From NCBI GenBank assembly GCA_021776515.1, contig JAJFFS010000007.1:1-64000 (forward strand): a stretch of 64,000 nt of DNA. Direction: 5' to 3'. Of this stretch, positions 1 to 64,000 are shown piece by piece. Made by a program: the position numbers and the translations under genes. This DNA comes from Robiginitomaculum sp. Its GTDB lineage: Bacteria; Pseudomonadota; Alphaproteobacteria; Caulobacterales; Maricaulaceae. How positions within the stretch are numbered: the first letter of the stretch is position 1; each line of letters opens with the position of its first letter. Under the pieces are notes generated by a model, which worked only from the letters and a program-made list of their open reading frames with translations, searched no databases and was not told the origin of the DNA.

Positions 1-66
1 CGTGCCCGCCTCTGCCTGCTTCAATATGCCGATGATCTGGCTGTCCGAATATCGTGACTTCTTCAT
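1..66 (-). CDS. IS3-family transposase OrfA, N-terminal fragment
   Basis: The minus strand reads 22 codons from an ATG at 66 to the window edge, beginning MKKSRYSDSQIIGILKQAEA. This is the characteristic start of OrfA of IS3-family elements (IS407-like branch), the helix-turn-helix part that is fused to the OrfB integrase by programmed frameshifting. A purine-rich GAGGAGATT lies just upstream as ribosome binding site. Only the N-terminus is in the window, so whether the transposase is intact cannot be seen. Confidence 0.85.
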   Translation of the reverse strand, partial: MKKSRYSDSQIIGILKQAEAGT

Positions 67-139
67 GGATGAATCTCCTCAATCCTGATTAAGAGAAAAT
101 TCTACTTATGAGCACCCTTAAAATACGGGGGTATTACCA
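1..139 (-). mobile_element. End of an IS3-family insertion sequence
   Basis: The OrfA start at 66 implies that the element's left terminus lies within about 100 bases upstream, that is to the right in the window. Read on the minus strand, the stretch ending at about 139 begins TGG and continues into a C-rich then A/T-rich tract, which suits an IS3 terminal repeat (5'-TG...). The exact terminus is inferred, because the partner repeat and the target duplication lie outside the window. Confidence 0.5.
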
Positions 140-165
140 TCCAGCAGGTTTCTTTAGGGCAAACA

Positions 166-717
166 TTGTTAATTGGTGAAGGAAATTTCAGTTTCGCCTT
201 GAGCCTTATCAAATTGCAACGGAGCTTATCAAAAAATATCCATGCTACTGTTCGCTGTGCACGAGTTCATGCATCCGATCAGGCCAAGGCTAATGCGGCT
301 GCCCTTAAAAGCTCTGGTGCCGATGTTGCTTATGGCGTAGATGGAACGAAATTACAGGGCAGGTATGCGTGCAATGCATTCCAAACTGTTATTTTTCAAT
401 TTCCAAACGTTGCAAGCCGAAAACCTCTGTTCAATACAAATCCGAATGCAGTTCTTGCCCGCCGATTCCTGATTAGTGCGCGTTCCGTGCTCAAAACAAA
501 TGGTAGGGCCATAATCACCACTGTTGATAGCCCACATTACCGGGGGGCATTTCAATTTTTTGATGCTGCCAAAAGAAGTGGGTTTGTTGAGCCTTCAATA
601 TCCCCCTTCTTCCCAAGCCGGTTTCCCGGCTATAAACACGAAAATACGCAAGGCTGCGAGAGCGCAATAACAGACCATGAAAAGTTTAATACCTGGGTGT
701 TTCAAAAGAACGGCTAA
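166..717 (+). CDS. BMT5-like (DUF2431) Rossmann-fold methyltransferase, probably 5'-truncated
   Basis: The protein opens with LLIGEGNFSFALSL, the SAM-binding motif I of the BMT5/DUF2431 family, and ends with the family's FFPSRFPGYKHENT signature. In yeast, Bmt5 makes m3U in 25S rRNA; the substrate here is unknown. The only usual start codon is TTG at 166, directly at motif I. The frame stays open upstream to 112 and reads QQVSLGQT before motif I, running into the presumed IS3 end near 139. Homologues normally carry extra residues before motif I, so the native 5' end was probably removed by the insertion. The AT-rich codon use resembles the next gene (727) more than the genes beyond the tRNA. 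Expression could come from the IS end, or the gene may be dead. Confidence 0.7.
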   Translation: MLIGEGNFSFALSLIKLQRSLSKNIHATVRCARVHASDQAKANAAALKSSGADVAYGVDGTKLQGRYACNAFQTVIFQFPNVASRKPLFNTNPNAVLARRFLISARSVLKTNGRAIITTVDSPHYRGAFQFFDAAKRSGFVEPSISPFFPSRFPGYKHENTQGCESAITDHEKFNTWVFQKNG

Positions 718-726
718 TGGTGCAAA

Positions 727-1308
727 ATGCGTTTTATGTCTTTTACAGGTGTATCCAATATTCCAGGGCTTACCATTATTTCTGATTTTGTTACCCCGGA
801 TCAGGCGGCTGAACTTATAATATTTACGGACAAGCAACCCTGGAGAGATGATCTCAAGCGAAGAGTGCAACACTATGGCTATCGGTATGATTATCAAGCG
901 CGAAGAGTAACCGCCGATTTGGCCCTTGGGCCGTTACCGGAGAAGTTGCAAAACCTTGCAGGGCACCTTTACGACCTTAGCATATTCCCTGAAATTCCCG
1001 ACCAGGTCATCATTAATGAATATCTGCCCGGGCAAGGGATTGCGGCACATATTGATTGCGTTCCTTGCTTCACAGAGACGATAGCATCATTGAGCCTGCT
1101 ATCGGCGTGCACGATGAAATTTCAGCAACCAAAAACTGGTAATACAATTGAAATAAGGCTGGAACCAAACAGCCTTGCAGTTCTAAAAGATGAAGCTCGT
1201 TATCTCTGGACACACTCAATTCCAGCACGGAAATCAGATGTTGTTGATGGAATAAAAATATTCCGTAATCGTCGATTGTCGATGACGTTCAGAAATGTCC
1301 GGCTTTGA
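727..1308 (+). CDS. AlkB-like 2-oxoglutarate/Fe(II) dioxygenase
   Basis: This 193-residue protein has the double-stranded beta-helix signature of the AlkB family: NEYLPGQGIAAHID with the iron ligands His108 and Asp110, a distal His163 in WTHSIPAR, and the 2-oxoglutarate-binding arginines in RNRRLSMTFR (about 183-189). The GYRYDYQARR segment near 51-60 matches the nucleotide-recognition lid of ALKBH-type enzymes. Such enzymes oxidatively remove methyl groups from alkylated bases in DNA or RNA. It follows the methyltransferase-like gene after only 9 bases, so the two are probably co-transcribed. ATG at 736 is an alternative start. The substrate cannot be told from sequence. Confidence 0.85.
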   Translation: MRFMSFTGVSNIPGLTIISDFVTPDQAAELIIFTDKQPWRDDLKRRVQHYGYRYDYQARRVTADLALGPLPEKLQNLAGHLYDLSIFPEIPDQVIINEYLPGQGIAAHIDCVPCFTETIASLSLLSACTMKFQQPKTGNTIEIRLEPNSLAVLKDEARYLWTHSIPARKSDVVDGIKIFRNRRLSMTFRNVRL

Positions 1309-1349
1309 TGCAAATATAAGGTTCTAAGTTTGGGTGTCTGGGTAGAGAC

Positions 1350-1436
1350 TGGTGCGGCCGAGAAGACTCGAACTTCCACGGGTTTTACCCCACAGCGACC
1401 TCAACGCTGCGCGTCTACCAGTTCCGCCACGGCCGC
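1350..1436 (-). tRNA. tRNA-Leu (anticodon GAG)
   Basis: The minus strand gives an 87-nt type II tRNA with acceptor arms GCGGCCG/CGGCCGC, discriminator A and an encoded CCA (1352-1350). The anticodon stem is CAGCG/CGCTG around loop TTGAGGT, which places GAG as anticodon. A long variable arm and a TTCGAGTC T-loop are present. Its 3' end faces the AT-rich methyltransferase/AlkB/IS segment, the side on which tRNA-targeting integrases place islands. Confidence 0.95.
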
Positions 1437-1538
1437 ACACCGTTTGGTAGGAGCCGTGGGAGGTACCAAACTTGTATCAGGTTGTGAAGCCCGTAGTGCA
1501 TCTAGGCTCTGTTTATTCTTGTTTATTGAAAATTATTT

Positions 1539-1787
1539 TCAGGCCGCCGCGTCAAAATCATAAACCTGGGCAGCATCTGTGATGCAAATAGCAACTTTCT
1601 CGTCCTGGATAATAATGTCGCCGCGAGCAATAGGGTGGCCATTGGCCAAAATCCAGACCTCGTCGTTTTCGCCTACATCCAGAGGGATAACGGCACCACG
1701 GCCCATACGCAGCAGCTGGTTCATGGGGAGAAAAGAACGACCCAGTATTACAGAGATTTCAATCTCGACGGCAGAAAGTTGACTCAC
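1539..1787 (-). CDS. FliN/FliM-type (SpoA domain) surface presentation/motor switch protein
   Basis: This 82-residue protein is essentially a single SpoA domain. VEIEISVILGRSFLPMNQLL, GRGAVIPLD and NGHPIARGDIIIQDEK match the C-terminal domain of FliN, the C-ring protein that sets flagellar rotation. It starts at GTG (1787), preceded by a GGGG tract; an in-frame stop lies 18 bases upstream, so there is no longer N-terminus. It stands alone, with no flagellar neighbour in the window. It could be a bona fide short FliN or a SpoA paralogue. The final DFDAAA tail is not part of the domain. Confidence 0.75.
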   Translation of the reverse strand: MSQLSAVEIEISVILGRSFLPMNQLLRMGRGAVIPLDVGENDEVWILANGHPIARGDIIIQDEKVAICITDAAQVYDFDAAA

Positions 1788-1875
1788 CAGAACCCCATTT
1801 ACCTATTGACGCAGTACTTGTTTCATGGATTTTCGCTGCAATGCCTTTCTCATGGGTTAAAGTGACCCGCATTAA

Positions 1876-2592
1876 ATGAAGAAAAATATGAAAGTATCAC
1901 CTTTTTATCTTCCACATCCGCAAAATCGCCCGGTCCAGTGGGTGATTGCCAGCAAACCTGTGCCTTACCCGGAGGCGATTGCCCGGATGGAAGAACGTGT
2001 TGGGGCCATATATAGAGGTGAAGCGCGGGAGATGGTCTGGCTGTTGGAACACCCACCGTTATATAGCGCCGGCACCAGTGCCAATACGAAAGATTTAATA
2101 GACCCGGGCAGGTTTCCGGTTTTTTCCAGCGGTCGCGGCGGGCAATACACCTATCACGGACCGGGGCAACGGGTCGCCTATGTTATGCTGGATTTGCGCG
2201 AACGAGGCCGCGATGTGCGTGCCTTAGTTCGGGCGCTGGAAGAATGGATCATTCTGGCATTGGCGGAACTGGGCGTTAAAGGCGAGGTACATGATGATCG
2301 CATCGGTGTCTGGGTGACGCGGCGCGATGCTGGCAAAGTGCGTGAGGACAAGGTTGCGGCCATTGGCATACGCCTTCGCCACTGGATCAGCTTTCACGGC
2401 ATATCGTTGAACGTCAGTCCGGATCTATCTCATTTTGAGGGGATTGTGCCGTGCGGTATTCGTGATCATGGTGTGACCAGTCTGAAAGGCTTGGGCCTGG
2501 TCAGTGATATGAAGGTTGTTGATGCCGCTTTGCAGAAGGCATTCATTGAGGTATTTGGTGAGCTTAAAATTATGGACGAGTTTGGATATTAA
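1876..2592 (+). CDS. lipB: Octanoyltransferase LipB
   Basis: LipB moves an octanoyl group from acyl carrier protein to lipoyl domains of 2-oxoacid dehydrogenases and the glycine cleavage H protein, the first step of lipoate synthesis. The family signature is complete: [14 protein letters not shown] (56-69), [13 protein letters not shown] (86-98), the catalytic lysine in KVAAIGIR (Lys159) and the acyl-accepting cysteine in IVPCGI (Cys193). Length 238 is normal. The start is ATG at 1876; ATG at 1888 is a weaker alternative. It is divergent from the FliN-type gene and 22 bases ahead of the TM2-domain gene. Confidence 0.97.
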
Positions 2593-2614
2593 AAACACGG
2601 AAAGGAAAACTGTT

Positions 2615-2884
2615 ATGGACGACAAGCATCTAAAAACATTAATTCAATTCGAGTCAGAGAAAAAATCTATTGCTGCCGCATTTTTTCTGGCAATGTATCT
2701 GGGTATCTTTGGCGGCCATGATTACTATCTTGGTGATGTTGGCAAAGGTATTTTTAAACTGGTTTTGACGATAACGGTCATTGGACTTTTTATAAGTTTA
2801 ATATGGGTTCTTGTTGACCTTATCGGTATGCCGTCGCGGGTCCGTGAAAAGAACCGTGTATTGGCCGAGCGACTCTGCGCATAG
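2615..2884 (+). CDS. TM2-domain membrane protein
   Basis: This 89-residue protein has a charged N-terminus (1-18), then a TM2 domain: SIAAAFFLAMYLGIFGGHDYYLGDVGKG, where GGHDYYLG is the family's typical G-x-H-x-F/Y-Y turn, followed by a second membrane segment VLTITVIGLFISLIWVLVDL. Its function is unknown. The reading frame is open further upstream, but ATG at 2615 is chosen because an AAGGAAA site precedes it and the TM2 domain needs nothing earlier. It lies just after lipB and ends before a strong hairpin terminator. Confidence 0.85.
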   Translation: MDDKHLKTLIQFESEKKSIAAAFFLAMYLGIFGGHDYYLGDVGKGIFKLVLTITVIGLFISLIWVLVDLIGMPSRVREKNRVLAERLCA

Positions 2885-2897
2885 GCCATATTATAAT

Positions 2898-2931
2898 AAA
2901 AAAGGCGGCGCCGAAGCACCGCCTTTTTTTT
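2898..2931. terminator. Bidirectional rho-independent terminator
   Basis: The GC stem GGCGG-c-GC / GC-a-CCGCC (2904-2923) closes a CGAA loop, with an A tract on the left and eight T on the right. It lies between the convergent TM2 and DUF805 genes and can serve both. Confidence 0.9.
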
Positions 2932-2949
2932 GTAAACAACCATCAGGCG

Positions 2950-3447
2950 TTAACTGGCCGCGGGACCGTACTGATTTTCTTCCGGGTCGCTTTTCAATAA
3001 TTTATTGGCGCCAAATACAATGATCAATTGAACAATTGCCCCGGCAATAGCACTCGGCAAAACAATCGGCTTTGTTGCCTCGCCGCTTGCTTTTATGATA
3101 TCCATGAACCCACCACCGGCTTTTAATGCGGCTTCTTGAACAGCGGCCTGATCAAAGTCAGTAACCATGTAAACTATTCTGGTTGAAATTGTGGTAAGAA
3201 TAATCATCACTAAAATCACCAGCAATAACATCCAGCCAGATTTCCCCGCATCGTGAAGGCGTTTGATCCAGATGCAAATCCATGGCCATATTAAAACAAC
3301 ACCAAGAATGCCAAGGATGGCGGTGAAACCAGACAACAACAATGGCAAGACATTCAAGACAAAGCTAATGACAATCAGTATGATTGCCGCTTGTTGAAAT
3401 GCTGCCGGGCCAATACGGCCTTTTGGGCTGAGATAGAGATTTCCCAT
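2950..3447 (-). CDS. DUF805 inner-membrane protein
   Basis: This 165-residue protein is recognised by the DUF805 start (GNLYLSPKGRIGPAAF), hydrophobic segments at about 20-60, and the conserved KRLHDAGKSGWMLLL motif at about 63-77. Two further membrane segments follow, one on each side of a loop of roughly 45 residues that holds QAAVQEAALKAGGGF. The function of the family (E. coli YhaH/YhaI type) is unknown. ATG at 3447 is chosen over upstream starts because AAAGGA sits 7 bases before it and DUF805 proteins normally begin this way. Confidence 0.85.
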   Translation of the reverse strand: MGNLYLSPKGRIGPAAFQQAAIILIVISFVLNVLPLLLSGFTAILGILGVVLIWPWICIWIKRLHDAGKSGWMLLLVILVMIILTTISTRIVYMVTDFDQAAVQEAALKAGGGFMDIIKASGEATKPIVLPSAIAGAIVQLIIVFGANKLLKSDPEENQYGPAAS

Positions 3448-3560
3448 AATTTTTCCTTTGTGAATCATGGTCTGGCAAAATCCAGACACATAATTGATAA
3501 GCCTAACCTGGGCAGTCGGCAAGCTTTGAGGCTATGGCTAAACCATGTATGCTCTCTGGC

Positions 3561-4856
3561 TTAATCTTTCAAAATATTGTCCACTTCGGCCAGATTGCCG
3601 TCAGTTGTGGCCGGGGTGATGCCCAGCACTTCGGCGATCAGGCTATAAACATGCACATTGTCAAAAGGCTCCACCATAATATCTCGTTTGAAAGCCGGGC
3701 CTTCGGCAATGAAGGTGCCATACATATCGTGGTTATGGCGATCATACCCGTGCATGCCTTTGGGCGGTGCCGGGTATTTTGAGGTCAGGCCGCGGGCAAA
3801 TATCAGCCAACCTGGCTCGGCGACAACAACAATGTCGCCGGTGCGATCCGCATTATCCATATGCCAACGCTTGGGCAGGTGCCCGCGCCGGTACACCTGC
3901 ATTTGCGGATGGGCATTGGCAAGTTTGTGGTAAATCTTGTCAATGTTTGTCTCGTCCTTGACGAAAATATGCAAGACGGAATCGCCCGAGGGGCCAGCGG
4001 CGCTGGAAAATTTGGGCACCATCACCTCATCCAGGCTGATATAATCATCAAGGTAGACCAATGGAGCTTCAACGGTTGGGGACATGCCATGGTCGGAGAC
4101 AATGACAAGGTTGACGATTTTTTGCAGCGCCAGTTCCTGGATGCCGGCCACCAGATCACCCAGATGTTTATCTACATCGGCAATGGCCTTGGCTTCTTGC
4201 GGTGTTTCGGGGCCATAACGGTGCTCGGCTGAGTCCACATCATGAAAGTATAACGTTATCAGGCGCGGGCGGGTTTCCTCTGGCATGGCCAGCCAGTCCA
4301 GCACCTGGGCTACGCGTTCTTCTTTGGGCTTATTATGCTCATAGGGGAACCAGTGTGTCGGGCGCTTGCCAGCAATCTCGGCTTCGGATCCCAGCCAGAA
4401 CATCGCTGCCGTAGTCAGGCCTTGTTTTTCTGCCGTGACCCAAATGGGCTCACCGCCCCACCACTCTGCCTCACCGTGGGTGTCGCGCTCCATCAAACGT
4501 CCGGTTTGGCGCGAATAGGCCAGATTGGATACGATGCCGGTGTGTTCGGTATAAAGCCCGGTAGCGATGGAATAAAAATTGGCAAAGGTTGTGCTGGGCA
4601 TGGCCGGGATTAAGCCTTGCGCCCTCACGCCGTATTTGGCCAGCAAAGAGAGGGTGGGGGCAGGGTGCCTGTCAATCGCATCCCAGCGCAAACCATCTAT
4701 GCCTACCATGACCACGATGGGGGCATCTTTGGTTGCACTTTGTGTTGCCGGGGCGGAAACAATAGGGGCCGTGCTCTGCCTCTGGAAGTGCTCTTGCACT
4801 GTTGCGCAGCCCGTTAGCGCCAGCACTGCCGTCATCACCAAGCTCAATATACGCAT
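3561..4856 (-). CDS. Alkaline-phosphatase-superfamily nucleotide pyrophosphatase/phosphodiesterase, lipoprotein
   Basis: This 431-residue exported hydrolase has a signal sequence ending in the lipobox LTGC (Cys17), which predicts outer-membrane or periplasmic anchoring. The catalytic core is that of the NPP/phosphodiesterase branch: metal-binding VGIDGLRWDA (Asp54), the nucleophile in MPSTTFANFYS (Thr90), HDVDSAEHRYGP, VSDHGM and a late HGYDRHN, which together supply the two-zinc site. Such enzymes cleave phosphodiesters of nucleotides or lipid head groups. The precise substrate is not readable. Monocistronic. Confidence 0.9.
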   Translation of the reverse strand: MRILSLVMTAVLALTGCATVQEHFQRQSTAPIVSAPATQSATKDAPIVVMVGIDGLRWDAIDRHPAPTLSLLAKYGVRAQGLIPAMPSTTFANFYSIATGLYTEHTGIVSNLAYSRQTGRLMERDTHGEAEWWGGEPIWVTAEKQGLTTAAMFWLGSEAEIAGKRPTHWFPYEHNKPKEERVAQVLDWLAMPEETRPRLITLYFHDVDSAEHRYGPETPQEAKAIADVDKHLGDLVAGIQELALQKIVNLVIVSDHGMSPTVEAPLVYLDDYISLDEVMVPKFSSAAGPSGDSVLHIFVKDETNIDKIYHKLANAHPQMQVYRRGHLPKRWHMDNADRTGDIVVVAEPGWLIFARGLTSKYPAPPKGMHGYDRHNHDMYGTFIAEGPAFKRDIMVEPFDNVHVYSLIAEVLGITPATTDGNLAEVDNILKD

Positions 4857-5094
4857 AATCCGAATCCCCGTTTCGTTGCGGCTACCTTTTAGCGGATTTT
4901 GAAGGTAATTGCAGGTAAAAAATTTATCATTTTTACCGCCGGAATGACTGTATAAAACTGTTCTATTATTATAGTGGCAAATTGAGAGCAGTCGGATGAA
5001 TTTAATTTTTTACTATCTATGGTTGCCTGGAGGGCAGTATACATAAGTGTACCGTGAATAGTTGGCAGAAATTTATGCTGTGGGAAAAATGATA

Positions 5095-6075
5095 ATGCGT
5101 GCTAAACACTGGATGATCATCGGGCTTATCGCGGTGTCAGGTGTTTCCTTGTACTGGGCACACGAAATTGACCTGATCTATGGCGTCTGGGGACAATATC
5201 AAAAAACACCCTACGAGAAGTTTGTGCAAAGACGATATAAAATGTTCTCTTCAATGGCTCGTGAATGGGATGGTAAATGTTCATTGGCACCAGCTGCAGG
5301 CACCAACACAGAAGTAAACCGTCAGCGTCAAAGTGATGCTAGATACGCTGCTCGCCATAATGGTAATGTTGCGGCACTTTATTGTTCTGCGGAGTGGTTT
5401 ATCGCCTATAATGACCTTCCAAACAAGCAGGTCCAAGTCTACGAAGCCCTGAAATTGGCAGAATTAATCTCAGGAAAATTACATCCAGAAAAACAAATCC
5501 TTATGGAAGAGGCTGTTGCTCAAATCAATATGAAAAACCAGGATGATGGTGCTTGGTTAAGCTTTCTTACGGGGCGGGTTGAGGAAGAATATCATGGTTT
5601 GAAGGACGCTGGCGTTCTTGATCCCAAAAACCATTTGAGCTGGCCGGAGCCATTTAAGGCGTTTAATACAGCACTTACGCAAAAAATGCGGGTGGAAGAT
5701 AACAAAAAATTGGCCAGAAACTGGGACGGATTATGCGTTGATAATCCGTTTCTGACGCGTAACCAGAAATGGACCAAACTGCGCCGCCTTTCACAATTAC
5801 GGGCGGCCCAACATAATGCCAATGCGGAGGCACTTTATTGCTCCATTGATGTAAATTTGGCCGATACGAGTATGCATTTTAGGACGCAGGCGCTCGAAGA
5901 TTTGATGTTGGTGAAAATGCAGCTCGGTGCTTTGCCACAAGAACGTCAAGTCATGTTGGATGAATTACAATCTGAGCATACGCAAACTGAACTAGCATTA
6001 TCAAAAGAGAGCGTAGAAATACGCTATGACCAACTAACTTTTTATGGCGCGATTGAGGCCAGGCCAGAGCAATAA
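5095..6075 (+). CDS. Unrecognised membrane-anchored protein with two copies of a WDG-C...HN-N-ALYCS domain
   Basis: I do not recognise this family. From ATG 5095 (GGGA 9 bases upstream) it has one N-terminal membrane segment (about 6-24) and a large soluble part. That part contains an internal duplication: EWDGKC...R...RYAARHNGNVAALYCS and, about 165 residues later, NWDGLC...R...RAAQHNANAEALYCS. Each copy continues with a helical stretch ending LxxEKQ/ERQ-xxxxE. Each copy has exactly two conserved cysteines (WDG-x-C and LYCS), which suggests one disulfide per domain in the periplasm. Copies share spacing but differ in intervening sequence, so the duplication is old. AT-rich relative to its neighbours. 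Starts at 5062 (TTG) or 5089 are possible but have poorer ribosome binding sites. Confidence 0.75.
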   Translation: MRAKHWMIIGLIAVSGVSLYWAHEIDLIYGVWGQYQKTPYEKFVQRRYKMFSSMAREWDGKCSLAPAAGTNTEVNRQRQSDARYAARHNGNVAALYCSAEWFIAYNDLPNKQVQVYEALKLAELISGKLHPEKQILMEEAVAQINMKNQDDGAWLSFLTGRVEEEYHGLKDAGVLDPKNHLSWPEPFKAFNTALTQKMRVEDNKKLARNWDGLCVDNPFLTRNQKWTKLRRLSQLRAAQHNANAEALYCSIDVNLADTSMHFRTQALEDLMLVKMQLGALPQERQVMLDELQSEHTQTELALSKESVEIRYDQLTFYGAIEARPEQ

Positions 6076-6078
6076 ACC

Positions 6079-7683
6079 CTACATCCGAAACACGCCAAAC
6101 CTGGTATCCTCCACCGGCGCATTGTTGCTGGCTATCAGCGCCATGCCTAGCACTCGGCGGGTATCAGAGGGGGCGATAATACCATCATCCCAGAGCCGTG
6201 CGGTTGAGTAATAGGGCGAACCTTCTTCTTCGTATTTTTTACGAATAGGGGCGGTAAAGGCGGCCTCGTCTTTTTTGCTCCACTTTTCGCCGCGAGCCTC
6301 CAGCCCATCGCGTTTGACGGTGCCAAGGACGCTGGCGGCCTGTTCGCCGCCCATCACCGAGATGCGGGCGTTTGGCCACATGAATAAGAAACGCGGACTG
6401 TATGCGCGCCCGCACATGCCATAATTACCCGCCCCGTATGAGCCGCCAATTACGACGGTGAATTTTGGTACTTTGGCGCAGGCCACGGCCATCACCATTT
6501 TGGCACCATCCTTGGCAATGCCGCCAGCCTCGTACTTGCCACCCACCATAAAGCCGGAAATGTTTTGCAGGAACACCAGCGGGATATTGCGGGCGCAGCA
6601 CAGCTCGATGAAATGGGCTGCCTTCTGCGCGGATTCAGAAAACAAAATGCCGTTATTGGCGATGATGCCGACGCGCTGGCCGTAAATGCGGGCAAAGCCG
6701 GTGACCAGGGTTTCACCATAAAGCTTTTTGAACTCGTCAAATTCACTGCCATCAACAATGCGGGCAATGACCTCGCGCACATCATAGGGTGCACGAACAT
6801 CCTTTGGCACAACGCCGTTAAGTTCTTCAGCGGCAAATAACGGTTTTTCAGAGCTATGAGAGACACCAGAGGTGCGCGGCAAGTTTAGATGGCGAACAAT
6901 GCGCCGGGCAAGGAACAGCGCGTGCTCGTCATCATTGGCGTAATGATCCACAACGCCGGATTTACGTGCATGAACATCAGCACCGCCCAAATCCTCCGCC
7001 GAGATAATTTCGCCTGTTGCCGCCTTGACCAAAGGCGGGCCAGCCAGAAAAATTGTGCCCTGTTTGCGCACGATGATGGTTTCATCCGACATGGCCGGTA
7101 CATAGGCACCGCCCGCGGTGCAGGATCCCATCACCACGGCAATCTGCGCAATGCCTTTGGAGGACATAATGGCCTGATTATAAAAAATACGGCCAAAATG
7201 CTCGCGGTCGGGGAATACTTCGGCCTGATGAGGCAGGTTAGCGCCGCCTGAATCCACCAGATAAATGCACGGCAAATGATTTTCCAGTGCGATCTCTTGC
7301 GCCCGTAAATGCTTCTTCACCGTCATCGGGTAATAGGTGCCGCCCTTTACCGTGGCATCATTGGCAATCACCATCACCTCGCGGCCCTCAATGCGGCCTA
7401 TGCCAGTAATCAGCCCGGCACCGTTTATGTCATCGCCATACATGCCATTGGCCGCCAGTGCGGAAAGCTCAAGAAACGGCGTGCCGGGATCCAGCAAATG
7501 CTCAACGCGCTGCCTAGGCAGCAGTTTGCCGCGCGCGATATGCTTGTCTCGCGCCCGTTTTGGCCCGCCAAGGGCCGCCGCTGCGGATTTGTCGTGCAAT
7601 TCATCCAGCAAGGCATTCATTGCCTTGGTATTGGCCTTGTAGTTTTTATCGCTGGTATCCACGCCAGAATTGAGGATGGTCAT
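6079..7683 (-). CDS. Acyl-CoA carboxylase beta subunit, methylcrotonoyl-CoA carboxylase type
   Basis: This 534-residue carboxyltransferase transfers CO2 from biotin to an acyl-CoA. The N domain has [19 protein letters not shown] and [17 protein letters not shown]; the C domain has [16 protein letters not shown] and [10 protein letters not shown], which form the acyl-CoA and biotin pockets. These strings are typical of MccB/LiuB (leucine breakdown), with geranyl-CoA carboxylase as the main alternative. Start ATG 7683 follows AAGGGAAAC; an upstream in-frame extension lacks homology. The biotin-carboxylase alpha subunit that usually lies within two genes of it is absent from the whole window. 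Confidence 0.88.
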
Positions 7684-7796
7684 TTTGTTTCCCTTTGCGC
7701 GAGACTCACATAAAGGGACTAAAGCAGGTGCAGAGCATTTGCTCAATCTCTATACCTTGTTTATGAGTCTAAGACCCAGAGCATATTCATATTGAT

Positions 7797-7919
7797 TGTC
7801 ATTACCCAGCGTGTCCCGGTAATCCAGTCATAAAATAATACACACCTCATCCTGAGCTTGTCGAAGGATGAATTGCCCGCCCTTCGACAAGCTCAGGATG
7901 AGGAACGGGCAATGACATT
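7797..7919. repeat. Composite palindromic intergenic repeat
   Basis: Two palindromic units are combined. The outer unit starts TGTCATTACCC and ends GGGCAATGACA, with an inner CCCGGTAATCCAG. Inside it lies a near-perfect hairpin whose arms are CCTGAGCTTGTCGAAGGATG and its complement (about 7850-7900). Units of both kinds are widespread as dispersed extragenic palindromes in alphaproteobacteria. A related copy is at 16905-16984. Confidence 0.8.
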
Positions 7920-7956
7920 CAAGGGTGTATCTGGACCCTGATCTTAGGAGAGCCAA

Positions 7957-8784
7957 ATGAGCGATATATCTTTTAGTCTGGAACAGGACGGGCCAATAGC
8001 CCGCCTTACCCTGACCCGGCCAAACAAGCGCAATGCCTTGAACGCACATTTCTGGCGTGAATTACCGGGGTGCATTACGGCGCTTTCAGATGCCGGGGAA
8101 ACCCGGGTACTGATTATTGATGCGCAAGGCCCGCTTTTTACCGCCGGGATCGATCTTGCCATGTTTGCCGACATGGCCACGGCCACTGATGGTGCCCATG
8201 CCCGTGAAGTTTTCACACATACTTTGCGCAATATGCAAGCCGGGTTTGATGCGCTGGAGGCGGCGCGTTTTCCGGTGATTGCCGCCATTCAGGGCGGCTG
8301 TATTGGTGGTGGTGTGGATATGGTCAGCGCCTGCGATATTCGTCTTGCCACAAGGGATGCCTATTTTCGCATTGAGGAAATTAATGTGGGCATGATGGCT
8401 GATCTTGGCACCTTGCAGCGCCTGCCAAAACTGTTGCCTTTGGGTGTGGTGCGTGAACTGGCCTATACCGGCGCGAGCCTTTCGGCTGAACGGGCTCTTG
8501 CGCTGGGGTTTGTTAATGCGCTGTGTGATGATCATGAGGATGTGTTGGCGCAGGCAGAGGCCATGGCCGTGCAAATTGCGCAAAAGCCGCCTTTGGCAGT
8601 ATCTGTTTCAAAAGATTGTCTCAATCACGCCCGCGATCATGGCGTTGCCGAGAGCATGCGCTACATGCGGGCCTTGCAAGCTGGTGTGTTTAACCCGGCA
8701 GATATAATGCAGGCCGTATCTGCGCGTGCAGAAGGAAAAGCTGCTGATTTTTCTGATCTCGCGCCCGTAGACAAGACGAATTGA
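7957..8784 (+). CDS. Crotonase, delta3,5-delta2,4-dienoyl-CoA isomerase (ECH1) type
   Basis: This 275-residue enoyl-CoA hydratase/isomerase-family protein has the oxyanion-hole segments FTAGIDL and QGGCIGGGVDM. The active-site stretch DAYFRIEEINVGMMADLGTLQ carries acidic residues where mammalian ECH1 has its three catalytic acids (the GVD Asp, the EIN Glu and the MAD Asp), and GTLQRLPKLL is also ECH1-like. The likely role is isomerising dienoyl-CoA intermediates from odd-position unsaturated fatty acids. It is divergent from the carboxylase beta subunit, with a repeat element between them. Confidence 0.85.
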   Translation: MSDISFSLEQDGPIARLTLTRPNKRNALNAHFWRELPGCITALSDAGETRVLIIDAQGPLFTAGIDLAMFADMATATDGAHAREVFTHTLRNMQAGFDALEAARFPVIAAIQGGCIGGGVDMVSACDIRLATRDAYFRIEEINVGMMADLGTLQRLPKLLPLGVVRELAYTGASLSAERALALGFVNALCDDHEDVLAQAEAMAVQIAQKPPLAVSVSKDCLNHARDHGVAESMRYMRALQAGVFNPADIMQAVSARAEGKAADFSDLAPVDKTN

Positions 8785-8889
8785 TCCCGGGGTGCTTTAT
8801 TAAAGGCAGCATTTTTTATACACTGACTTATGGCTCACATGATTCCAGACAATGACTTTGCCTTGCCTTTGCGCAAGGAGGTATGAGCC

Positions 8890-10644
8890 ATGGCGGCTAC
8901 GTCACCCATGCTGAGCGCAGAAGACCTGGCTGGTATTACCATCCTCGCTGATGCCCCTAAAAGTGCGCTAAAGGCCGCGGTCAAACAGGTTGAATGGTTT
9001 TCTGTGCCTGGCGGGCTCGCGCTTTTTCACCCGGGTGAGGCCGCTGACAGCATTTATTTTTTACGCTCTGGGGTGCTGGGCGTTTTTAATATTGGGGTTG
9101 ACGGCAAGCCGGAATTTGTTGGTCATATTCGTGCCGGCGAACCCGTGGGAGAAATGGCATTTTTGGGCGGTGCGCCGCACACGGCCTCGGTGTTTGCCAT
9201 GCGCGATTCAGAGATTATTCGCTTGCCACGCGCAGGTTTTGAGAAGCTGATAAAAAGACACCCCACATTGATGCGCTCATTGGCGCAAATGATGGTTACC
9301 CGTATGCGCCTGAGCCGCAGGGATGCGTTTGGTGCCGGAAGTGAACCCAAGGTTTTTGCCCTGTTGGCCACGTCGCCAACGATAAACTGTAAACATATTG
9401 CTGAGCAATTGGCAGAGGCTTTGGGGCAGTTGGGGCGCAGCTCGGTCATTGTTGGCCCAGAAGCAGAGGACAGCCCCAGTGAATGGTTCGACCAGCTGGA
9501 GCGATCTCATGATGTTGTGTTCATCCATGCGCCGGTGGCCGACACGCACTGGTTTCGCTTGTGTTTAAGGCAAGCAGACAGATTATGGATATTGGGGCGT
9601 CCCGATGCCCGGCCATCCGAGCCATTATTGCCGCCGGATCGTTCGCCCGCGCGCATGTTTCGACTGGTCGATGTTATCTTGTTGCACAATCCGGGCGAGC
9701 GGACTGTCTCCGATGCTTCTGACTGGAAACGTGCGGCCAATGCCGAGCGGGTTTTTCACTGGCATCATGCGAACAAGCAAGACATCGCCCGCATTGCCCG
9801 CACCGCTGCCGGGCGTTCTGTGGGGCTTGTGCTTTCTGGGGGTGGGGCGCGGTGTTACGCGCACATTGGGGCCATCCATGCCTTGAATGAAGCGGGTATA
9901 ACCATTGATTTTGCCGGGGGTACATCTATGGGGGCCATTATCGCAGCCGGGCTGGCGCTCGGTTGGGATGATGACACGATGGAGACCAATATTCGTGAGG
10001 CCTTTGTACACTCCAACCCGCTTAATGATTATACGCTTCCGGTGGTGGCGCTGACTAAAGGCCATAAAGTAAACAGGCGTCTTGAGCGCTTTTTTGGTGA
10101 CACCAAAATTGAGAACCTGAACATTCCCTATTTTTGTATTTCCAGCAATCTGGTTGACGGGTGTGCCACAGTCCACCGCGAAGGGCTGTTACGTGATGCT
10201 TTGCGGGCTTCCATTGCCTTGCCGGGCATCTTACCGCCATTGATTATGAATGGAGGCGTTCATGTTGATGGTGCGGTGATGAATAATTTCCCTGTTAATG
10301 TTATGGCGCATTTGCATCGTGGCATGACTATTGGTGTTGATGTGGCGCGCCAGAAAGGGATTAACGCCGAAGATTTTATCAATCCACCAGGGTTCTTCAG
10401 GTGGGCCTTGCAACATGGCTTGCAGGAGGCACCGCCCATCGCCAGCCTGTTGATGCGCACGGCAACCATATCTCACGGTAGCAACGAAGCCTCGCGGCAA
10501 AATGTTGATATACTGGTGCTTCCTGATGTCAGCGGTGTAGAGCTACGCGACTGGAAAGCTTATGATACTGCCGTTGAAGCGGGGTATCGCAGCATGGTTG
10601 CAACGCTTAAAGATGGTGCGCTAGATCGCCTGAAAACGGGCTAA
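8890..10644 (+). CDS. Cyclic-nucleotide-domain patatin-like phospholipase (NTE family)
   Basis: This 584-residue protein has a cNMP-binding domain (about 15-140; GEPVGEMAFLGGAPHTASV is the phosphate-binding cassette, but with His in place of the usual Arg), a linker of about 150 residues, and a patatin domain (about 310-500). The patatin part carries the nucleophile elbow GTSMG (Ser346) and the second dyad residue in HVDGAVMNNFP (Asp460). The oxyanion motif is GGGARCYAH rather than the usual GGGARG. The architecture resembles bacterial and eukaryotic NTE lysophospholipases. A perfect AAGGAGGT lies 7 bases before the ATG. It converges on gatB with only 15 bases between. Confidence 0.9.
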   Translation: MAATSPMLSAEDLAGITILADAPKSALKAAVKQVEWFSVPGGLALFHPGEAADSIYFLRSGVLGVFNIGVDGKPEFVGHIRAGEPVGEMAFLGGAPHTASVFAMRDSEIIRLPRAGFEKLIKRHPTLMRSLAQMMVTRMRLSRRDAFGAGSEPKVFALLATSPTINCKHIAEQLAEALGQLGRSSVIVGPEAEDSPSEWFDQLERSHDVVFIHAPVADTHWFRLCLRQADRLWILGRPDARPSEPLLPPDRSPARMFRLVDVILLHNPGERTVSDASDWKRAANAERVFHWHHANKQDIARIARTAAGRSVGLVLSGGGARCYAHIGAIHALNEAGITIDFAGGTSMGAIIAAGLALGWDDDTMETNIREAFVHSNPLNDYTLPVVALTKGHKVNRRLERFFGDTKIENLNIPYFCISSNLVDGCATVHREGLLRDALRASIALPGILPPLIMNGGVHVDGAVMNNFPVNVMAHLHRGMTIGVDVARQKGINAEDFINPPGFFRWALQHGLQEAPPIASLLMRTATISHGSNEASRQNVDILVLPDVSGVELRDWKAYDTAVEAGYRSMVATLKDGALDRLKTG

Positions 10645-10659
10645 AATACACACTATTAT

Positions 10660-12135
10660 TCACAGCAGTTTTTTGCGCAATATCTCGTTCACGGCTTGTG
10701 GATTGGCCTTGCCTTTACTGGCTTGCATGACCTGGCCGACAAACCAGCCCAGCGTTTTGGGCTTATCCTTGACCTTGGCGGCCTGATCCGGATTGGCGGC
10801 AATTATCTCGTCAATCATGGCCTCAATGGCGCCGGTATCGGTGACCTGTTTCAGTCCTCGCTCTTCAACAATAGCTTCTGGGTCTCCGCCCTCGGTCCAG
10901 CAAATTTCAAACACCTGTTTGGCAATTTTCCCCGATATAACACCATTGGAAATCATACCAACAATGGCCCGATTGGCAGCTGCTGAAACCGGGCTGTCGC
11001 TAATCTCGACGTTTTCCTTGTTCAGCTTGCCAAACACCTCGTTCAACAACCAGTTGGCGGCCAGTTTTTTGTCGTTTCCGTCAGCCACGTCTTCATAATA
11101 AGCGGCTTTTTCACGATCGCTAACCAGCACGCTGGCGTCGTATTCGGAAAGGCCATACTCAGAAACAAAGCGGATTTTCTTGTCGTCCGGCAGTTCGGGA
11201 AGGCTGGCCTTGATCGCCGCCAGCCAGTCTTCGCTTAATTTCACAGGCAATAAATCCGGGTCAGGGAAATAACGATAATCATGGGCATCTTCCTTGGAAC
11301 GCATGGTCCGTGTTTCGCCCGTGTCGGTGTTATACAGCCGGGTTTCCTGATCTATCTCGCCGCCATTCTCCAGAATTTCGATTTGGCGGCGGGCTTCATA
11401 TTCAATGGCTTGCTGGATAAACCTCATGGAGTTCAGGTTCTTGATTTCGCAACGCGTACCCAGATCGCCGCCGGGGCGACGCACGGAGACATTCACATCG
11501 GCGCGTAAATTACCTTTTTCCATATCGCCATCACAGGTGCCTAAGTATCGCACCAAAGCGCGCAATTTTCGCACATAGGCGGCGGCCTCGCGGGCTGAGC
11601 GCATGTCGGGCTTGGATACAATTTCCATCAGCGCCACGCCGCAACGGTTCAGGTCAACATAAGTGGCATTGGGGTCAAGATCATGAATGGATTTGCCTGC
11701 ATCCTGTTCCAGATGCAGCCGTTCAATGCCAACCGTGATGCTCTCACCATCGCCAAGTTCAACCAGCATTTCTCCCTCACCAACAATGGGATGGTAAAGC
11801 TGACTGATCTGATAGCCCTGAGGCAAATCAGGATAAAAATAGTTTTTGCGATCAAAGCGTGAAAACGCATTAATCTGCGCCTTCATTCCCATGCCGGTAC
11901 GCACGGCTTGCTCTACGCAATACTCATTAAGCACAGGCAACATGCCGGGCATGGCCGCATCCACCAAAGACACTTGCGTATTTGGCTCGGCGCCATACCC
12001 CGTAGCCGCCCCAGAGAACAATTTGGCTTTTGAGGCAACCTGGGCATGGATTTCCAGCCCGATGATGATCTCCCAATCACCGGTGTCTGTGGTGATCCAG
12101 TCTGATTTGTCGGCAATGCGTTCCGCTGTAAACAT
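10660..12135 (-). CDS. gatB: Asp-tRNA(Asn)/Glu-tRNA(Gln) amidotransferase subunit B
   Basis: GatB is the kinase and tRNA-binding subunit of the GatCAB complex, which amidates mischarged Glu-tRNA(Gln) or Asp-tRNA(Asn). The start of the core is [20 protein letters not shown] (about 21-40), followed by [36 protein letters not shown], the phosphate-binding [12 protein letters not shown] and a C-terminal YqeY-like domain that ends in [11 protein letters not shown]. The length, 491, is normal. Its upstream neighbour gatA is separated by an inserted DUF559 gene, and the first five codons (MFTAE) are duplicated 505 bases upstream. Confidence 0.97.
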
Positions 12136-12205
12136 TTGTTGTCTTTCCGTTTTTTCTAGTCCTCCCCCTATATGGGGGAGGTGCCCCTTCGGGGCGGAGG
12201 GGGTG
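12121..12205. repeat. 85-bp direct repeat, copy 1 (contains the gatB start)
   Basis: Identical in 84 of 85 positions to 12626-12710; the single difference is A versus T in the hairpin loop. It covers the first five gatB codons, the gatB leader, and one complete two-hairpin palindromic unit (12161-12205). Confidence 0.97.
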
Positions 12206-12569
12206 TTGTGGTCAGATGTTCGGTTATTCGTGTCAATACGCCCTCCATATTTTGATCTATTTCAGTGTTCCAAAACCGCAGAACGGTAAACCCTTCTGTA
12301 TTCAGTTCTTTGTCACGGAAAGCATCCCGTTTTTGATGGTCTTCATTATTATGTTGTCCACCGTCAATTTCAATTACCAATTTCGATGTGTAACAAATGA
12401 AATCAATGATATAGCCTTGAAAAGGCACCTGTCGGCGAAAATGACAGCCCTGTTTTTTAAATGTTTTCAGGTGGACCCAAAGTTTGACTTCTTGTGGCGT
12501 CATATTCTTGCGCATGGTCCGCGCCAGATTTTTTAACCGGTGTGTCACCCCCTCCGCCACACCAAACAC
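12168..12569 (-). CDS. DUF559 (VSR-like) endonuclease-domain protein
   Basis: DUF559 proteins share the PD-(D/E)XK-like fold of very-short-patch repair endonucleases. Here the signatures are [30 protein letters not shown] (catalytic Asp), [12 protein letters not shown] and [12 protein letters not shown]. The maximal frame starts at GTG 12569. GTG 12548, which sits at the inner end of the palindromic unit behind GGAGGGG, and ATG 12515 are more natural starts. The last residues ([14 protein letters not shown]) and the stop codon are encoded by the palindromic repeat itself, so the tail is not an evolved protein part. Biological role unknown. Confidence 0.85.
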
Positions 12570-12602
12570 TTTGGTGAGGCACCTCCCCCATGAAGGGGGA
12601 GG
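12546..12602 (-). repeat. Inverted copy of the two-hairpin palindromic unit
   Basis: Inverted relative to the copies at 12161-12205 and 12666-12710. It shares the CACCCCCTCCGCC and GGCACCTCCCCC blocks and the GGGGGAGG end, with a substituted but still self-complementary inner hairpin. Confidence 0.9.
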
Positions 12603-12625
12603 ATAAAAAATGTTGTAGCCATATA

Positions 12626-12710
12626 TTCCGCTGTAAACATTTGTTGTCTTTCCGTTTTTTCTAGTCCTCCCCCTTTATGGGGGAGGTGCCCCTTCGGGGC
12701 GGAGGGGGTG
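12626..12710. repeat. 85-bp direct repeat, copy 2 (pseudo-start of gatB)
   Basis: Carries an ATG and the codons FTAE of gatB in the original context, followed in frame by unrelated sequence. It is presumably the original gatA-gatB junction or its duplicate. It ends 9 bases from the gatA stop codon. Confidence 0.95.
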
Positions 12711-12719
12711 AGGGAACTC

Positions 12720-14192
12720 TCACCACCACTTGTTCGGTTTGGCGTTAAAGCCTGCTGCGCGTTCCAGCGCACCACCAACGGCAAAGCAGGTTTCTTCATC
12801 CAGTGCTTTGCCAATCACCTGTAAACCCAAGGGTAAACCGGCATTATCAAGGGTAGCGGGTATGGAAATACCCGGCAGGCCAGCCAGATTAGCGGTAACG
12901 GTGAAAATATCGTTCAGATACATCTGCACCGGGTCATTATAACGCGCGCCGATCTTGAAGGCGGCGCTTGGGGCAGTGGGGGTCAGCAGGGCATCGCAGG
13001 TTTCGAAGGCTTTTTTGAAGTCTTCGGCAATGCGTGCGCGCACTTTTTGGGCGCGGATGTAATAGGCATCATAAAACCCGGCGGAAAGCACATAGGTGCC
13101 GATCATAATGCGTCGCCGTACTTCTTCGCCAAAACCTTGCCCGCGTGTTTTCTCGTAGGTTTCGGTCAGGTCGGCCCCATCAACGCGAACCCCATAACGC
13201 ATGCCGTCATAACGGGCGAGGTTGGATGAGGCTTCCGCCGGGGCGATAATGTAATAGGCGGGCAGGGCGTATTTGGTGTGTGGCAGGCTGACATCAACAA
13301 TTTCGCAGCCTTCTGCGCGTAGCCAGTCCATGCCATCGGCCCAGAGCTTTTCAATCTCGCCGGGCATGCCATCGACACGATATTCTTTCGGCACGCCAAT
13401 ACGCATACCCTTGAGCGAACGCGTGCAGGCGGCGGCAAAATCGGGCACGTCTGCCTTCAGCGATGTGGAGTCTTTGGGGTCATGGCCGGACATGGACCGC
13501 AAGAGTATGGCCGCATCCTCGACAGTGCGGGTAATCGGACCGGCCTGATCCAGTGATGAAGCAAAGGCAACAATGCCCCAGCGCGAACAACGCCCATAGG
13601 TGGGTTTTACCCCCACCGTGCCGGTAAAACTGGCGGGCTGGCGGATGGAACCGCCGGTATCGGTTGCCGTGGCACCCAGGCAAAGCTGCGCGGCCACAGC
13701 GGAGGCAGAGCCGCCAGACGAGCCGCCTGGTACCAGTTGTTGGGTTTCGCCATTAGCGCGCCATGGATTAACCACAGGCCCGAAAGCGGAATTTTCATTG
13801 GATGAGCCCATGGCGAACTCATCCATGTTCAGCTTGCCCAGCATAACCGCGCCATCGCGCCATAAATTGGCACTGACGGTGCTTTCATAATGCGGGGTAA
13901 AGTCACCCAATATTTTACTACCCGCCGTAGTGCGGGTGCCGTTTGTGCAAAAGAGATCCTTGATCCCAAGGGGTATGCCTTCCAGCGCCCCGACATCACC
14001 CATTGCACGCCGGGCATCAGAGGCATCAGCCATGGCCAAAGCGGTCTCGGTGGTTGTTAGCAGATACGCATTCAGCTGATCGGCATCTGCAATGGCGTCC
14101 AGATGAGCCTGGGTTAACTCACGTGCAGAAAAGTCCTTGCTTGCAAGTCCTTTAAGGGCGCCCGCCAGGGTAAGTTCATTTAAGGTACTCAT
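12720..14192 (-). CDS. gatA: Glu-tRNA(Gln) amidotransferase subunit A
   Basis: GatA hydrolyses glutamine (or asparagine) and passes ammonia to GatB. It shows the amidase signature with the Ser-cisSer-Lys triad: Lys78 in PLGIKDLF, Ser158 in [14 protein letters not shown] and Ser182 in [11 protein letters not shown]. The length, 490, is normal. Its ATG overlaps the gatC stop by one base (TAATG), so the two are translationally coupled. The next gene of the operon in the usual order, gatB, is 585 bases downstream because of the DUF559 insertion. Confidence 0.97.
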
Positions 14193-14479
14193 TATTCCAC
14201 CGCCTTGGGCATAACAAAAAAGCCCTCTTCAGTGCGCGGTGCACTAGCCAGAACGTCATCGCGAATATTGCCATCCGTTACCTTGTCTTCACGCGTCGGC
14301 GTGGGGACATCCTCAACCGAAGCCATAGGGGCAACGCCCTCCACATCCACCTCGTTCAATTCTTCGATCCAGTGCAAAATACCGTTGAGTTCATCGGCCA
14401 GGGGGGCAAGCCGTTCCTCGGCCACCTCAAGGCGTGCCAAACGGGCAATTTTGCTCACAGTTTTTGCATCAACAGACAT
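14192..14479 (-). CDS. gatC: Glu-tRNA(Gln) amidotransferase subunit C
   Basis: GatC (95 residues) is the belt that holds GatA and GatB together. It begins [19 protein letters not shown], the typical GatC helix, and contains [19 protein letters not shown] and the proline-rich [14 protein letters not shown]. The frame is open for 44 more codons upstream, but those residues do not resemble GatC. Divergent from pyrB, with 124 bases between the two starts. Confidence 0.95.
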
Positions 14480-14603
14480 GGGGGCAGTCCTAAAATTCTG
14501 TACAGGATGCTGGCCTAACAAAGCCCGGCTGAAAGGGCAAGCAGGGTGTGCGGTGCAAGGCAGCTTGCCTATCGCCTCCAGTCGCGCTAGAGGGTCTCTT
14601 TGC

Positions 14604-15548
14604 ATGACCAAAAGCTATAAAGATACGTTCACTGGCCCGCACCTGCTGGGCATTGCCGGACTTAACCGGCTTGAGGTGGATTCGTTACTTGATCGTGCCA
14701 CCGATTTTATGAAGCTAAACCGGCAACGCAACAAGCACTCTGATGTGCTTGGCGGGCAAACGCTGATCAATCTTTTCTTTGAACCGTCGACCAGAACGCA
14801 AAGCTCATTTGAGCTGGCGGGCAAACGCCTGGGTGCTGATGTCATCAATATGGCGATCAAGTCATCCTCTGTGGCCAAGGGCGAGACGCTGATTGATACG
14901 GCGGTAACGCTAAACGCCATGCACCCGGATCTGCTGGTGGTACGCCACAGCGCCTCCGGGGCGGCAGCATTGCTTAGCCAGAAAGTAGATTGCGCCGTTA
15001 TCAATGCCGGTGATGGTTCTCATGAACACCCGACACAGGCGTTACTGGATGCCTTGACCCTGCGGGCGCATTTTGGCGATCTGGCGGGGCGACGTATCGC
15101 TATATGCGGTGATGTCGTCCACAGCCGGGTGGCGCGCTCGGATATTATCTTGCTAAGCTTGCTGGGTGCCGAGGTGCGGCTATGCGCACCGCCTACATTA
15201 TTGCCAGCAAGTGCAGAGGAATGGGGCGTAGAGGTTTTTCACAATATGAGTGAGGCGCTAAAGGGCTGTGATGTGGTGATGGTGCTGCGGCTTCAGCGTG
15301 AACGCATGACCAGTGCCTGTGTGCCGTCCACGCGGGAGTATTTCAGATATTACGGTCTGGACCGGGCCAAGCTTCGCGCCGCAAAAAAGGGCGCACTGGT
15401 AATGCACCCGGGGCCGATGAACCGGGGCGTGGAAATTGATTCAGAAATTGCCGATGATCCGCAGATCAGCCTGATCACGGAACAGGTTGAATCCGGTGTT
15501 GCCGTGCGCATGGCGGTGTTGGCCGCACTGGCGGAGGGGCGGGCATGA
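14604..15548 (+). CDS. pyrB: Aspartate carbamoyltransferase catalytic subunit
   Basis: PyrB condenses carbamoyl phosphate with aspartate in pyrimidine synthesis. Visible are the carbamoyl-phosphate loop [36 protein letters not shown] and [13 protein letters not shown]. The start ATG at 14604 gives 314 residues, the usual length. The stop overlaps the ATG of the next gene by four bases (ATGA), so it is coupled to the dihydroorotase-like partner. No PyrI regulatory chain is present, consistent with the class that pairs PyrB with a DHOase-like protein. Confidence 0.96.
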
Positions 15549-16834
15549 CAGCAAGCAAAGCCAACCCTGTGCTGATCACCGGCGGGCGGGTGGTAGACCC
15601 CGCAAGTGGCCGCGACGAGGTTACAGATGTTCTCATTGAGAACGGCAAGATCAGTGAAATGGGTACCGGCCTGCAAAGCAAGGGCGCGGAAAAGGTCGAC
15701 GCGACAGGGTTAACGCTTGCGCCGGGGCTGATTGATGTTTTGGTCAAAACTGGCGAGCCGGGTGCGGAGCAACGCGAAACCCTGCGCTCTGCTGGTGCAG
15801 CGGCGGCGGCGGGCGGTGTTACCACGCTGGTTATTTCGCCGCAAAGCAAACCAGCCATTGATGACCCGGCGATGGTTGATTTTATTATGCGCAGAGGGCG
15901 CGAACGCGCCGCCGTTAATATTGTCGCCGCCGGTGCTTTGACACCGGGGTTGTCCGACACGGGGCTTGCCGAGATCGGTTTGATGCAAGAGGCGGGCGCG
16001 GTGCTGTTCTCCAACGGCGACAAGGCCATAGGTAATGCCGCGCTTATGCGCAACGTGCTGACCTACGCCAAGGGTATGAACGCACTGGTCAGCAACAGAC
16101 CAATCGAGCCGCATCTGGGCGCAAACGGCGTCATGAATGCGGGTGACTTCGCCTCTCGCCTTGGGCTAGGGGGGATACCCGCCGTGGCTGAACTTATTAT
16201 GGTTCAGCGCGATATTGCTTTGGCCGAAACCTGCGGCGCAAGAATACTGATTGATCAGCTATCAACCGGTGCAGCCCTTGAGGTTATACGCCAGGCCAAG
16301 GCACGCGGTGTGCAGGTTTATTGCTCGGTCTCTGTCCACCATCTGACATTGAATGAGCTGGATGTGGGGGACTATCGCACATTTGCGCGGCTTTCGCCGC
16401 CGCTACGGAGCGAGGAAGACCGCAAGGCACTGGTGGCCGGGGTCATTGATGGCACAATTGATGCCGTGGTTTCCGGCCATGACCCGCGCCCGGCAGAAGA
16501 AAAACGCCTTCCCTTTGCGGAGGCCTCCCCGGGGGCTGTGGGGCTGGAAACACTTCTTGGTGGGGCATTATCGCTTGTACATAATGGCGAGGCGTCACTC
16601 ATGGATGTGTTGCGTGCTGTTACGGCTGGTCCTGCGCAAATGCTTGGGTTCTCTGCGGGTCAAATTACGCCCGGCGCACCGGCTGATCTGGTTTTGTTTG
16701 ATCTGGACAAACCCTGGGTTTGCGATGCCAATAAACTGCGTTCCAAGTCCAAGAATACACCCTTTGATGGCCGCCGTATGCAGGGCAGGGCGATGATGAC
16801 ATTTGTACAAGGTCATTGCGTTTTTGAAGCTTGA
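15545..16834 (+). CDS. Dihydroorotase-like protein lacking the metal site (PyrC'/PyrX type)
   Basis: This 429-residue protein has the dihydroorotase/amidohydrolase fold: [33 protein letters not shown] and [15 protein letters not shown]. However, the zinc ligands are missing. The usual DxHVHLREPG is [10 protein letters not shown] (64-73), so both histidines are replaced by Leu66 and Lys68. The usual VAHxST is IDQLST, and the TDHAPH block with the catalytic Asp is SGHDPR. In Pseudomonas an inactive PyrC' is needed to assemble an active PyrB dodecamer, and the four-base overlap with pyrB suggests the same role here. The working dihydroorotase must be encoded elsewhere. Confidence 0.88.
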
Positions 16835-16904
16835 ATTCTGACTTTGTTTTTCCCTCTGACTCTGCCATTACATACCCTGCACGCAGGAGAGGAAAGGCTA
16901 ACAC

Positions 16905-16984
16905 TGTCATTACCGGGTTTATCCCGGTAATCCAGAACGGCATTGAAATCAGACTGGATTACCCGAACAAGTCGGGTAATGACA
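16905..16984. repeat. Double-hairpin extragenic palindrome
   Basis: An 80-bp inverted repeat with ends TGTCATTACC and GGTAATGACA, and CCAG/CTGG flanking an 18-base centre. The left half is itself a hairpin (TTACCGGG/CCCGGTAA). It resembles REP-type bacterial interspersed elements. The left half recurs at 7797-7830. Confidence 0.85.
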
Positions 16985-17014
16985 AAATATAGTTTCAATC
17001 CTTGGCTGGAGAAC

Positions 17015-17050
17015 AAAAAAAGGGGCCGGCAAAAGCCGGCCCCTCACTTT
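17015..17050 (-). terminator. Rho-independent terminator of the TonB-receptor gene
   Basis: A 9-bp stem GGGGCCGGC/GCCGGCCCC (17022-17030 and 17035-17043) with a TTTT loop on the minus strand, followed on that strand by a run of seven T. It lies 33 bases past the stop of the receptor gene. Confidence 0.93.
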
Positions 17051-17075
17051 TTTCGATAAGAACGAAAGCCTTAGC

Positions 17076-19664
17076 TTAGAAGCTCTTGCGTACAGACACG
17101 CCGTATGTGCGTGGCTGGTTAGGATAGGCATTGGTTGTACCCGCTTGCACAACGCCCGGGAAGGCGCTGAGGAAGTATTTGTCGTTAAACAGATTTCTTC
17201 CCCAGAAGCGAATATCCAGACCATTTTCCCAGCTCAGACCAGCACTGGCGTTGACAGTTTGCACTTTGCGCCGTGGAGCAAGCACTTCGACAACATCGAC
17301 AGCGCTTTCATACTGGAAATCACCACGAATGAAACCTGACATCCCATTGTCAAAGTTATGGGTGTAAGTTGCCGAGGTAGCGATGCTAACCGAAGGAATA
17401 CCCGCAGGTTTTTGCCCGGAAAGGTCAACCACAGTGCTGTTTGGTCCTGGTCCATTGACGAATGAATTAAAGACCGGGTCCAGCAATGTCATGGCAAAGG
17501 TCAGTTTCAACGGATCAACAGGAACAAAGGTTGCGTCCATCTCGATCCCTTGTGTGGATTGCTTACCTGCATTGCCCAGAACAAAGCCAGTGCCAAGGAA
17601 TGTGTTGGACTGGAAGCCCTTGATTGTTTGATCAAAGACAGCAATGTTAATGGCACCGCGTTCAAAGCGGGCTTTCAAACCCAGTTCAAATACTGTGGCT
17701 TCTTCAGGACCGGCAAACCGTGTGCCAAAGGTTTGGTTAACTAGGCCAATGCCTGCACTATTGACCGCCGCCGTATTCAGCACATCCGGGCGAGAATCCC
17801 GGGACAGGTTCCAGGACGTTGCCTTGTACCCTGTCGCCGCACTGGCATAGACATTGACGCTGTCACTGGCATCATAGGCCAAACGGGCCGTCCAGGTCAG
17901 CTTGTTGTCATGGGTCTTGCCATCTTCAACGGCATTAGGGAACCCAAGGAAAGGTGGCAGGAATTGAAATGCCTGCAAACCAAGCAGAGGGTTTTGCGCT
18001 GGATCAGAAAGATCAAGTGCTCCAACACCTGCTGCGATTTGTGAATTGATGATACCCCAGACCTGCGCACCAGTAAGGCCAGCAAACGGACCAAAACATG
18101 CTGGTGCAGCCAGGAGTGCCCCAACATTTGCAGGTGAAAAGGGAAGGGCGCCCAGCCCACAAGCAGGAGTAACTGTCGGGAAAGTACCAGCAAGGGTAGC
18201 CAGGAACAGTGAATTAAATCCACCCGCACCTTCAAGATCAACCGCAGAAAATGGCTCAGTACTAACAGCATTACCCGTTACCTTCTTCTTGTCATCAGTA
18301 TAGTTCAGACCACCAGTTAAAGTCAGACGGTCAGTGATGTGAAAATCAAGGGTAGCAAACGCGGAGTACGCTTCGTTGTCCTGGGTAAAGGTATCAAAAA
18401 GCCCTGTGCCCGGCGCATAGAAAGAACCAGGGGCAAAGCCGTTGGCGGCTTCAACCAGCCCTAAGGCATCGGGACCACCAGCCAGGATATCAGCAAAGTT
18501 GCGAAAATCTGCGCCGACGACAACGTCGTCTTCTACAACAACATCTTCATTGAAATAATAACCACCGACCATCCAGTCTACTTTGTTGTCCCCGGTTGAG
18601 GTCAAACGTAGTTCCTGGGTGAAGGTGTCAATATCATTGGCAATGCGGAGATCGCTAAGCAAATCAGCAGAGCTGAAATCAGCATCATAGGTGGCATCCA
18701 GTTTGTTGGAGCGATATGATGTGATTGATGTCAGCGCAAAACTTTCAAAGTCATGGTCGATATGTAGAGAAACACCACCGTCTTTGACCTGATTTCTTGG
18801 GTCTTTATTGTTATAGGCGACAAAGGCAAATGGATCGGCATCATCAGCGACCGCACCACCAAGAAAGGCTATCGCCCCGGCGGTTGGCCCATTTTCAAAA
18901 TTGGCCACGGTACAGCAGATTTCGTCAATTTCGCTGTAATCAGCGATAATGCGAATATCCGTACTGTCTGATGGTTGGAACAGCAACTGCCCGCGAATGC
19001 TAAAACGATCACGGTCATTGATGTCGCTAAAACCCGTTGCGCTTTCTGTATAGCCATCGCGTTTGTTAAAGCTGCCGCCAATGCTGGCAGCGACGTTATC
19101 AGAAAGTGCGCCAGAAACGTATGCCTTGACCAGACGCAGATCTAGATTGCCGGTGCCGATTTCCACATAACCTTCGGTTTCAAATGAAGGCTTGGCGGTA
19201 ACAATGCTGATAACACCAGCAGAAGCGTTTTTACCAAAGAGGGTGCTTTGCGGCCCCCTTAGAACTTCGATGCGGTTGAGCTTTGGCAGGTCGCCAATCT
19301 GTGCAGCCGAGCGAGAGCGGTAAACACCGTCAATAAAGACGCCAACAGATGGCTCAATACCCGCATTGTTGGCACCGTTACCAAAACCACGAATAATGAA
19401 ATTCGTGTTGGCAGATGTTTGCAATGAATAAACACGCAAGGATGGTGCGACAGATTGCAAATCATTGATATCCTGAATTTGTGTCTTCTGGATGGTGTCT
19501 GCAGATGTCACAGTGACGGCAACAGGTGTCTGTTGCAGTGTTTTTTCACGTTTTGTTGCCGTGACGACAATTTCATCTTCCATTTGGGCAAATGCAGCGC
19601 CCGGTAAAGCAAAAGATGCCACCAGTGCGGTTGTCGCAATGGCGTGTAGTTTGAATTTAGTCAT
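17076..19664 (-). CDS. TonB-dependent outer-membrane receptor 1
   Basis: This 862-residue receptor has a signal peptide ending AAFAQ (about 27), a TonB box region DEIVVTATKRE, a plug domain (about 40-160: IRGFGNG, SVGVFIDGVYRSR, RIEVLRGPQSTLFGKN) and a 22-strand barrel ending YGVSVRKSF with the C-terminal aromatic. A vicinal Cys250-Cys251 pair in IDEICCTV and a cysteine-bearing hydrophobic loop (near 500-550) are unusual for the fold but shared in part with the paralogue at 19818. Substrate unknown; alphaproteobacterial receptors of this branch often serve glycans or hydrophobic compounds. No regulator is adjacent. Confidence 0.93.
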   Translation of the reverse strand: MTKFKLHAIATTALVASFALPGAAFAQMEDEIVVTATKREKTLQQTPVAVTVTSADTIQKTQIQDINDLQSVAPSLRVYSLQTSANTNFIIRGFGNGANNAGIEPSVGVFIDGVYRSRSAAQIGDLPKLNRIEVLRGPQSTLFGKNASAGVISIVTAKPSFETEGYVEIGTGNLDLRLVKAYVSGALSDNVAASIGGSFNKRDGYTESATGFSDINDRDRFSIRGQLLFQPSDSTDIRIIADYSEIDEICCTVANFENGPTAGAIAFLGGAVADDADPFAFVAYNNKDPRNQVKDGGVSLHIDHDFESFALTSITSYRSNKLDATYDADFSSADLLSDLRIANDIDTFTQELRLTSTGDNKVDWMVGGYYFNEDVVVEDDVVVGADFRNFADILAGGPDALGLVEAANGFAPGSFYAPGTGLFDTFTQDNEAYSAFATLDFHITDRLTLTGGLNYTDDKKKVTGNAVSTEPFSAVDLEGAGGFNSLFLATLAGTFPTVTPACGLGALPFSPANVGALLAAPACFGPFAGLTGAQVWGIINSQIAAGVGALDLSDPAQNPLLGLQAFQFLPPFLGFPNAVEDGKTHDNKLTWTARLAYDASDSVNVYASAATGYKATSWNLSRDSRPDVLNTAAVNSAGIGLVNQTFGTRFAGPEEATVFELGLKARFERGAINIAVFDQTIKGFQSNTFLGTGFVLGNAGKQSTQGIEMDATFVPVDPLKLTFAMTLLDPVFNSFVNGPGPNSTVVDLSGQKPAGIPSVSIATSATYTHNFDNGMSGFIRGDFQYESAVDVVEVLAPRRKVQTVNASAGLSWENGLDIRFWGRNLFNDKYFLSAFPGVVQAGTTNAYPNQPRTYGVSVRKSF

Positions 19665-19817
19665 ACTCTTCCCCTCAAAATTAGCGCCTCATGGCACCCT
19701 AATGTTATTAATAGATCTAATTTAACTCAATAATCTCTTAAAAGCAGGCCAAAAAGTTTTCGGCCCACTCCAAAAGTCGTATATTCGCCAAACATGCTTT
19801 CCATATAAAAAGCTGAT

Positions 19818-22295
19818 TTAGCGTTGCAGGCGCAAGGTTATGCCGTAAGTTCGTGGGTCACCAGGGTAGCCATTAAAGCTGCCCGGCTGCCCAACAGAAT
19901 TGAAGGCACCTTGCAGGTAGTTCTGGTCAAAAAGGTTGCGGCCCCAGAACTGGACCTGCCAACCTTTATCATCATCTCCTATACCAAGACTGGCATTAAA
20001 GACGGTGTAGGCACTTTGCGTCTTGATCGGGTCAAGATCGGCTGAAAGCGGGTTCTTGCTGGAATAGCGTAATTCGCCGCGCAGATAGCCATCATACTCA
20101 CCCGCATCAAAGAGAAATGTTGCCGTAGATGAGACATTCAGATCAGACAGAGCTGAGACAGACTTCCCTTTGAAGTCTTGAGAACCATTAATAACACAGG
20201 AGGACACCGCATTGGGTGAGCCTATTGTTTGTTCAGAAATTTGGCATGGTCCACCATCAAAACGAGTAAAGTGAGCATCCGGTATCCAGGTTGCCGCCAG
20301 CGTGAAGATAAAGTTATCCGTTGGGCGGGACAGGAAATCTGCTTCCAGGCCATAGGTGATAGCATCGGCATTGCCAATATCAAAGCTCGCGCCATTAAAA
20401 ATATTCTGCTGGAAATTGTTTTGTTCCGTATAGAACGCGGCCAAATTCAAGGTTGATGTATTATCAAACAACTTGGTCTTCAGGCCAACCTCAAGAGCAT
20501 TGGTTTTCTCAGCCGCAAAATCCCGGCTGCCAGCACGTGAAGAGTTGGAGAGGTTAAAACCACCCGCTTTATACCCACGAGAGTAGCTGGCATAGGTGTT
20601 TAGTTCGTCATTCCAGTCATAGGCAAAAATGATATTGCCAGAAAGATTATCCTCACTACGCGTGTCAATAAAGTCAGCCGTTGGTGTGAAGAACTGAAAT
20701 GCAGCCAAGCCAAGGAAGGCGTTACGCGGTATGGGTCCGGGGCTGAAAAATGGACCAAGCGGCGTCCCTGCGGGGGGAAACTGCTCCAGAAAGGTCAGAT
20801 TGTTCAAATCCAGAGCCGAGAACGGAGCGTTAATGTCGAGCACCGCATCCACGTCTTTCTTTTCATGGCTAAAGCGCAAACCTGTTGTCACTATAAATTG
20901 GTCATTGACGTGAAAGTCCAGTGAACCAAAAGCTGAAAAGGTTTCTGTGTCTTGCGCAAAATTGGATTTTTGCAGACCGACACCATCACCAAGCAAAGAC
21001 CCAGAAGGCGTTGGCCCGAGGGCAAGGGCATCCGGTATGCCAATGGCCTGGCCAAGCTGGATAAGTTGTTCCAGCGTTGTAACGGCACCGCCACCAACTA
21101 GATCAGCAAATTGGCGCAGACCAGGGCCAAACGTCGTACTGTTTGTGTGTTTGAGGTCCTGATTATAATAATAGGCACCAAACATATAATCCACCTTGCG
21201 GTCACCCGTTGAGGTGATGCGAAACTCCTGTGTGAATGTTTGGTAAATATCTGTCAGAGTACGGTCACGGGCCAAAACAATATCAACAAAATCTGCATCA
21301 ATATTATTGATCTCATCAAAGGTTCTGTAGGCCGTGGTAGAGGTGAAGACTGCCCCCCCCATGTCAACTTCAATTTCCGTTGATAACCCGGCGGTTTCCT
21401 GATCGGTTAACAGCCCCCCGTCAAAGCTCACATTACGCTCAAACGGTAGTGCAGGCAAAATATTGGCATTCAAAAGGCCGAGAGCAAAGGCATTTTGCGG
21501 AAGGTTAAAGATAAATGGTGCCGCACAACAAGCCTCGTTGACAGATGAAAAATCACCAATAACCCGAACAGAGACATTATCATTGGGTTCAAACAAGAAC
21601 TGACCGCGCAAGGCCCAGCGATCACGTTCGTTAACCTGCTCGCCATTAAATAAATTATCAATAAACCCGTCACGTTGGTTTAGATTGCCAGATAACCTGA
21701 ACGCAGCCTTTTCACTTTCACCTATTGGTCCGGTTACCGAGCCCTTTACAACAATGGCGTCATGATTGCCATAAGTGGCTTCGGCATCCATGCCGAATTC
21801 ATATTGCGGCTTTTTAGTGATAATGCTGACCACACCGGCAGGCGTGTTCTTACCGTAAATCGTGCTTTGTGGGCCACGGAGCACCTCAATGCGCTCAACG
21901 GTAGGGAAGTCATTAATTGAAGCGCCTTGGCGCGAGCGGTAAACGCCATCAACAAAAACCCCGACGGATGGCTCCAGCCCGGCATTAAAACCTGATGTGC
22001 CGATGCCGCGTATGGCAAACGTTGTTGCTGAAGAGTTGGCGAACTGCGCCACCGTCAAAGATGGTGCCAGCAATGGCATGTCGCGTATGTCGCGGATCTG
22101 TGAACGTTTGATGTTGGTGTCTGTTACCGCTGTCACCGCAACCGGTGTATCCTGCAAAGTTTTTTCGCGTTTTTGCGCGGTGATGATAATTTCGTCCTCT
22201 TTATCAACACCAGTTTGCGCCAAGACTAGGCCAGGTGTAGCAAAAGATGCCACCAATGCAGTTGTTGCAATGGCGCGTAATTTAAAATTTGTCAT
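19818..22295 (-). CDS. TonB-dependent outer-membrane receptor 2 (paralogue)
   Basis: This 825-residue receptor has a signal peptide nearly identical to that of receptor 1, then a plug with IRGIGTSGFNAGLEPSVGVF and IEVLRGPQSTIYGKN, and a barrel ending YGITLRLQR without the usual terminal aromatic. The two share the vicinal Cys pair (256-257 here, NEACCAAP) and the plug sequence but diverge in extracellular loops, so they likely bind different ligands. Each gene seems to have its own promoter (153 bases between). Upstream lies a secreted esterase that might act on the imported compound. Confidence 0.93.
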   Translation of the reverse strand: MTNFKLRAIATTALVASFATPGLVLAQTGVDKEDEIIITAQKREKTLQDTPVAVTAVTDTNIKRSQIRDIRDMPLLAPSLTVAQFANSSATTFAIRGIGTSGFNAGLEPSVGVFVDGVYRSRQGASINDFPTVERIEVLRGPQSTIYGKNTPAGVVSIITKKPQYEFGMDAEATYGNHDAIVVKGSVTGPIGESEKAAFRLSGNLNQRDGFIDNLFNGEQVNERDRWALRGQFLFEPNDNVSVRVIGDFSSVNEACCAAPFIFNLPQNAFALGLLNANILPALPFERNVSFDGGLLTDQETAGLSTEIEVDMGGAVFTSTTAYRTFDEINNIDADFVDIVLARDRTLTDIYQTFTQEFRITSTGDRKVDYMFGAYYYNQDLKHTNSTTFGPGLRQFADLVGGGAVTTLEQLIQLGQAIGIPDALALGPTPSGSLLGDGVGLQKSNFAQDTETFSAFGSLDFHVNDQFIVTTGLRFSHEKKDVDAVLDINAPFSALDLNNLTFLEQFPPAGTPLGPFFSPGPIPRNAFLGLAAFQFFTPTADFIDTRSEDNLSGNIIFAYDWNDELNTYASYSRGYKAGGFNLSNSSRAGSRDFAAEKTNALEVGLKTKLFDNTSTLNLAAFYTEQNNFQQNIFNGASFDIGNADAITYGLEADFLSRPTDNFIFTLAATWIPDAHFTRFDGGPCQISEQTIGSPNAVSSCVINGSQDFKGKSVSALSDLNVSSTATFLFDAGEYDGYLRGELRYSSKNPLSADLDPIKTQSAYTVFNASLGIGDDDKGWQVQFWGRNLFDQNYLQGAFNSVGQPGSFNGYPGDPRTYGITLRLQR

Positions 22296-22408
22296 AGTCT
22301 TCCCCTCGAAAACGACGATTCAACACGCATGGTTTCTATCACACCATTTTGTGTAAGGCGCGTCCAGTGCTGTTTTGGGGAATTATTGCGTCTAATTGGA
22401 GAATTTTG

Positions 22409-24184
22409 CTAAAGTTTACACTCTGCGTGCGCAAATTTGGCGACTTGAGCACGAATTTCCGGGAACCAGCCTTTTACGCCAAGAAAAGCTAGGCACTTAT
22501 CCTTGAGTGTTTTGAAGCGGGTATCTTGTTCCAGTTTGGCCAGAACACTGTCGACGCTGATCTCTTCATCTGACATGCGCACACCGCCACCTGCGGCTGT
22601 ATCCAGTAGCATGAGGCGGTCTTGCTGTTCGCCCCAGAGCCGCCATTCGGGCAAGTCACCATTCATGCCACGCCCCGGTTCACCAAAAGTGGCAAAGGCG
22701 GCCCAATAGGACATCATGGCCTGGGATAACGCATCACGTTCGCCAGCCCGGGATTTGGGGAAAATACGTCCACCACCAACGGGGAAGTTTTCAAAGCCGT
22801 TAAAAATAAAGGGCAACTCCATTGCGTGGCCAGCACCCAACAGGAGGGAGAAATCCGTACCCAGAAACGAGCCTTCTTCATCCCAGTCAAATCTGTAAGC
22901 ATAGAGTGCAGAATTGCCCGCCGCGTTGAACCGTCGCGCCTGTGTATCAACCGCGCGCGCACGCCACATAGCGCTCTCATATTCGGCCTGCAAGGCATAG
23001 TGGTTGGCATTACGGGGCCGGGGGAGGACACCAAAAAGATTTTTGACCAACATTTTGTTGGTCACATTGAATAGCTTGGTCTCGTCGCGGTTGGTACCGG
23101 TTATAATGGGAACGGTAGCAAAGCCCGGATTGTCCAGTGCGGCTTCAAGGCTGGGCGCCATCAGCAATATGTTATCGGCAATGATCAGGGGGCCTCCCGG
23201 TTCGGTGTCACCAGCTTCCTGAGAGGCCACATAGAGGTCTTCGGCAGAAGTATCGCGCATAAAGGCAGCCAGTTCCGGCCCGTTTAACGCGGCAGGTGGA
23301 TTAAGGGCCGCCAGTATCGCTTTGGTGCCTTTAAAATCCCAGCCGGTACCTTCTGACACACCGTTTTCTGCCACATCTATTGATCGAGACGTGAAATAGC
23401 CACTTTGAATGATGGCCCCGGTAAACAATCCTTGTGCGCGCGGTAAAGCCACAAGACTGGCTACGTCATGGGCACCAGCCGATTCACCAAAAATTGTTAC
23501 CCGGTCTGGATTACCACCAAAGCCGGATATGTTGCGCTTTGTCCATTCCAGTGCAGCAATCATATCCAGGTTGGCAAAGTTGGGGCTTTGATCAGGTCTG
23601 CTAAGGGCTGTTTCTCGCAGGGCCGGGTGTGAAAACCAGCCAAATGGCCCCAAACGATAATTAATCGATACAACGATCAAATTATGGCGTGTGGCTAAAT
23701 ACTGACCGTCATACTGGCCTCCATAACCCCACACATTGCTGCCGCCGTGAATAAAGAGCATGACAGGCAAACGATCATTGTCCCCGGGAATGGCATTGGC
23801 TTCAAAGGCCGGGGTCCAGACATTCAGAACCAGGCAGTCTTCACTGCCTACCAGGTCACCCAGATCATCATATATATCTGCCGAGCGGGCGCGTTGTATG
23901 CAGCGCACACTTGTATCAAGGGCTTGCCTTTGCCCCTCCCAGGCGTGCGCAGGGCGAGGTGCTCGCCAGCGTAAATTGTCGACAGGGGCTGCTGCATAAG
24001 GAATGGCTGCCCATTGAAATCCACCTGTGGGGATAGACACTGATCCTACAATGTCGCCGGTTTCAATATGCCTGAGTGTTTTGCTATCCGCCTGTGGCGT
24101 GTCAGGTGCTTTTGGTGTTTTCTGACAGGCTGAGAGCCCAAAAATAGTTAATAACAGTGTGGAAATGCCGATAGCAAAGCGCAT
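22409..24184 (-). CDS. Type B carboxylesterase lipoprotein
   Basis: This 591-residue alpha/beta hydrolase of the carboxylesterase/p-nitrobenzyl esterase family has a lipobox LSAC (Cys20). It has EDCLVLNVWTP (115-125), the oxyanion region FIHGGSNVWGYGG, the nucleophile elbow FGESAGAHDV (Ser235), GTNRDET with the acidic residue and GAGHAMELPFIF with the catalytic His. It hydrolyses ester bonds at the cell envelope; the natural substrate is unknown. It is transcribed towards the two receptor genes and may belong to the same uptake function. Confidence 0.9.
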   Translation of the reverse strand: MRFAIGISTLLLTIFGLSACQKTPKAPDTPQADSKTLRHIETGDIVGSVSIPTGGFQWAAIPYAAAPVDNLRWRAPRPAHAWEGQRQALDTSVRCIQRARSADIYDDLGDLVGSEDCLVLNVWTPAFEANAIPGDNDRLPVMLFIHGGSNVWGYGGQYDGQYLATRHNLIVVSINYRLGPFGWFSHPALRETALSRPDQSPNFANLDMIAALEWTKRNISGFGGNPDRVTIFGESAGAHDVASLVALPRAQGLFTGAIIQSGYFTSRSIDVAENGVSEGTGWDFKGTKAILAALNPPAALNGPELAAFMRDTSAEDLYVASQEAGDTEPGGPLIIADNILLMAPSLEAALDNPGFATVPIITGTNRDETKLFNVTNKMLVKNLFGVLPRPRNANHYALQAEYESAMWRARAVDTQARRFNAAGNSALYAYRFDWDEEGSFLGTDFSLLLGAGHAMELPFIFNGFENFPVGGGRIFPKSRAGERDALSQAMMSYWAAFATFGEPGRGMNGDLPEWRLWGEQQDRLMLLDTAAGGGVRMSDEEISVDSVLAKLEQDTRFKTLKDKCLAFLGVKGWFPEIRAQVAKFAHAECKL

Positions 24185-24492
24185 TTTTAATTCCTTCAGG
24201 CGATAAAAGACGGGTGTTGTAGCGGGTAAAGACGGTCACATCCATGACTTGTCAAGACACATAAAGGTTACGGGGCAAGGCCATGCGTCTTTTCGGGTAA
24301 GGATTGGTTAAGGGGGGTGAATCAAAAGTAACCGGAAGTTATTGTTTTTACGAATAAAAAATATTCGTTACTTTAACTTATTTGAAACCGTAAGCGGAAA
24401 AAATCATGTCTATGGCTTGACCATAAATGGTGAAAACAAACACGACCCTTATGGAAAAATAGGGCGTAATTTGAAAAAAAGGGGAAGATAAA
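24185..24492. other. Gene-free 308-bp intergenic region
   Basis: An AT-rich control region between the divergent esterase and Sel1-repeat genes. It holds the 7-bp inverted repeat at 24350-24368 and a GGGGAAG ribosome binding site at its right end. I see no reading frame or RNA gene. Confidence 0.6.
24350..24368. promoter_or_regulatory. Perfect inverted repeat ACGAATA-N5-TATTCGT
   Basis: A 7-bp perfect dyad with an A-rich centre, 125 bases before the Sel1 gene. It could be a dimeric regulator's operator; its low GC makes it a weak hairpin. No regulator can be assigned. Confidence 0.45.
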
Positions 24493-24768
24493 ATGGCGTT
24501 TACGGATGTCGAGGTACAGGAGGCGCACAATGCAATTGCAGACGCGCCAGAAGCAGAAGATTTAAATCGGCTGGGCCTGATTTACTCATCGGGCGAAGGG
24601 CATGAACTGGATCTGGTAGAAGCTCATAAATGGTTCAACCTGGCCGCAGTGCTTGGATTTGATGCCGCCAAAATTTACCGGCAGGAAGTGTCAGACCAAA
24701 TGGACACCAGCCAGATTGTCAAAGCGCAACGTGCGGCTCGTAAATGGTTGCAAGGGCATGAATGCTGA
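24493..24768 (+). CDS. Small Sel1-repeat protein
   Basis: A 91-residue cytoplasmic protein with one Sel1-like helical pair, LNRLGLIYSSGEGHELDLVEAHKWFNLAAVLG (written here in pieces: LGLIYSSGEG, AHKWFNLAA), followed by a charged helix. A variant of this short protein is frequent in alphaproteobacteria; its role is unknown, though Sel1 repeats generally mediate protein contacts. Monocistronic, with a strong terminator 38 bases after the stop. Confidence 0.8.
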   Translation: MAFTDVEVQEAHNAIADAPEAEDLNRLGLIYSSGEGHELDLVEAHKWFNLAAVLGFDAAKIYRQEVSDQMDTSQIVKAQRAARKWLQGHEC

Positions 24769-24805
24769 TCTGGTGAGGGTTACATGAAAAACAAGAATTA
24801 TTTTT

Positions 24806-24831
24806 AAAACCCTGCTTCGGCGGGGTTTTTC
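24806..24831. terminator. Rho-independent terminator
   Basis: Stem AACCCTGC/GCGGGGTT with the stable TTCG loop, followed by T5 on the plus strand and preceded by an A-rich run. It lies between the convergent Sel1 and polysaccharide-export genes and could act both ways. Confidence 0.85.
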
Positions 24832-24845
24832 TTTGCTGACAAGCC

Positions 24846-25652
24846 TTACCGTGCGGACCCTGACAGATCATAGGTAAATCCAAAGCTGATGGGCAGGGCG
24901 TCACGTATGTATTGCCGCATGAAGAGGTTCACCTCGGCAATATTTGAGCGCGGCACAAACACAACATCGCCGCGCTGCAAGGGCAGAATGTCTTCGGGCG
25001 CGCCTTTGTGCAGAACGGCTTTCAGATTGATGATTTTTAGCATTGGACCACCGTCAGGGTGACGCCTTACCAGAATAACGCGACTGGATTTGGCCGTGTC
25101 GCGCATGCCACCGGCCATCATGACAGCCTCCAGTACCCCGATTTGACCTGGTAGTTCCTGTATGCCCGGTTGCCCGACTTCTCCGCCCACATATATGCGC
25201 TGCGAACCAAAGGCCCGGGGGGTAATCTCGACATTAGGATCAATCAATTGGGTGGAAAGCGCGTTACGAAGGCGAAATTTCAGTTGTTCAATAGTCAAAT
25301 TTGCTGCCATTATTGCGGGCGCTAATGGCATTTGCACCCGACCATCCGGGCCGACAAGCAAAAGGCGCGACAGTTCGGGCGCAGAATAGACGATAATATC
25401 CAGCTGATCACCCGGTAGTAAGCGATATTGCGGATCAGAGTTTTGCCAGGTGCGAAACCCCGCCGGAGCTGTGTTCTGGCGAGTATTTTGTTGTCTGGCC
25501 TGATATGATGGTGCGCCACGGTGACCGGTCGCTGTGCTGGTGGGATAGCGTTGATAACTACCGCCACTGGAACAGGCGGCTAATAAGGCAGCAGTGCTGA
25601 CGACAAAACCTGTACATATCCGTTGCAAAATCACTGCAATTTTCCTGTTCAA
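24846..25652 (-). CDS. Outer-membrane polysaccharide export lipoprotein (OPX, Wza/GumB-like)
   Basis: This 268-residue lipoprotein has lipobox LAAC (Cys27) and the Poly_export domain YRLLPGDQLDIIVYSAPELS (about 75-95). A SLBB-type segment follows, with IYVGGEVGQPGIQELPG and AGGMRDTAKSSRVILVRR. OPX proteins form the outer-membrane channel for exopolysaccharide. The C-terminal part (about 236-268) could give the helix that crosses the outer membrane. It is divergent from its inner-membrane partner at 25712, with only 59 bases between, probably a shared control region. Confidence 0.92.
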   Translation of the reverse strand: MNRKIAVILQRICTGFVVSTAALLAACSSGGSYQRYPTSTATGHRGAPSYQARQQNTRQNTAPAGFRTWQNSDPQYRLLPGDQLDIIVYSAPELSRLLLVGPDGRVQMPLAPAIMAANLTIEQLKFRLRNALSTQLIDPNVEITPRAFGSQRIYVGGEVGQPGIQELPGQIGVLEAVMMAGGMRDTAKSSRVILVRRHPDGGPMLKIINLKAVLHKGAPEDILPLQRGDVVFVPRSNIAEVNLFMRQYIRDALPISFGFTYDLSGSAR

Positions 25653-25711
25653 AATAGAATTTACGTAAATCTTAACAAAAATGGTTAGGAATTGTTAAAG
25701 ATGGCGCGTGA

Positions 25712-27388
25712 ATGATGCGACCAAAGATGAATTTGGACCCAATAGATTCGATGACGCAGTACGCCACATCAACACCTGATAACAGACCCGCAGCAGCAGT
25801 GCCAGCGGGTTGGGCGCGTCTCTCAGGTGTTTCCTTTGTTGAGCTTTTGGCATTTTTGTGGGCACGTAAGTTTTTGATGTTCATGGTGTTTGTGCTCTTG
25901 TTCGGGGCAGCCATGGCAGGCGTTCTCACACTACAAAAAAGCTACACCGCAAGAGGCAGGGTGCTGGTACAGTTTGGCGAGGAATACATTTACAAGCCAA
26001 TTATTGGCACGGCCGGGCAGGGGACGGCCTATTCTGCAGAGCAAATGATTCAGGCCGAAGTTGGGTTTTTTTCAGCGGTAGAACTTAAAGAACGCGTTTT
26101 AAACAAGATCGGCCTACGGCGTCTTTATCCAAAACTGGCACTGGAATTAGAGAACGAACCGGGCAGGCGAGACAAGATACGTGGCACTGCACTGAATAAC
26201 ATAAACAAAGGCCTTGGGGCATACACCGCACCGAACCAGCCCATTGTGACAGTGACCTTTCGCCACCCTGATCCACAGACGGCCCGAGATGTTCTGAATG
26301 CCTTTATTGCAGAATACCAAATTTACCGGCGTGAAATTTTACTGGATGATAGTGGCAGTGGATTTGAGGCAGAGCGTAAAAATTCAGAGGAAGCCTTGCG
26401 CAAGGTCAATAAGGGGATGGAGCAATTTCTGGTGCGCAACGGCATTGGGGATTTTGTTGCCGAGCGTGTATCGCTTGGTGCCAGTGTCGCCACCTTGCGT
26501 GAACAGCTATTGGTTGCCGAAGCTCGCCGCCAGGAGATTGAAGGATCGCTGGCGGTTATCAATGTCAAATTTCAGCAAACACCTCAAATAATTGAACAAT
26601 TTACCGATGATGCCAGTTCAGGCCAGTTGGCAGACCTGAAATTGCAGCGCGAACAATTGCTGGCCAAATATAAACCGCAGTCAAGTCCGGTGCAGGAAAT
26701 CAACGCGCGTATTGTCCGTCTGGAAAACTATTTACAAGGTGGCAGCAGCAATAGCACCGGCACGAAACGTACAGGTGTCAATACAGTCTATCAGAGCTTG
26801 CAAACCAACAAGCTGATGCTGGAGGCAGAACAGCAATCCAATGCTGCAAAGATTGTTGTTCTTACATCGCAGATTTCAAAAATAAATACACGTCAACAGC
26901 TCTTTCAGAGGCTGTTTCCTGAGTACCAACGCCTCTCCAGTCAGGCCCGTATTATGGAAACAAACTATGTCCAGTTTGCCTCTCGTGAGCAGGAAATTAA
27001 AACCCTGCGTAATCTGGCGGCTTTGCAGTCAGACAATATCCGTATTATCGAGCATCCGGTTGTGCCGGTTCAAGGTAAATCCATGAAAAAGCCAGCCGCG
27101 ATTCTGGCATTGCTTTTTGCGCTCTTTACCGCCTTTTGTGTGGGCCTTTATACAACCTTGCTGGCACTTGTTCGGGCACCGGCAAAAACTGTTCCTGTCG
27201 AACCAGCCCCGGTTAGAACCCAAGGGGAAAGGCCAACGGCAACGCAGCCTCCCTCTCATTCTCCAACAGCCCCGCCCGCGCAGCATGTCGCGCCATCCTT
27301 TCCGTATATTCAGACGCTCGAAGCAGGGCCGGTCGGTGCAACGGGGCATGAGTTGCCGGTTTTGGGCACCATTACAAAGCGGACATGA
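25712..27388 (+). CDS. Polysaccharide co-polymerase (Wzz/GumC type) without kinase domain
   Basis: This 558-residue inner-membrane protein has TM1 at about 53-73, a periplasmic Wzz segment with GRVLVQFGEEYIYKP, long coiled-coil helices (about 220-420) and TM2 at about 459-482 (AILALLFALFTAFCVGL). A proline-rich cytoplasmic tail follows, where BY-kinase-type co-polymerases would carry their P-loop domain. The kinase-like protein is encoded separately downstream. Starts at 25727 and 25751 are also possible; no clear ribosome binding site separates them. Role: chain-length control and export of exopolysaccharide together with the OPX protein. Confidence 0.88.
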   Translation: MMRPKMNLDPIDSMTQYATSTPDNRPAAAVPAGWARLSGVSFVELLAFLWARKFLMFMVFVLLFGAAMAGVLTLQKSYTARGRVLVQFGEEYIYKPIIGTAGQGTAYSAEQMIQAEVGFFSAVELKERVLNKIGLRRLYPKLALELENEPGRRDKIRGTALNNINKGLGAYTAPNQPIVTVTFRHPDPQTARDVLNAFIAEYQIYRREILLDDSGSGFEAERKNSEEALRKVNKGMEQFLVRNGIGDFVAERVSLGASVATLREQLLVAEARRQEIEGSLAVINVKFQQTPQIIEQFTDDASSGQLADLKLQREQLLAKYKPQSSPVQEINARIVRLENYLQGGSSNSTGTKRTGVNTVYQSLQTNKLMLEAEQQSNAAKIVVLTSQISKINTRQQLFQRLFPEYQRLSSQARIMETNYVQFASREQEIKTLRNLAALQSDNIRIIEHPVVPVQGKSMKKPAAILALLFALFTAFCVGLYTTLLALVRAPAKTVPVEPAPVRTQGERPTATQPPSHSPTAPPAQHVAPSFPYIQTLEAGPVGATGHELPVLGTITKRT

Positions 27389-27483
27389 CCGGGAATAATA
27401 ATTCTTAACGCCGGGCGCATTTAGTCATATCTCGTTAACCAAGATTACCTTTACTGAGCCCATGGGATTCGGACAAAAATTCT

Positions 27484-28194
27484 ATGATTGATCTGAGTAG
27501 AGAGTTGGCTGGCGTTTGTCAGATTTATGAACAACTGGCCGCACGTCAGAAAGGCGTGGTGCTTCAGTTCATGGGCGTGCGTTCTGGCGCGGGCGTTTCA
27601 ACGTGCGCCCGGGCATTTTCACGCATGATTGCGCCCAGATCGCAGCGCGGTGTCTGGCTGTTTGATCTGGATTTTTACGCTAACACGCAATTTCATGCAC
27701 TCACCAGTGCCAGGGCACAGGCTTTTTATGGCCCTACCGGACCTGCACTTAATGCCGGCATGGCAGACGCTCCGCTTTTTTGGAAAATTCATCCAGAGCT
27801 TATCCGTGAAGACGGTCGCAAGGCTGGGGATCTCTTTTATCTGAAAATGCACCAGATCGGTACTCATAATTTGTATGTCAGTTGTTTCAGAAATGACCTG
27901 TTGCGTGAAAAACAGCATGTCAGTCTCAGATTAGCGGAAAAATACTGGGCGCAGATGCGTGCCAGAACAGATCTGGCCATTATTGATGCACCAGTGCTGA
28001 GCCGGGGGCGCGGCGGATTGGTTACTGCCGTCGATTCTGATGGTGTTGTCATTGTTGCTCACCCGGCAGATGCCGGTGCACCGGTCACTCATTTACGGCA
28101 CCAGATCGAAGGCCGGGGCGGACGATGCCTGGGGGTCATTTACAATGACGCTCCGGGGTACGGAATAGACCCGGCACAGCATGCCGCCCAATAG
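27484..28194 (+). CDS. CpsD/BY-kinase-like P-loop protein lacking the Walker A lysine
   Basis: This 236-residue protein has the arrangement of the cytoplasmic ATPase that pairs with a polysaccharide co-polymerase: GVRSGAGVST (31-40) at the Walker A position, VWLFDLDFY (57-65) as Walker A' and DLAIIDAPVLS as Walker B. The nucleotide-binding lysine of GxGKST is replaced by Val38, and there is no tyrosine-rich C-terminus, so ATP use and autophosphorylation are doubtful. It may act as a structural partner of the upstream co-polymerase. Position and order are those of gum/exo clusters. Confidence 0.75.
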   Translation: MIDLSRELAGVCQIYEQLAARQKGVVLQFMGVRSGAGVSTCARAFSRMIAPRSQRGVWLFDLDFYANTQFHALTSARAQAFYGPTGPALNAGMADAPLFWKIHPELIREDGRKAGDLFYLKMHQIGTHNLYVSCFRNDLLREKQHVSLRLAEKYWAQMRARTDLAIIDAPVLSRGRGGLVTAVDSDGVVIVAHPADAGAPVTHLRHQIEGRGGRCLGVIYNDAPGYGIDPAQHAAQ

Positions 28195-28237
28195 GGCAGG
28201 TCGGGACAGTAACTTTATATATTGAAGCGATTTCAAA

Positions 28238-29290
28238 ATGTCTCAAAAAGGTTTTTATATACAATCGCTTGACGGGTTGAGAGCGATTGCCGTGTTACTG
28301 GTTTTTGTGGGCCATGCCGGTTTTGGCCATATCGTACCTGGCGGGTTGGGGGTGACGGTTTTTTTCTTCCTCAGCGGCTTTTTAATCACCACATTGATGC
28401 GTCAGGAATATGAGAAAAACAGCAGTATAAGTTTTTCCAAATTTTATCTCAGGCGTGTTTACCGTATTTTCCCGCCGTTTTATTTGGTTCTTGGCCTTGT
28501 AATTGTATTGGCTCTGGCGGGCATTATCCCCAGTAATATGAAATGGGAAGCCTTGTTGGCTCAAGCGTTTCAGTTCACCAACTATTATCTCATTTTTGGC
28601 AATCTTGATCACACAGCGCCCGGGTTAACGGTTCTATGGTCGCTATCGGTGGAAGAGCATTTTTATTTACTGTTCCCACTGGCATTCATGATGATGGCAA
28701 AACGCTTTGGCCATAAGGGCATGGCGGGGATCATCGTAGGGTTTTGCTTGCTGGTTTTGCTCTGGCGGGTTTATTTGGTGTTTGGGCAAAATGCCCCGCA
28801 ATTGCGCACCTATTACGCCACCGATACACGCATTGATTCCATCATGTTTGGTTGCCTTATGGCGCTGTGGAACAATCCGGTAATGGACCCGGTCTTTGAC
28901 AAAGGCCGCGCGGCTGTTTTGGCCATACTCGCTGGTGCAGGGGGCATACTTCTTTTTTGCCTGCTGTATCGTGATCCGGCCTTTCGGGAAACGTATCGTT
29001 ATACCTTGCAGGGAATAGCCCTTTTCCCGATTTTCTACTTTGCCATTACCAAAAGTAATTGGCCGCTCTTTGTCTGGTTAAATTGGGGAGTACTGCGTTA
29101 TATAGGTAAAGTTTCCTATACCACATACCTTATCCACCCCACCGCGATTACGCTGACCCATAAATATATGCAATCAACTGGCATTCTGGCCATTATTGTT
29201 GCGTTTGCTTTGACAATTGGGTTTTCGGCACTGATGTATCACCTGGTCGAGAGACACATGTCGGCCTTGCGTTCAAGACTGCATCAATGA
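28238..29290 (+). CDS. Acyltransferase family 3 membrane protein (OafA-like)
   Basis: This 350-residue protein with about ten membrane segments starts with the family signature IQSLDGLRAIAVLLVFVGHAG (motifs LDGLRAIA and the conserved His in VGHAG) and has SVEEHFYLLFP later. Family members O-acetylate or otherwise acylate sugars of exopolysaccharide or LPS on the periplasmic side. Within the polysaccharide locus it probably modifies the repeat unit. Confidence 0.92.
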   Translation: MSQKGFYIQSLDGLRAIAVLLVFVGHAGFGHIVPGGLGVTVFFFLSGFLITTLMRQEYEKNSSISFSKFYLRRVYRIFPPFYLVLGLVIVLALAGIIPSNMKWEALLAQAFQFTNYYLIFGNLDHTAPGLTVLWSLSVEEHFYLLFPLAFMMMAKRFGHKGMAGIIVGFCLLVLLWRVYLVFGQNAPQLRTYYATDTRIDSIMFGCLMALWNNPVMDPVFDKGRAAVLAILAGAGGILLFCLLYRDPAFRETYRYTLQGIALFPIFYFAITKSNWPLFVWLNWGVLRYIGKVSYTTYLIHPTAITLTHKYMQSTGILAIIVAFALTIGFSALMYHLVERHMSALRSRLHQ

Positions 29291-29344
29291 ACGCCATGCT
29301 TATGTCCACGCCATGTTAACCATACCGCCCTTTACTGGCCTCCT

Positions 29345-30628
29345 ATGAGCATGGCTATGGAATATACCCCCCGGACTACCGGGCGTCCCTTCACATTGGG
29401 CCAGGTTGGCGGTGTGCTGGAATGGGCCGTTATCATTGGCTTTTTGCTGGTGTTTTCCGGGATTTTCTTTGGCCCTTTGGTCGAGAGTAAAATCTCTGCC
29501 TCAGATACATCCTGGGCCAAGTTATTATATTACCCGATTTATGCTCTGGTGATTGTGCTGGCTCTTCGGCGCCCTATGGTCACGTCTAAAGCTTTCATCC
29601 GCAGCTTTTTGCTACTTCTACCGGTATTTCTGGCGATTGCCTCTACGCTGTGGTCAATCGATTCTGGCTATACATTTCGCCGCTCAATTGCGCTTTTGAT
29701 GACCACTGCCTTCGCCATTTACCTGGCTTCGCGCTATGACTGGGCCGGGTTGATAGAGGTGCTGGCGGCCACCTATGGTTTGCTGGCGGTGTTCAGCCTG
29801 ATGTTTGTATTGCTGGTGCCGGACAAGGGGATCATGCAGTCAACCCATGTCGGCGCATGGTCGGGTCTGTGGTGGGAAAAGAATGATCTGGGCATGAACA
29901 TGGCCAAAGCTGCGCACCTTTGTTTGTGCGCCTGGATTTTCAGACCACAACGCAAGTGGATATGGGGGGCTTTGTTATTACTATCTGTAGCTCTAGTCCT
30001 GTTATCCACGTCCAAAACGTCATTACTGGCCATGATCCTGGCCTTTGGCGGGGTAGGGGCACTTTATATATTCAGGCGTAGTCCGCTTGTTGGTATTCCT
30101 TTGGTGTATTTTGGGGTGATTCTGGGCGTGGCCCTTTTCCTTGGTATCGAATTCGCCCCCAAATTTATGTTTGGCCTGATTGGCAAAGACCCGACATTGA
30201 CGGGCCGTACAGACATTTGGGAAGCGCTTTTTGCGCAAATCAAGGATCACCCCTGGCTGGGCCATGGTTATGCTGTGTTCTGGCTGGACGAGACAGGCCC
30301 GGCCTTCTGGGTGCGCCAGCGTACAGAATGGCTGGTGCCAACGGCGCATAATGGCTGGCTGGAAACCTGGCTGTCGATTGGCCTTATCGGCGTTATTCTT
30401 TTTGCGTTGACATATCTCAGCGCCATTATTGCCGCATTGCGCGGTATATTGCGGGGCAAAACCGCTTATTGGGCGCTTGTCTCAACTCTGGTTTTTTTCC
30501 TGTTTTCACTGTCGGAAAGCAACATTTTGCAACAAAACAATCTGGGCTGGATTGTCTTTGCGGCAACGGCGGCCAAATTGTTTGGTGCTGGCCCTCGCAA
30601 CCCTAATCAAAGGGCAGAGGCACCATAA
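29345..30628 (+). CDS. O-antigen ligase/Wzy-type polymerase
   Basis: This 427-residue protein has about eleven membrane helices and the Wzy_C/O-antigen-ligase region with a large loop: GKDPTLTGRTDIWEALF, HPWLGHGYAVFW and VPTAHNGWLETWLSIGLIG. The GR-W and H-N-x-W features are those of ExoQ/Wzy proteins that polymerise or transfer lipid-linked glycan units in the periplasm. It converges with the glycosyltransferase gene; the two coding regions overlap at their 3' ends (30607-30628). Confidence 0.88.
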   Translation: MSMAMEYTPRTTGRPFTLGQVGGVLEWAVIIGFLLVFSGIFFGPLVESKISASDTSWAKLLYYPIYALVIVLALRRPMVTSKAFIRSFLLLLPVFLAIASTLWSIDSGYTFRRSIALLMTTAFAIYLASRYDWAGLIEVLAATYGLLAVFSLMFVLLVPDKGIMQSTHVGAWSGLWWEKNDLGMNMAKAAHLCLCAWIFRPQRKWIWGALLLLSVALVLLSTSKTSLLAMILAFGGVGALYIFRRSPLVGIPLVYFGVILGVALFLGIEFAPKFMFGLIGKDPTLTGRTDIWEALFAQIKDHPWLGHGYAVFWLDETGPAFWVRQRTEWLVPTAHNGWLETWLSIGLIGVILFALTYLSAIIAALRGILRGKTAYWALVSTLVFFLFSLSESNILQQNNLGWIVFAATAAKLFGAGPRNPNQRAEAP

Positions 30629-31521
30629 AAACGTGGCTCAAGGCCTTTGAACCACAATAGCTTGCCCAAGCCTTGCGCGGCACGGTCCAGTAATTCCGGT
30701 TTTGGTTTTGCCCGCACAACCCACCTGAGCGCGTAAAGTCCACCAAATACACAGAACTGACCCAGACCAACCACCATCCAATAGGCCACGCCAAATATTT
30801 TGCGGTGCTGCCAACAGGTTTGTGTTGGCCCCTGCCCGAAGGCAAAAGCCTTGGTAAGAGAATAAGTGAGCGTGGCGCGTTCAGGCAGTATTTCTTCATA
30901 GACCAGTGCATTAGCGGCCCAGGCCACCTTGGCACCATCAGCCAATGCCTTGGAGAAAAGGGCATCATCCTCGCCGCCAATTTCATTCATGGCCGGATCA
31001 AAGATGGGGGCATTGGAAAAGAATTTCGCCCGTTTGAGCAGTGAGTTTCCACATCCGTAATATGTTTCAATAACACCTGATTGCTCTGGTCCGATGCGGG
31101 TGAAGCGTTCCTCGATATAAGTTTTGTGGGGAACGTCATCTTCAACTCTTCCTTGTACAGGGCCAAACACCAGATCAGCCCCCGTTTGTGCCTGAACATC
31201 CAGTAAAGCTTCAAGCCAGTTATCAGAAGCCGCAGTTTCATCATCGTCCAGAAAAACAATCAGCTTTGAACGTGCCAGTTTTAACGCTGCGTTGCGGGCA
31301 TTGGCGACGCCGGGGCTGGGCTCATGCCCATAAATAATGGGCCAGCGTGTTCCTGCAGCCAGGGAGCGTACCATGTCTCGTGCTGAGGCATCCGGATCAT
31401 TATCCAGAACAATAATTTCGACAAGGGCCTGAACTTTTTGTGCCAGTACGCTATTGAGGGCACGTTTTATCCGGTCAGGACGCCGAAATGTAGGGATGAT
31501 GACGGAAACATCGGGCGTCAT
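30607..31521 (-). CDS. Family 2 glycosyltransferase
   Basis: This 304-residue GT-A enzyme has DVSVIIPTFRRPDRIKRALN at its start, VLDNDPDA, and the metal-binding DXD motif in LIVFLDDDETAASDNW (about 90-105). GGEDDALFSKALADG is the later acidic motif. A C-terminal hydrophobic helix (about 245-262) may anchor it to the membrane. The start overlaps the deacetylase stop by four bases, so this is the last gene of a minus-strand operon (flippase, glycosyltransferase, deacetylase, glycosyltransferase). Confidence 0.9.
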   Translation of the reverse strand: MTPDVSVIIPTFRRPDRIKRALNSVLAQKVQALVEIIVLDNDPDASARDMVRSLAAGTRWPIIYGHEPSPGVANARNAALKLARSKLIVFLDDDETAASDNWLEALLDVQAQTGADLVFGPVQGRVEDDVPHKTYIEERFTRIGPEQSGVIETYYGCGNSLLKRAKFFSNAPIFDPAMNEIGGEDDALFSKALADGAKVAWAANALVYEEILPERATLTYSLTKAFAFGQGPTQTCWQHRKIFGVAYWMVVGLGQFCVFGGLYALRWVVRAKPKPELLDRAAQGLGKLLWFKGLEPRFYGASAL

Positions 31522-32291
31522 GCTGCTTTCTCCACAGGGCGTAGGGTGTCGAAAGCTTCGCCTACCGGCAGCACCTCAAACCCGGCTTCATGTACCGCCG
31601 TGCATACGCTTTTGAATAGCGCCGGTGTGCAGCCCCACGTACTGGGTGTTTCACGCACATCATGGGTATAAAAAATCAACCAGCCCGGAGCTGTGCCTAA
31701 CCCCTTAATATATGAGAAGGGCAGGGAGGTGTCCTCGGCAGTACCCTCTATGGGGACCGCATTGAGCTGGTGGGCATCAGAATGACGTCGGTTGATACCG
31801 GCCTTGACGCCGCGCAATGTCGTAAAGTGACATCCCAGCAATTCTTTTGCTGCCGCTGAAGCCTCACCGTAAGGGTAGGCAAAGGAGCGCGTGGTTGGTG
31901 CCCCAAGCTTGCGTAAGCGTTGTTGATTGCGGCGTACTTCCCGCTCGATAACGACGGGAGAATTAAGTGCGCAATCTATATGATGTTCCGTATGGCAACC
32001 GATTTCATGACCATTTGAAACCAGGGCGCTAATATCCTTGGCATTAAAAAGATCACCTAAATGGTTGGCGGTGTTTTCCAAGGCAGAGCTCGTATAAAAT
32101 GTACCTTTCCAGCCAAACTGTTCCAGTATTTGTGCGCCCGTGCTGGCGGCACTATGGGGGAAGTCATCAAAACTGAAACTGACCAGAAATCGCTCTTGTG
32201 CACAGTCGAATGGTTTGCGGGCCTGTAACCGTGTCAGTTTTCGTTTCAGAACGCCAACCAACCCTTTTGAAGGTGTATAGGGTTCGCTCAT
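31518..32291 (-). CDS. Polysaccharide deacetylase (NodB-homology domain)
   Basis: A 257-residue carbohydrate esterase family 4-like protein. VSFSFDDFPHSA supplies the catalytic and metal aspartates, and GHEIGCHTEHH the metal histidines. RSFAYPYGEA is the third motif. It probably removes N- or O-acetyl groups from the glycan. ATG at 32291 overlaps the upstream stop by four bases, which fixes the start. There is no signal peptide, so it may work on cytoplasmic lipid-linked intermediates, unlike exported relatives. Confidence 0.88.
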   Translation of the reverse strand: MSEPYTPSKGLVGVLKRKLTRLQARKPFDCAQERFLVSFSFDDFPHSAASTGAQILEQFGWKGTFYTSSALENTANHLGDLFNAKDISALVSNGHEIGCHTEHHIDCALNSPVVIEREVRRNQQRLRKLGAPTTRSFAYPYGEASAAAKELLGCHFTTLRGVKAGINRRHSDAHQLNAVPIEGTAEDTSLPFSYIKGLGTAPGWLIFYTHDVRETPSTWGCTPALFKSVCTAVHEAGFEVLPVGEAFDTLRPVEKAA

Positions 32292-33241
32292 GACAAAGCC
32301 TCCGCATACCAGCTTGAACGCCACAATTTTAACGCCAGAACGCGCAAACCAAGTGGTAGAACACCGATTTTGTCGCGTGCTATGGCGGCGAAAACAGGGC
32401 GGAGAAAAGAAAATCCGGGTATTTTACGCACCATGTGCGCGGCTTTCCAGCTGGGTAGTGTTTGCGCCAGGTCAGGGTGACGCTTAACAAACCGGGCATA
32501 GTTCGGTGCTGATTGTCTAAACCGTCGCACCAGCGTGTCAGCGCTTTCAAGGCCCAGGTGACGGGCAGGGTTGTCTATATGGATGACGACATAACTTTTC
32601 GCTGCCCGTGCCGCCCATTCCACATCCTCCCAGCCCCAGCCGGCAAAGTCATTATCGAACGGGCATGCCGCCAGCACGTCGTGACGCACCAGAAGATTGG
32701 ATGTGCAGACATGCTTGGCAGGGTTTTGTGAGCGTACCTTCGCCGGCAGGCAGTCAGAGCTTTGTGAAAATGCCTGATGCAGTGCCAGTGCCGGTTCAAC
32801 ATTATCTATTGCCTCAACACTAAACCCGCCAAATACGATATCCGGGTTTTGCTGCTCTATGCAATTATACCAGTTTTGTAAAAAATCGTCGCCTTCAGGC
32901 ATCATGTCGGCATCAAGAAACAAGACCCATTGCCCACGCGCTGCCGCGATCAGGGCATTGCGGGCAGCGGATCGTCCACGATTTTCGGTCGCTGTAACAA
33001 GCTTGACCGGCAAAGGTGCCTTCGTGACGGATGCCCCCAGGTTTTTACAAGGATGAGAGGCATCACTGCCATCATCATAAAAGATGATTTCGCAATTCCC
33101 GGGCGGGGTTTGTCCAAGCTGATGTAAAAGAGGGTGCGGGTCATCATTATAAAAAGGAATGAGCACACTCAAGGTTACCGGTATAGCCTGTTTCCAGTGT
33201 GCACTGGTAATGATCTCAGGGGTCTGTCTGGGCGCGTTCAT
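32288..33241 (-). CDS. Family 2 glycosyltransferase (chondroitin-synthase-like ED motif)
   Basis: This 317-residue GT-A enzyme has TLSVLIPFYNDDPHPLL, ENRGRSAARNALIAAA, the DXD in WVLFLDADMMPEGDDF and the acceptor-site GWGWEDVEWAARA. The start at ATG 33241 overlaps the flippase stop by four bases, so the genes are coupled. The C-terminal region (about 250-317) is basic and may bind the membrane. The sugar transferred cannot be told. Confidence 0.9.
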   Translation of the reverse strand: MNAPRQTPEIITSAHWKQAIPVTLSVLIPFYNDDPHPLLHQLGQTPPGNCEIIFYDDGSDASHPCKNLGASVTKAPLPVKLVTATENRGRSAARNALIAAARGQWVLFLDADMMPEGDDFLQNWYNCIEQQNPDIVFGGFSVEAIDNVEPALALHQAFSQSSDCLPAKVRSQNPAKHVCTSNLLVRHDVLAACPFDNDFAGWGWEDVEWAARAAKSYVVIHIDNPARHLGLESADTLVRRFRQSAPNYARFVKRHPDLAQTLPSWKAAHMVRKIPGFSFLRPVFAAIARDKIGVLPLGLRVLALKLWRSSWYAEALS

Positions 33242-34707
33242 GAGGTCACCGTAGCGGCGCGTTTGCGCAGTCGCCCTATGAATGTTTTCAGATAACCTCG
33301 GCAATCAGCAAGGTTCAGGATTATGGCGGCGATGCCATACAAAACTCCGCCTAACCCGGCTTGCACGAATAGCAGGACAAAAGCTGTCCAGCTCTGTGGC
33401 CAGGGAATAACAACGATGCCAACTGCCATAAAGGCGCAGGCCAGAAGTGTTTTTGCCGCTGTCAAAAAGGGTAACGGGAGGGGGAAATAGCGCAGGCCGA
33501 TAATGGCACTGGCAAGCATACCAAAAAAATAGGCGATGACTGTGGCAATCACTGCACCCTGCAAGCCAAAACGTGGCAGCAGGATAATGTTGAGCACGAT
33601 GTTTAAAAGAGCCGGAAACGCCATAACAGCGGCCATCACGCCGGTGCGTTTGGCAAGGGTGAATGCCTCATGAAAGTAATAGGTCATGATGCCATTCATC
33701 ACACCGGCCAGTGCAATCCACGGAATAATTTGAGCGGCCTGGTCACGAAAGGCTGGCCCGGTCATTACCGTAGCCAATGGCCCGGAAACCAATGCCAGTC
33801 CCGTTGCCGCAGGGAATGTGGCCAGTGCCATCAGGCCAAATGCCTTGCGAGCCATGGCCCGCGCATCCTCAAACCCATTATGCTCCAGCGCAGCAATGGT
33901 CAGAGGCGCTGCTGCCATGCTGGCCCAGATAAAGATGATGTCCAGCGTTCTGTTCGCCAGATTATAACCGGCAGTGTAAATCCCCACCGAAGCGGTATCC
34001 AGATACCCTGCGATTAAAAACCGGTCTGCTGATGACATTGCCAGTGCCAGTGCCAGAGACATCGAGATGGGGAGGCCATAGGCAGCAAATTTCTTGAAAT
34101 CAGAGACTGAGCCATGCCCCCCTTTGGCGCGTCTTAATAAATGGGGCAAGTCAAACAAAAGCGCTATGCCCGCGGCAACGGCCATGCCTGCGAACGGGCC
34201 TGCGGCGCGAAGGTCTGTGGCGATAACCAGCAACATGCCAAGGCTAAAACCGATCATGATATGAAAAAACTCAATCAGGCTATAGCGCTGGACTTCACGG
34301 GCTGCGCGGCGCGCCTCCAGTGTCAGTTTCAGGGCGGCGCGCAGGATGGCAGCACCGAGTGCAAAGCCAAGAATGGATTTAAAATCGTTGGGAAGTGGAA
34401 AAAATGTTATGATCAGCCCGCTCAGGGCACCACCAGCCAGCACCAAAACGGCCAGCGTATTATAAGCGCTGGTCAAATGACTCTGAAGTGTATTTTTTGC
34501 TTCGGCGCGGGCATAAAAACGCGCCATAGCCCCCTCCAGCCAGGTGAACAGCAGAGAGTGAAAAAGAGTCATTACAGCAAAAGCCAGGCTATAAAGGCCA
34601 TAATCTGCGGGCGTTAGCAGACGTGTCAGCAAATAAATGCTGCCAAAACCGGCCAATGCCTGGGCAATATTAACTGGTAAATATCCAAGTAAATGGCGCC
34701 AGAGCAT
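33238..34707 (-). CDS. Wzx-type lipid-linked oligosaccharide flippase (MATE/MOP superfamily)
   Basis: This 489-residue protein has about fourteen membrane helices. Its N-terminus (FGSIYLLTRLLTPADYGLYS) is the standard start of polysaccharide biosynthesis flippases, followed by helices such as MSLALALAMSSADRFLIAG. It would move the undecaprenyl-linked repeat unit across the inner membrane for the polymerase encoded at 29345. First gene of the minus-strand operon. Confidence 0.9.
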   Translation of the reverse strand: MLWRHLLGYLPVNIAQALAGFGSIYLLTRLLTPADYGLYSLAFAVMTLFHSLLFTWLEGAMARFYARAEAKNTLQSHLTSAYNTLAVLVLAGGALSGLIITFFPLPNDFKSILGFALGAAILRAALKLTLEARRAAREVQRYSLIEFFHIMIGFSLGMLLVIATDLRAAGPFAGMAVAAGIALLFDLPHLLRRAKGGHGSVSDFKKFAAYGLPISMSLALALAMSSADRFLIAGYLDTASVGIYTAGYNLANRTLDIIFIWASMAAAPLTIAALEHNGFEDARAMARKAFGLMALATFPAATGLALVSGPLATVMTGPAFRDQAAQIIPWIALAGVMNGIMTYYFHEAFTLAKRTGVMAAVMAFPALLNIVLNIILLPRFGLQGAVIATVIAYFFGMLASAIIGLRYFPLPLPFLTAAKTLLACAFMAVGIVVIPWPQSWTAFVLLFVQAGLGGVLYGIAAIILNLADCRGYLKTFIGRLRKRAATVTS

Positions 34708-34816
34708 ATTTTTTCCCGTTTTTACACGCGCTAGCGCGTTGTTAGGATTTAGATGTTAAGACAAACGCACTAATTCCTGATGAACAAATCGGATATATTT
34801 GTGAAGGTCACTTATA

Positions 34817-35896
34817 GTGGATATTGAAGTCATAAGGCCGTCAGAGCTAACCCAGGCAGAGATAGATGCCTGGCGTGCATTCCAGAATGCTGATCCGGCA
34901 TTGAACAGCCCGTATTTTGCGGTTGAGTTTGCCCTGGCTTGTGATCAGGTTCGCGCTGATACGCGCGTGGCTGTCATCCGTAGTCATGGTGTGTCAAAGG
35001 GCTTTTTTCCTTATCATCGCGGCCCCTTGGGCTACAGCTTGCCTTTGGGTGGACCTCTTGGTGATTTTCAAGGGGTGATAGCCGAAGACCAGACAATGCT
35101 GGACCTGCCTGCGATCATGCACGCCGCAAGGATAAGCGTATATCCCTTTAGCTTTATTCCTGAAACACAAACATGTTTTGAAAAGTCCTTTAATGACAAA
35201 GAGGATTGCCACACTGCCAATCTGGCTGAGGGGTTTGAGGGCTGGTATGCGGGGCGTATGGCGGCCCATAAAAAAAGCCTCAAACGCTATGAAGCCAAAG
35301 CCCGGCAAATGGAAAAGGCTTATGGCACATTATCGTTTACTATGGAGGATGATGATCCTGAAGCTTTTGCGAGCTTGCTTGCCTGGAAAAGTGCGCAATA
35401 TCAGGCCACAAGATTTTTCGATGTGTTTTCCGTACCCTGGACCAGTGCCCTGTTGCGTGTCATTTGGGAAATGAAAAGCGATAATTTTGCTGGTCAGTTG
35501 TCGACGTTACGTGCTGATGGGCGTCTGGTTGCGGCCCATTTTGGTATGAGAAACCAACATGCTGCGCATTACTGGTTTCCCGTTTATGACCCTGAATTTG
35601 CGCGTTTTGGCGCTGGCCACAGGTTGTTGCTGGACATGATACGCGGCCATGCCAGTGCCGGGATCAGCAAAGTGCATCTGGGCGTTGGGGATTTTCGCTA
35701 TAAACACCAGTTTGGCGGGGAAACTGTATCTCTGTGTTCTGGCACGGCCATGGCCCCTTCATTCAGTGCGTTTTGTCGACAAAGTGCGCAGACCGTACAG
35801 CGCGGTCTTGAAGCACTGCCATTAGGGCCGGTATCGCGTCTGCCGGGGCGGGTTCTCAGACGCCTGGACCGCGAAATGGCATTTCGTGTTGTTTAA
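34817..35896 (+). CDS. GNAT/FemAB-like acetyltransferase (BioF2/CelD type)
   Basis: This 359-residue protein resembles the acetyltransferases found in polysaccharide and cellulose loci: a first half with FFPYHRGPLGYSLPLGGPLGDF, the linker HKKSLKRYEAKARQM, and a second half LRADGRLVAAHFGMRN...YDPEFARFGAGHRLLLDM, which is the GNAT-like acyl-CoA-binding core. It starts at GTG 34817 with AAGGT 8 bases upstream; no ATG is available. Divergent from the flippase operon and probably part of the same polysaccharide locus. Donor and acceptor unknown. Confidence 0.82.
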   Translation: MDIEVIRPSELTQAEIDAWRAFQNADPALNSPYFAVEFALACDQVRADTRVAVIRSHGVSKGFFPYHRGPLGYSLPLGGPLGDFQGVIAEDQTMLDLPAIMHAARISVYPFSFIPETQTCFEKSFNDKEDCHTANLAEGFEGWYAGRMAAHKKSLKRYEAKARQMEKAYGTLSFTMEDDDPEAFASLLAWKSAQYQATRFFDVFSVPWTSALLRVIWEMKSDNFAGQLSTLRADGRLVAAHFGMRNQHAAHYWFPVYDPEFARFGAGHRLLLDMIRGHASAGISKVHLGVGDFRYKHQFGGETVSLCSGTAMAPSFSAFCRQSAQTVQRGLEALPLGPVSRLPGRVLRRLDREMAFRVV

Positions 35897-35901
35897 AACG
35901 A

Positions 35902-36126
35902 TTACCGCTTCGGCGGGGCAATGAGGGCAGCAAGACCAAATCCAACGGCCAGATAACACCAGGCGCAATGCCCGAGGAAAACGAGCGCACCGCTTTGCGA
36001 AGCCGCAGGCGTACTGCCGAGGCATACTTTAATGTGGGCAAATGGATCCTGATACAGGACGGCCATGGAAATACACGAAGCAATCAGGAAGAGCACAGCA
36101 AGAGCACAGCAAGAGCCCCCAGCCAT
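35902..36126 (-). CDS. Small cysteine-bearing two-helix membrane protein
   Basis: Not recognised. From ATG 36126 the minus strand gives 74 residues with two hydrophobic helices (about 6-24 and 53-70). The connecting part contains KVCLGSTPAAS and LGHCAWCYLAVG, three cysteines that could bind metal or form a disulfide. The frame is open further upstream, but those residues look non-coding. There is no good ribosome binding site. Its stop lies 5 bases from the stop of the GNAT gene, compatible with a real convergent gene. Confidence 0.5.
   Translation of the reverse strand: MAGGSCCALAVLFLIASCISMAVLYQDPFAHIKVCLGSTPAASQSGALVFLGHCAWCYLAVGFGLAALIAPPKR
36090..36116. repeat. 11-bp tandem repeat (2.4 copies)
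   Basis: The unit AGAGCACAGCA is repeated twice plus five bases. It lies inside the first codons of the small membrane-protein frame, where a unit gain or loss would shift the frame. Confidence 0.85.
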
Positions 36127-36386
36127 TGTTTTGCACTTGTATTTTGCGTGAGCGCGACAGCGCGAGAAGCCCGTACAATCATCTCGTATTCCATCTTTAA
36201 AACTATGGTTTTTCACTTGCTTTTTTGCACATTAATATGGGCTTGTGAAACGCAAAGGTGACGATGCGACATAATAACGCATTCTCGTGTCTGTCACAAT
36301 TTTTCTCTTGAGAAAACATCCAAACAAGGGTTGAAGTAGACAGGAATGCCGTGGCGGATCGCGGCGATGCAATGAGGGGGCTCACA

Positions 36387-38042
36387 ATGAGCGACTCTAC
36401 TGCCCGCAAGGGCATAGGACTGGATGTGCTGACACTGGGTGTATTTCTCAGTGTTATGGCGTTGGTCAGTCTGTTTTTGACAGCTAAAACGCAAGATCCA
36501 TTAATGGCGGTTCATGCCGTCATTCTTCTTATTGCTTTTGTACTGGGTATTATTGCTCTTGCCATGCGCGCCGCAGGGGGGCTGCATTTCGATCAATCCC
36601 GCTATGAAGAAGGAATTGTAAAGGCCGGGGTTGTTGCCACAGTCTTTTGGGGTGTTGTCGGTTTTCTGGTGGGGGTTGTTATTGCTTCGCAACTTGCCTT
36701 TCCCAACCTGCTGTATTTTGAAAACATTGGCTGGTTGAATTTTGGTCGGTTGCGCCCGGTTCATACCTCTGCCGTAATTTTTGCCTTTGGTGGCAATGCG
36801 CTGATGATGACCTCATTTTATGTGGTGCAGCGGACTAACCATGCCCGGCTTGCCGGTGGTGTCTGGCCCTGGTTTGTATTCTGGGGCTATCAGCTGTTCA
36901 TTATTCTTGCCGCAACCGGTTATGTTGCCGGGATCACGCAGAGCAAGGAATACGCCGAGCCGGAATGGTATGTAGATATATGGCTAACCATTGTCTGGGT
37001 GGCGTATCTTCTGGTGTTTCTGGGTACGCTGTGGAAGCGTAAAATCAAACATATTTACGTCGCCAACTGGTTTTATCTATCCTTTATTGTCACGGTGGCG
37101 ATGTTGCATATTGTCAACAATCTCTCGATCCCGATCGGGCTGACGGAACACAAGAGTTATTCCCTGTTTGCAGGCGTCCAGGACGCCATGACCCAATGGT
37201 GGTACGCACACAATGCGGTAGGCTTTTTCCTCACCTCAGGGTTTTTGGGCATGATGTATTACTTCGTCCCCAAACGGGCGGAGCGTCCGGTTTATTCCTA
37301 CCGACTGTCCATCGTACACTTCTGGTCGCTGATCTTCATCTACATCTGGGCTGGTCCTCACCATCTGCACTATACGGCCCTGCCTATGTGGGCGCAGACT
37401 TTGGGTATGACGTTCTCGGTCATTCTGTGGATGCCATCCTGGGGCGGCATGATCAACGGTTTAATGACCTTGTCGGGTGCCTGGGACAAGCTGCGTACTG
37501 ACCCGGTTATGCGTATGCTGGTGGTCTCGGTGGCGTTTTACGGCATGAGCACTTTTGAAGGCCCGGTCATGTCGATCCGGGCGGTGAACTCATTGTCGCA
37601 CTATACGGACTGGACCATAGGTCACGTGCACTCCGGTGCGTTGGGCTGGGTAGCCTATGTCAGCTTTGGTGCGCTTTATTGCCTGGTGCCATGGCTGTGG
37701 AAACGGGCACGGCTTTATTCCAACGATCTGGTGGAATGGCACTTCTGGATTTCCACCATCGGGATTGTGTTCTACATCACCTCCATGTGGGTTAGCGGGA
37801 TTATGCAAGGCCTGATGTGGCGTGCCTATAACAGCTTTGGGTTTCTTGAATATTCATTTGTTGAAACCGTAGAAGCCATGCACCCGTATTACATTATCCG
37901 GGCTGCCGGGGGACTGCTGTTTCTGCTGGGCTCGCTGATTATGGCTTACAATTTGTGGCGTACCGCACGCGGTGATGTTCGCAAGGGCGAAGATGTACCT
38001 GACATGGTACCGTTTTCCACAGTCATTCCAGCCGTGCAATAG
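36387..38042 (+). CDS. ccoN: cbb3-type cytochrome c oxidase subunit I (CcoN)
   Basis: CcoN is the haem b/haem b3-CuB subunit of the high-affinity proton-pumping oxidase. The 551-residue protein has about thirteen or fourteen helices. [18 protein letters not shown] holds a haem histidine, [19 protein letters not shown] with [13 protein letters not shown] provide the CuB-site histidines, and [21 protein letters not shown] carries the remaining haem ligands. ATG 36387 is preferred (GAGGGGG 7 bases upstream); GTG 36351 and ATG 36372 are in frame. I find no convincing FNR box in front of it. Confidence 0.97.
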
Positions 38043-38052
38043 GGAGAGGGAC

Positions 38053-38787
38053 ATGTCTTTTAAACACGAAATATTCGAAAAAAATTCTATCCTCCTTACC
38101 GTTGGGATATTGATTGTGGTATCTATTGGTGGCCTGGTGGAAATTGCACCGCTGTTCTACATCTCCAGCACGATAGAAAAGGTTGAGGGTATGCGCCCTT
38201 ATACGCCGCTGGAGCTGACCGGACGTAATGTTTATATCCGCGAGGGCTGTTATCTGTGCCATAGCCAGATGATCCGCCCCTTGCGCGATGAAGCCGAACG
38301 CTATGGTCATTACTCTCTGGCGGCGGAAAGCATGTATGATCATCCCTTCCAGTGGGGGTCAAAACGCACAGGGCCGGATCTGGCCCGTGTGGGTGGCAAG
38401 TATTCAGATGCCTGGCACCTGGCGCATATGAACCGCCCGCAAGCTGTGGTACCAGAATCCGTTATGCCGCCTTACACCTTCCTGAATGACAATATTCTGG
38501 ATGGCCGCACCATAGAGGCTGACTTAAGGACTAACCGTATAGTGGGCGTACCCTATAGTGATGCGCAAATTGCGGCGGCGAAGTCTGATCTTTTCACGCA
38601 GGTTGATGAATTTGCCGATGATTATGATGGCTTTGTCGGGCGCTATCCGGGGGCAAATGTCCGTGATTTTGATGGTGATCCCAAGCATGTAACAGAAATG
38701 GATGCCTTGATCGCTTATTTGCAAATGCTAGGCACATTGGTCGATTTTTCGACCTATGAAGCCGATGCAGAAGAAAACCTGCGTTAA
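38053..38787 (+). CDS. ccoO: cbb3 oxidase mono-haem cytochrome c subunit (CcoO)
   Basis: This 244-residue protein has an N-terminal membrane anchor (about 13-37), the haem site CYLCH (66-70) in [17 protein letters not shown], and the axial methionine in [10 protein letters not shown]. It carries electrons from CcoP to CcoN. It starts 10 bases after the ccoN stop with GGAGAGGG as ribosome binding site. Confidence 0.97.
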
Positions 38788-38798
38788 GGGAGGTAGTC

Positions 38799-38957
38799 AT
38801 GAGTTACGAAAATGTTGCTGAATTTGCGCAGACCTGGGGGCTCGTGTACTTTTTCATACTGTTTAGTCTGGTGGTTGTGTATGCACTTTGGCCAGCAAAT
38901 CAGAAACAGTTTGACGAAGCCGCGCGTATCCCTCTTGAAGATGAGGAGGACCTGTAA
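38799..38957 (+). CDS. ccoQ: cbb3 oxidase small subunit CcoQ
   Basis: A 52-residue single-helix protein: MSYENVAEFAQTWGLVYFF, then LVVVYALWPANQKQFDEAA and an acidic tail. The W-P-x-N-x-x-x-F-D-E-A-A motif is the CcoQ/FixQ signature. GGGAGG lies 6 bases before the ATG. The stop overlaps the ccoP start (TAATG). CcoQ stabilises the oxidase complex. Confidence 0.95.
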   Translation: MSYENVAEFAQTWGLVYFFILFSLVVVYALWPANQKQFDEAARIPLEDEEDL

Positions 38958-39832
38958 TGTCAACACGTCCAGAAATTGATGACCATTCCGGTACCGAAAC
39001 AACCGGCCACACCTGGGATGGGATTAAAGAACTGAACACACCTCTGCCACGCTGGTGGATGACGATTTGGCTGGCGACCATTGTTATCTCGGTTATCTAC
39101 ATGGTGTTTATGCCATCCTGGCCGCTGCCCTGGGCGGATACTTATGTAAAAGGTATCCGTAACTATTCCGAACGTGCCACCTTTGAAGCCGATATGGTCA
39201 AGCTGGCGGCATCACGTGGACCGGATGAGCTCAGGCTGGCCAATACAGCGCTTGTTGACGTGGAGAATGACCCGGAATTGCTGAATTTTGCCATGGCGGC
39301 TGGTAAGTCCGCCTTTGGTGACAATTGTGCGACCTGCCATGGCTCTGGCGGTGTGGGCACCATCGGTTACCCGGCATTGGTGGACGACGTATGGTTGTGG
39401 GGTGGTTCACTGGAGGACATCAAGCATACCATTACACATGGCATTCGTGGTGCCAGCGATGATACCCGGTTTTCTGAAATGCCAGCCTTTGGCCGGGACG
39501 AAGTGCTGACCAAGGACGAAATCAATGATCTGGTTGAGTATGTTGTCAGTCTGTCTGGCAGAGATGCTGATGCGGCGGCGATAGGCCGTGCCACGGTATT
39601 GTTCGAGGATAATTGTTCTTTCTGTCATGGGGAAACGGCCCAGGGTATGCGCGAACTGGGTGCACCAAACCTGACCGACGCCGAATGGTTGTTTGGTGGC
39701 GACCGTGCCGCGATTGCCGAGACGATCACCAATAGTCGCAACGGTGTGATGCCAACCTGGCAGGGGCGGCTGGAGCCTTGGGCCATTGATGCGCTTAGCG
39801 TTTATGTTCACTCACTGGGTGGCGGGGAATAA
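38957..39832 (+). CDS. ccoP: cbb3 oxidase di-haem cytochrome c subunit (CcoP)
   Basis: This 291-residue protein has the N-terminal FixP domain with one membrane helix (about 34-53), then two cytochrome c domains with haem sites CATCH (124-128) and CSFCH (220-224). Axial methionines are in SEMPAFG and GVMPTWQ. It is the entry point for electrons from the bc1 complex. Confidence 0.97.
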   Translation: MSTRPEIDDHSGTETTGHTWDGIKELNTPLPRWWMTIWLATIVISVIYMVFMPSWPLPWADTYVKGIRNYSERATFEADMVKLAASRGPDELRLANTALVDVENDPELLNFAMAAGKSAFGDNCATCHGSGGVGTIGYPALVDDVWLWGGSLEDIKHTITHGIRGASDDTRFSEMPAFGRDEVLTKDEINDLVEYVVSLSGRDADAAAIGRATVLFEDNCSFCHGETAQGMRELGAPNLTDAEWLFGGDRAAIAETITNSRNGVMPTWQGRLEPWAIDALSVYVHSLGGGE

Positions 39833-39864
39833 CTCTGCACACGTAATCGGCCTTGGAGGCCAAA

Positions 39865-41385
39865 TTGGGTAAAACCACGATCATAGGGGGCTCGCCGGCA
39901 AAAACCGGCGGGCCTCAAATCGCAGCAGACGGCATCAACAGGATTGACGTCACCGCAGTGAATGCGCCTGAACGCCGCGAGCTTTACCAGAAACGTATCC
40001 CAATTTATCCAAAACTGGCCCGTGGCTTGTTCCGCAAAATCAAATGGGCATTTCTGTTTGTTTTACTGGGCGCGTATTATGCTGTGCCTTTTATCCGCTG
40101 GGACCGGGGCATTTCGGCACCCGATCAGGCGGTGCTGGCGGATTTTGCCGGACGGCGGTTTTATTTTTTCTTTATCGAAATCTGGCCCCAGGAGGTTTAT
40201 TATCTCACCGGGTTATTGATCCTTGCCTCTTTTGTCCTGTTCATGGCTTCGGCTTTGTTTGGTCGGGTCTGGTGCGGCTATGCCTGCCCGCAAACCGTAT
40301 GGACGGACCTGTTCATTGCCGTTGAACGCATGGTGGAGGGGGACCGCAATGCGCGCATCAAACTGGCCCGCCAACCGCTGACAGGCGCAAAGCTGGTTAA
40401 AAAAATTATCAAGCATATAGCCTGGGTACTGATTTCCTTTTTAACCGGCGGTGTATTCGTTCTTTATTTTCACGATGCACCAACGGTGGTGCTTGGCTTC
40501 TTTACGGGCAACGCGCCGTTGTCTGCGTATCTGTTTGCGGGCATTCTCACCTTCACCACATATTCTCTGGCCGGCGTCATGCGTGAGCAGGTCTGCACCT
40601 ATATGTGTCCCTGGCCTCGTATTCAGGGGGCGCTCACCGATGAGGACAGCTTTGAGGTCACATACCGCGAATGGCGGGGGGAACCACGCGGCGCGCACAA
40701 AAAGAAAGATAGCTGGGAGGGGCGCGGTGATTGCATTGATTGCAAGCTTTGCGTGGCGGTATGCCCTATGGGCATAGATATCCGCGAGGGCGATCAGCTG
40801 GAATGTATCAATTGCGCCCTGTGCATTGATGCTTGCGATGGGGTGATGGAAAAAATAGGCCGTCCCAAAGGATTGATTGCCTATGATACCGAGCGTAACC
40901 GGAAGCTGTTATCCAGGGATGAAGACCCGGTTTATAGACCGTTTCGTGTCCGCATTGTACTCTATGCGGTTCTGGTTGTCGGTATTTCGGCGATGATGCT
41001 CTATGGTCTCATGTCCCGCTCGACGCTTGATCTGAATACATTGCGTGATCGTAGCCCTACCTTTGTGCGACTTTCTGATGGTTCAGTGCGCAATGGTTAT
41101 ACGTTGAAAATCATCAATAAAGCCACTGTTGCCCGTAACTTTACCGTGCAAATCGAGGGTATTGAGGGCGCAAAATTAAAAGCCATTGGTCTGATTAGTG
41201 ATGGTTCGTCTGTGTCGGTTAATGCCAAACCGGATAAAGTTCATGCCATGAAAATATATATCACCATACCGGCACCAGTGGTCAAAGGCTTGAAAGCGTC
41301 TACGCCGATCTCCATTATTGTAGATGAGGCAGGTGACGGCGAACGGGCCATCAACAATACGGTTTTCCTGTCAGGTAAACGATGA
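39865..41385 (+). CDS. ccoG: cbb3 oxidase accessory protein CcoG (FixG/RdxA)
   Basis: This 506-residue membrane iron-sulfur protein has WCGYACPQTVWTDLF, CTYMCPWPRIQ and two 4Fe-4S motifs CIDCKLCVAVCP and CINCALCIDACD, with about five helices and a C-terminal immunoglobulin-like domain. It is thought to reduce copper for CuB insertion. There is no ATG near the start: TTG 39865 follows GGAGG by 5 bases, and TTG 39853 is an alternative. It is 32 bases after ccoP, in the same operon. Confidence 0.94.
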   Translation: MGKTTIIGGSPAKTGGPQIAADGINRIDVTAVNAPERRELYQKRIPIYPKLARGLFRKIKWAFLFVLLGAYYAVPFIRWDRGISAPDQAVLADFAGRRFYFFFIEIWPQEVYYLTGLLILASFVLFMASALFGRVWCGYACPQTVWTDLFIAVERMVEGDRNARIKLARQPLTGAKLVKKIIKHIAWVLISFLTGGVFVLYFHDAPTVVLGFFTGNAPLSAYLFAGILTFTTYSLAGVMREQVCTYMCPWPRIQGALTDEDSFEVTYREWRGEPRGAHKKKDSWEGRGDCIDCKLCVAVCPMGIDIREGDQLECINCALCIDACDGVMEKIGRPKGLIAYDTERNRKLLSRDEDPVYRPFRVRIVLYAVLVVGISAMMLYGLMSRSTLDLNTLRDRSPTFVRLSDGSVRNGYTLKIINKATVARNFTVQIEGIEGAKLKAIGLISDGSSVSVNAKPDKVHAMKIYITIPAPVVKGLKASTPISIIVDEAGDGERAINNTVFLSGKR

Positions 41386-41861
41386 GCAAAGAGACACCAT
41401 TTACGCTAAATGGCTGGCACGTTCTGGCTGGTTTCATCGCCTTCTTTGGTGTCATTATTGCGGTCAATATAGCTTTTGTTATCTTTGCTTCTCGGTCATT
41501 TCCGGGGGAGAGCGTAGAGCGCCCCTATGAAAAGGGACTGCGCTATAATCAGACCCTAGCCATGCGCGAACAGGCCATAGAAGAAAACTGGCAGGCCCGT
41601 TTTGAAATTGACAATAAAGAAACCGTTGTGGTTCACATTACCAATAGCGACGGCCCGGTTGATGGGTTGGCTGTTTCTGTTCGTCTTTTTTGGCCGGGCT
41701 TGCCGGATAAAGACCAGCATCTGAAGCTCCTTCCCTTTGGACCGGGGCAATATCGTATTTCACTAGAGGCCCAAATGATGCCAGACCGTGCTATGGAATT
41801 TGAAGGCCAGGCCGTGCGCACCAATGATGAATGGGTATTTCCGTTCACGGGAAGATTATGA
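41382..41861 (+). CDS. ccoH: cbb3 oxidase assembly protein CcoH (FixH)
   Basis: A 159-residue protein with one N-terminal helix (about 13-35) and a periplasmic FixH domain; PYEKGLRYNQTLA is the conserved stretch. It stabilises early assembly intermediates. ATG overlaps the ccoG stop by four bases and its own stop overlaps ccoI by four. Confidence 0.93.
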   Translation: MSKETPFTLNGWHVLAGFIAFFGVIIAVNIAFVIFASRSFPGESVERPYEKGLRYNQTLAMREQAIEENWQARFEIDNKETVVVHITNSDGPVDGLAVSVRLFWPGLPDKDQHLKLLPFGPGQYRISLEAQMMPDRAMEFEGQAVRTNDEWVFPFTGRL

Positions 41862-44089
41862 GTGTCGCCGATACAGACGAACGCGGCTGCCCGACCATGG
41901 GCGGGCCCGTTGCGGCCAAAGGTGCCGCGGCGGACCCCTCCGCTTTTGTTCGCATGGAAGATGATGGCTTTGCGCATCTGGATTTGCTGGTGCGCGGGGC
42001 GCGGTGCGCCGGGTGTATCTCCAAAATTGAAAAGGGCGTTAATGCCATAGCGGGCGTAAAGGCCAGCCAGTTAAACCTTAGCACCGGAAAATTATCTGTG
42101 AGTTGGACGCCGGGAGAAGCCGACCCCGGACTGGTTGCCCGCACGGTCGTCGATCTTGGTTATCAGGTGTCGCCTTACGATCCCGGTGAAGCCGAAGTTG
42201 AGCGAGACAAGCACGGGCGGTTTTTGTTGCTGTGTATGGCTGTCTCCGGCTTCGCCGCCATGAATATTATGTTGTTTTCTGTCTCTGTCTGGGCCGGTTA
42301 TTCCGGGGAAATGCAAAACCCGACGCGTATTTTTTTCCACTGGTTTTCAGCCCTGATTGCCATGCCTGCCGCCGCCTTTGCCGGGCAGCCGTTTTTTCGT
42401 TCCGCCTTTGCCTCTTTGCGCAAGGGCAAAGCCAATATGGATGTACCCATATCGCTGGCGGTATTGCTGGCCCTGGGGGTCAGTCTGTACGAAACCATTA
42501 TTGGCGGCACCGAGACGTATTTTGACGCCGCCGTCATGCTATTGTTTTTCCTGCTTATCGGGCGTTGGTTGGACCACCGCCTGCGAGGACAAACGCGCCT
42601 TGCCGCGCAAGAGCTTTTATCCTTGCAATCTGCCACGGCCAATAGGCTGGAAAGCGATGGTACGGTGCGGGCGGTACAATCTCGCGATATTGTTCCCGGT
42701 GATACCATCATTCTCTGGCCTGGTGATCGTAACCCGGTAGATGGGCAAATTCTTGACGGTAAGTCTGATGTGGATATGGCGCTGGTTAGCGGCGAAAGCG
42801 CCCCGGAACTGGTGCAGGCAGGCGCGCAAATTCGCGCCGGAATGGTCAATCTGACAGACAAACTGGTCGTTAAAGCCAGTGCAAGAACCGAGGATTCGCT
42901 GCTGGCTGAGCTTACCCGTCTTGTTGAAGCGGGCGAGACAGCCCGAGGGCGTTTTGTCAAACTGGCTGATCGTGCGGCTCAAGCCTATGTGCCGATAGTC
43001 CATACGCTGGCAATTTTGTCTTTTGCCGGCTGGCTGATGGCCGGGGCAGGGGTTCATCACGCCATTTTAACGGCGGCGGCGGTGCTGATTATTACCTGTC
43101 CCTGCGCGCTGGGTCTGGCGGCACCGGCGGTGCAAATTGTCGCTGTGGGGCGGTTGTTCAAACGCGGTGTTCTGGTCAAGGTTGGCGATGCGCTGGAACG
43201 ACTGGCCGAAGTTGATACTGTTTTGCTGGATAAAACCGGCACGCTGACCCTTGGCAAGCCTTATCTTGTCAATGCGGGTAATATTTCTTCAAACGATCTG
43301 GAATTGGCGGCCAAACTGGCCCGTACAAGTCGTCATCCATTATCGCGTGCCATTGCTGATCTGGCCGGGCCGGGGGCCGTGGCAAAGGATGCAAAAGAAA
43401 TTCCGGGCCACGGTGTAGAGGGGATTGTGGATGGTGTACGCATCCGCCTTGGCCGGACTGACTGGGCCGGTGCTGCGGGCGGCACCGAGCAGACCAGCGG
43501 GCTTTGGCTTGTTGCGCAAGGGCAGGACCCTGTGCATTTTCTTTTTGAGGACACATTGCGCGAGGATGCCGCAACCATGGTTGCCGGTTTGGCAGCGCGC
43601 GGCCTTAGCGTTGAAATGCTTTCCGGTGACCGTGAGATACCCGCTCGTGCAGCTGCGGCAGAAACGGGCATTGAAACTGTATTGTTTGGCCTTACCCCGC
43701 AGGAAAAAATCACTCGGGTTGAAACGCTTGTCCGGGATGGCAAAAAAGTGCTGATGATTGGTGATGGGCTGAATGACGCCCCTTCATTGGCCGCAGCTAA
43801 TGTCTCTTTGTCGCTGGCCAGTGCCGCCGATGCCAGCCAGGCTGCTGCTGATATGGTATTGCAGGGTGAGGTGCTATCACCAGTATTGGCCGCTATTGAT
43901 ATTTCCCGTGCTGCGCGAGGGCGCATATTACAAAACTTTAGCTTTGCTGCGGCGTATAATGTTATTGCGGTACCGTTGGCCATTTTTGGCTTTGTCACGC
44001 CGATGATTGCCGCTATTGCCATGTCGTCCTCATCTATTGTGGTGACGCTGAATGCCTTGCGGCCATTTTTACATAAGAATAGGTCATGA
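41858..44089 (+). CDS. ccoI: Copper-translocating P1B-type ATPase CcoI (FixI)
   Basis: This 743-residue ATPase supplies copper for CcoN. It has an N-terminal heavy-metal domain with CAGC (50-53), the membrane copper site ITCPCALGLAAP (CPC near 412), the phosphorylation motif DKTGTLTLGK (Asp near 457), SRHPLSRAI and MIGDGLNDAPSLAAA (near 634). A GCPTM motif at 10-14 resembles extra metal-binding stretches of FixI proteins. It starts at ATG 41858 inside the ccoH stop. Confidence 0.95.
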   Translation: MSVADTDERGCPTMGGPVAAKGAAADPSAFVRMEDDGFAHLDLLVRGARCAGCISKIEKGVNAIAGVKASQLNLSTGKLSVSWTPGEADPGLVARTVVDLGYQVSPYDPGEAEVERDKHGRFLLLCMAVSGFAAMNIMLFSVSVWAGYSGEMQNPTRIFFHWFSALIAMPAAAFAGQPFFRSAFASLRKGKANMDVPISLAVLLALGVSLYETIIGGTETYFDAAVMLLFFLLIGRWLDHRLRGQTRLAAQELLSLQSATANRLESDGTVRAVQSRDIVPGDTIILWPGDRNPVDGQILDGKSDVDMALVSGESAPELVQAGAQIRAGMVNLTDKLVVKASARTEDSLLAELTRLVEAGETARGRFVKLADRAAQAYVPIVHTLAILSFAGWLMAGAGVHHAILTAAAVLIITCPCALGLAAPAVQIVAVGRLFKRGVLVKVGDALERLAEVDTVLLDKTGTLTLGKPYLVNAGNISSNDLELAAKLARTSRHPLSRAIADLAGPGAVAKDAKEIPGHGVEGIVDGVRIRLGRTDWAGAAGGTEQTSGLWLVAQGQDPVHFLFEDTLREDAATMVAGLAARGLSVEMLSGDREIPARAAAAETGIETVLFGLTPQEKITRVETLVRDGKKVLMIGDGLNDAPSLAAANVSLSLASAADASQAAADMVLQGEVLSPVLAAIDISRAARGRILQNFSFAAAYNVIAVPLAIFGFVTPMIAAIAMSSSSIVVTLNALRPFLHKNRS

Positions 44090-44250
44090 CCGCGCTGGTC
44101 TACCTCATTCCGGTGGCGTTGTTTTTAGCGTTGTTGGGCCTGGGTGCCTTTATCTGGACGGTAAAGAGCGGCCAGTATGATGATATGGATGGCGCCAAAT
44201 GGCGCATTTTTATTGATGATGAGCAGGACGACAATATTCCGGGTGAGTGA
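44086..44250 (+). CDS. ccoS: cbb3 oxidase maturation protein CcoS (FixS)
   Basis: A 54-residue protein: helix LVYLIPVALFLALLGLGAFI, then WTVKSGQYDDMDGAKWRIFI, which is the CcoS motif, and an acidic end. The ATG overlaps the ccoI stop by four bases. It is needed for haem and copper insertion into CcoN and is the last gene of the operon. Confidence 0.95.
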   Translation: MTALVYLIPVALFLALLGLGAFIWTVKSGQYDDMDGAKWRIFIDDEQDDNIPGE

Positions 44251-44598
44251 GCCAAATATCGATTTTAGCCACAACTATAGCCTGCCGAGCGTCTCGGTCG
44301 GATAAGCTTCGTCAATTTTCCTAAAATTTTTATCTGTTGCCACCCCGGTACAGGCCGGGCAGCAATGACGAGGAAACGAAAAGGGAGGGTTGTTACAGAC
44401 TTATCCCCGGCTCCCTTCAAAATATTTGGCAAAGGGCAGTGCCAGGGTCATGCGCTGCCCCATAATTGCCCTTCATCCGCCCCACAGGCATGGCTTATGA
44501 GAGGCTTGTTACCCCATAATGACCCTCCAAAACCGGGGATAAGGGAGAGTAATAACCACCCCGCCAGGCACCGCTATAATCATGCAATTTGGGGATCG
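44251..44598. other. Gene-free 348-bp region with nested inverted repeats
   Basis: Between ccoS and the minus-strand membrane-protein gene. It contains TTATCCCCGG (44401-44410) paired with CCGGGGATAA (44533-44542). Inside that pair lies AGGGTCAT (44444-44451) paired with ATGACCCT (44519-44526), plus a local hairpin GGGCAG/CTGCCC (44435-44460). No coding frame is supported. It may be a decayed repeat, a structured RNA or a terminator complex. Confidence 0.55.
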
Positions 44599-45270
44599 CT
44601 AGTCAGAGGTTTTAAGGCGCAATGCTATTAATGTTGAAAGGGCAAACAGTACGGCGTGGGCGGTGTTCATGGCCGTGGGCACAGTATAGGTGCCAAGGGC
44701 AGGCTGCCAGGCAAAGAAGGCAAAGATGGAGATGAGCAGCCCCAGCGGCGAAAAAATAGCCATAAGGCGTGGGTAATAAGTACGGCCACGGGCAATTTGT
44801 ACAACCCAGATAATAGATACCGCCACCATCACCACGCGCAGCACATTGACCAGAGGCTCGTTCAGCCCCGCCATGATGTGCAATAATTCAGGCTGTGCTG
44901 TACCGTCTCCTATGGCAGCAGCGGTGACGCCAAGAAAGGCCCGTTGGCCAATCCATACGGCACCTACCATAAAGCCGTATCCGCCCAGTACGGTAACAAT
45001 GCGCGATGCCATTATGCCTGCAGGTTTCAGCATTTGTCCTAAATGCCAATACCCAATGAGGTATAACGGCGCGGCCAAAACCGCCAGATAATGGCCTTGT
45101 GTCAGACGGGAAAGTGGTATTTTAGCCAGCCAGGCATATTCTGGATCGGCATAATCACAATTTGCCGAGAATTGTAGCAAAAACTCACCAGTGCCGACCA
45201 GCAACGCCGCCACCAGTCCGACCACCCCTGATAAAACCAGCATTTTTTTATCAGGGTACGTGTTCATCAA
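44599..45270 (-). CDS. Unrecognised multi-helix membrane protein
   Basis: This 223-residue protein has about six or seven hydrophobic segments and begins MMNTYPDKKMLVLSGVVGL. Conserved-looking polar spots are GTGEFLLQF, GHYLAVLAAPLYLIGYWHL and VWIGQRAFLG. I cannot assign a family. It is the last of three genes joined by four-base overlaps (the FG-GAP/ASPIC protein, a small membrane protein, this one), so it should act with them. Confidence 0.8.
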   Translation of the reverse strand: MMNTYPDKKMLVLSGVVGLVAALLVGTGEFLLQFSANCDYADPEYAWLAKIPLSRLTQGHYLAVLAAPLYLIGYWHLGQMLKPAGIMASRIVTVLGGYGFMVGAVWIGQRAFLGVTAAAIGDGTAQPELLHIMAGLNEPLVNVLRVVMVAVSIIWVVQIARGRTYYPRLMAIFSPLGLLISIFAFFAWQPALGTYTVPTAMNTAHAVLFALSTLIALRLKTSD

Positions 45271-45674
45271 CGTAATCCTAATACGCGGTTGATCCAGTGC
45301 ACTATGACGCCCCAGATAAACCCATAAGCAAACATGCCGATGGGCATCATGATAAAGGCCATGTTGCCGTGTAGATTATAAAGTTTACCGGGGGCGCCAG
45401 TATTGACCCCCAGCGTTGTCAGCAAAAGACCCAGTGTTATGCCTGCAAGCCAGTAGGTAAGCGCATTGCCCTTGCCTGGTAGACGAGAGGCAAAGCGCAA
45501 CAGGGCAATGTTCCAAAGCCCCAGAATTGATGGTAAAACCCAAAGCAGAAACTGTGGTGAAAATCCTTGTCCGGGCCTCAATAGTATGGATGTGCCAAGC
45601 ACAAAATAAGGCGTTAACAATACGGGAAAGGAAGAGCCGGAAATAAAGGCAAGCAGGGTTTTGTTAGCGCTCAT
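45267..45674 (-). CDS. Unrecognised four-helix membrane protein
   Basis: This 135-residue protein has about four hydrophobic helices and short loops; HGNMAFIMMPIGMFAYGFIWG is distinctive. It overlaps by four bases with the genes on both sides, which supports tight co-expression. No family is recognised. Confidence 0.78.
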   Translation of the reverse strand: MSANKTLLAFISGSSFPVLLTPYFVLGTSILLRPGQGFSPQFLLWVLPSILGLWNIALLRFASRLPGKGNALTYWLAGITLGLLLTTLGVNTGAPGKLYNLHGNMAFIMMPIGMFAYGFIWGVIVHWINRVLGLR

Positions 45675-47293
45675 GGTGTGCCTCCAATGCTCAGCGTACT
45701 ATTAATGCCCGGTGCATCGATCAGCAGGTCACGCCCATCCTGAAAGCGTATGCGCACGCTGGTTATGGTATTCACCGTGCCCAGCCCAAAGATAAGTTCG
45801 CGGGTTTGATCAGACCCCAAACCTTGGCCGGGAATACGTTGTTTGGTGAGGGTGCGGCCATCGGCAAGGTTGACCTGGACAATGGCATTCACAGAGCCAA
45901 CATTGTTGGGCAGGCGTACTTTTATCCAATTATGCGTGCCGCCTTTGCTAAGGTATGCCCGTGCCGGGCCAGCAAGGTTTGCCCAGATCAGATCGGGCCA
46001 ACCATCAGCATTCACGTCGCTTATCAAAGGGGTGATGCCATAATGGTTGTTTTTGGCGTGCGCACGTTTTTCTACGGGATGAAATTTGCCATCCGCATAT
46101 TGCAATAGTAATTTACCCGGATAGCTTGTGGTTAAAAACTCTGGAAATCGTGCATAATTTTGTGCAGCGAGAAGGTCTTCACGTCCATCAAGATTCATAT
46201 CGGCAAAGACGACACCCCAGCCAAAACCATAGCGCGCTGTATTGGTTTTTCGGGCCGTATCGGTAAAGCGTAAATTACCATCATTGTGAAACAGCATGTA
46301 ATCGGGGTTAAATGCCTGATCTTTGGTCAGATCACCTCGCACCAAGGGCTCTGGCATTGTGTGACCAACATTGGAAAAGTACAGATCGATTAGACCGTCA
46401 TTATCGTAATCACCAGCAGCTACGCCCATGGGATAGGAAAAAACCGATGGATTATTGATAGGTGTGAATTTCCCGGTCCCATCGCCGGCGTACATTTCCA
46501 CATGGCCAGTGTCCTGAGCGATCACCAGATCGCTATCCAGGTCATTATCCAAATCTACAAAGACGGCGCTAAAGGTATTATGCTGGCGATAAAGCCCGGC
46601 CTCACGGGTTGCATCTCGCCAGGTGTTGTCTCCATTATTGATGAAGAGTGCTGAATAGCCGCCATAAGGTTTATTAAACACGGTGGTGCCTTCAACCAGA
46701 TTGTTGCGGATGTAACCGGAAGCATAAAAATCTGTCCAGCCGTCACCGTTTACGTCACCCAGCGCGATGGAAAGAGGTACAGTGTTGCTCTCAGGCATGG
46801 TCCCCAGAAAACGTGTTTCGTATTTTTCAGCCCCACTCTCATATAGCCATATACCGCTTTCGCGGGTGACAAAAACATCCGGCAGGCGATCACCATTTAT
46901 ATCAATGCTGGCCGCACCCATTGTGGCATCATCAATCGCTTTGGCAGGAAAAATACTGTCTATGATGTTTTCAAAAACACCATTTTGAAATTTAAAAAGC
47001 CCATCCTGCTGGTGCTTCCCGCCACCCAGAAATATTTCATCACGGCCATCGTTATTTATATCAATTGCAGCAGCTGCCATAAACGGTAAGGAGTTTTTTA
47101 GATCGACTTCATTGCTGAAGGGTATTTCTATTCTTGAAAATCTAAGGGAAGTTTTACCCTGACTTTGCCATTCCTGTTGCCATAAATGCAGACCGAATAT
47201 CGGTAGAAATAAAACAACAATAACCCAGCCAACAAAGACAGCTGCCGCTGTAACGGCACAAATATGTATAGTTAATTGTATGTGTTTGTGCAT
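45671..47293 (-). CDS. Membrane-anchored FG-GAP/VCBS repeat protein with C-terminal ASPIC/UnbV domain
   Basis: This 540-residue protein has an N-terminal membrane anchor (about 7-30) and at least six integrin-like FG-GAP/VCBS repeats, each with a calcium-loop pattern D-x-[ND]-x-D-G: DINNDGRDE, DINGDRLPD, DVNGDGWTD, DYDNDGLID, DMNLDGRED and DVNADGWPD. The C-terminus is an ASPIC/UnbV domain (LADGRTLTKQRIPG...LIFGLG). A beta-propeller fold outside the cell membrane is expected. Such CRTAC1-like proteins are of unknown function. ATG 47293 is chosen because GGGGA lies 5 bases upstream. Confidence 0.9.
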   Translation of the reverse strand: MHKHIQLTIHICAVTAAAVFVGWVIVVLFLPIFGLHLWQQEWQSQGKTSLRFSRIEIPFSNEVDLKNSLPFMAAAAIDINNDGRDEIFLGGGKHQQDGLFKFQNGVFENIIDSIFPAKAIDDATMGAASIDINGDRLPDVFVTRESGIWLYESGAEKYETRFLGTMPESNTVPLSIALGDVNGDGWTDFYASGYIRNNLVEGTTVFNKPYGGYSALFINNGDNTWRDATREAGLYRQHNTFSAVFVDLDNDLDSDLVIAQDTGHVEMYAGDGTGKFTPINNPSVFSYPMGVAAGDYDNDGLIDLYFSNVGHTMPEPLVRGDLTKDQAFNPDYMLFHNDGNLRFTDTARKTNTARYGFGWGVVFADMNLDGREDLLAAQNYARFPEFLTTSYPGKLLLQYADGKFHPVEKRAHAKNNHYGITPLISDVNADGWPDLIWANLAGPARAYLSKGGTHNWIKVRLPNNVGSVNAIVQVNLADGRTLTKQRIPGQGLGSDQTRELIFGLGTVNTITSVRIRFQDGRDLLIDAPGINSTLSIGGTP

Positions 47294-47476
47294 GTGGTCC
47301 CCAAGGTAAGCCAAGGTTTATAAAGTTTGTGTAGGCGGGGGCAAGTCATTAAGTTTTCACAGTTTCGTGCTTATATCACTTAACTAACCTGCACTTCAGA
47401 TATTTATGTTAACTAAATATGTAGGAATACACTTATAGATTGAAATTGTGGTAATTAGAGGTCTGTAAGCAATACA

Positions 47477-49621
47477 ATGGTTTTTGCCAAACAAGCAAGC
47501 GATGCCAATGCTGACCTGGAGCATGTCACACACCATGCCAGTGACATTCATTCTGTAATTGCGATTACAGATGCGAATGGCATTATCACTTATGTAAACC
47601 GTAACTTTTTACGCCTTTCAGGATATAATTGGGACGAATTAGTAGGCAAGACACATTCTGTTGTGAATTCTGGTATGCACCCACCGGAGTTTTTTGACAA
47701 AATGTGGCAACGTATTGCAACCGGGAAGGCATGGCGTGGTAATGTACAAAACCGCACAAAAAATGGTGATCTTTACTGGGTCGATACCACCATCTGCCCC
47801 ATGTTTGATGATGACGCTCGTATATGCGGGTATACTTCAGTGCGAACAGATGTAACGGCACTGGTCAAGGGTAAAGAGCGCCGCAAGCAAGAGGCTGAAA
47901 GCGCAACCTGCCTGAAAGCACTACATGAAATTGATTGCGGGGAAATAAGTGTCGCTGGTGTTTTGGATAATGCTCTTGATATATTGCTTTCCGTTTCTTG
48001 GCTGAACCTTAGTGGTAGTGGGGGAGTTTATTTAAATGACTTCTTTACGAATGAATTGCGTTTGGTGGCATCAAAAAATATGGATGAGTTGGAGACAGAG
48101 TGCTCCAAAATTTCATATGGACATTGTTTATGTGGCAGTGCCCCACAAACAGAAGAACTGCAATATACCAACGATGATGATGAGCTTTCTGTAAAAACAA
48201 GCGAAAGCAAGCGGCCTTATGGGCATTATAACGTATTGCTGAAACATGAAAATGATATGCTTGGTGTGCTGGTGATTTATCTCGGCCAAAGAGAAAAGCT
48301 GAACCAGCGACAAGAAACATTTTTAAAAACCTTTTGCACAACACTGGCGCTCATCATAAGCCTCAAACAGGAGCAACAGCGGCTAAAAACTGAGGTGCAG
48401 CGTTCCAAAGATCTTGCGAGGCAAGCACAAAAAGCAAGCGAACAAGCTATGCAAGCCGCCGAAGCAAAAGCGAATTTTCTGGCTACAATGAGCCATGAAA
48501 TTCGCACTCCCATGAACTCGGTTTTGGGCATGCTCTATTTAATGGAAGAAAGCGACCTGAGTGAAGAACAACGCGAATTTGCAGCCATAGGCAGAAGTTC
48601 TGCAGACAGTCTTATGCGTATTATTGATGATATTCTGGACTTTAGTAAATACGAGCAAGGCTCTTTCACTCTGGAAGAGGTTGAATTTGATTTTAGTGAA
48701 TTTATTAAAGAATGCCTGGAGCCATTTAAGGCACCAGCACAAAGCAAAGGGGTGGAACTATCTTTACAAATTAATGAAAACCTGCCCTCAGAAATTATTG
48801 GTGATCCGGCCCGTTATCGCCAGCTTATAACCAATTTGATTTCCAACGCCTTGAAATTTACCAGTGAGGGGCGAATTCTGGTCAAGGTTGACTTGGTTAA
48901 GGAAAATGACAAGCAGCAGTTGCTGATAGTTGTGGCCGATAGTGGGACAGGAATTGAACCCAAGGCACTGGAACATATTTTTGAACGTTTCAGTCAGGCA
49001 GATACATCCATTACCCGTAAATATGGGGGTACTGGTCTTGGGCTGGCCATTTGTAAAACTCTGGTTGAGGCGATGGATGGTGAAATTGGTGTTGATACAA
49101 TTATGGGCGAGGGCAGCAGTTTTTGGATGAAATTGCCCTTTATCGCTGCTGAGAATGAGCAGGGGAAAAGCCCCGTGAATAAAGCCAGCCCCGATGAAAA
49201 GGTATTTATAATGCCATTAAATATACTGGTGGCAGAAGATAACATGAATAACCAGTTTTTGATTCGTAAAATGCTGGAGGCAAATTCGCATCATGTAACC
49301 TGCGTGGATGATGGTCTTCAGGCTGTTGAATTAGCGGCAACAATGGAATTTGATGTTATCCTGATGGATTTGCAAATGCCGGTTCTGGATGGTTTGGGGG
49401 CTGCTCAGGAAATTCGTAAACTGCATCAACCCTATGGCAGTATCCCCATCTATGCGGTGTCAGCCAATGCACTTGGCAAGCACCATGCACAAAGTAAGGC
49501 GGCAGGTATGGATGGGCATATTAATAAACCTATCCATCCCGCCGAACTTTTCAAAGTACTGGAAAAAATTTCATTAGATAAAGATGCGGATGCTGCCTTA
49601 CCCATGGCGAAGGCGGGCTAG
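47477..49621 (+). CDS. Hybrid sensor histidine kinase (PAS-GAF-HisKA-HATPase-REC)
   Basis: This 714-residue cytoplasmic protein has a PAS domain (about 15-130; [17 protein letters not shown] is the usual ligand-side motif) and a GAF domain (about 145-300, with a YGHCLCGSA motif). A coiled coil (about 300-330) leads to the phospho-accepting His340 in [11 protein letters not shown], with an ATPase domain carrying [15 protein letters not shown] and GGTGLGLAI, and a receiver domain with Asp631 in [12 protein letters not shown]. No output domain follows, so a separate phosphotransfer protein or regulator must exist elsewhere. Divergent from the FG-GAP operon. Confidence 0.95.
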
Positions 49622-49630
49622 ACGCAGGCC

Positions 49631-51385
49631 TCATTCCTCCCGCATTTTATCACGTAAGCTGCGGAATTCATTACCATCATACCAGTTAGGCCAGACGCCA
49701 TCATGGCTCATCGCCTCACCAACCTCATAAAGGATGCTGGCATCTTCGGCGATACCCGAAAGGTTCCAGTCATTTGAATATTCATCTGCCGGTTTATGAT
49801 AGCGATCGGCTGTATAGCTCTCGGCAAACGCCTCACCCGCAGGGGTTCCGCCATCACGAAGGTTACTGCCCCCTGCACCATAGATCATCGGCACGCCCTT
49901 TTTTGCCAGGCTGATATGGTCCGAGCGATAGAAATGCCCGGCTTCCGGGGTTTGATCCGGGACCAGATGCTTGCCGTACCGCGCGGCCTTTTCTTTTAAA
50001 ATGTCTTCCATTTGCGATGCGCCAAAGCCGACAACCTCAATATCTTTTGTCCGGCCCATGGGCAAAATCGCATCAATGTTGATGCCGCCGACAATATTTT
50101 TGAGCGGCACAAACGGATCTTCGGCGAAATATGCCGAGCCAAGAAGGCCAGATTCTTCGGCTGTAACAGCCAGAAACAAAATTGAGCGATCTGGCGGTGT
50201 TTCCTGATGCACAAAGGCATCGGCAATGCCTAAAATAGCGGCGACGCCGGTGGCGTTATCTACCGCACCATTATAAATTCCGTCTTCGCCTTCGGGAACA
50301 TCCCTTTTTCCCAAATGATCCCAGTGCCCCATGTAAAGCACATACTCATCGGGCGTTTTTGCGCCGGGCAGAACTCCGGCCACATTACGTGAAACCAGAT
50401 TTTTGATGTTTGTTTTTACTACTCCGGAAGCCTGTAAATTATGCAAGGGAACTGGCGTAAAGCCTTTTTCGGCGGCACTGGATTTTAGTGCCTCATAATC
50501 CTTACCTGAAGCAGCAAAGAGTTTTTGTGCGGCATCATGACTAATCCAACCTTCCAGCTTGGTGCGGTTGGCACCACCATCGGGGCGCTCCAGATCATAT
50601 TGTGCACCGGCCCAAGAACCGGAAACCACTTCCCAGGGGTAACTGGCCGGGGCGGTTTCATGAACAATAATGGCAGCAGCGGCACCCTGACGGCCGGCTT
50701 CTTCAAATTTGTAGGTCCAGCGCCCGTAATAGGTCATGGCCTTGCCATTAAACAGCTCGGCATCATGGGTGGCAAAACCCGGATCATTAATCAGCATCAC
50801 TACCGTTTTGCCCGTTACATCTATGCCGGCATAATCGTCCCAGCCATACTCCGGGGCAATGACGCCATAACCAACAAATACAACATCACTGGCATCAAAG
50901 CTCAAGTTTTCATCAATCCGTTTGGTCCAGAAAATTTTATCGGTGCCCATGGGTATGGAAAGCTCATCGCCGCCAGCGGTCATCTCAAAACTTGAATTGG
51001 CTTCATCCAGTGTGGCTTCAACCAAGGGTACTTTCTCAAAATATGAGCCATCCACCGCGCCTTGCAGGCCAATGCGGGACATTTCATCAGCAATCCACTG
51101 ACCAGCAGCAATACCGCCCGGTGTGGTGGGGGCGCGGCCTTCGTATTTGTCGTCCGCAAGCTCGGCAATGCGGCGCCCTAATGCGTTTTCTGCAATCACA
51201 ATGGTGGGGCTGCTGGCTTCGCCAATAATCCCTGTGGGTGTTTCGCCATGCGGCAGAGGGGTTGGGTCGGGTGCAGACGTTTTGGGAGCTTCAACCTTTG
51301 TTGTTTCAGCTTGTGGTGAGCAGGCGACAAGCGTCAGAATACTGGTGCCGGTGAGTAATGCCTTGAAAATATGTGTCGGTTTCAT
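49631..51385 (-). CDS. M28-family zinc peptidase lipoprotein with PA insertion
   Basis: This 584-residue exported peptidase has lipobox LVAC (Cys22). A PA (protease-associated) insertion spans about 130-300. The M28 catalytic domain has the di-zinc ligands MGHWDHLGK, GAVDNATGVAAIL, the catalytic glutamate in VTAEESGLLGS, INIDAILP and a late RSDHISLAKKG. It acts as an aminopeptidase on peptides in the periplasm or at the cell surface. It is divergent from another M28 peptidase at 51525. Confidence 0.92.
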   Translation of the reverse strand: MKPTHIFKALLTGTSILTLVACSPQAETTKVEAPKTSAPDPTPLPHGETPTGIIGEASSPTIVIAENALGRRIAELADDKYEGRAPTTPGGIAAGQWIADEMSRIGLQGAVDGSYFEKVPLVEATLDEANSSFEMTAGGDELSIPMGTDKIFWTKRIDENLSFDASDVVFVGYGVIAPEYGWDDYAGIDVTGKTVVMLINDPGFATHDAELFNGKAMTYYGRWTYKFEEAGRQGAAAAIIVHETAPASYPWEVVSGSWAGAQYDLERPDGGANRTKLEGWISHDAAQKLFAASGKDYEALKSSAAEKGFTPVPLHNLQASGVVKTNIKNLVSRNVAGVLPGAKTPDEYVLYMGHWDHLGKRDVPEGEDGIYNGAVDNATGVAAILGIADAFVHQETPPDRSILFLAVTAEESGLLGSAYFAEDPFVPLKNIVGGINIDAILPMGRTKDIEVVGFGASQMEDILKEKAARYGKHLVPDQTPEAGHFYRSDHISLAKKGVPMIYGAGGSNLRDGGTPAGEAFAESYTADRYHKPADEYSNDWNLSGIAEDASILYEVGEAMSHDGVWPNWYDGNEFRSLRDKMREE

Positions 51386-51524
51386 GGTGTTTCCCTAAAC
51401 GGTTCTTGTTAAATGATTGATGGCCTTATGCGCCTTTGTGGCCTTCGTATGCACTTTGGTCAAGAAGGGCTGGCGCAAAGGTATTCGGCATCATAGTCTG
51501 TATCCAAATGAGGAGACAGTCATC

Positions 51525-52928
51525 ATGAACCGCATCAAAGCTATACTGACCGCCGGTGTATTTCTGGCAAGCATTTCAAGTGCAGGATTTGCGCAAGACA
51601 GCGCGGCAGAGGCCAAAGTTTTAATCGAGAAAGCACAGGCCAGTACGCTTGGCTGGGAATTGGTGGAAAGCTTGACCACAGAGATCGGCCCCCGGCTTGC
51701 TGGCTCGGATGCTGAGGCCAGAGCGCGTGCCTGGGCGGTGCGCAAGTTAACAGGGCTAGGCTTTGCCAATGTACATATTGAACCTTTCGAGATGGACGGC
51801 TGGCAACGCGGCGGTATTGCTTTGCATGTTGGTGATCCATACCCGCAACGTCTGGTCGCAACGGCATTGGGTGGTTCTATTGGCACACCGGTAGGTGGCA
51901 TTTCCGCCCCTGTGGTGCGCTTTGCAACTTTGCAGGATTTACGAGATGCGCCGATTGGCTCGTTAAAAGGAAAATTTGCATTTGTCGATGGCATTATGAC
52001 TCGCACTCAGCGTGGTTCCGGTTATGGCACGGCGGTGCAAAAACGGGGTGCCGGGGCCAGTGTTGCAGCAGAACGAGGTGCATTGGCAATTTTGATCCGC
52101 TCGGCGGGAACTGATTATCATCGTAATGCCCACACCGGGGGGGTGCGCTATGATGAGGCACAGCCGCGTATCCCGGCGGCGGCACTTTCCAATAATGATG
52201 CTGATCAACTTGGCCGCCTTCTTGCGCTTAATGCCGATGTACCACTGACCCTTTCCATGAGTTCCAAACGCATTGGCACAGTCACATCGGGCAATGTCAT
52301 TGCGGATATAACGGGTAGTGAATACCCGGACGAGATCGTGCTGTTGGGTGCACATCTGGACAGCTGGGATGAAGGTACCGGCGCAATTGATGACGGCACG
52401 GGTGTTGCCATTGTCACAGCGGCGGCCAAGCTTGTTTCGATGCACGCAAAGCCAAAGCGCACCATCCGTGTGGTGTTGTTTGGTGCGGAGGAGCTGGGCC
52501 TTATTGGTGCCCGTGCTTATCTGAAAGACAATGCTGAGGATATGGACAAGATCATCATGGTCTCCGAATCTGATTTTGGCTCCGGGCGCATCTGGCGCAT
52601 GGATACTGGCATCGCCAAGGCCGATGAACCCAAGGCCGACGCCATTTTACAAGTGTTGCGTCCGCTTGGAGTTTTGCCAGGGGGGCGAACCGCATCTGGT
52701 GGATCAGATGTTTCGGTGCTTTCGGGCGCGGGCGCACCCGCAATTTCGCTAGGGCAAAACGGGTGGGATTATTTTGATTTGCACCATACGCCAGATGATA
52801 CACTGGACAAGATTGACCCCGACGATCTGGCCCAGAATATTGCCGTTTATGCAGCGTTTGCGTTAATGGTCGCCAATGCCGAGGGTGGTTTCCATGCGCC
52901 TGAAAAAGAAAAAGCTGATGGCGAATAA
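51525..52928 (+). CDS. M28-family peptidase (carboxypeptidase Q-like), secreted
   Basis: This 467-residue peptidase has a signal peptide ending SAGFAQ (about 24), a PA-type insertion and the zinc site LLGAHLDSWDEGTGAIDDGTG, LFGAEELGLIGARAY, SESDFGSGRIWRMD and the late DLHHTPDDT. The order resembles plasma glutamate carboxypeptidase (carboxypeptidase Q), with the last histidine pair in FDLHHT. ATG 51525 follows AGGAGA; the frame is open earlier without a plausible signal. Paired divergently with the PA-containing M28 peptidase. Confidence 0.9.
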   Translation: MNRIKAILTAGVFLASISSAGFAQDSAAEAKVLIEKAQASTLGWELVESLTTEIGPRLAGSDAEARARAWAVRKLTGLGFANVHIEPFEMDGWQRGGIALHVGDPYPQRLVATALGGSIGTPVGGISAPVVRFATLQDLRDAPIGSLKGKFAFVDGIMTRTQRGSGYGTAVQKRGAGASVAAERGALAILIRSAGTDYHRNAHTGGVRYDEAQPRIPAAALSNNDADQLGRLLALNADVPLTLSMSSKRIGTVTSGNVIADITGSEYPDEIVLLGAHLDSWDEGTGAIDDGTGVAIVTAAAKLVSMHAKPKRTIRVVLFGAEELGLIGARAYLKDNAEDMDKIIMVSESDFGSGRIWRMDTGIAKADEPKADAILQVLRPLGVLPGGRTASGGSDVSVLSGAGAPAISLGQNGWDYFDLHHTPDDTLDKIDPDDLAQNIAVYAAFALMVANAEGGFHAPEKEKADGE

Positions 52929-52947
52929 ATAATAAAAGGAGCACACG

Positions 52948-53739
52948 ATGTCTGATCTGAACACCATCATTCTTGATGCCAGCCCCGGTGGGCTTGCCAC
53001 TGTGATGATTAACCGCCCGGACAAACATAACGCTTTTAACGGGCATGTGGTGGAACAACTTGCCGATGCGTTCGAGACTGTACGCACGTCAAATTGCCGG
53101 GCGATGTTATTGCGTGGTGCGGGGAAAAGTTTTTCCGCTGGTGGTGATCTGAAATGGATGCGCGCAGCCGGGCATTATACCAAGTCCGAGAATGCGGCGG
53201 ATGCGCTGGGCCTGGCCCACATGCTTAAAAAGCTGGCCGAGTTACCATTGCTGACCATTGCCAGCGTGCAGGGGGCGTGTATGGGCGGTGGCTGCGGCCT
53301 TGTTGCCGCCTGTGATGTAGCTGTTGCCCATAGCGATGCGAAATTTCGTTTCTCCGAGGTTCGGTTGGGTCTCACACCAGCAACCATTTCGCCCTATGTC
53401 ATTCGGGCCATCGGCGCACGCTGGGCCAATGCGCTGTTTGCAACGGGTGAGGGTTTTAACGGCACGTATGCAGAAAAAATGGGCCTGGTGCATTACACTG
53501 TGGACGATGAAAAAGGCATGGATGAAATGCTGGAATATCTGGTGAAACTTGCCTTTCACACGGCGCCAGGTGCTGTGGCCGAGAGCAAAAAGCTGGTGGC
53601 TGATGTTGCCGGACGTGAAATCAATGAAGACCTCATTCACATGACCGCCAAACGCATTGCTGAACGGCGCGCCTCTGATGAGGGCAAAGAGGGCCTCACC
53701 TCTTTTCTGGAAAAACGCAAACCAAACTGGGTAGAATAA
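52948..53739 (+). CDS. Crotonase, methylglutaconyl-CoA hydratase-like (LiuC type)
   Basis: This 263-residue enoyl-CoA hydratase-family protein has FSAGGDLKWM and QGACMGGGCGLVAACD for the oxyanion holes. RFSEVRLGLTPATISPYVI has the glutamate of hydratases, and the LTPATISPYV string is typical of methylglutaconyl-CoA hydratase (leucine degradation, step after methylcrotonyl-CoA carboxylase). It lies 19 bases after the peptidase gene and four bases before the oxidoreductase. With the carboxylase beta subunit at 6079 it would form successive steps, but the genes are 45 kb apart. Confidence 0.85.
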   Translation: MSDLNTIILDASPGGLATVMINRPDKHNAFNGHVVEQLADAFETVRTSNCRAMLLRGAGKSFSAGGDLKWMRAAGHYTKSENAADALGLAHMLKKLAELPLLTIASVQGACMGGGCGLVAACDVAVAHSDAKFRFSEVRLGLTPATISPYVIRAIGARWANALFATGEGFNGTYAEKMGLVHYTVDDEKGMDEMLEYLVKLAFHTAPGAVAESKKLVADVAGREINEDLIHMTAKRIAERRASDEGKEGLTSFLEKRKPNWVE

Positions 53740-53743
53740 AACC

Positions 53744-55033
53744 ATGGAAGCTATTGCTGAACAACTCACCCTGCCCAGTGGTGCCGTTCTTAGAAACCGT
53801 TTGTGTAAGGCCGCCATGACCGAAGGTTTGGCCAATAAACATAACCACGCCACCCGGGGACATGAGAGGCTTTACCGACGCTGGGGGAAGGGCGGTATAG
53901 GCCTCATGCTCACGGGGAATGTGCAGGTGGACCGCCGTTATCTGGAGCGTCCCGGCAATGTGGTGATTGAAGGGGAGCAAAGCGCCAAGCAACTGGTGGC
54001 ATTATCGCGTTGGTCAGCGGCAGCCAGGGAAAACGGCGCGGCGATATGGATGCAAATCAGCCATGCCGGGCGGCAAACCCCGGCCTATGTTGCCGCCGAG
54101 CCGGTTGGCCCCTCGGAAGTTCAGGTGGAATTGCCGGGCGGTATGTTTGGTGCACCACGGGCGCTTGGCACGGATGAGATTGCTGACATCATTAGCCGTT
54201 TTGCCCACACGGCAAGCATTGCCAAACAAACCGGCTTTGACGGGGTGCAAATTCATGCGGCGCACGGGTATTTGCTTTCGGAGTTTCTCAACCCGCTGAC
54301 CAATAAACGTGAGGACGAATGGGGTGGTTCGCTGGAAAACCGGGCGCGTCTGTTGCGTGCCTGTGTTGCCGCCACTCGTAAGGCTGTGGGTTCTGATTTC
54401 CCCATTAGCGTGAAACTCAATTCATCAGATTTTCAAAAGGGCGGTTTTGAGTTTGATGATAGCAAACAGGTAGCGGCTTGGTTGTACGAAGACGGTGTGG
54501 ACCTTCTGGAGATTTCAGGCGGTAATTACGAACAACCAATGATGATGGGGGTCGAGGGGAAGGAGCCTGCCTTTGAAGACGGAAAACGCGAGAGTACTCG
54601 CGCCCGCGAGGGGTATTTTCTGGATTTTGCCCGGCAAATGACGGAGGCAGAGACGCCGCCGTTAATGGTCACTGGTGGTTTTCGTACTCTTGATGCCATG
54701 AATGCGGCGATTGTCGACGATGGTGTTGCCATGATCGGGCTGGGCCGCCCTCTTTGTGTGGATACTGATGCACCGACAAAATTGCTAGGCGGCCAGAGTG
54801 AACCGCTAACAAGTTGGGAAAAAGTACTGCGTGTCGGCCCTGGCTGGTTTGGGCCAGGCAGCTCCAGCATCACCATGCGTATGTTGAACGGCTTTGGCAT
54901 ACAAGGGTGGTTCTGTTTGCAATTGCTGCGCATGGGCGCTGGCAAGGCACCCAATACACGTCTTGGGGTGTTGCGGGCTTTTCTCTCCTACCAATCCGGG
55001 GAAAAGAAAAAAGCGAAACGCATGGCCCGGTAA
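53744..55033 (+). CDS. NADH:flavin oxidoreductase (Old Yellow Enzyme family)
   Basis: A 429-residue TIM-barrel FMN enzyme. It has LMLTGNVQVDRR, the substrate-site WMQISHAGRQTP, GVQIHAAHGYLLSEFLNPLTN with the FMN-binding segment DEWGGSLENRARLL, and a late GGFRTLDAM. It lacks the Fe-S domain of dienoyl-CoA reductases. It may reduce an enone in the same pathway as the hydratase upstream, with which it is almost contiguous (four bases between). Confidence 0.9.
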   Translation: MEAIAEQLTLPSGAVLRNRLCKAAMTEGLANKHNHATRGHERLYRRWGKGGIGLMLTGNVQVDRRYLERPGNVVIEGEQSAKQLVALSRWSAAARENGAAIWMQISHAGRQTPAYVAAEPVGPSEVQVELPGGMFGAPRALGTDEIADIISRFAHTASIAKQTGFDGVQIHAAHGYLLSEFLNPLTNKREDEWGGSLENRARLLRACVAATRKAVGSDFPISVKLNSSDFQKGGFEFDDSKQVAAWLYEDGVDLLEISGGNYEQPMMMGVEGKEPAFEDGKRESTRAREGYFLDFARQMTEAETPPLMVTGGFRTLDAMNAAIVDDGVAMIGLGRPLCVDTDAPTKLLGGQSEPLTSWEKVLRVGPGWFGPGSSSITMRMLNGFGIQGWFCLQLLRMGAGKAPNTRLGVLRAFLSYQSGEKKKAKRMAR

Positions 55034-55118
55034 AGCGCACAAAAAAGTGATGATCTTGCCCTTGGCGCGCGCATATGTAACGCCATATATGCGGTAGATG
55101 ACTTTATGGAGCGTACCT

Positions 55119-55832
55119 ATGGCTGAGCAACAACCGATTGAACTTTATTATTTCCCCACCCCCAATGGCTGGAAAATTTCCATCGCCCTAGAGGAAATGG
55201 GCCTGCCATACACGATGAAACCGGTAATGATCGGGCAGGGTGATCAGTTCAAGCCGGAATTTCTGAAATTCAGCCCCAATAATCGCATGCCCGCGATCAT
55301 TGATCCTAACGGCCCGGACGGCAAACCTATATCGGTTTTTGAAAGTGGTGCTATTTTGCAATATCTGGCCCGCAAAACAGGCACGTTTGGCGGCAAGGGT
55401 GCGCGCCAGCAGGTTGCCGTTGAAGAATGGCTGATGTGGCAAATGGGTGGCCTTGGCCCTATGGCCGGGCAGGCGCATCATTTTCGCCAGTATTGCGATG
55501 AAGAATACCCCTACGCCATTGATCGTTATACCAATGAGGTCAACCGTCTTTACGGGGTGATGAACAAGCGCCTTGAGGGCCGCGATTATCTGGCTGATGA
55601 ATATTCGATTGCTGATATGGCCTGTTGGGGCTGGATTGTACCGTTTGAACGTCAGGGACAGGATCTGAATGATTTTCCAAATCTCAAGGCATGGTTCGAG
55701 CGTCTGGGTGAACGCCCGGCGGTGCAAAAAGGCTTTGCGCTTGGCGCGGAACTGCGCGGCGATCTGGCGGTGAAAAGCGAAGATACCGACAAAGCCAAAG
55801 CGGTCCTGTTTGGGCAGAAGGCGCAAGCGTAA
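55119..55832 (+). CDS. Glutathione S-transferase family protein (Nu-class/YfcG-like)
   Basis: This 237-residue protein has the thioredoxin-fold N-terminus LYYFPTPNGWKISIALEEMG, where TPNG-K is the glutathione site of YfcG/YghU disulfide reductases, NNRMPAIID and FESGAILQYL. The C-terminal helical domain has DYLADEYSIADMACWGW. ATG 55119 has GGAG 8 bases upstream; the preceding 21 bases in frame lack similarity. It reduces disulfides or conjugates glutathione. Confidence 0.9.
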   Translation: MAEQQPIELYYFPTPNGWKISIALEEMGLPYTMKPVMIGQGDQFKPEFLKFSPNNRMPAIIDPNGPDGKPISVFESGAILQYLARKTGTFGGKGARQQVAVEEWLMWQMGGLGPMAGQAHHFRQYCDEEYPYAIDRYTNEVNRLYGVMNKRLEGRDYLADEYSIADMACWGWIVPFERQGQDLNDFPNLKAWFERLGERPAVQKGFALGAELRGDLAVKSEDTDKAKAVLFGQKAQA

Positions 55833-55838
55833 AACAGC

Positions 55839-56765
55839 TTACAGTCCCGGCTCGCCTTTATGTTCCGGGTGCAGGGCGACATAGTCCGCCTTGATCTGGC
55901 CGGAGGATTTGCGGCCCCCGTCATGGCACCAACCGGGTTCGGCAAAGATATACCAGATACGCTCTTTCAGGCTGAGGCCTTTCTGCGAGGCGTCCTTGAT
56001 GATGCCGACATATTCATGCACGGCAACACGCAAGGGGTTAAATGTGCCCAGATCACTAACCAGACCATAGCGCGGAGCATCGTCTTTACGCTCGGCGATG
56101 AACGTACCAAACATCCGGTCCCAGGTGATAAAAACACCGGCATAGTTCGCATCAAGATAACGCGGATTATTGGCGTGATGCACCCGGTGGTGCGAGGGGG
56201 TGTTCATAATGGCTTCAAACCATTTTGGGCATTTATCGATGACCTCGGTATGGAACCAGAACTGGTAGATGAGGTTCAGACCATAGCAAAACCCGATCAG
56301 CACCGGATGAAACCCTAAAAGCACAATAGGGATAAAGAACAATACGCCACCCGAGATGAGGCCGGTCCAGGTTTGGCGCAGTGCTGTGGTGAGATTATAG
56401 TGCTGTGAGGAATGGTGGATCACGTGCGATGCCCAGCCCCAGCGACAGCGGTGCATATAACGGTGAATCCAGTAATAAGCGATATCGACAAGCACAAAAC
56501 AGGTTATGCCAGTGAGCCAGTTAAAAGGCATTTTATAAGGGGCAAGGTAGTAGGCAGAAATTAAAAGTGCCCCGGAAACAATCCCGGTAATTCCATTAAT
56601 GACCGAGCTGCCAACGCCCATAAAAACACTGGTTGCAGCATCCTTGCTTTCATATTCTCCGCCTTTGCCGCGCACCCGGATAAGGATAATTTCGGCCAGG
56701 ATCAGCACGATGAAAAGTGGCGAGGCCAGCGTAGTGACAGGTACTCCTTGTAAAAAATCAGGCAT
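55839..56765 (-). CDS. Sterol desaturase/fatty acid hydroxylase family membrane protein
   Basis: A 308-residue di-iron membrane enzyme. Histidine clusters HRYMHRCRW, HVIHHSSQHYN and HHRVHHANNPRY supply the iron ligands; about four helices precede and flank them. Family members desaturate or hydroxylate sterols, hopanoids, carotenoids or fatty acids; the substrate here is unknown. It overlaps the upstream gene by eight bases and converges on the GST. Confidence 0.9.
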   Translation of the reverse strand: MPDFLQGVPVTTLASPLFIVLILAEIILIRVRGKGGEYESKDAATSVFMGVGSSVINGITGIVSGALLISAYYLAPYKMPFNWLTGITCFVLVDIAYYWIHRYMHRCRWGWASHVIHHSSQHYNLTTALRQTWTGLISGGVLFFIPIVLLGFHPVLIGFCYGLNLIYQFWFHTEVIDKCPKWFEAIMNTPSHHRVHHANNPRYLDANYAGVFITWDRMFGTFIAERKDDAPRYGLVSDLGTFNPLRVAVHEYVGIIKDASQKGLSLKERIWYIFAEPGWCHDGGRKSSGQIKADYVALHPEHKGEPGL

Positions 56766-57201
56766 GAGCTTGCTCCTTTACCGTGCCATTGATCGCTTTG
56801 CGGATAGTATTTTCTTCTGTCTGGCGGGTACCCTCATCAGCAAAACAAAGCTCCATATCCGGCCAGGTAAAATCCTTGAGAGCGATACCAAGGCTGGCGC
56901 CTTTTCCTGATAAGGCTTTGATCGTTGATGCGCCTAGAGTGCGTACCGCCATGCGGTCCCCCAACGCCCGAACCAGTACTAACCCCGGGGTGCTTTTCAG
57001 GTAAACCAAAGCCCCTGTGCCGTCCGCGCTACGCATAATGCGATCAATACCCACGCCCTCAAAGTGTTCGGCAATGGTCTTTTCTACGGGCTCATCTGTT
57101 TCAAGAACTACCAGGTGGGCAATGCCGGTCATGCGGATCAGAAATGCAATGAAAACAATGGCGACGAGAGACGGCAGGATGACATAGAGTAAGTCTGGCA
57201 T
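56758..57201 (-). CDS. Unrecognised protein with one N-terminal membrane helix
   Basis: This 147-residue protein has a hydrophobic helix (about 5-22) and a compact soluble domain with VVLETDEPVEKTIAEHF, DRIMRSADGTGALVYLKS and LVRALGDRMAVRTLGA. The family is not recognised. It overlaps the sterol-desaturase-like gene by eight bases and lies 14 bases after the aldehyde dehydrogenase, so all three may be one transcript. Possibly an accessory subunit of the membrane enzyme. Confidence 0.8.
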   Translation of the reverse strand: MPDLLYVILPSLVAIVFIAFLIRMTGIAHLVVLETDEPVEKTIAEHFEGVGIDRIMRSADGTGALVYLKSTPGLVLVRALGDRMAVRTLGASTIKALSGKGASLGIALKDFTWPDMELCFADEGTRQTEENTIRKAINGTVKEQAHA

Positions 57202-57215
57202 GGCAAAAGCTCTCT

Positions 57216-58604
57216 TCAGGACATGAAGCCCAATATGCGTTCAATGGTTTTCCCATAAGGCGGAAATAACATTTTCCGGCTATTCATTTTGGATTGGTGA
57301 AATACGCCTTTGGCATGGGAAAAGGTAAGAAAACCATCATGGCCGTGATAGGCACCAATACCGCTATCGCCCACGCCGCCAAAGGGAAGATCGTTCTGGG
57401 CGATGTGCATGATGGTATCGTTTACCGCCACGCCGCCGGCCAGCACTTCATTGTTGAGACGTTCGACAACAAGTTTGTTGTCAGAAAAAATATAAAGCGC
57501 CAGCGGGTGCGGACGTTCGGCAATAAAATCCATGGCATCATCAAGGCTGTCATAGGGCACCAGCGGCAGGAGGGGGCCAAAAATTTCCTCGCTCATAATA
57601 TCCATGTCTGGCGTAACATTGGTCACCAGTTTTGGCGGCATTTTGCGGATGTTAGAACTTGTTTTGGCCTCATCGGGATAAATTTCGATGATGTTTGCGC
57701 CTTTTTTACGGGCATCATCCAGAAGGCCCTCAAGGCGGGCAAAATGCTGTTCTGAAATCACCGCCGTATAGTCATCATTATCATGAATGCTGGGGTAAAA
57801 TTGACGGCTCGTTTGCACCAGCTCATCCACTGTTGCTTCAATTTTATCACGCGGTGTCAGGACGTAATCCGGGGCGATGCACGTTTGCCCGGAATTAAGC
57901 AGCTTGCCTGATAAAATACGCTCCGCCGCCGTTTTCAAGGGATAGTCATGGTCAATGATGGTTGGTGATTTGCCGCCCAGTTCCAGTGTCACCGGAGTGA
58001 GGTTTTTGGCAGCGGCCTCCATGACAAAACGCCCGACCTTGGTAGAGCCGGTAAACAGCATGTGGTCAAAATTCAGGGTGGAAAATTCCTGCGCGATTTT
58101 GGCATCACCGGTGATAACGGCAACAAGGTCTTCGTCAAATATTTCGCCAAGCAGACGTTTGGTCAGTTCGGATGTACGCGGGGTTAACTCGGACGGTTTA
58201 ATCATGGCGCGGTTGCCCGCACTAAGCGCGGCAATCAGCGGCGAAATAGCCAATTGGAACGGGTAATTCCACGGGCTGATAATGCCGACAACGCCTTTGG
58301 GCATGTAACGCACTTCATTTTTTGCCGGTTTGAACTGCAGGGCGACCGGGCGGCGTGTGGCCTTCATCCATTTGCGCAAGTGCTTTCGCGTGTGTTTGAT
58401 CTCGGTCATCAGTGCGGTAATATCGGCCAGCCGGGTTTCTATCGTAGAGCGGTGGCCAAAATCCTCTGATACCGTCGCCGCGATCTCATCGCTATTATCA
58501 CCAATCATTTGCGCCAGTTGTTTCAGGCGGTGATCACGAACGTCAAAAGACGGGTTAGGTTCGGTGCGAAAAGCATCGCGCTGTTTTTGCAAGATCGAGT
58601 GCAT
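57216..58604 (-). CDS. Aldehyde dehydrogenase, coniferyl-aldehyde dehydrogenase (class 3-like) type
   Basis: A 462-residue NAD(P)-dependent dehydrogenase of the short ALDH3-like group. It has GVVGIISPWNYPFQLAISPL, KPSELTPRTS, the nucleotide loop FTGSTKVGRFVM, the general base in TLELGGKSP and the catalytic cysteine in NSGQTCIAPDY. A hydrophobic C-terminus like that of eukaryotic fatty-aldehyde ALDH3 is absent. It oxidises aromatic or medium-chain aldehydes; the coniferyl label rests on overall resemblance. Confidence 0.9.
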   Translation of the reverse strand: MHSILQKQRDAFRTEPNPSFDVRDHRLKQLAQMIGDNSDEIAATVSEDFGHRSTIETRLADITALMTEIKHTRKHLRKWMKATRRPVALQFKPAKNEVRYMPKGVVGIISPWNYPFQLAISPLIAALSAGNRAMIKPSELTPRTSELTKRLLGEIFDEDLVAVITGDAKIAQEFSTLNFDHMLFTGSTKVGRFVMEAAAKNLTPVTLELGGKSPTIIDHDYPLKTAAERILSGKLLNSGQTCIAPDYVLTPRDKIEATVDELVQTSRQFYPSIHDNDDYTAVISEQHFARLEGLLDDARKKGANIIEIYPDEAKTSSNIRKMPPKLVTNVTPDMDIMSEEIFGPLLPLVPYDSLDDAMDFIAERPHPLALYIFSDNKLVVERLNNEVLAGGVAVNDTIMHIAQNDLPFGGVGDSGIGAYHGHDGFLTFSHAKGVFHQSKMNSRKMLFPPYGKTIERILGFMS

Positions 58605-58636
58605 AGGGTCTCCAGAAAAAAGTGAACAGTGTTCAG

Positions 58637-59668
58637 TTAATCAGATCGAGAGGCCCGCGCCAAGAGGGCAGCACGGGCATCATTGGCAAAATCACTGAAT
58701 AATCCGTCGATACCAAGGTCAATAAAGAAATCGTATTCGGCCTGGGCATTGGCAAAGGTGTCAGGCAACTGATCAGAGCGAAATGTCCACGGGTGGACTT
58801 TTAATCCCGCCGCGTGAGCGGCCTCAACCCATCCCGATGATGTGCCATCCTTGTTAACCAGCAAGGCCTTGGAGGGGCCAATGCCGTCCGCGTACGTGGC
58901 AATATCTGCCATGTTCACGCCTTCCGCTTCGGCCAGTAACATAATCAGCGGCAGTCCAGTTTTACCGCGTAAAGATCGTAAAATACCATCTTCAAATGAC
59001 TGAATGAATACAGGCGAGCCGGGTTTGCCCCATCCTGATTTTTGTAATTCTCCCAAAACAGCCACTTCAAAATCATAACCTAACGATTCGAAATATGAGG
59101 GTAATTTTGTTTCCGGGTAGATGCCAACCGGGTTGCCCTGCATGGAGGTGCGTCCCTGTGCCACGGCAATCACTTCGGCAAAGGTGAGAATTTCAAATAG
59201 TCCGTCGGTAGCATGGCTGCGCTTTTCCATCGCTTGTCTTGCTCGCAAAGTTTTTATCTCGGCAAGGGTGAAATCCTCAGAAAACCAGTCGGCGCCCTCA
59301 TGGCCGTCTTTAACCGTTTTGCGGTCTGCAAATTCGGGGTGGTCGGCCACATTGGTGGTGGTGGATAAATAATGGTCGTGGCGGGCAATGAGATGACCGT
59401 CTTTGGTGAACACCAGATCAGGCTCAATATAATCGGCCCCCATTCGGATGGCCAAATCATACCCCTCAGCCGTATGTTCGGGCAGATAACCGGGCGCCCC
59501 CCTGTGGGCAATGACCAAAGGTTGGGTGTATTGCTTTGCGGACATGGTTACATCCTTTTTCTCAGACATTATGTTTGGCTGACAGGCGGCAAGTCCCGCA
59601 CTTGTCATAAGTGCAGGAACAGCCCCAAGGGCTTGCCGTCTTGTCATCACGGGTTGTTTCAGTCTCAT
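58637..59668 (-). CDS. Glycerophosphodiester phosphodiesterase (GlpQ type), Tat lipoprotein
   Basis: A 343-residue enzyme. MTRRQALG gives a twin-arginine motif (residues 10-11) and LAAC (Cys29) a lipobox, so it is folded before export. The catalytic barrel has VIAHRGAPGYLPEHT, DYIEPDLVFTKDG and IARHDHYL, the acid-base histidines and metal-binding residues of GlpQ. It releases glycerol 3-phosphate from deacylated phospholipids. Start ATG 59668; ATG 59647 (just before the twin arginines) is also possible. Confidence 0.92.
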   Translation of the reverse strand: MRLKQPVMTRRQALGAVPALMTSAGLAACQPNIMSEKKDVTMSAKQYTQPLVIAHRGAPGYLPEHTAEGYDLAIRMGADYIEPDLVFTKDGHLIARHDHYLSTTTNVADHPEFADRKTVKDGHEGADWFSEDFTLAEIKTLRARQAMEKRSHATDGLFEILTFAEVIAVAQGRTSMQGNPVGIYPETKLPSYFESLGYDFEVAVLGELQKSGWGKPGSPVFIQSFEDGILRSLRGKTGLPLIMLLAEAEGVNMADIATYADGIGPSKALLVNKDGTSSGWVEAAHAAGLKVHPWTFRSDQLPDTFANAQAEYDFFIDLGIDGLFSDFANDARAALLARASRSD

Positions 59669-59742
59669 TAAAATGACTCCACATGCAAAAGTTATGCGAA
59701 TTTAGGCCAATGGGGCAAGCACAAGACCTTGCCAAATCCGAA

Positions 59743-59766
59743 TTTTTGCCGGTCAGGCGGCAAAAA
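59743..59766. terminator. Hairpin with T/A-flanked stem, possible bidirectional terminator
   Basis: A 9-bp stem TTTTTGCCG/CGGCAAAAA around a six-base loop. It lies upstream of the glycerophosphodiesterase gene, so it would only stop transcripts entering from outside or serve a lost gene. Confidence 0.4.
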
Positions 59767-59833
59767 AGAAAATAAGGCGGGGATAAACGCGTATGCTTAT
59801 GATGTTTCCAAGCTGGTCTTTGCATTTTTTACC

Positions 59834-59863
59834 GTGTCATTTCGGCGAAGGCCGGAATGACAC
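59834..59863. repeat. 30-bp palindrome of the GTCATTTCGG...CCGGAATGAC type
   Basis: A near-perfect inverted repeat GTGTCATTTCGGC/GCCGGAATGACAC, with one T:G pair in the arms. Same general class as the extragenic palindromes at 7797 and 16905. Confidence 0.85.
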
Positions 59864-60234
59864 TTGCGGAACAGGGCTTTACATAACAATGCCGTCACCC
59901 TGAGTTTGCCCTAAGGGTGGGGTGTCTTTACTAGATTCACAATGTCAAATAGCCGCGTAAAACCAGGCAGACCTGGCCCCGCACATGATGATTATGCGCT
60001 CACCAAACTGACCGGGGATAAGTGTGCCAAAGTGCGAGGGCAGCCAGGGGCATTCTGGGACAAAACAGCATAATTTTTTATGCCATAAGCCGCGCATCAG
60101 GGGTGTATAAGGGGCAGGCTCGAATATTGACCTGCGCACCTCGAGATGAGGCTGTATCGTTTCACTTTCCTCACATCCTTGCGAAAGCGCTTGCAGTTAT
60201 CGCCTGTGGTGGGTAAATCATAGGAGGGTAAATA

Positions 60235-60249
60235 ATGAACGGCATTTAG
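60235..60249 (+). other. Four-codon minicistron (MNGI-stop) ahead of the 2-oxoacid oxidoreductase operon
   Basis: AGGAGGG at 60222-60228 is the best ribosome binding site of this region and points at ATG 60235, which reads only MNGI before TAG. The true gene starts at 60267, in another frame, with a weaker GGAG at 60255. Possible leader for coupling, or remnant of an older start. Confidence 0.4.
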
Positions 60250-60266
60250 CCGTCGGAGTATACGGG

Positions 60267-62096
60267 ATGAACGCACCCGACGGGTGGAAGCGCCAGGACA
60301 CAGCACCGCCAACTGATACGACTGATCCTGATTATTTTCATAAAGTGGTTGATTGCCAATGGGCTTGCCCGGCGCATACGCCGGTACCAGCTTATATACG
60401 GCTGATCGCGCAGGGGCGGTTTTCTGACGCCTATATAATGAACAGGCAATCAAACGTGTTTCCGGGCATTCTGGGCCGGGTTTGTGATCGCCCGTGCGAG
60501 CCAGCCTGCCGTCGTGCCCGCGTGGAAGAAGAGCCGGTGGCCATCTGTCGTCTCAAACGTGTTGCCGCCGACCATAAAGACGACATTACTGACCGCTTAC
60601 CCAAAAAACCGTCTAAAACTAATGGCAAGCGCATCGCGCTCATCGGGGCTGGTCCGGCCAGCTTTACCGTTGCCAATGATCTGGCGCCTTTGGGTTATGA
60701 ATGCACAATATTTGAACGCCACGGTGTGCCGGGCGGCCTGATGCGGTCCAATATTCCGGCTTTTCGCCTGCCTGAAAGCGTGTTGACCGAGGAATTGGGT
60801 TATATCCTTGATATGGGCGTTGAGCTTCGCCTCAACTCACCGGTTGGCAGTATGAAAGCTTTACTTGATGAGGGGTATGACGCGGTATTTGTTGGCACGG
60901 GCGCACCCAAAGGCAAGGAATTAAGCCTGCCGGGGCGCAAAGAGGGCGATGCCAATATTCATATTGGGATTGACTGGCTCGAATCCGTGGCTTTCGAGCA
61001 CACCAAATCCATTGGCAAAAAAGTGCTGATTATCGGCGTTGGCAACACGGCTATGGATTGCTGCCGCACGGCGCTGCGCCTTGGGGCCGATGATGTTAAA
61101 GTGATGGCCCGCAAGCCGCGCTCATTCTTCAAGGCCTCCGAATGGGAGCTGGAGGATGCCGAGGCAGAAAATGTGGCGATCACCGTCAATCATTCCCCCA
61201 AATCCTTTGTGGTGGAAAATGGTGTGCTCACCGGCATGGTGTTTGAGACGCTGGAATACGAACTGGACGAGAAGGGCGCTATTCTTAGCCAGAACGTCAC
61301 GGGTGAGGTGACTATCCCTTGTGATGATGTGGTGCTGGCCATCGGGCAGGAAAATGCCTTTGAATGGATCGAACGTGATGCCGGGCTGAAATTTGGCAAA
61401 TGGGATATGCCGGTGGTGGATGAAACAACATTTCAGTCCACCACGCCGCGCGTATTTTTTGGCGGTGATGCGGCCTTTGGGCCAAAGAATATTATCTGGG
61501 CCGTGGAACATGGTCATCAGGCGGCCATTTCCATTCACCAATATTGTCAGGATCAGCTTTTACTGGCGCATCCGGCCAATGGTCTGGAATTGACCAGCAC
61601 AAAAATGGGCATGTTTGAATGGCGCTATTCCAACAGCTTTGACGACGCACACAGACGCGCCATGCCCCATGTGGAGCTGGCGAAACGGTTCAAGGATCTG
61701 GGCACAGAAGTAGAGCTGGGCTTTACTGCCGAGCAGGCCGCGATAGAGGTGGAGCGCTGTCTGAATTGTGATGTGCAAACCATTTTTGATGCACCTTTGT
61801 GTACCGAATGCGATGCCTGTATTGATATTTGTCCGGTGGATTGTCTGGCGATTACCCAGGCCGGTGATGAAGTACATCTGCGCGAAACACTGGATGCACC
61901 GGGGCTGGATGCTGAACAGGCACTTTTTGTTTCGGATGATTTGCCGTTAACCGGGCGCATAATGATCAAGGACGAGAATATTTGTCTGCATTGCGGGCTG
62001 TGTGCCGAGCGCTGCCCGACCGCAGCGTGGGATATGCAGGAGTCACAAATCATCATCCATCACGTTGAGGATATGGCCGAGGGGGCAAGCCAATGA
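60267..62096 (+). CDS. korC: NAD(P)H-linked flavin/Fe-S subunit of a 2-oxoacid oxidoreductase (GltD-like, KorC type)
   Basis: This 609-residue protein has a GltD-type N-terminal Fe-S domain (Cys30, Cys34, Cys73, Cys77, Cys81), an FAD site IALIGAGPAS (123-132), an NAD(P) site VLIIGVGNTAMDCCR (about 253), and two C-terminal 4Fe-4S motifs, CTECDACIDICP (about 512) and CLHCGLCAERCP (about 573). It is followed by alpha and beta subunits of a 2-oxoacid oxidoreductase. In Azoarcus evansii a subunit of this size (KorC) lets 2-oxoglutarate oxidoreductase use NADP. The same role is inferred here: electrons from the oxidoreductase pass through the clusters to FAD and then NAD(P). Confidence 0.88.
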   Translation: MNAPDGWKRQDTAPPTDTTDPDYFHKVVDCQWACPAHTPVPAYIRLIAQGRFSDAYIMNRQSNVFPGILGRVCDRPCEPACRRARVEEEPVAICRLKRVAADHKDDITDRLPKKPSKTNGKRIALIGAGPASFTVANDLAPLGYECTIFERHGVPGGLMRSNIPAFRLPESVLTEELGYILDMGVELRLNSPVGSMKALLDEGYDAVFVGTGAPKGKELSLPGRKEGDANIHIGIDWLESVAFEHTKSIGKKVLIIGVGNTAMDCCRTALRLGADDVKVMARKPRSFFKASEWELEDAEAENVAITVNHSPKSFVVENGVLTGMVFETLEYELDEKGAILSQNVTGEVTIPCDDVVLAIGQENAFEWIERDAGLKFGKWDMPVVDETTFQSTTPRVFFGGDAAFGPKNIIWAVEHGHQAAISIHQYCQDQLLLAHPANGLELTSTKMGMFEWRYSNSFDDAHRRAMPHVELAKRFKDLGTEVELGFTAEQAAIEVERCLNCDVQTIFDAPLCTECDACIDICPVDCLAITQAGDEVHLRETLDAPGLDAEQALFVSDDLPLTGRIMIKDENICLHCGLCAERCPTAAWDMQESQIIIHHVEDMAEGASQ

Positions 62097-63907
62097 CCAA
62101 GTCTGTGGTAAATGACTTTGTGATCAAGCTGGCCAATGTCAATGGTACCGGCTCTTCCAGTGCCAATGGCTTGCTGATGAAGTCCATATTTCGCATGGGC
62201 GTGCCGGTGGTGGGCAAAAATGTTTTTCCCTCCAATATTCAAGGCTTGCCGACATGGTATGAAATCCGTGTCACCGGCGAGGGCTATGGTGCCCGTTCCG
62301 GGGATGTGGACATTATGGTGGCAATGAATGCCAATACCTATGCGCGCGATATTGCCGAACTGCGTCCCGGCGGCGTACTGATTTATGACAGTACATGGCC
62401 ACGCCAGCATGTTTTATCGCGCAGCGACGTTACCGTGCTTGGCGTGCCTTTTGCGCAAATGTGCAATGATGCTTTCGCGGTGGCGCGTTCACGGGTGCTG
62501 ATGAAAAATATGGCCTATGTTGGCACTGTGGCGGCATTACTGGACATTGATCCTGATGTGATCCGGGGTCTGGTGCGCGAGATGTTCGTCAAAAAGCCCA
62601 AGCTGATTGACCTGAATATGCAGGCTATCGCGCTGGGTTATGATTATGCAAAAACCAATTTTGAGTGTCCGTTGGCCATGCGCGTTGAACCGCTGGATAA
62701 AACCGCTGGCAAGATAATGATTGACGGCAATACTGCCGCCGGTCTTGGCTGTGTTTATGCCGGGGCTACCGTCGGTGCCTGGTATCCCATCACACCCTCC
62801 ACCTCGTTAATGGATGCGTTCAAATCATGGTGCGAGAAGTTTCGTATTGATCCTGAAACCGGCGAGCATAACTACTGCATCATTCAGGCCGAGGATGAAC
62901 TGTCCGCTGTTGGCATGGTGGTGGGGGCCAGCTGGAATGGTGCACGCTCATTCACGCCCACATCCGGCCCTGGTATTTCCCTGATGAGTGAGTTTATAGG
63001 CTTTGCCTATTACGCGGAAATCCCGCTGGTGCTTTTTGATGTGCAACGCGTGGGGCCATCCACGGGCATGCCAACACGCACCCAGCAATGCGATGTGCAA
63101 CTCTGCGCCTATGCTTCGCACGGCGATACCCGCCATATTTTGTTGTTCCCGGCGGACCCTGGTGAATGCTTTACCATGGCTGCAGACGCATTTGATCTGG
63201 CCGAGCGTTATCAAGCCCCGGTGTTTGTGCTTTCTGACATCGACATTGGCATGAATGACTGGATGGTGGACGAGCTGACCTGGGATGATGCGCGTCAGCC
63301 GGATCGTGGCAAAGTACTGGACGTTGACCAGATTAAAGACCTGGATAAATTTTACCGTTATCGTGATCCTGATGGCGATGGCGTTCCTTATCGCACCTTG
63401 CCGGGCACCCATCCCAAAGGGGCGTATTTCACCCGCGGGTCTGGCCATAATGCTGATGGGGCCTATACGGAAAATGAAACCGAATACCAGGAAGTTCTGG
63501 ACCGCCTTTTGCGTAAATGGCGCGGCGCGGCAGAACATGTTCCGTCGCCCATTGTCAAATCGGCCAAAGGTGGAAAGGCGCGCTGGGGCATTATCGCTTA
63601 TGGCAGCTCTGATTGTGCGGTTCTTGAGGCTTGCGACACGCTGGCCAAAGATGGGTTGCATCTCGATTATATGCGTGTTCGGGGGTTTCCGTTTTCTGAT
63701 GAAATATACGACTTCGTTAATGCCCACGATCTTGTGTTTGTGGTTGAGCAGAACCGCGATGCCCAATTGCGTGGGTTGATGATGCTGGAGACGCAAATTC
63801 CCCGGGTCAAACTTGAGTCTATTCTGCATTATAGCGGCGAGCCGCTAACCTCATGTTTTGTGCACGAGCACATCAAATCTTGTATCCGCAAGGAGCAAAG
63901 CGCATGA
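62093..63907 (+). CDS. korA: 2-oxoacid:acceptor oxidoreductase alpha subunit (gamma-alpha fusion, KorA type)
   Basis: This 604-residue protein has an N-terminal gamma domain (about 1-190; NVNGTGSSSANGLLMKSIF and TGEGYGARSGDVDIMVAMN) and an alpha pyrimidine-binding domain (about 205-600; GCVYAGATVGAWYPITPSTSLMD and QAEDELSAVGMVVGASWNGA are typical of KorA). A C-terminal transketolase-like part ends with VVEQNRDAQLRGLMMLE. With KorB it decarboxylates a 2-oxoacid to acyl-CoA, most likely 2-oxoglutarate to succinyl-CoA. The start overlaps the korC stop by four bases. Confidence 0.92.
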   Translation: MTKSVVNDFVIKLANVNGTGSSSANGLLMKSIFRMGVPVVGKNVFPSNIQGLPTWYEIRVTGEGYGARSGDVDIMVAMNANTYARDIAELRPGGVLIYDSTWPRQHVLSRSDVTVLGVPFAQMCNDAFAVARSRVLMKNMAYVGTVAALLDIDPDVIRGLVREMFVKKPKLIDLNMQAIALGYDYAKTNFECPLAMRVEPLDKTAGKIMIDGNTAAGLGCVYAGATVGAWYPITPSTSLMDAFKSWCEKFRIDPETGEHNYCIIQAEDELSAVGMVVGASWNGARSFTPTSGPGISLMSEFIGFAYYAEIPLVLFDVQRVGPSTGMPTRTQQCDVQLCAYASHGDTRHILLFPADPGECFTMAADAFDLAERYQAPVFVLSDIDIGMNDWMVDELTWDDARQPDRGKVLDVDQIKDLDKFYRYRDPDGDGVPYRTLPGTHPKGAYFTRGSGHNADGAYTENETEYQEVLDRLLRKWRGAAEHVPSPIVKSAKGGKARWGIIAYGSSDCAVLEACDTLAKDGLHLDYMRVRGFPFSDEIYDFVNAHDLVFVVEQNRDAQLRGLMMLETQIPRVKLESILHYSGEPLTSCFVHEHIKSCIRKEQSA

Positions 63908-64000
63908 CCTCTTTTGCCAAACCAAGTATCAATCTGAAAAATGCCAAACGAAACGCGCTGGGCCTTACCTGGCACGATTATGAAGGGGCTATGTCTACGC
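63904..64000 (+). CDS. korB: 2-oxoacid:acceptor oxidoreductase beta subunit, N-terminal part
   Basis: The first 32 codons read MTSFAKPSINLKNAKRNALG and then LTWHDYEGAMST, the usual start of KorB, which carries the thiamine diphosphate site. The ATG overlaps the korA stop by four bases. The rest lies outside the window. Confidence 0.85.
   Translation, partial: MTSFAKPSINLKNAKRNALGLTWHDYEGAMST

Follow-up and report, generated by a model that had tools for sequence, protein, structure and literature searches.

A DUF559 nuclease gene with palindromic ends as a putative small mobile element, and a possible triplex fold of its hairpin and mirror-box units

We find that the DUF559 gene inserted between gatB and gatA in Robiginitomaculum sp. 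lies within a module bounded by palindromic units, and that similar arrangements recur around DUF559 genes in other bacteria. Our preferred reading, to which we give a probability of roughly 0.55, is that DUF559 is the nuclease of a small mobile element with palindromic-unit ends and that it acts on these units, which may take up a triplex fold. The modularity and mobility of the element are supported by comparison among related genomes. The element would consist of a Vsr-like PD-(D/E)XK DUF559 gene with unit ends, together with non-autonomous solo and paired units. In each unit the box would bend back onto the hairpin and supply the third strand for an antiparallel purine-motif triplex, and the nuclease would recognise the folded unit and nick or cut there. 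Recombination by the cell would then copy the module, or a lone unit, into new sites and also, in a homing-like manner, into sites that already hold a unit. Units in the same orientation would recombine with each other and leave solo units behind.

In the window, by which we mean the whole 64,000-nt stretch of DNA that was analysed, the insertion site is flanked by gatB (10660..12135, minus strand) and gatA (12720..14192, minus strand). The DUF559 (PF04480) nuclease ORF (12168..12569, minus strand; 133 aa, GTG start) matches the family profile with 127.8 bits against a cut-off of 20.6, with the domain at about 12213-12530. Unit 1 lies on the gatB side (12161..12205, plus strand) and is composed of a hairpin (12161-12181), a linker hairpin (12182-12195) and the mirror box GGAGGGGG (12196-12203). 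Unit 2 lies on the gatA side of the DUF559 gene in inverted orientation (12546..12602, minus strand), with its hairpin at 12582-12602, a linker hairpin at 12556-12581 whose sequence is unlike that of unit 1, and a mirror box at 12548-12555. This is the inverted two-unit layout that the original prediction had described. The listed start and stop of the ORF fall inside the flanking units, so the ends of the ORF read into them. The unit core CCTCCCCCNNNNNGGGGGAGGTGCC has three matches in the window, all of them exact with up to three mismatches permitted, compared to a mean of 0.00 in 100 shuffles, and the stems of the window units, CCTCCCCC, are fully paired. A third palindrome, which the original prediction had left out, adjoins gatA: unit 3 (12666..12710, plus strand; hairpin 12666-12686, linker 12687-12700, mirror box 12701-12708) differs from unit 1 by one base and is part of an 85-bp direct repeat. 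The left copy of this repeat (12121..12205, plus strand) holds the first 15 bp of gatB, the gatB leader and unit 1, and the right copy (12626..12710, plus strand) holds the copied first 15 bp of gatB, the leader and unit 3. The two copies are 99% identical, and the repeat encloses one whole unit. Reading the junctions of two sites by eye gave no fixed target-site duplication. Among the listed, non-overlapping ORFs of at least 80 aa in the window, DUF559 is the sole match to a family, and DUF559 as a passenger of a larger element in the window was rejected on this basis.

With the threshold set at an E-value of 1, the protein hits DUF559, MTES_1575 and DUF2726 and, weakly, three families that are unrelated; no transposase family, HUH/Y1 included, comes up. 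Residues R20, E27, Q47, D56, E67, D69, G70, H73, R85 and R98 are invariant in 58 sequences, and we take E27, D56, E67, D69 and H73 to be the nuclease residues, a catalytic role assumed from the PD-(D/E)XK superfamily. The AlphaFold2 model of the protein (pLDDT 89.3) matches 3hrl best, followed by the homing endonuclease I-Bth0305I (E 1.8e-4), with Vsr weaker (E 0.14). Among solved relatives whose biology is known, I-Bth0305I (PDB 3r3p) comes closest by model fold and profile. It is likewise a Vsr-fold nuclease of a mobile gene, differs in being intron-encoded ('Mobile intron protein'), and has no palindromic ends that we know of. The E. coli Vsr mismatch endonuclease (1vsr, 1cw0) resembles the model in fold at ranks 10-11, with a weak sequence match (E 0.52), and to our knowledge it has no link to palindromic units.

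Comparison across bacteria shows that such ends accompany DUF559 genes well beyond the window. We set domain ends by profile, took 350-nt flanks and used shifted windows in the same loci as controls. Inverted flank similarity of at least 28 was found at 15/30 DUF559 loci of the order sample and 10/26 of the class sample, compared to 0/58 and 1/54 control windows; these two samples are free of query-tail bias and are made of best matches. In named genomes of several phyla, the best 80 of at least 578 confirmed relatives, the count was 39/67 versus 1/734, for a query whose C-terminal tail reads into the unit and could favour unit-bearing loci. Hairpins with a stem of at least 8 in both flanks gave a similar picture, at 18/30 versus 0/58 in the order sample, 12/26 versus 1/54 in the class sample and 39/67 versus 5/734 in the best 80 of at least 578. 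Flank similarity of at least 28 in the same orientation was also raised (order, 7/30 versus 1/58; class, 7/26 versus 2/54; the best 80 of at least 578, 14/67 versus 5/734), and therefore DUF559 ends are not always simply inverted. Four loci shared by two samples (L091, L104, L124, L172) were removed from these counts, control windows being kept with duplicates, and 10/80 and 2/29 loci dropped out for want of full flanks or a domain match. An earlier version of the test, in which the domain ends given by BLAST extended into the unit, was weaker (inverted similarity of at least 28 in 16/71 versus 0/609) and is superseded. In an order set of 116 DUF559 domains, whose multi-copy loci come from among the matches listed and which excludes the contained copies L048, L052, L071 and L073, a hairpin with a stem of at least 7 is present on both sides of 85 and on at least one side of 111; 31 have none on at least one side, and 5 have none on either. 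Genes of GIY-YIG, another small nuclease family, in the same class served as a control, with 23/30 loci usable and 7 too short. None of the 23 has hairpins in both flanks, by which palindromic ends as a general trait of small nuclease genes are rejected. Inverted similarity of at least 28 occurs in 3/23 of them versus 0/46 control windows, so this family is not wholly repeat-free.

The units share a design that comparison of their arms and boxes brings out. They read in the order pyrimidine arm, loop, purine arm, linker and box, and the box is the purine arm reversed and uncomplemented, with T permitted for A. In the window type, the arm GGGGGAGG corresponds to the box GGAGGGGG; in other types GGAGAAGG corresponds to GGATGAGG and GGGGGAAG to GATGGGGG, and in further types GAGAGGGG to GGGGTGAG and AGAGAGGG to GGGTGAGA. 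We counted mirrors for pyrimidine-rich arms with an all-purine 8-nt partner, and mirror-symmetric arms were excluded because they cannot separate mirror from direct copies. Gene-ward hairpins near DUF559 have a full mirror in 126/182 cases, compared to 19 direct copies and 13.4 by random permutation, and on the outer side the mirror is found in 43/181 (direct, 9; expected, 5.6). Outside Alphaproteobacteria, as told by record title at 13 loci, the mirror is found in 20/26 (direct, 3; expected, 3.8). A direct-repeat box was rejected (direct 20/183 versus mirror 127). We also picked 76 CCTTCTCC hairpins regardless of DUF559 or box; 71 of them have no DUF559 gene in their stretch (mostly about 0.95 kb), and 64 of these 71 are accompanied by a mirror box to one or both sides, compared to 3 with a direct copy and 4.1 at random. 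In 182 boxes from both sides with all G matched, the base facing an A of the arm is A in 247 cases, T in 105, C in 14 and G in 8. The mirror tracks the arm through about ten arm types. A first mirror test with one hairpin per flank had given three arm types without mirror preference; the later test took all hairpins on both sides.

What joins hairpin and box is in most cases either 2-6 nt or a hairpin of variable sequence. Among 127 linkers, 26 do not exceed 6 nt; of the longer ones, 90 contain an internal stem of at least 4 and 11 lack one. For the window unit type, 36 of 52 distinct inner segments (69%) contain a perfect stem of at least 5, compared to 4.9% of shuffles. The original prediction, in remarking that one hairpin keeps its self-complementarity despite a changed sequence, is thus right, and the remark holds generally.

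In an antiparallel purine-motif triplex, the third strand has to be a mirror copy, with G placed on GC and A or T on AT. If the other strand formed the alternative, pyrimidine-motif triplex, a T in place of A would count as a mismatch. The units obey this sequence rule of the purine motif, in the mirror order of the box as well as in the bases that face GC (G) and AT (A or T), as a potential. Because the box mirrors the purine arm, it could fold back as the third strand; the linker must then return the box to the hairpin base, which a few nucleotides or a closed hairpin would both serve. The typical unit would therefore appear, from its sequence, to fit an intramolecular purine-motif triplex, and we know of no other base pairing that predicts mirror covariation. 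The G-quadruplex as the cause of the G-rich box was rejected, since such a structure would not require every A to sit at its mirrored position. The box may instead be a binding site of the nuclease or of a host protein, a possibility that we take seriously without favouring it. The T of the box sits at a fixed place within most arm types, usually followed by G, as sequence-specific contact would give. However, the mirror offers a protein no copy of the arm to read, in direct or in inverted form, yet it tracks about ten arm types, and the linkers are mostly 2-6 nt or self-complementary, as fold-back geometry needs. The broadest form of our proposal, that these palindromic repeats make up a large class across phyla, built as fold-back triplexes and spread by dedicated DUF559 nucleases that read the triplex fold, is put forward tentatively and could well fail.

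Turnover of the module at its sites is seen when relatives are compared. The original prediction took gatA and gatB to be normally adjacent, which applies to four relatives, with a gap of 10 bp in two genomes of the same genus (G011, G013) and of 2-3 bp in two of other genera. Elsewhere in the order the gap is 14 to more than 1200 bp, or gatA is not found within the fetched 1.5 kb, so the closeness is not universal. The junction could be compared in 15/18 genus genomes (G012, G016 and G017 had no usable junction), with DUF559 presence called by profile and solo units and unit types called by eye. A DUF559 gene with type A units is present in G000, G002, G003 and G014, and one with type B units in G010 and G009; decayed DUF559 with type B units is found in G015 and G006. 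Solo units are of type A in G005 and, degenerate, in G001, and of type B in G007, G004 and G008, in the last next to other genes. The gene at this junction is thus not carried by all relatives. G002, with the module, and G013, with the empty junction, are sisters (support 100/99), as are G009 and G014 (support 97/98), which have similar upstream flanks and different modules. On a gatB tree of 17 genomes, two of them the empty members of other genera, the junction states need 11 unpolarised changes, and shuffled labels need a mean of 11.3.

The genome of the window has a second DUF559 gene (contig C19), which is 37% identical to the first and shares its layout, although the inner hairpins are others. 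A flank matching that of the C19 site is present in 17/18 genus genomes, of which 4/17 (G000, G005, G001, G006) have DUF559 with units, 1/17 (G015) has a solo unit and 12/17 have neither DUF559 nor a unit at the junction, which in some of them holds other short genes. One of these 12, G003, holds DUF559 and a unit about 1.3 kb off, at the far end of the neighbouring thiolase gene. By eye, the solo unit of G015 is the left edge of the left unit of G006 joined to the right edge of its right unit, a junction that deletion between direct repeats, or the reverse of it, would give.

One further genome, G069, contains two DUF559 modules at two places with 98.8% identity over 672 bp. The identity stops where the palindromic arrays lie; on both sides of each module there is a unit pair, in the same orientation. 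The left flank of one of these two places was found in 18/19 genus genomes: G364, G128 and G064 have a unit pair without DUF559, G083 and G363 have other palindromes, 8 genomes have only 1-31 bp, and in G138, G358, G356 and G365 the right flank is not nearby. The flank of the second copy was found in G069 alone among the 19 genus genomes, and therefore this place offers no empty site for comparison. A search by DNA for plasmid copies of the module gave none; by protein, plasmid relatives amount to 43 records, every one below 60% identity. Empty, solo and full states at three sites, together with the near-identical second copy in G069, support the mobility of the module that had been suspected from the window.

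These states are also what homing, not transposition, would produce, if the nuclease cuts solo units, repair copies the gene in and some other process seeds new sites. A homing endonuclease is compatible with full and solo states at one site, relatives do hold solo units and full modules at the same sites, some modules are flanked by same-orientation units, and the protein's closest solved relative with known biology, I-Bth0305I, is itself a homing endonuclease. We nevertheless consider this reading rather unlikely. By eye, a module can end directly against what looks like an empty site (G001 versus G010), and the solo pair of G364 at the G069 site has the opposite unit order and another spacer; it is therefore not a simple precursor of the G069 module.

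Across genomes, the units and DUF559 go together, as comparison of their numbers shows. Units number 0-421 per genome in 150 genomes of the order, with a median of 13.5 in the 112 that have DUF559 versus 1 in the 38 that do not (Mann-Whitney p 3e-9). Unit number and DUF559 number are correlated over the 150 genomes (Spearman 0.60), and each of the five families tested shows a positive correlation by itself (0.37-0.63, p at most 0.044). At least one pattern unit is present in 20/38 genomes without DUF559, and 8/112 genomes with DUF559 have none. The CCTTCTCC hairpins occur in 15/181 class genomes, and DUF559 is present in 14/15 of these versus 47/166 of the others (Fisher p 9e-7, with DUF559 status for the 181 genomes drawn from a survey of 190). 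Such palindromes are linked to DUF559 genes elsewhere too. The refuting outcome named in the original prediction, descent of the gene at this junction in all relatives with no such link elsewhere, did not occur. Between genomes, comparison shows that stem similarity tracks protein similarity (Mantel r 0.36, 0/2000 permutations as high), and when units are permuted within the 35 multi-copy genomes, the Mantel r of 0.365 compares with a permuted mean of 0.177 (0/5000 as high). Part of this covariation could arise simply because gene and units descend together.

We consider it unlikely that DUF559, within a mobile module, rides on or parasitises palindromic repeats whose copying is due to general recombination, to template switching or to an unrelated transposase, with another function for the nuclease such as mismatch repair. 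Such a reading draws on the ability of ordinary recombination to make same-orientation units and solo derivatives (G006 versus G015) and on the units in genomes without DUF559, and another enzyme could move the units. A DUF559 protein of Caulobacter, VsrA (CCNA_02930), has been proposed as a VSP-type mismatch repair enzyme and was shown to cause an SOS response in vivo in cells that lack ScmA methylation (PMC12907096, in whose accessible text 'palindrom' has 0 occurrences). However, a passenger need not match its ends, yet the unit type tracks the protein even within genomes, the unit number tracks the DUF559 number in every family tested, and almost all genomes with CCTTCTCC hairpins have DUF559. 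The original prediction stands in part: that the nuclease itself mobilises the palindromes has indirect support from the frequent pairing, the covariation of unit type, the homing-endonuclease-like fold and the invariant residues. From these we infer its role in movement; the triplex and the copying step set out above would be likewise deduced from comparison and sequence. The units form strong hairpins between genes, at gene ends, as would suit a vertically inherited gene with transcription terminators on both sides. This reading is very improbable, since close relatives mix empty, solo and full states, G069 has two near-identical copies and control windows and genes seldom have such ends, and it is refuted for the examined sites.

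RAYT systems combine an enzyme with dispersed repeats whose type follows the enzyme. In the preferred reading, the DUF559 module resembles them as a small standalone DNA enzyme between inverted palindromic repeats, a layout present in the window and common, not universal, elsewhere. It also resembles GTAG REPs and REPINs in having dispersed solo and inverted-pair copies and a repeat type that tracks the enzyme, as far as the accessible part of PMC3733652 describes them. Dispersed non-autonomous copies are present, as in the 71 hairpins with no DUF559 in their stretch. In the 2.57-Mb genome of the window, the pattern CTCCCCCN{3,8}GGGGGAG gives 5 palindromes and its reverse gives 0, and 5/5 flank the two DUF559 genes. 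The wider pattern CCTCYCCCN{3,6}GGGRGAGG has 6 matches there, i.e., one extra, and contig C20 has one CCTTCTCC unit with no DUF559 within its 2.75 kb; the genome thus holds further units of other types. The differences from RAYT are that DUF559 is a PD-(D/E)XK Vsr-like nuclease whereas RAYT is an HUH Y1 transposase, that the GTAG tag is absent from the three window units and that DUF559 units have a mirror box. The comparison with RAYT and REP sequences drawn in the original prediction holds as analogy and not as kinship, and the best reading is that the module would work like RAYT/REP, yet is unrelated and not a member.

CGTC REPs of Alphaproteobacteria are palindromic, often in inverted pairs, and are said to have no dedicated transposase; they are defined by an unpaired CGTC/TGTC/CCTC tag and stems beginning A-T (PMC3733652, accessible part). 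The DUF559 units, with arms that are paired and rich in C/T and with a mirror box, belong to a different repeat class; most other DUF559-flanking stems are likewise C/T-rich on one arm. For this class, a dedicated nuclease of an unrelated family is the answer that we propose, and the proposal is testable in laboratory Caulobacter and E. coli K-12. In the open-access literature, subscription papers and preprints lying outside, we found no report of a link between DUF559 and palindromic repeats, and the accessible parts of REP surveys lack 'nuclease' (PMC12306157) or 'endonuclease' and 'DUF' (PMC5082802). We met no report of mirror-box repeats in the open-access papers that searches on DUF559 and REPs brought up. 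The hairpin and mirror-box design is new here, in that we found it in none of these papers. If the preferred reading is true, it would give DUF559/YcjD a role and account for the tens to hundreds of repeats in some genomes. It would also make these units a natural family of repeats whose triplex formation is readable from sequence covariation, and mobile DNA with ends read as a three-stranded structure, which may be a new kind with its own enzyme.

The repeat beside ycjD, the DUF559 gene of E. coli, may be the 'box C' element, for which the terms used found nothing in the open-access literature. In E. coli K-12, ycjD resembles the modules in having units at its 3' side (by eye) and differs in that the 120 nt upstream of it contain no strong unit. 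YcjD has been assigned to the PD-(D/E)XK nucleases (PMC1189080), and ycjD and eefRABCD are described as alternatives at one site (PMC12817139), each according to the accessible part of the paper. The ycjD region is at least 80% present in 3333/5426 genomes, and a 59-base query with the ycjD-side unit finds, if partial matches are counted, a median of 18 places in each E. coli genome.

At the intergenic site that holds a DUF559 module in G069, the genome with two 98.8%-identical modules, relatives carry DUF559-type units. In one relative, G083 (locus L313), the palindrome at this same position belongs to a different class and resembles CGTCATCC, so palindromes that are unrelated to each other may tend to accumulate here, making the site a possible hotspot.

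Further DUF559 copies were also observed. In G003, a second DUF559 gene with a unit lies at the far end of the thiolase gene (L208 3178-3388), some 1.3 kb away from the C19-type junction (the site of the second DUF559 gene in the window's own genome); this copy is incomplete because the fetched stretch ends within it. In both Xanthomonas and Thermomonas (L117, L122, and L135), a DUF559 gene with type B units immediately precedes one same-looking gene, which we take from its start to be a homogentisate dioxygenase gene, and the site before this putative gene looks either long-kept or used repeatedly. Downstream of ycjD, the DUF559 gene of E. coli K-12, inspection by eye showed that the stretch between the two units there (L326 2041-2407) repeats part of the 3' end of ycjD, which reads as if it were a decayed second DUF559 copy.

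The units also occur alone. In the window's own genome, contig C20 carries at position 48249 (L330) a solo unit of a different type, with a CCTTCTCC arm, a TTG linker, and a GGATGAGG box, and DUF559 is absent within 2.75 kb of it. In the mirror box, the T replacing A opposite a stem A has a fixed place in most arm types, and G is usually next.

Repeats of other kinds were found beside nuclease genes. Long direct repeats, different in kind from the C/T-rich units, flank DUF559 in a Weeksellaceae record (L139; score 180 in the first-version flank test). Among the control GIY-YIG genes, 2 of 23 (L225 and L228) have repeats on both sides, and those flanking the L225 gene, of the TGTCAT type, resemble the CGTC REPs of alphaproteobacteria. 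A nuclease family other than DUF559 may thus have a different class of repeats as its partner.
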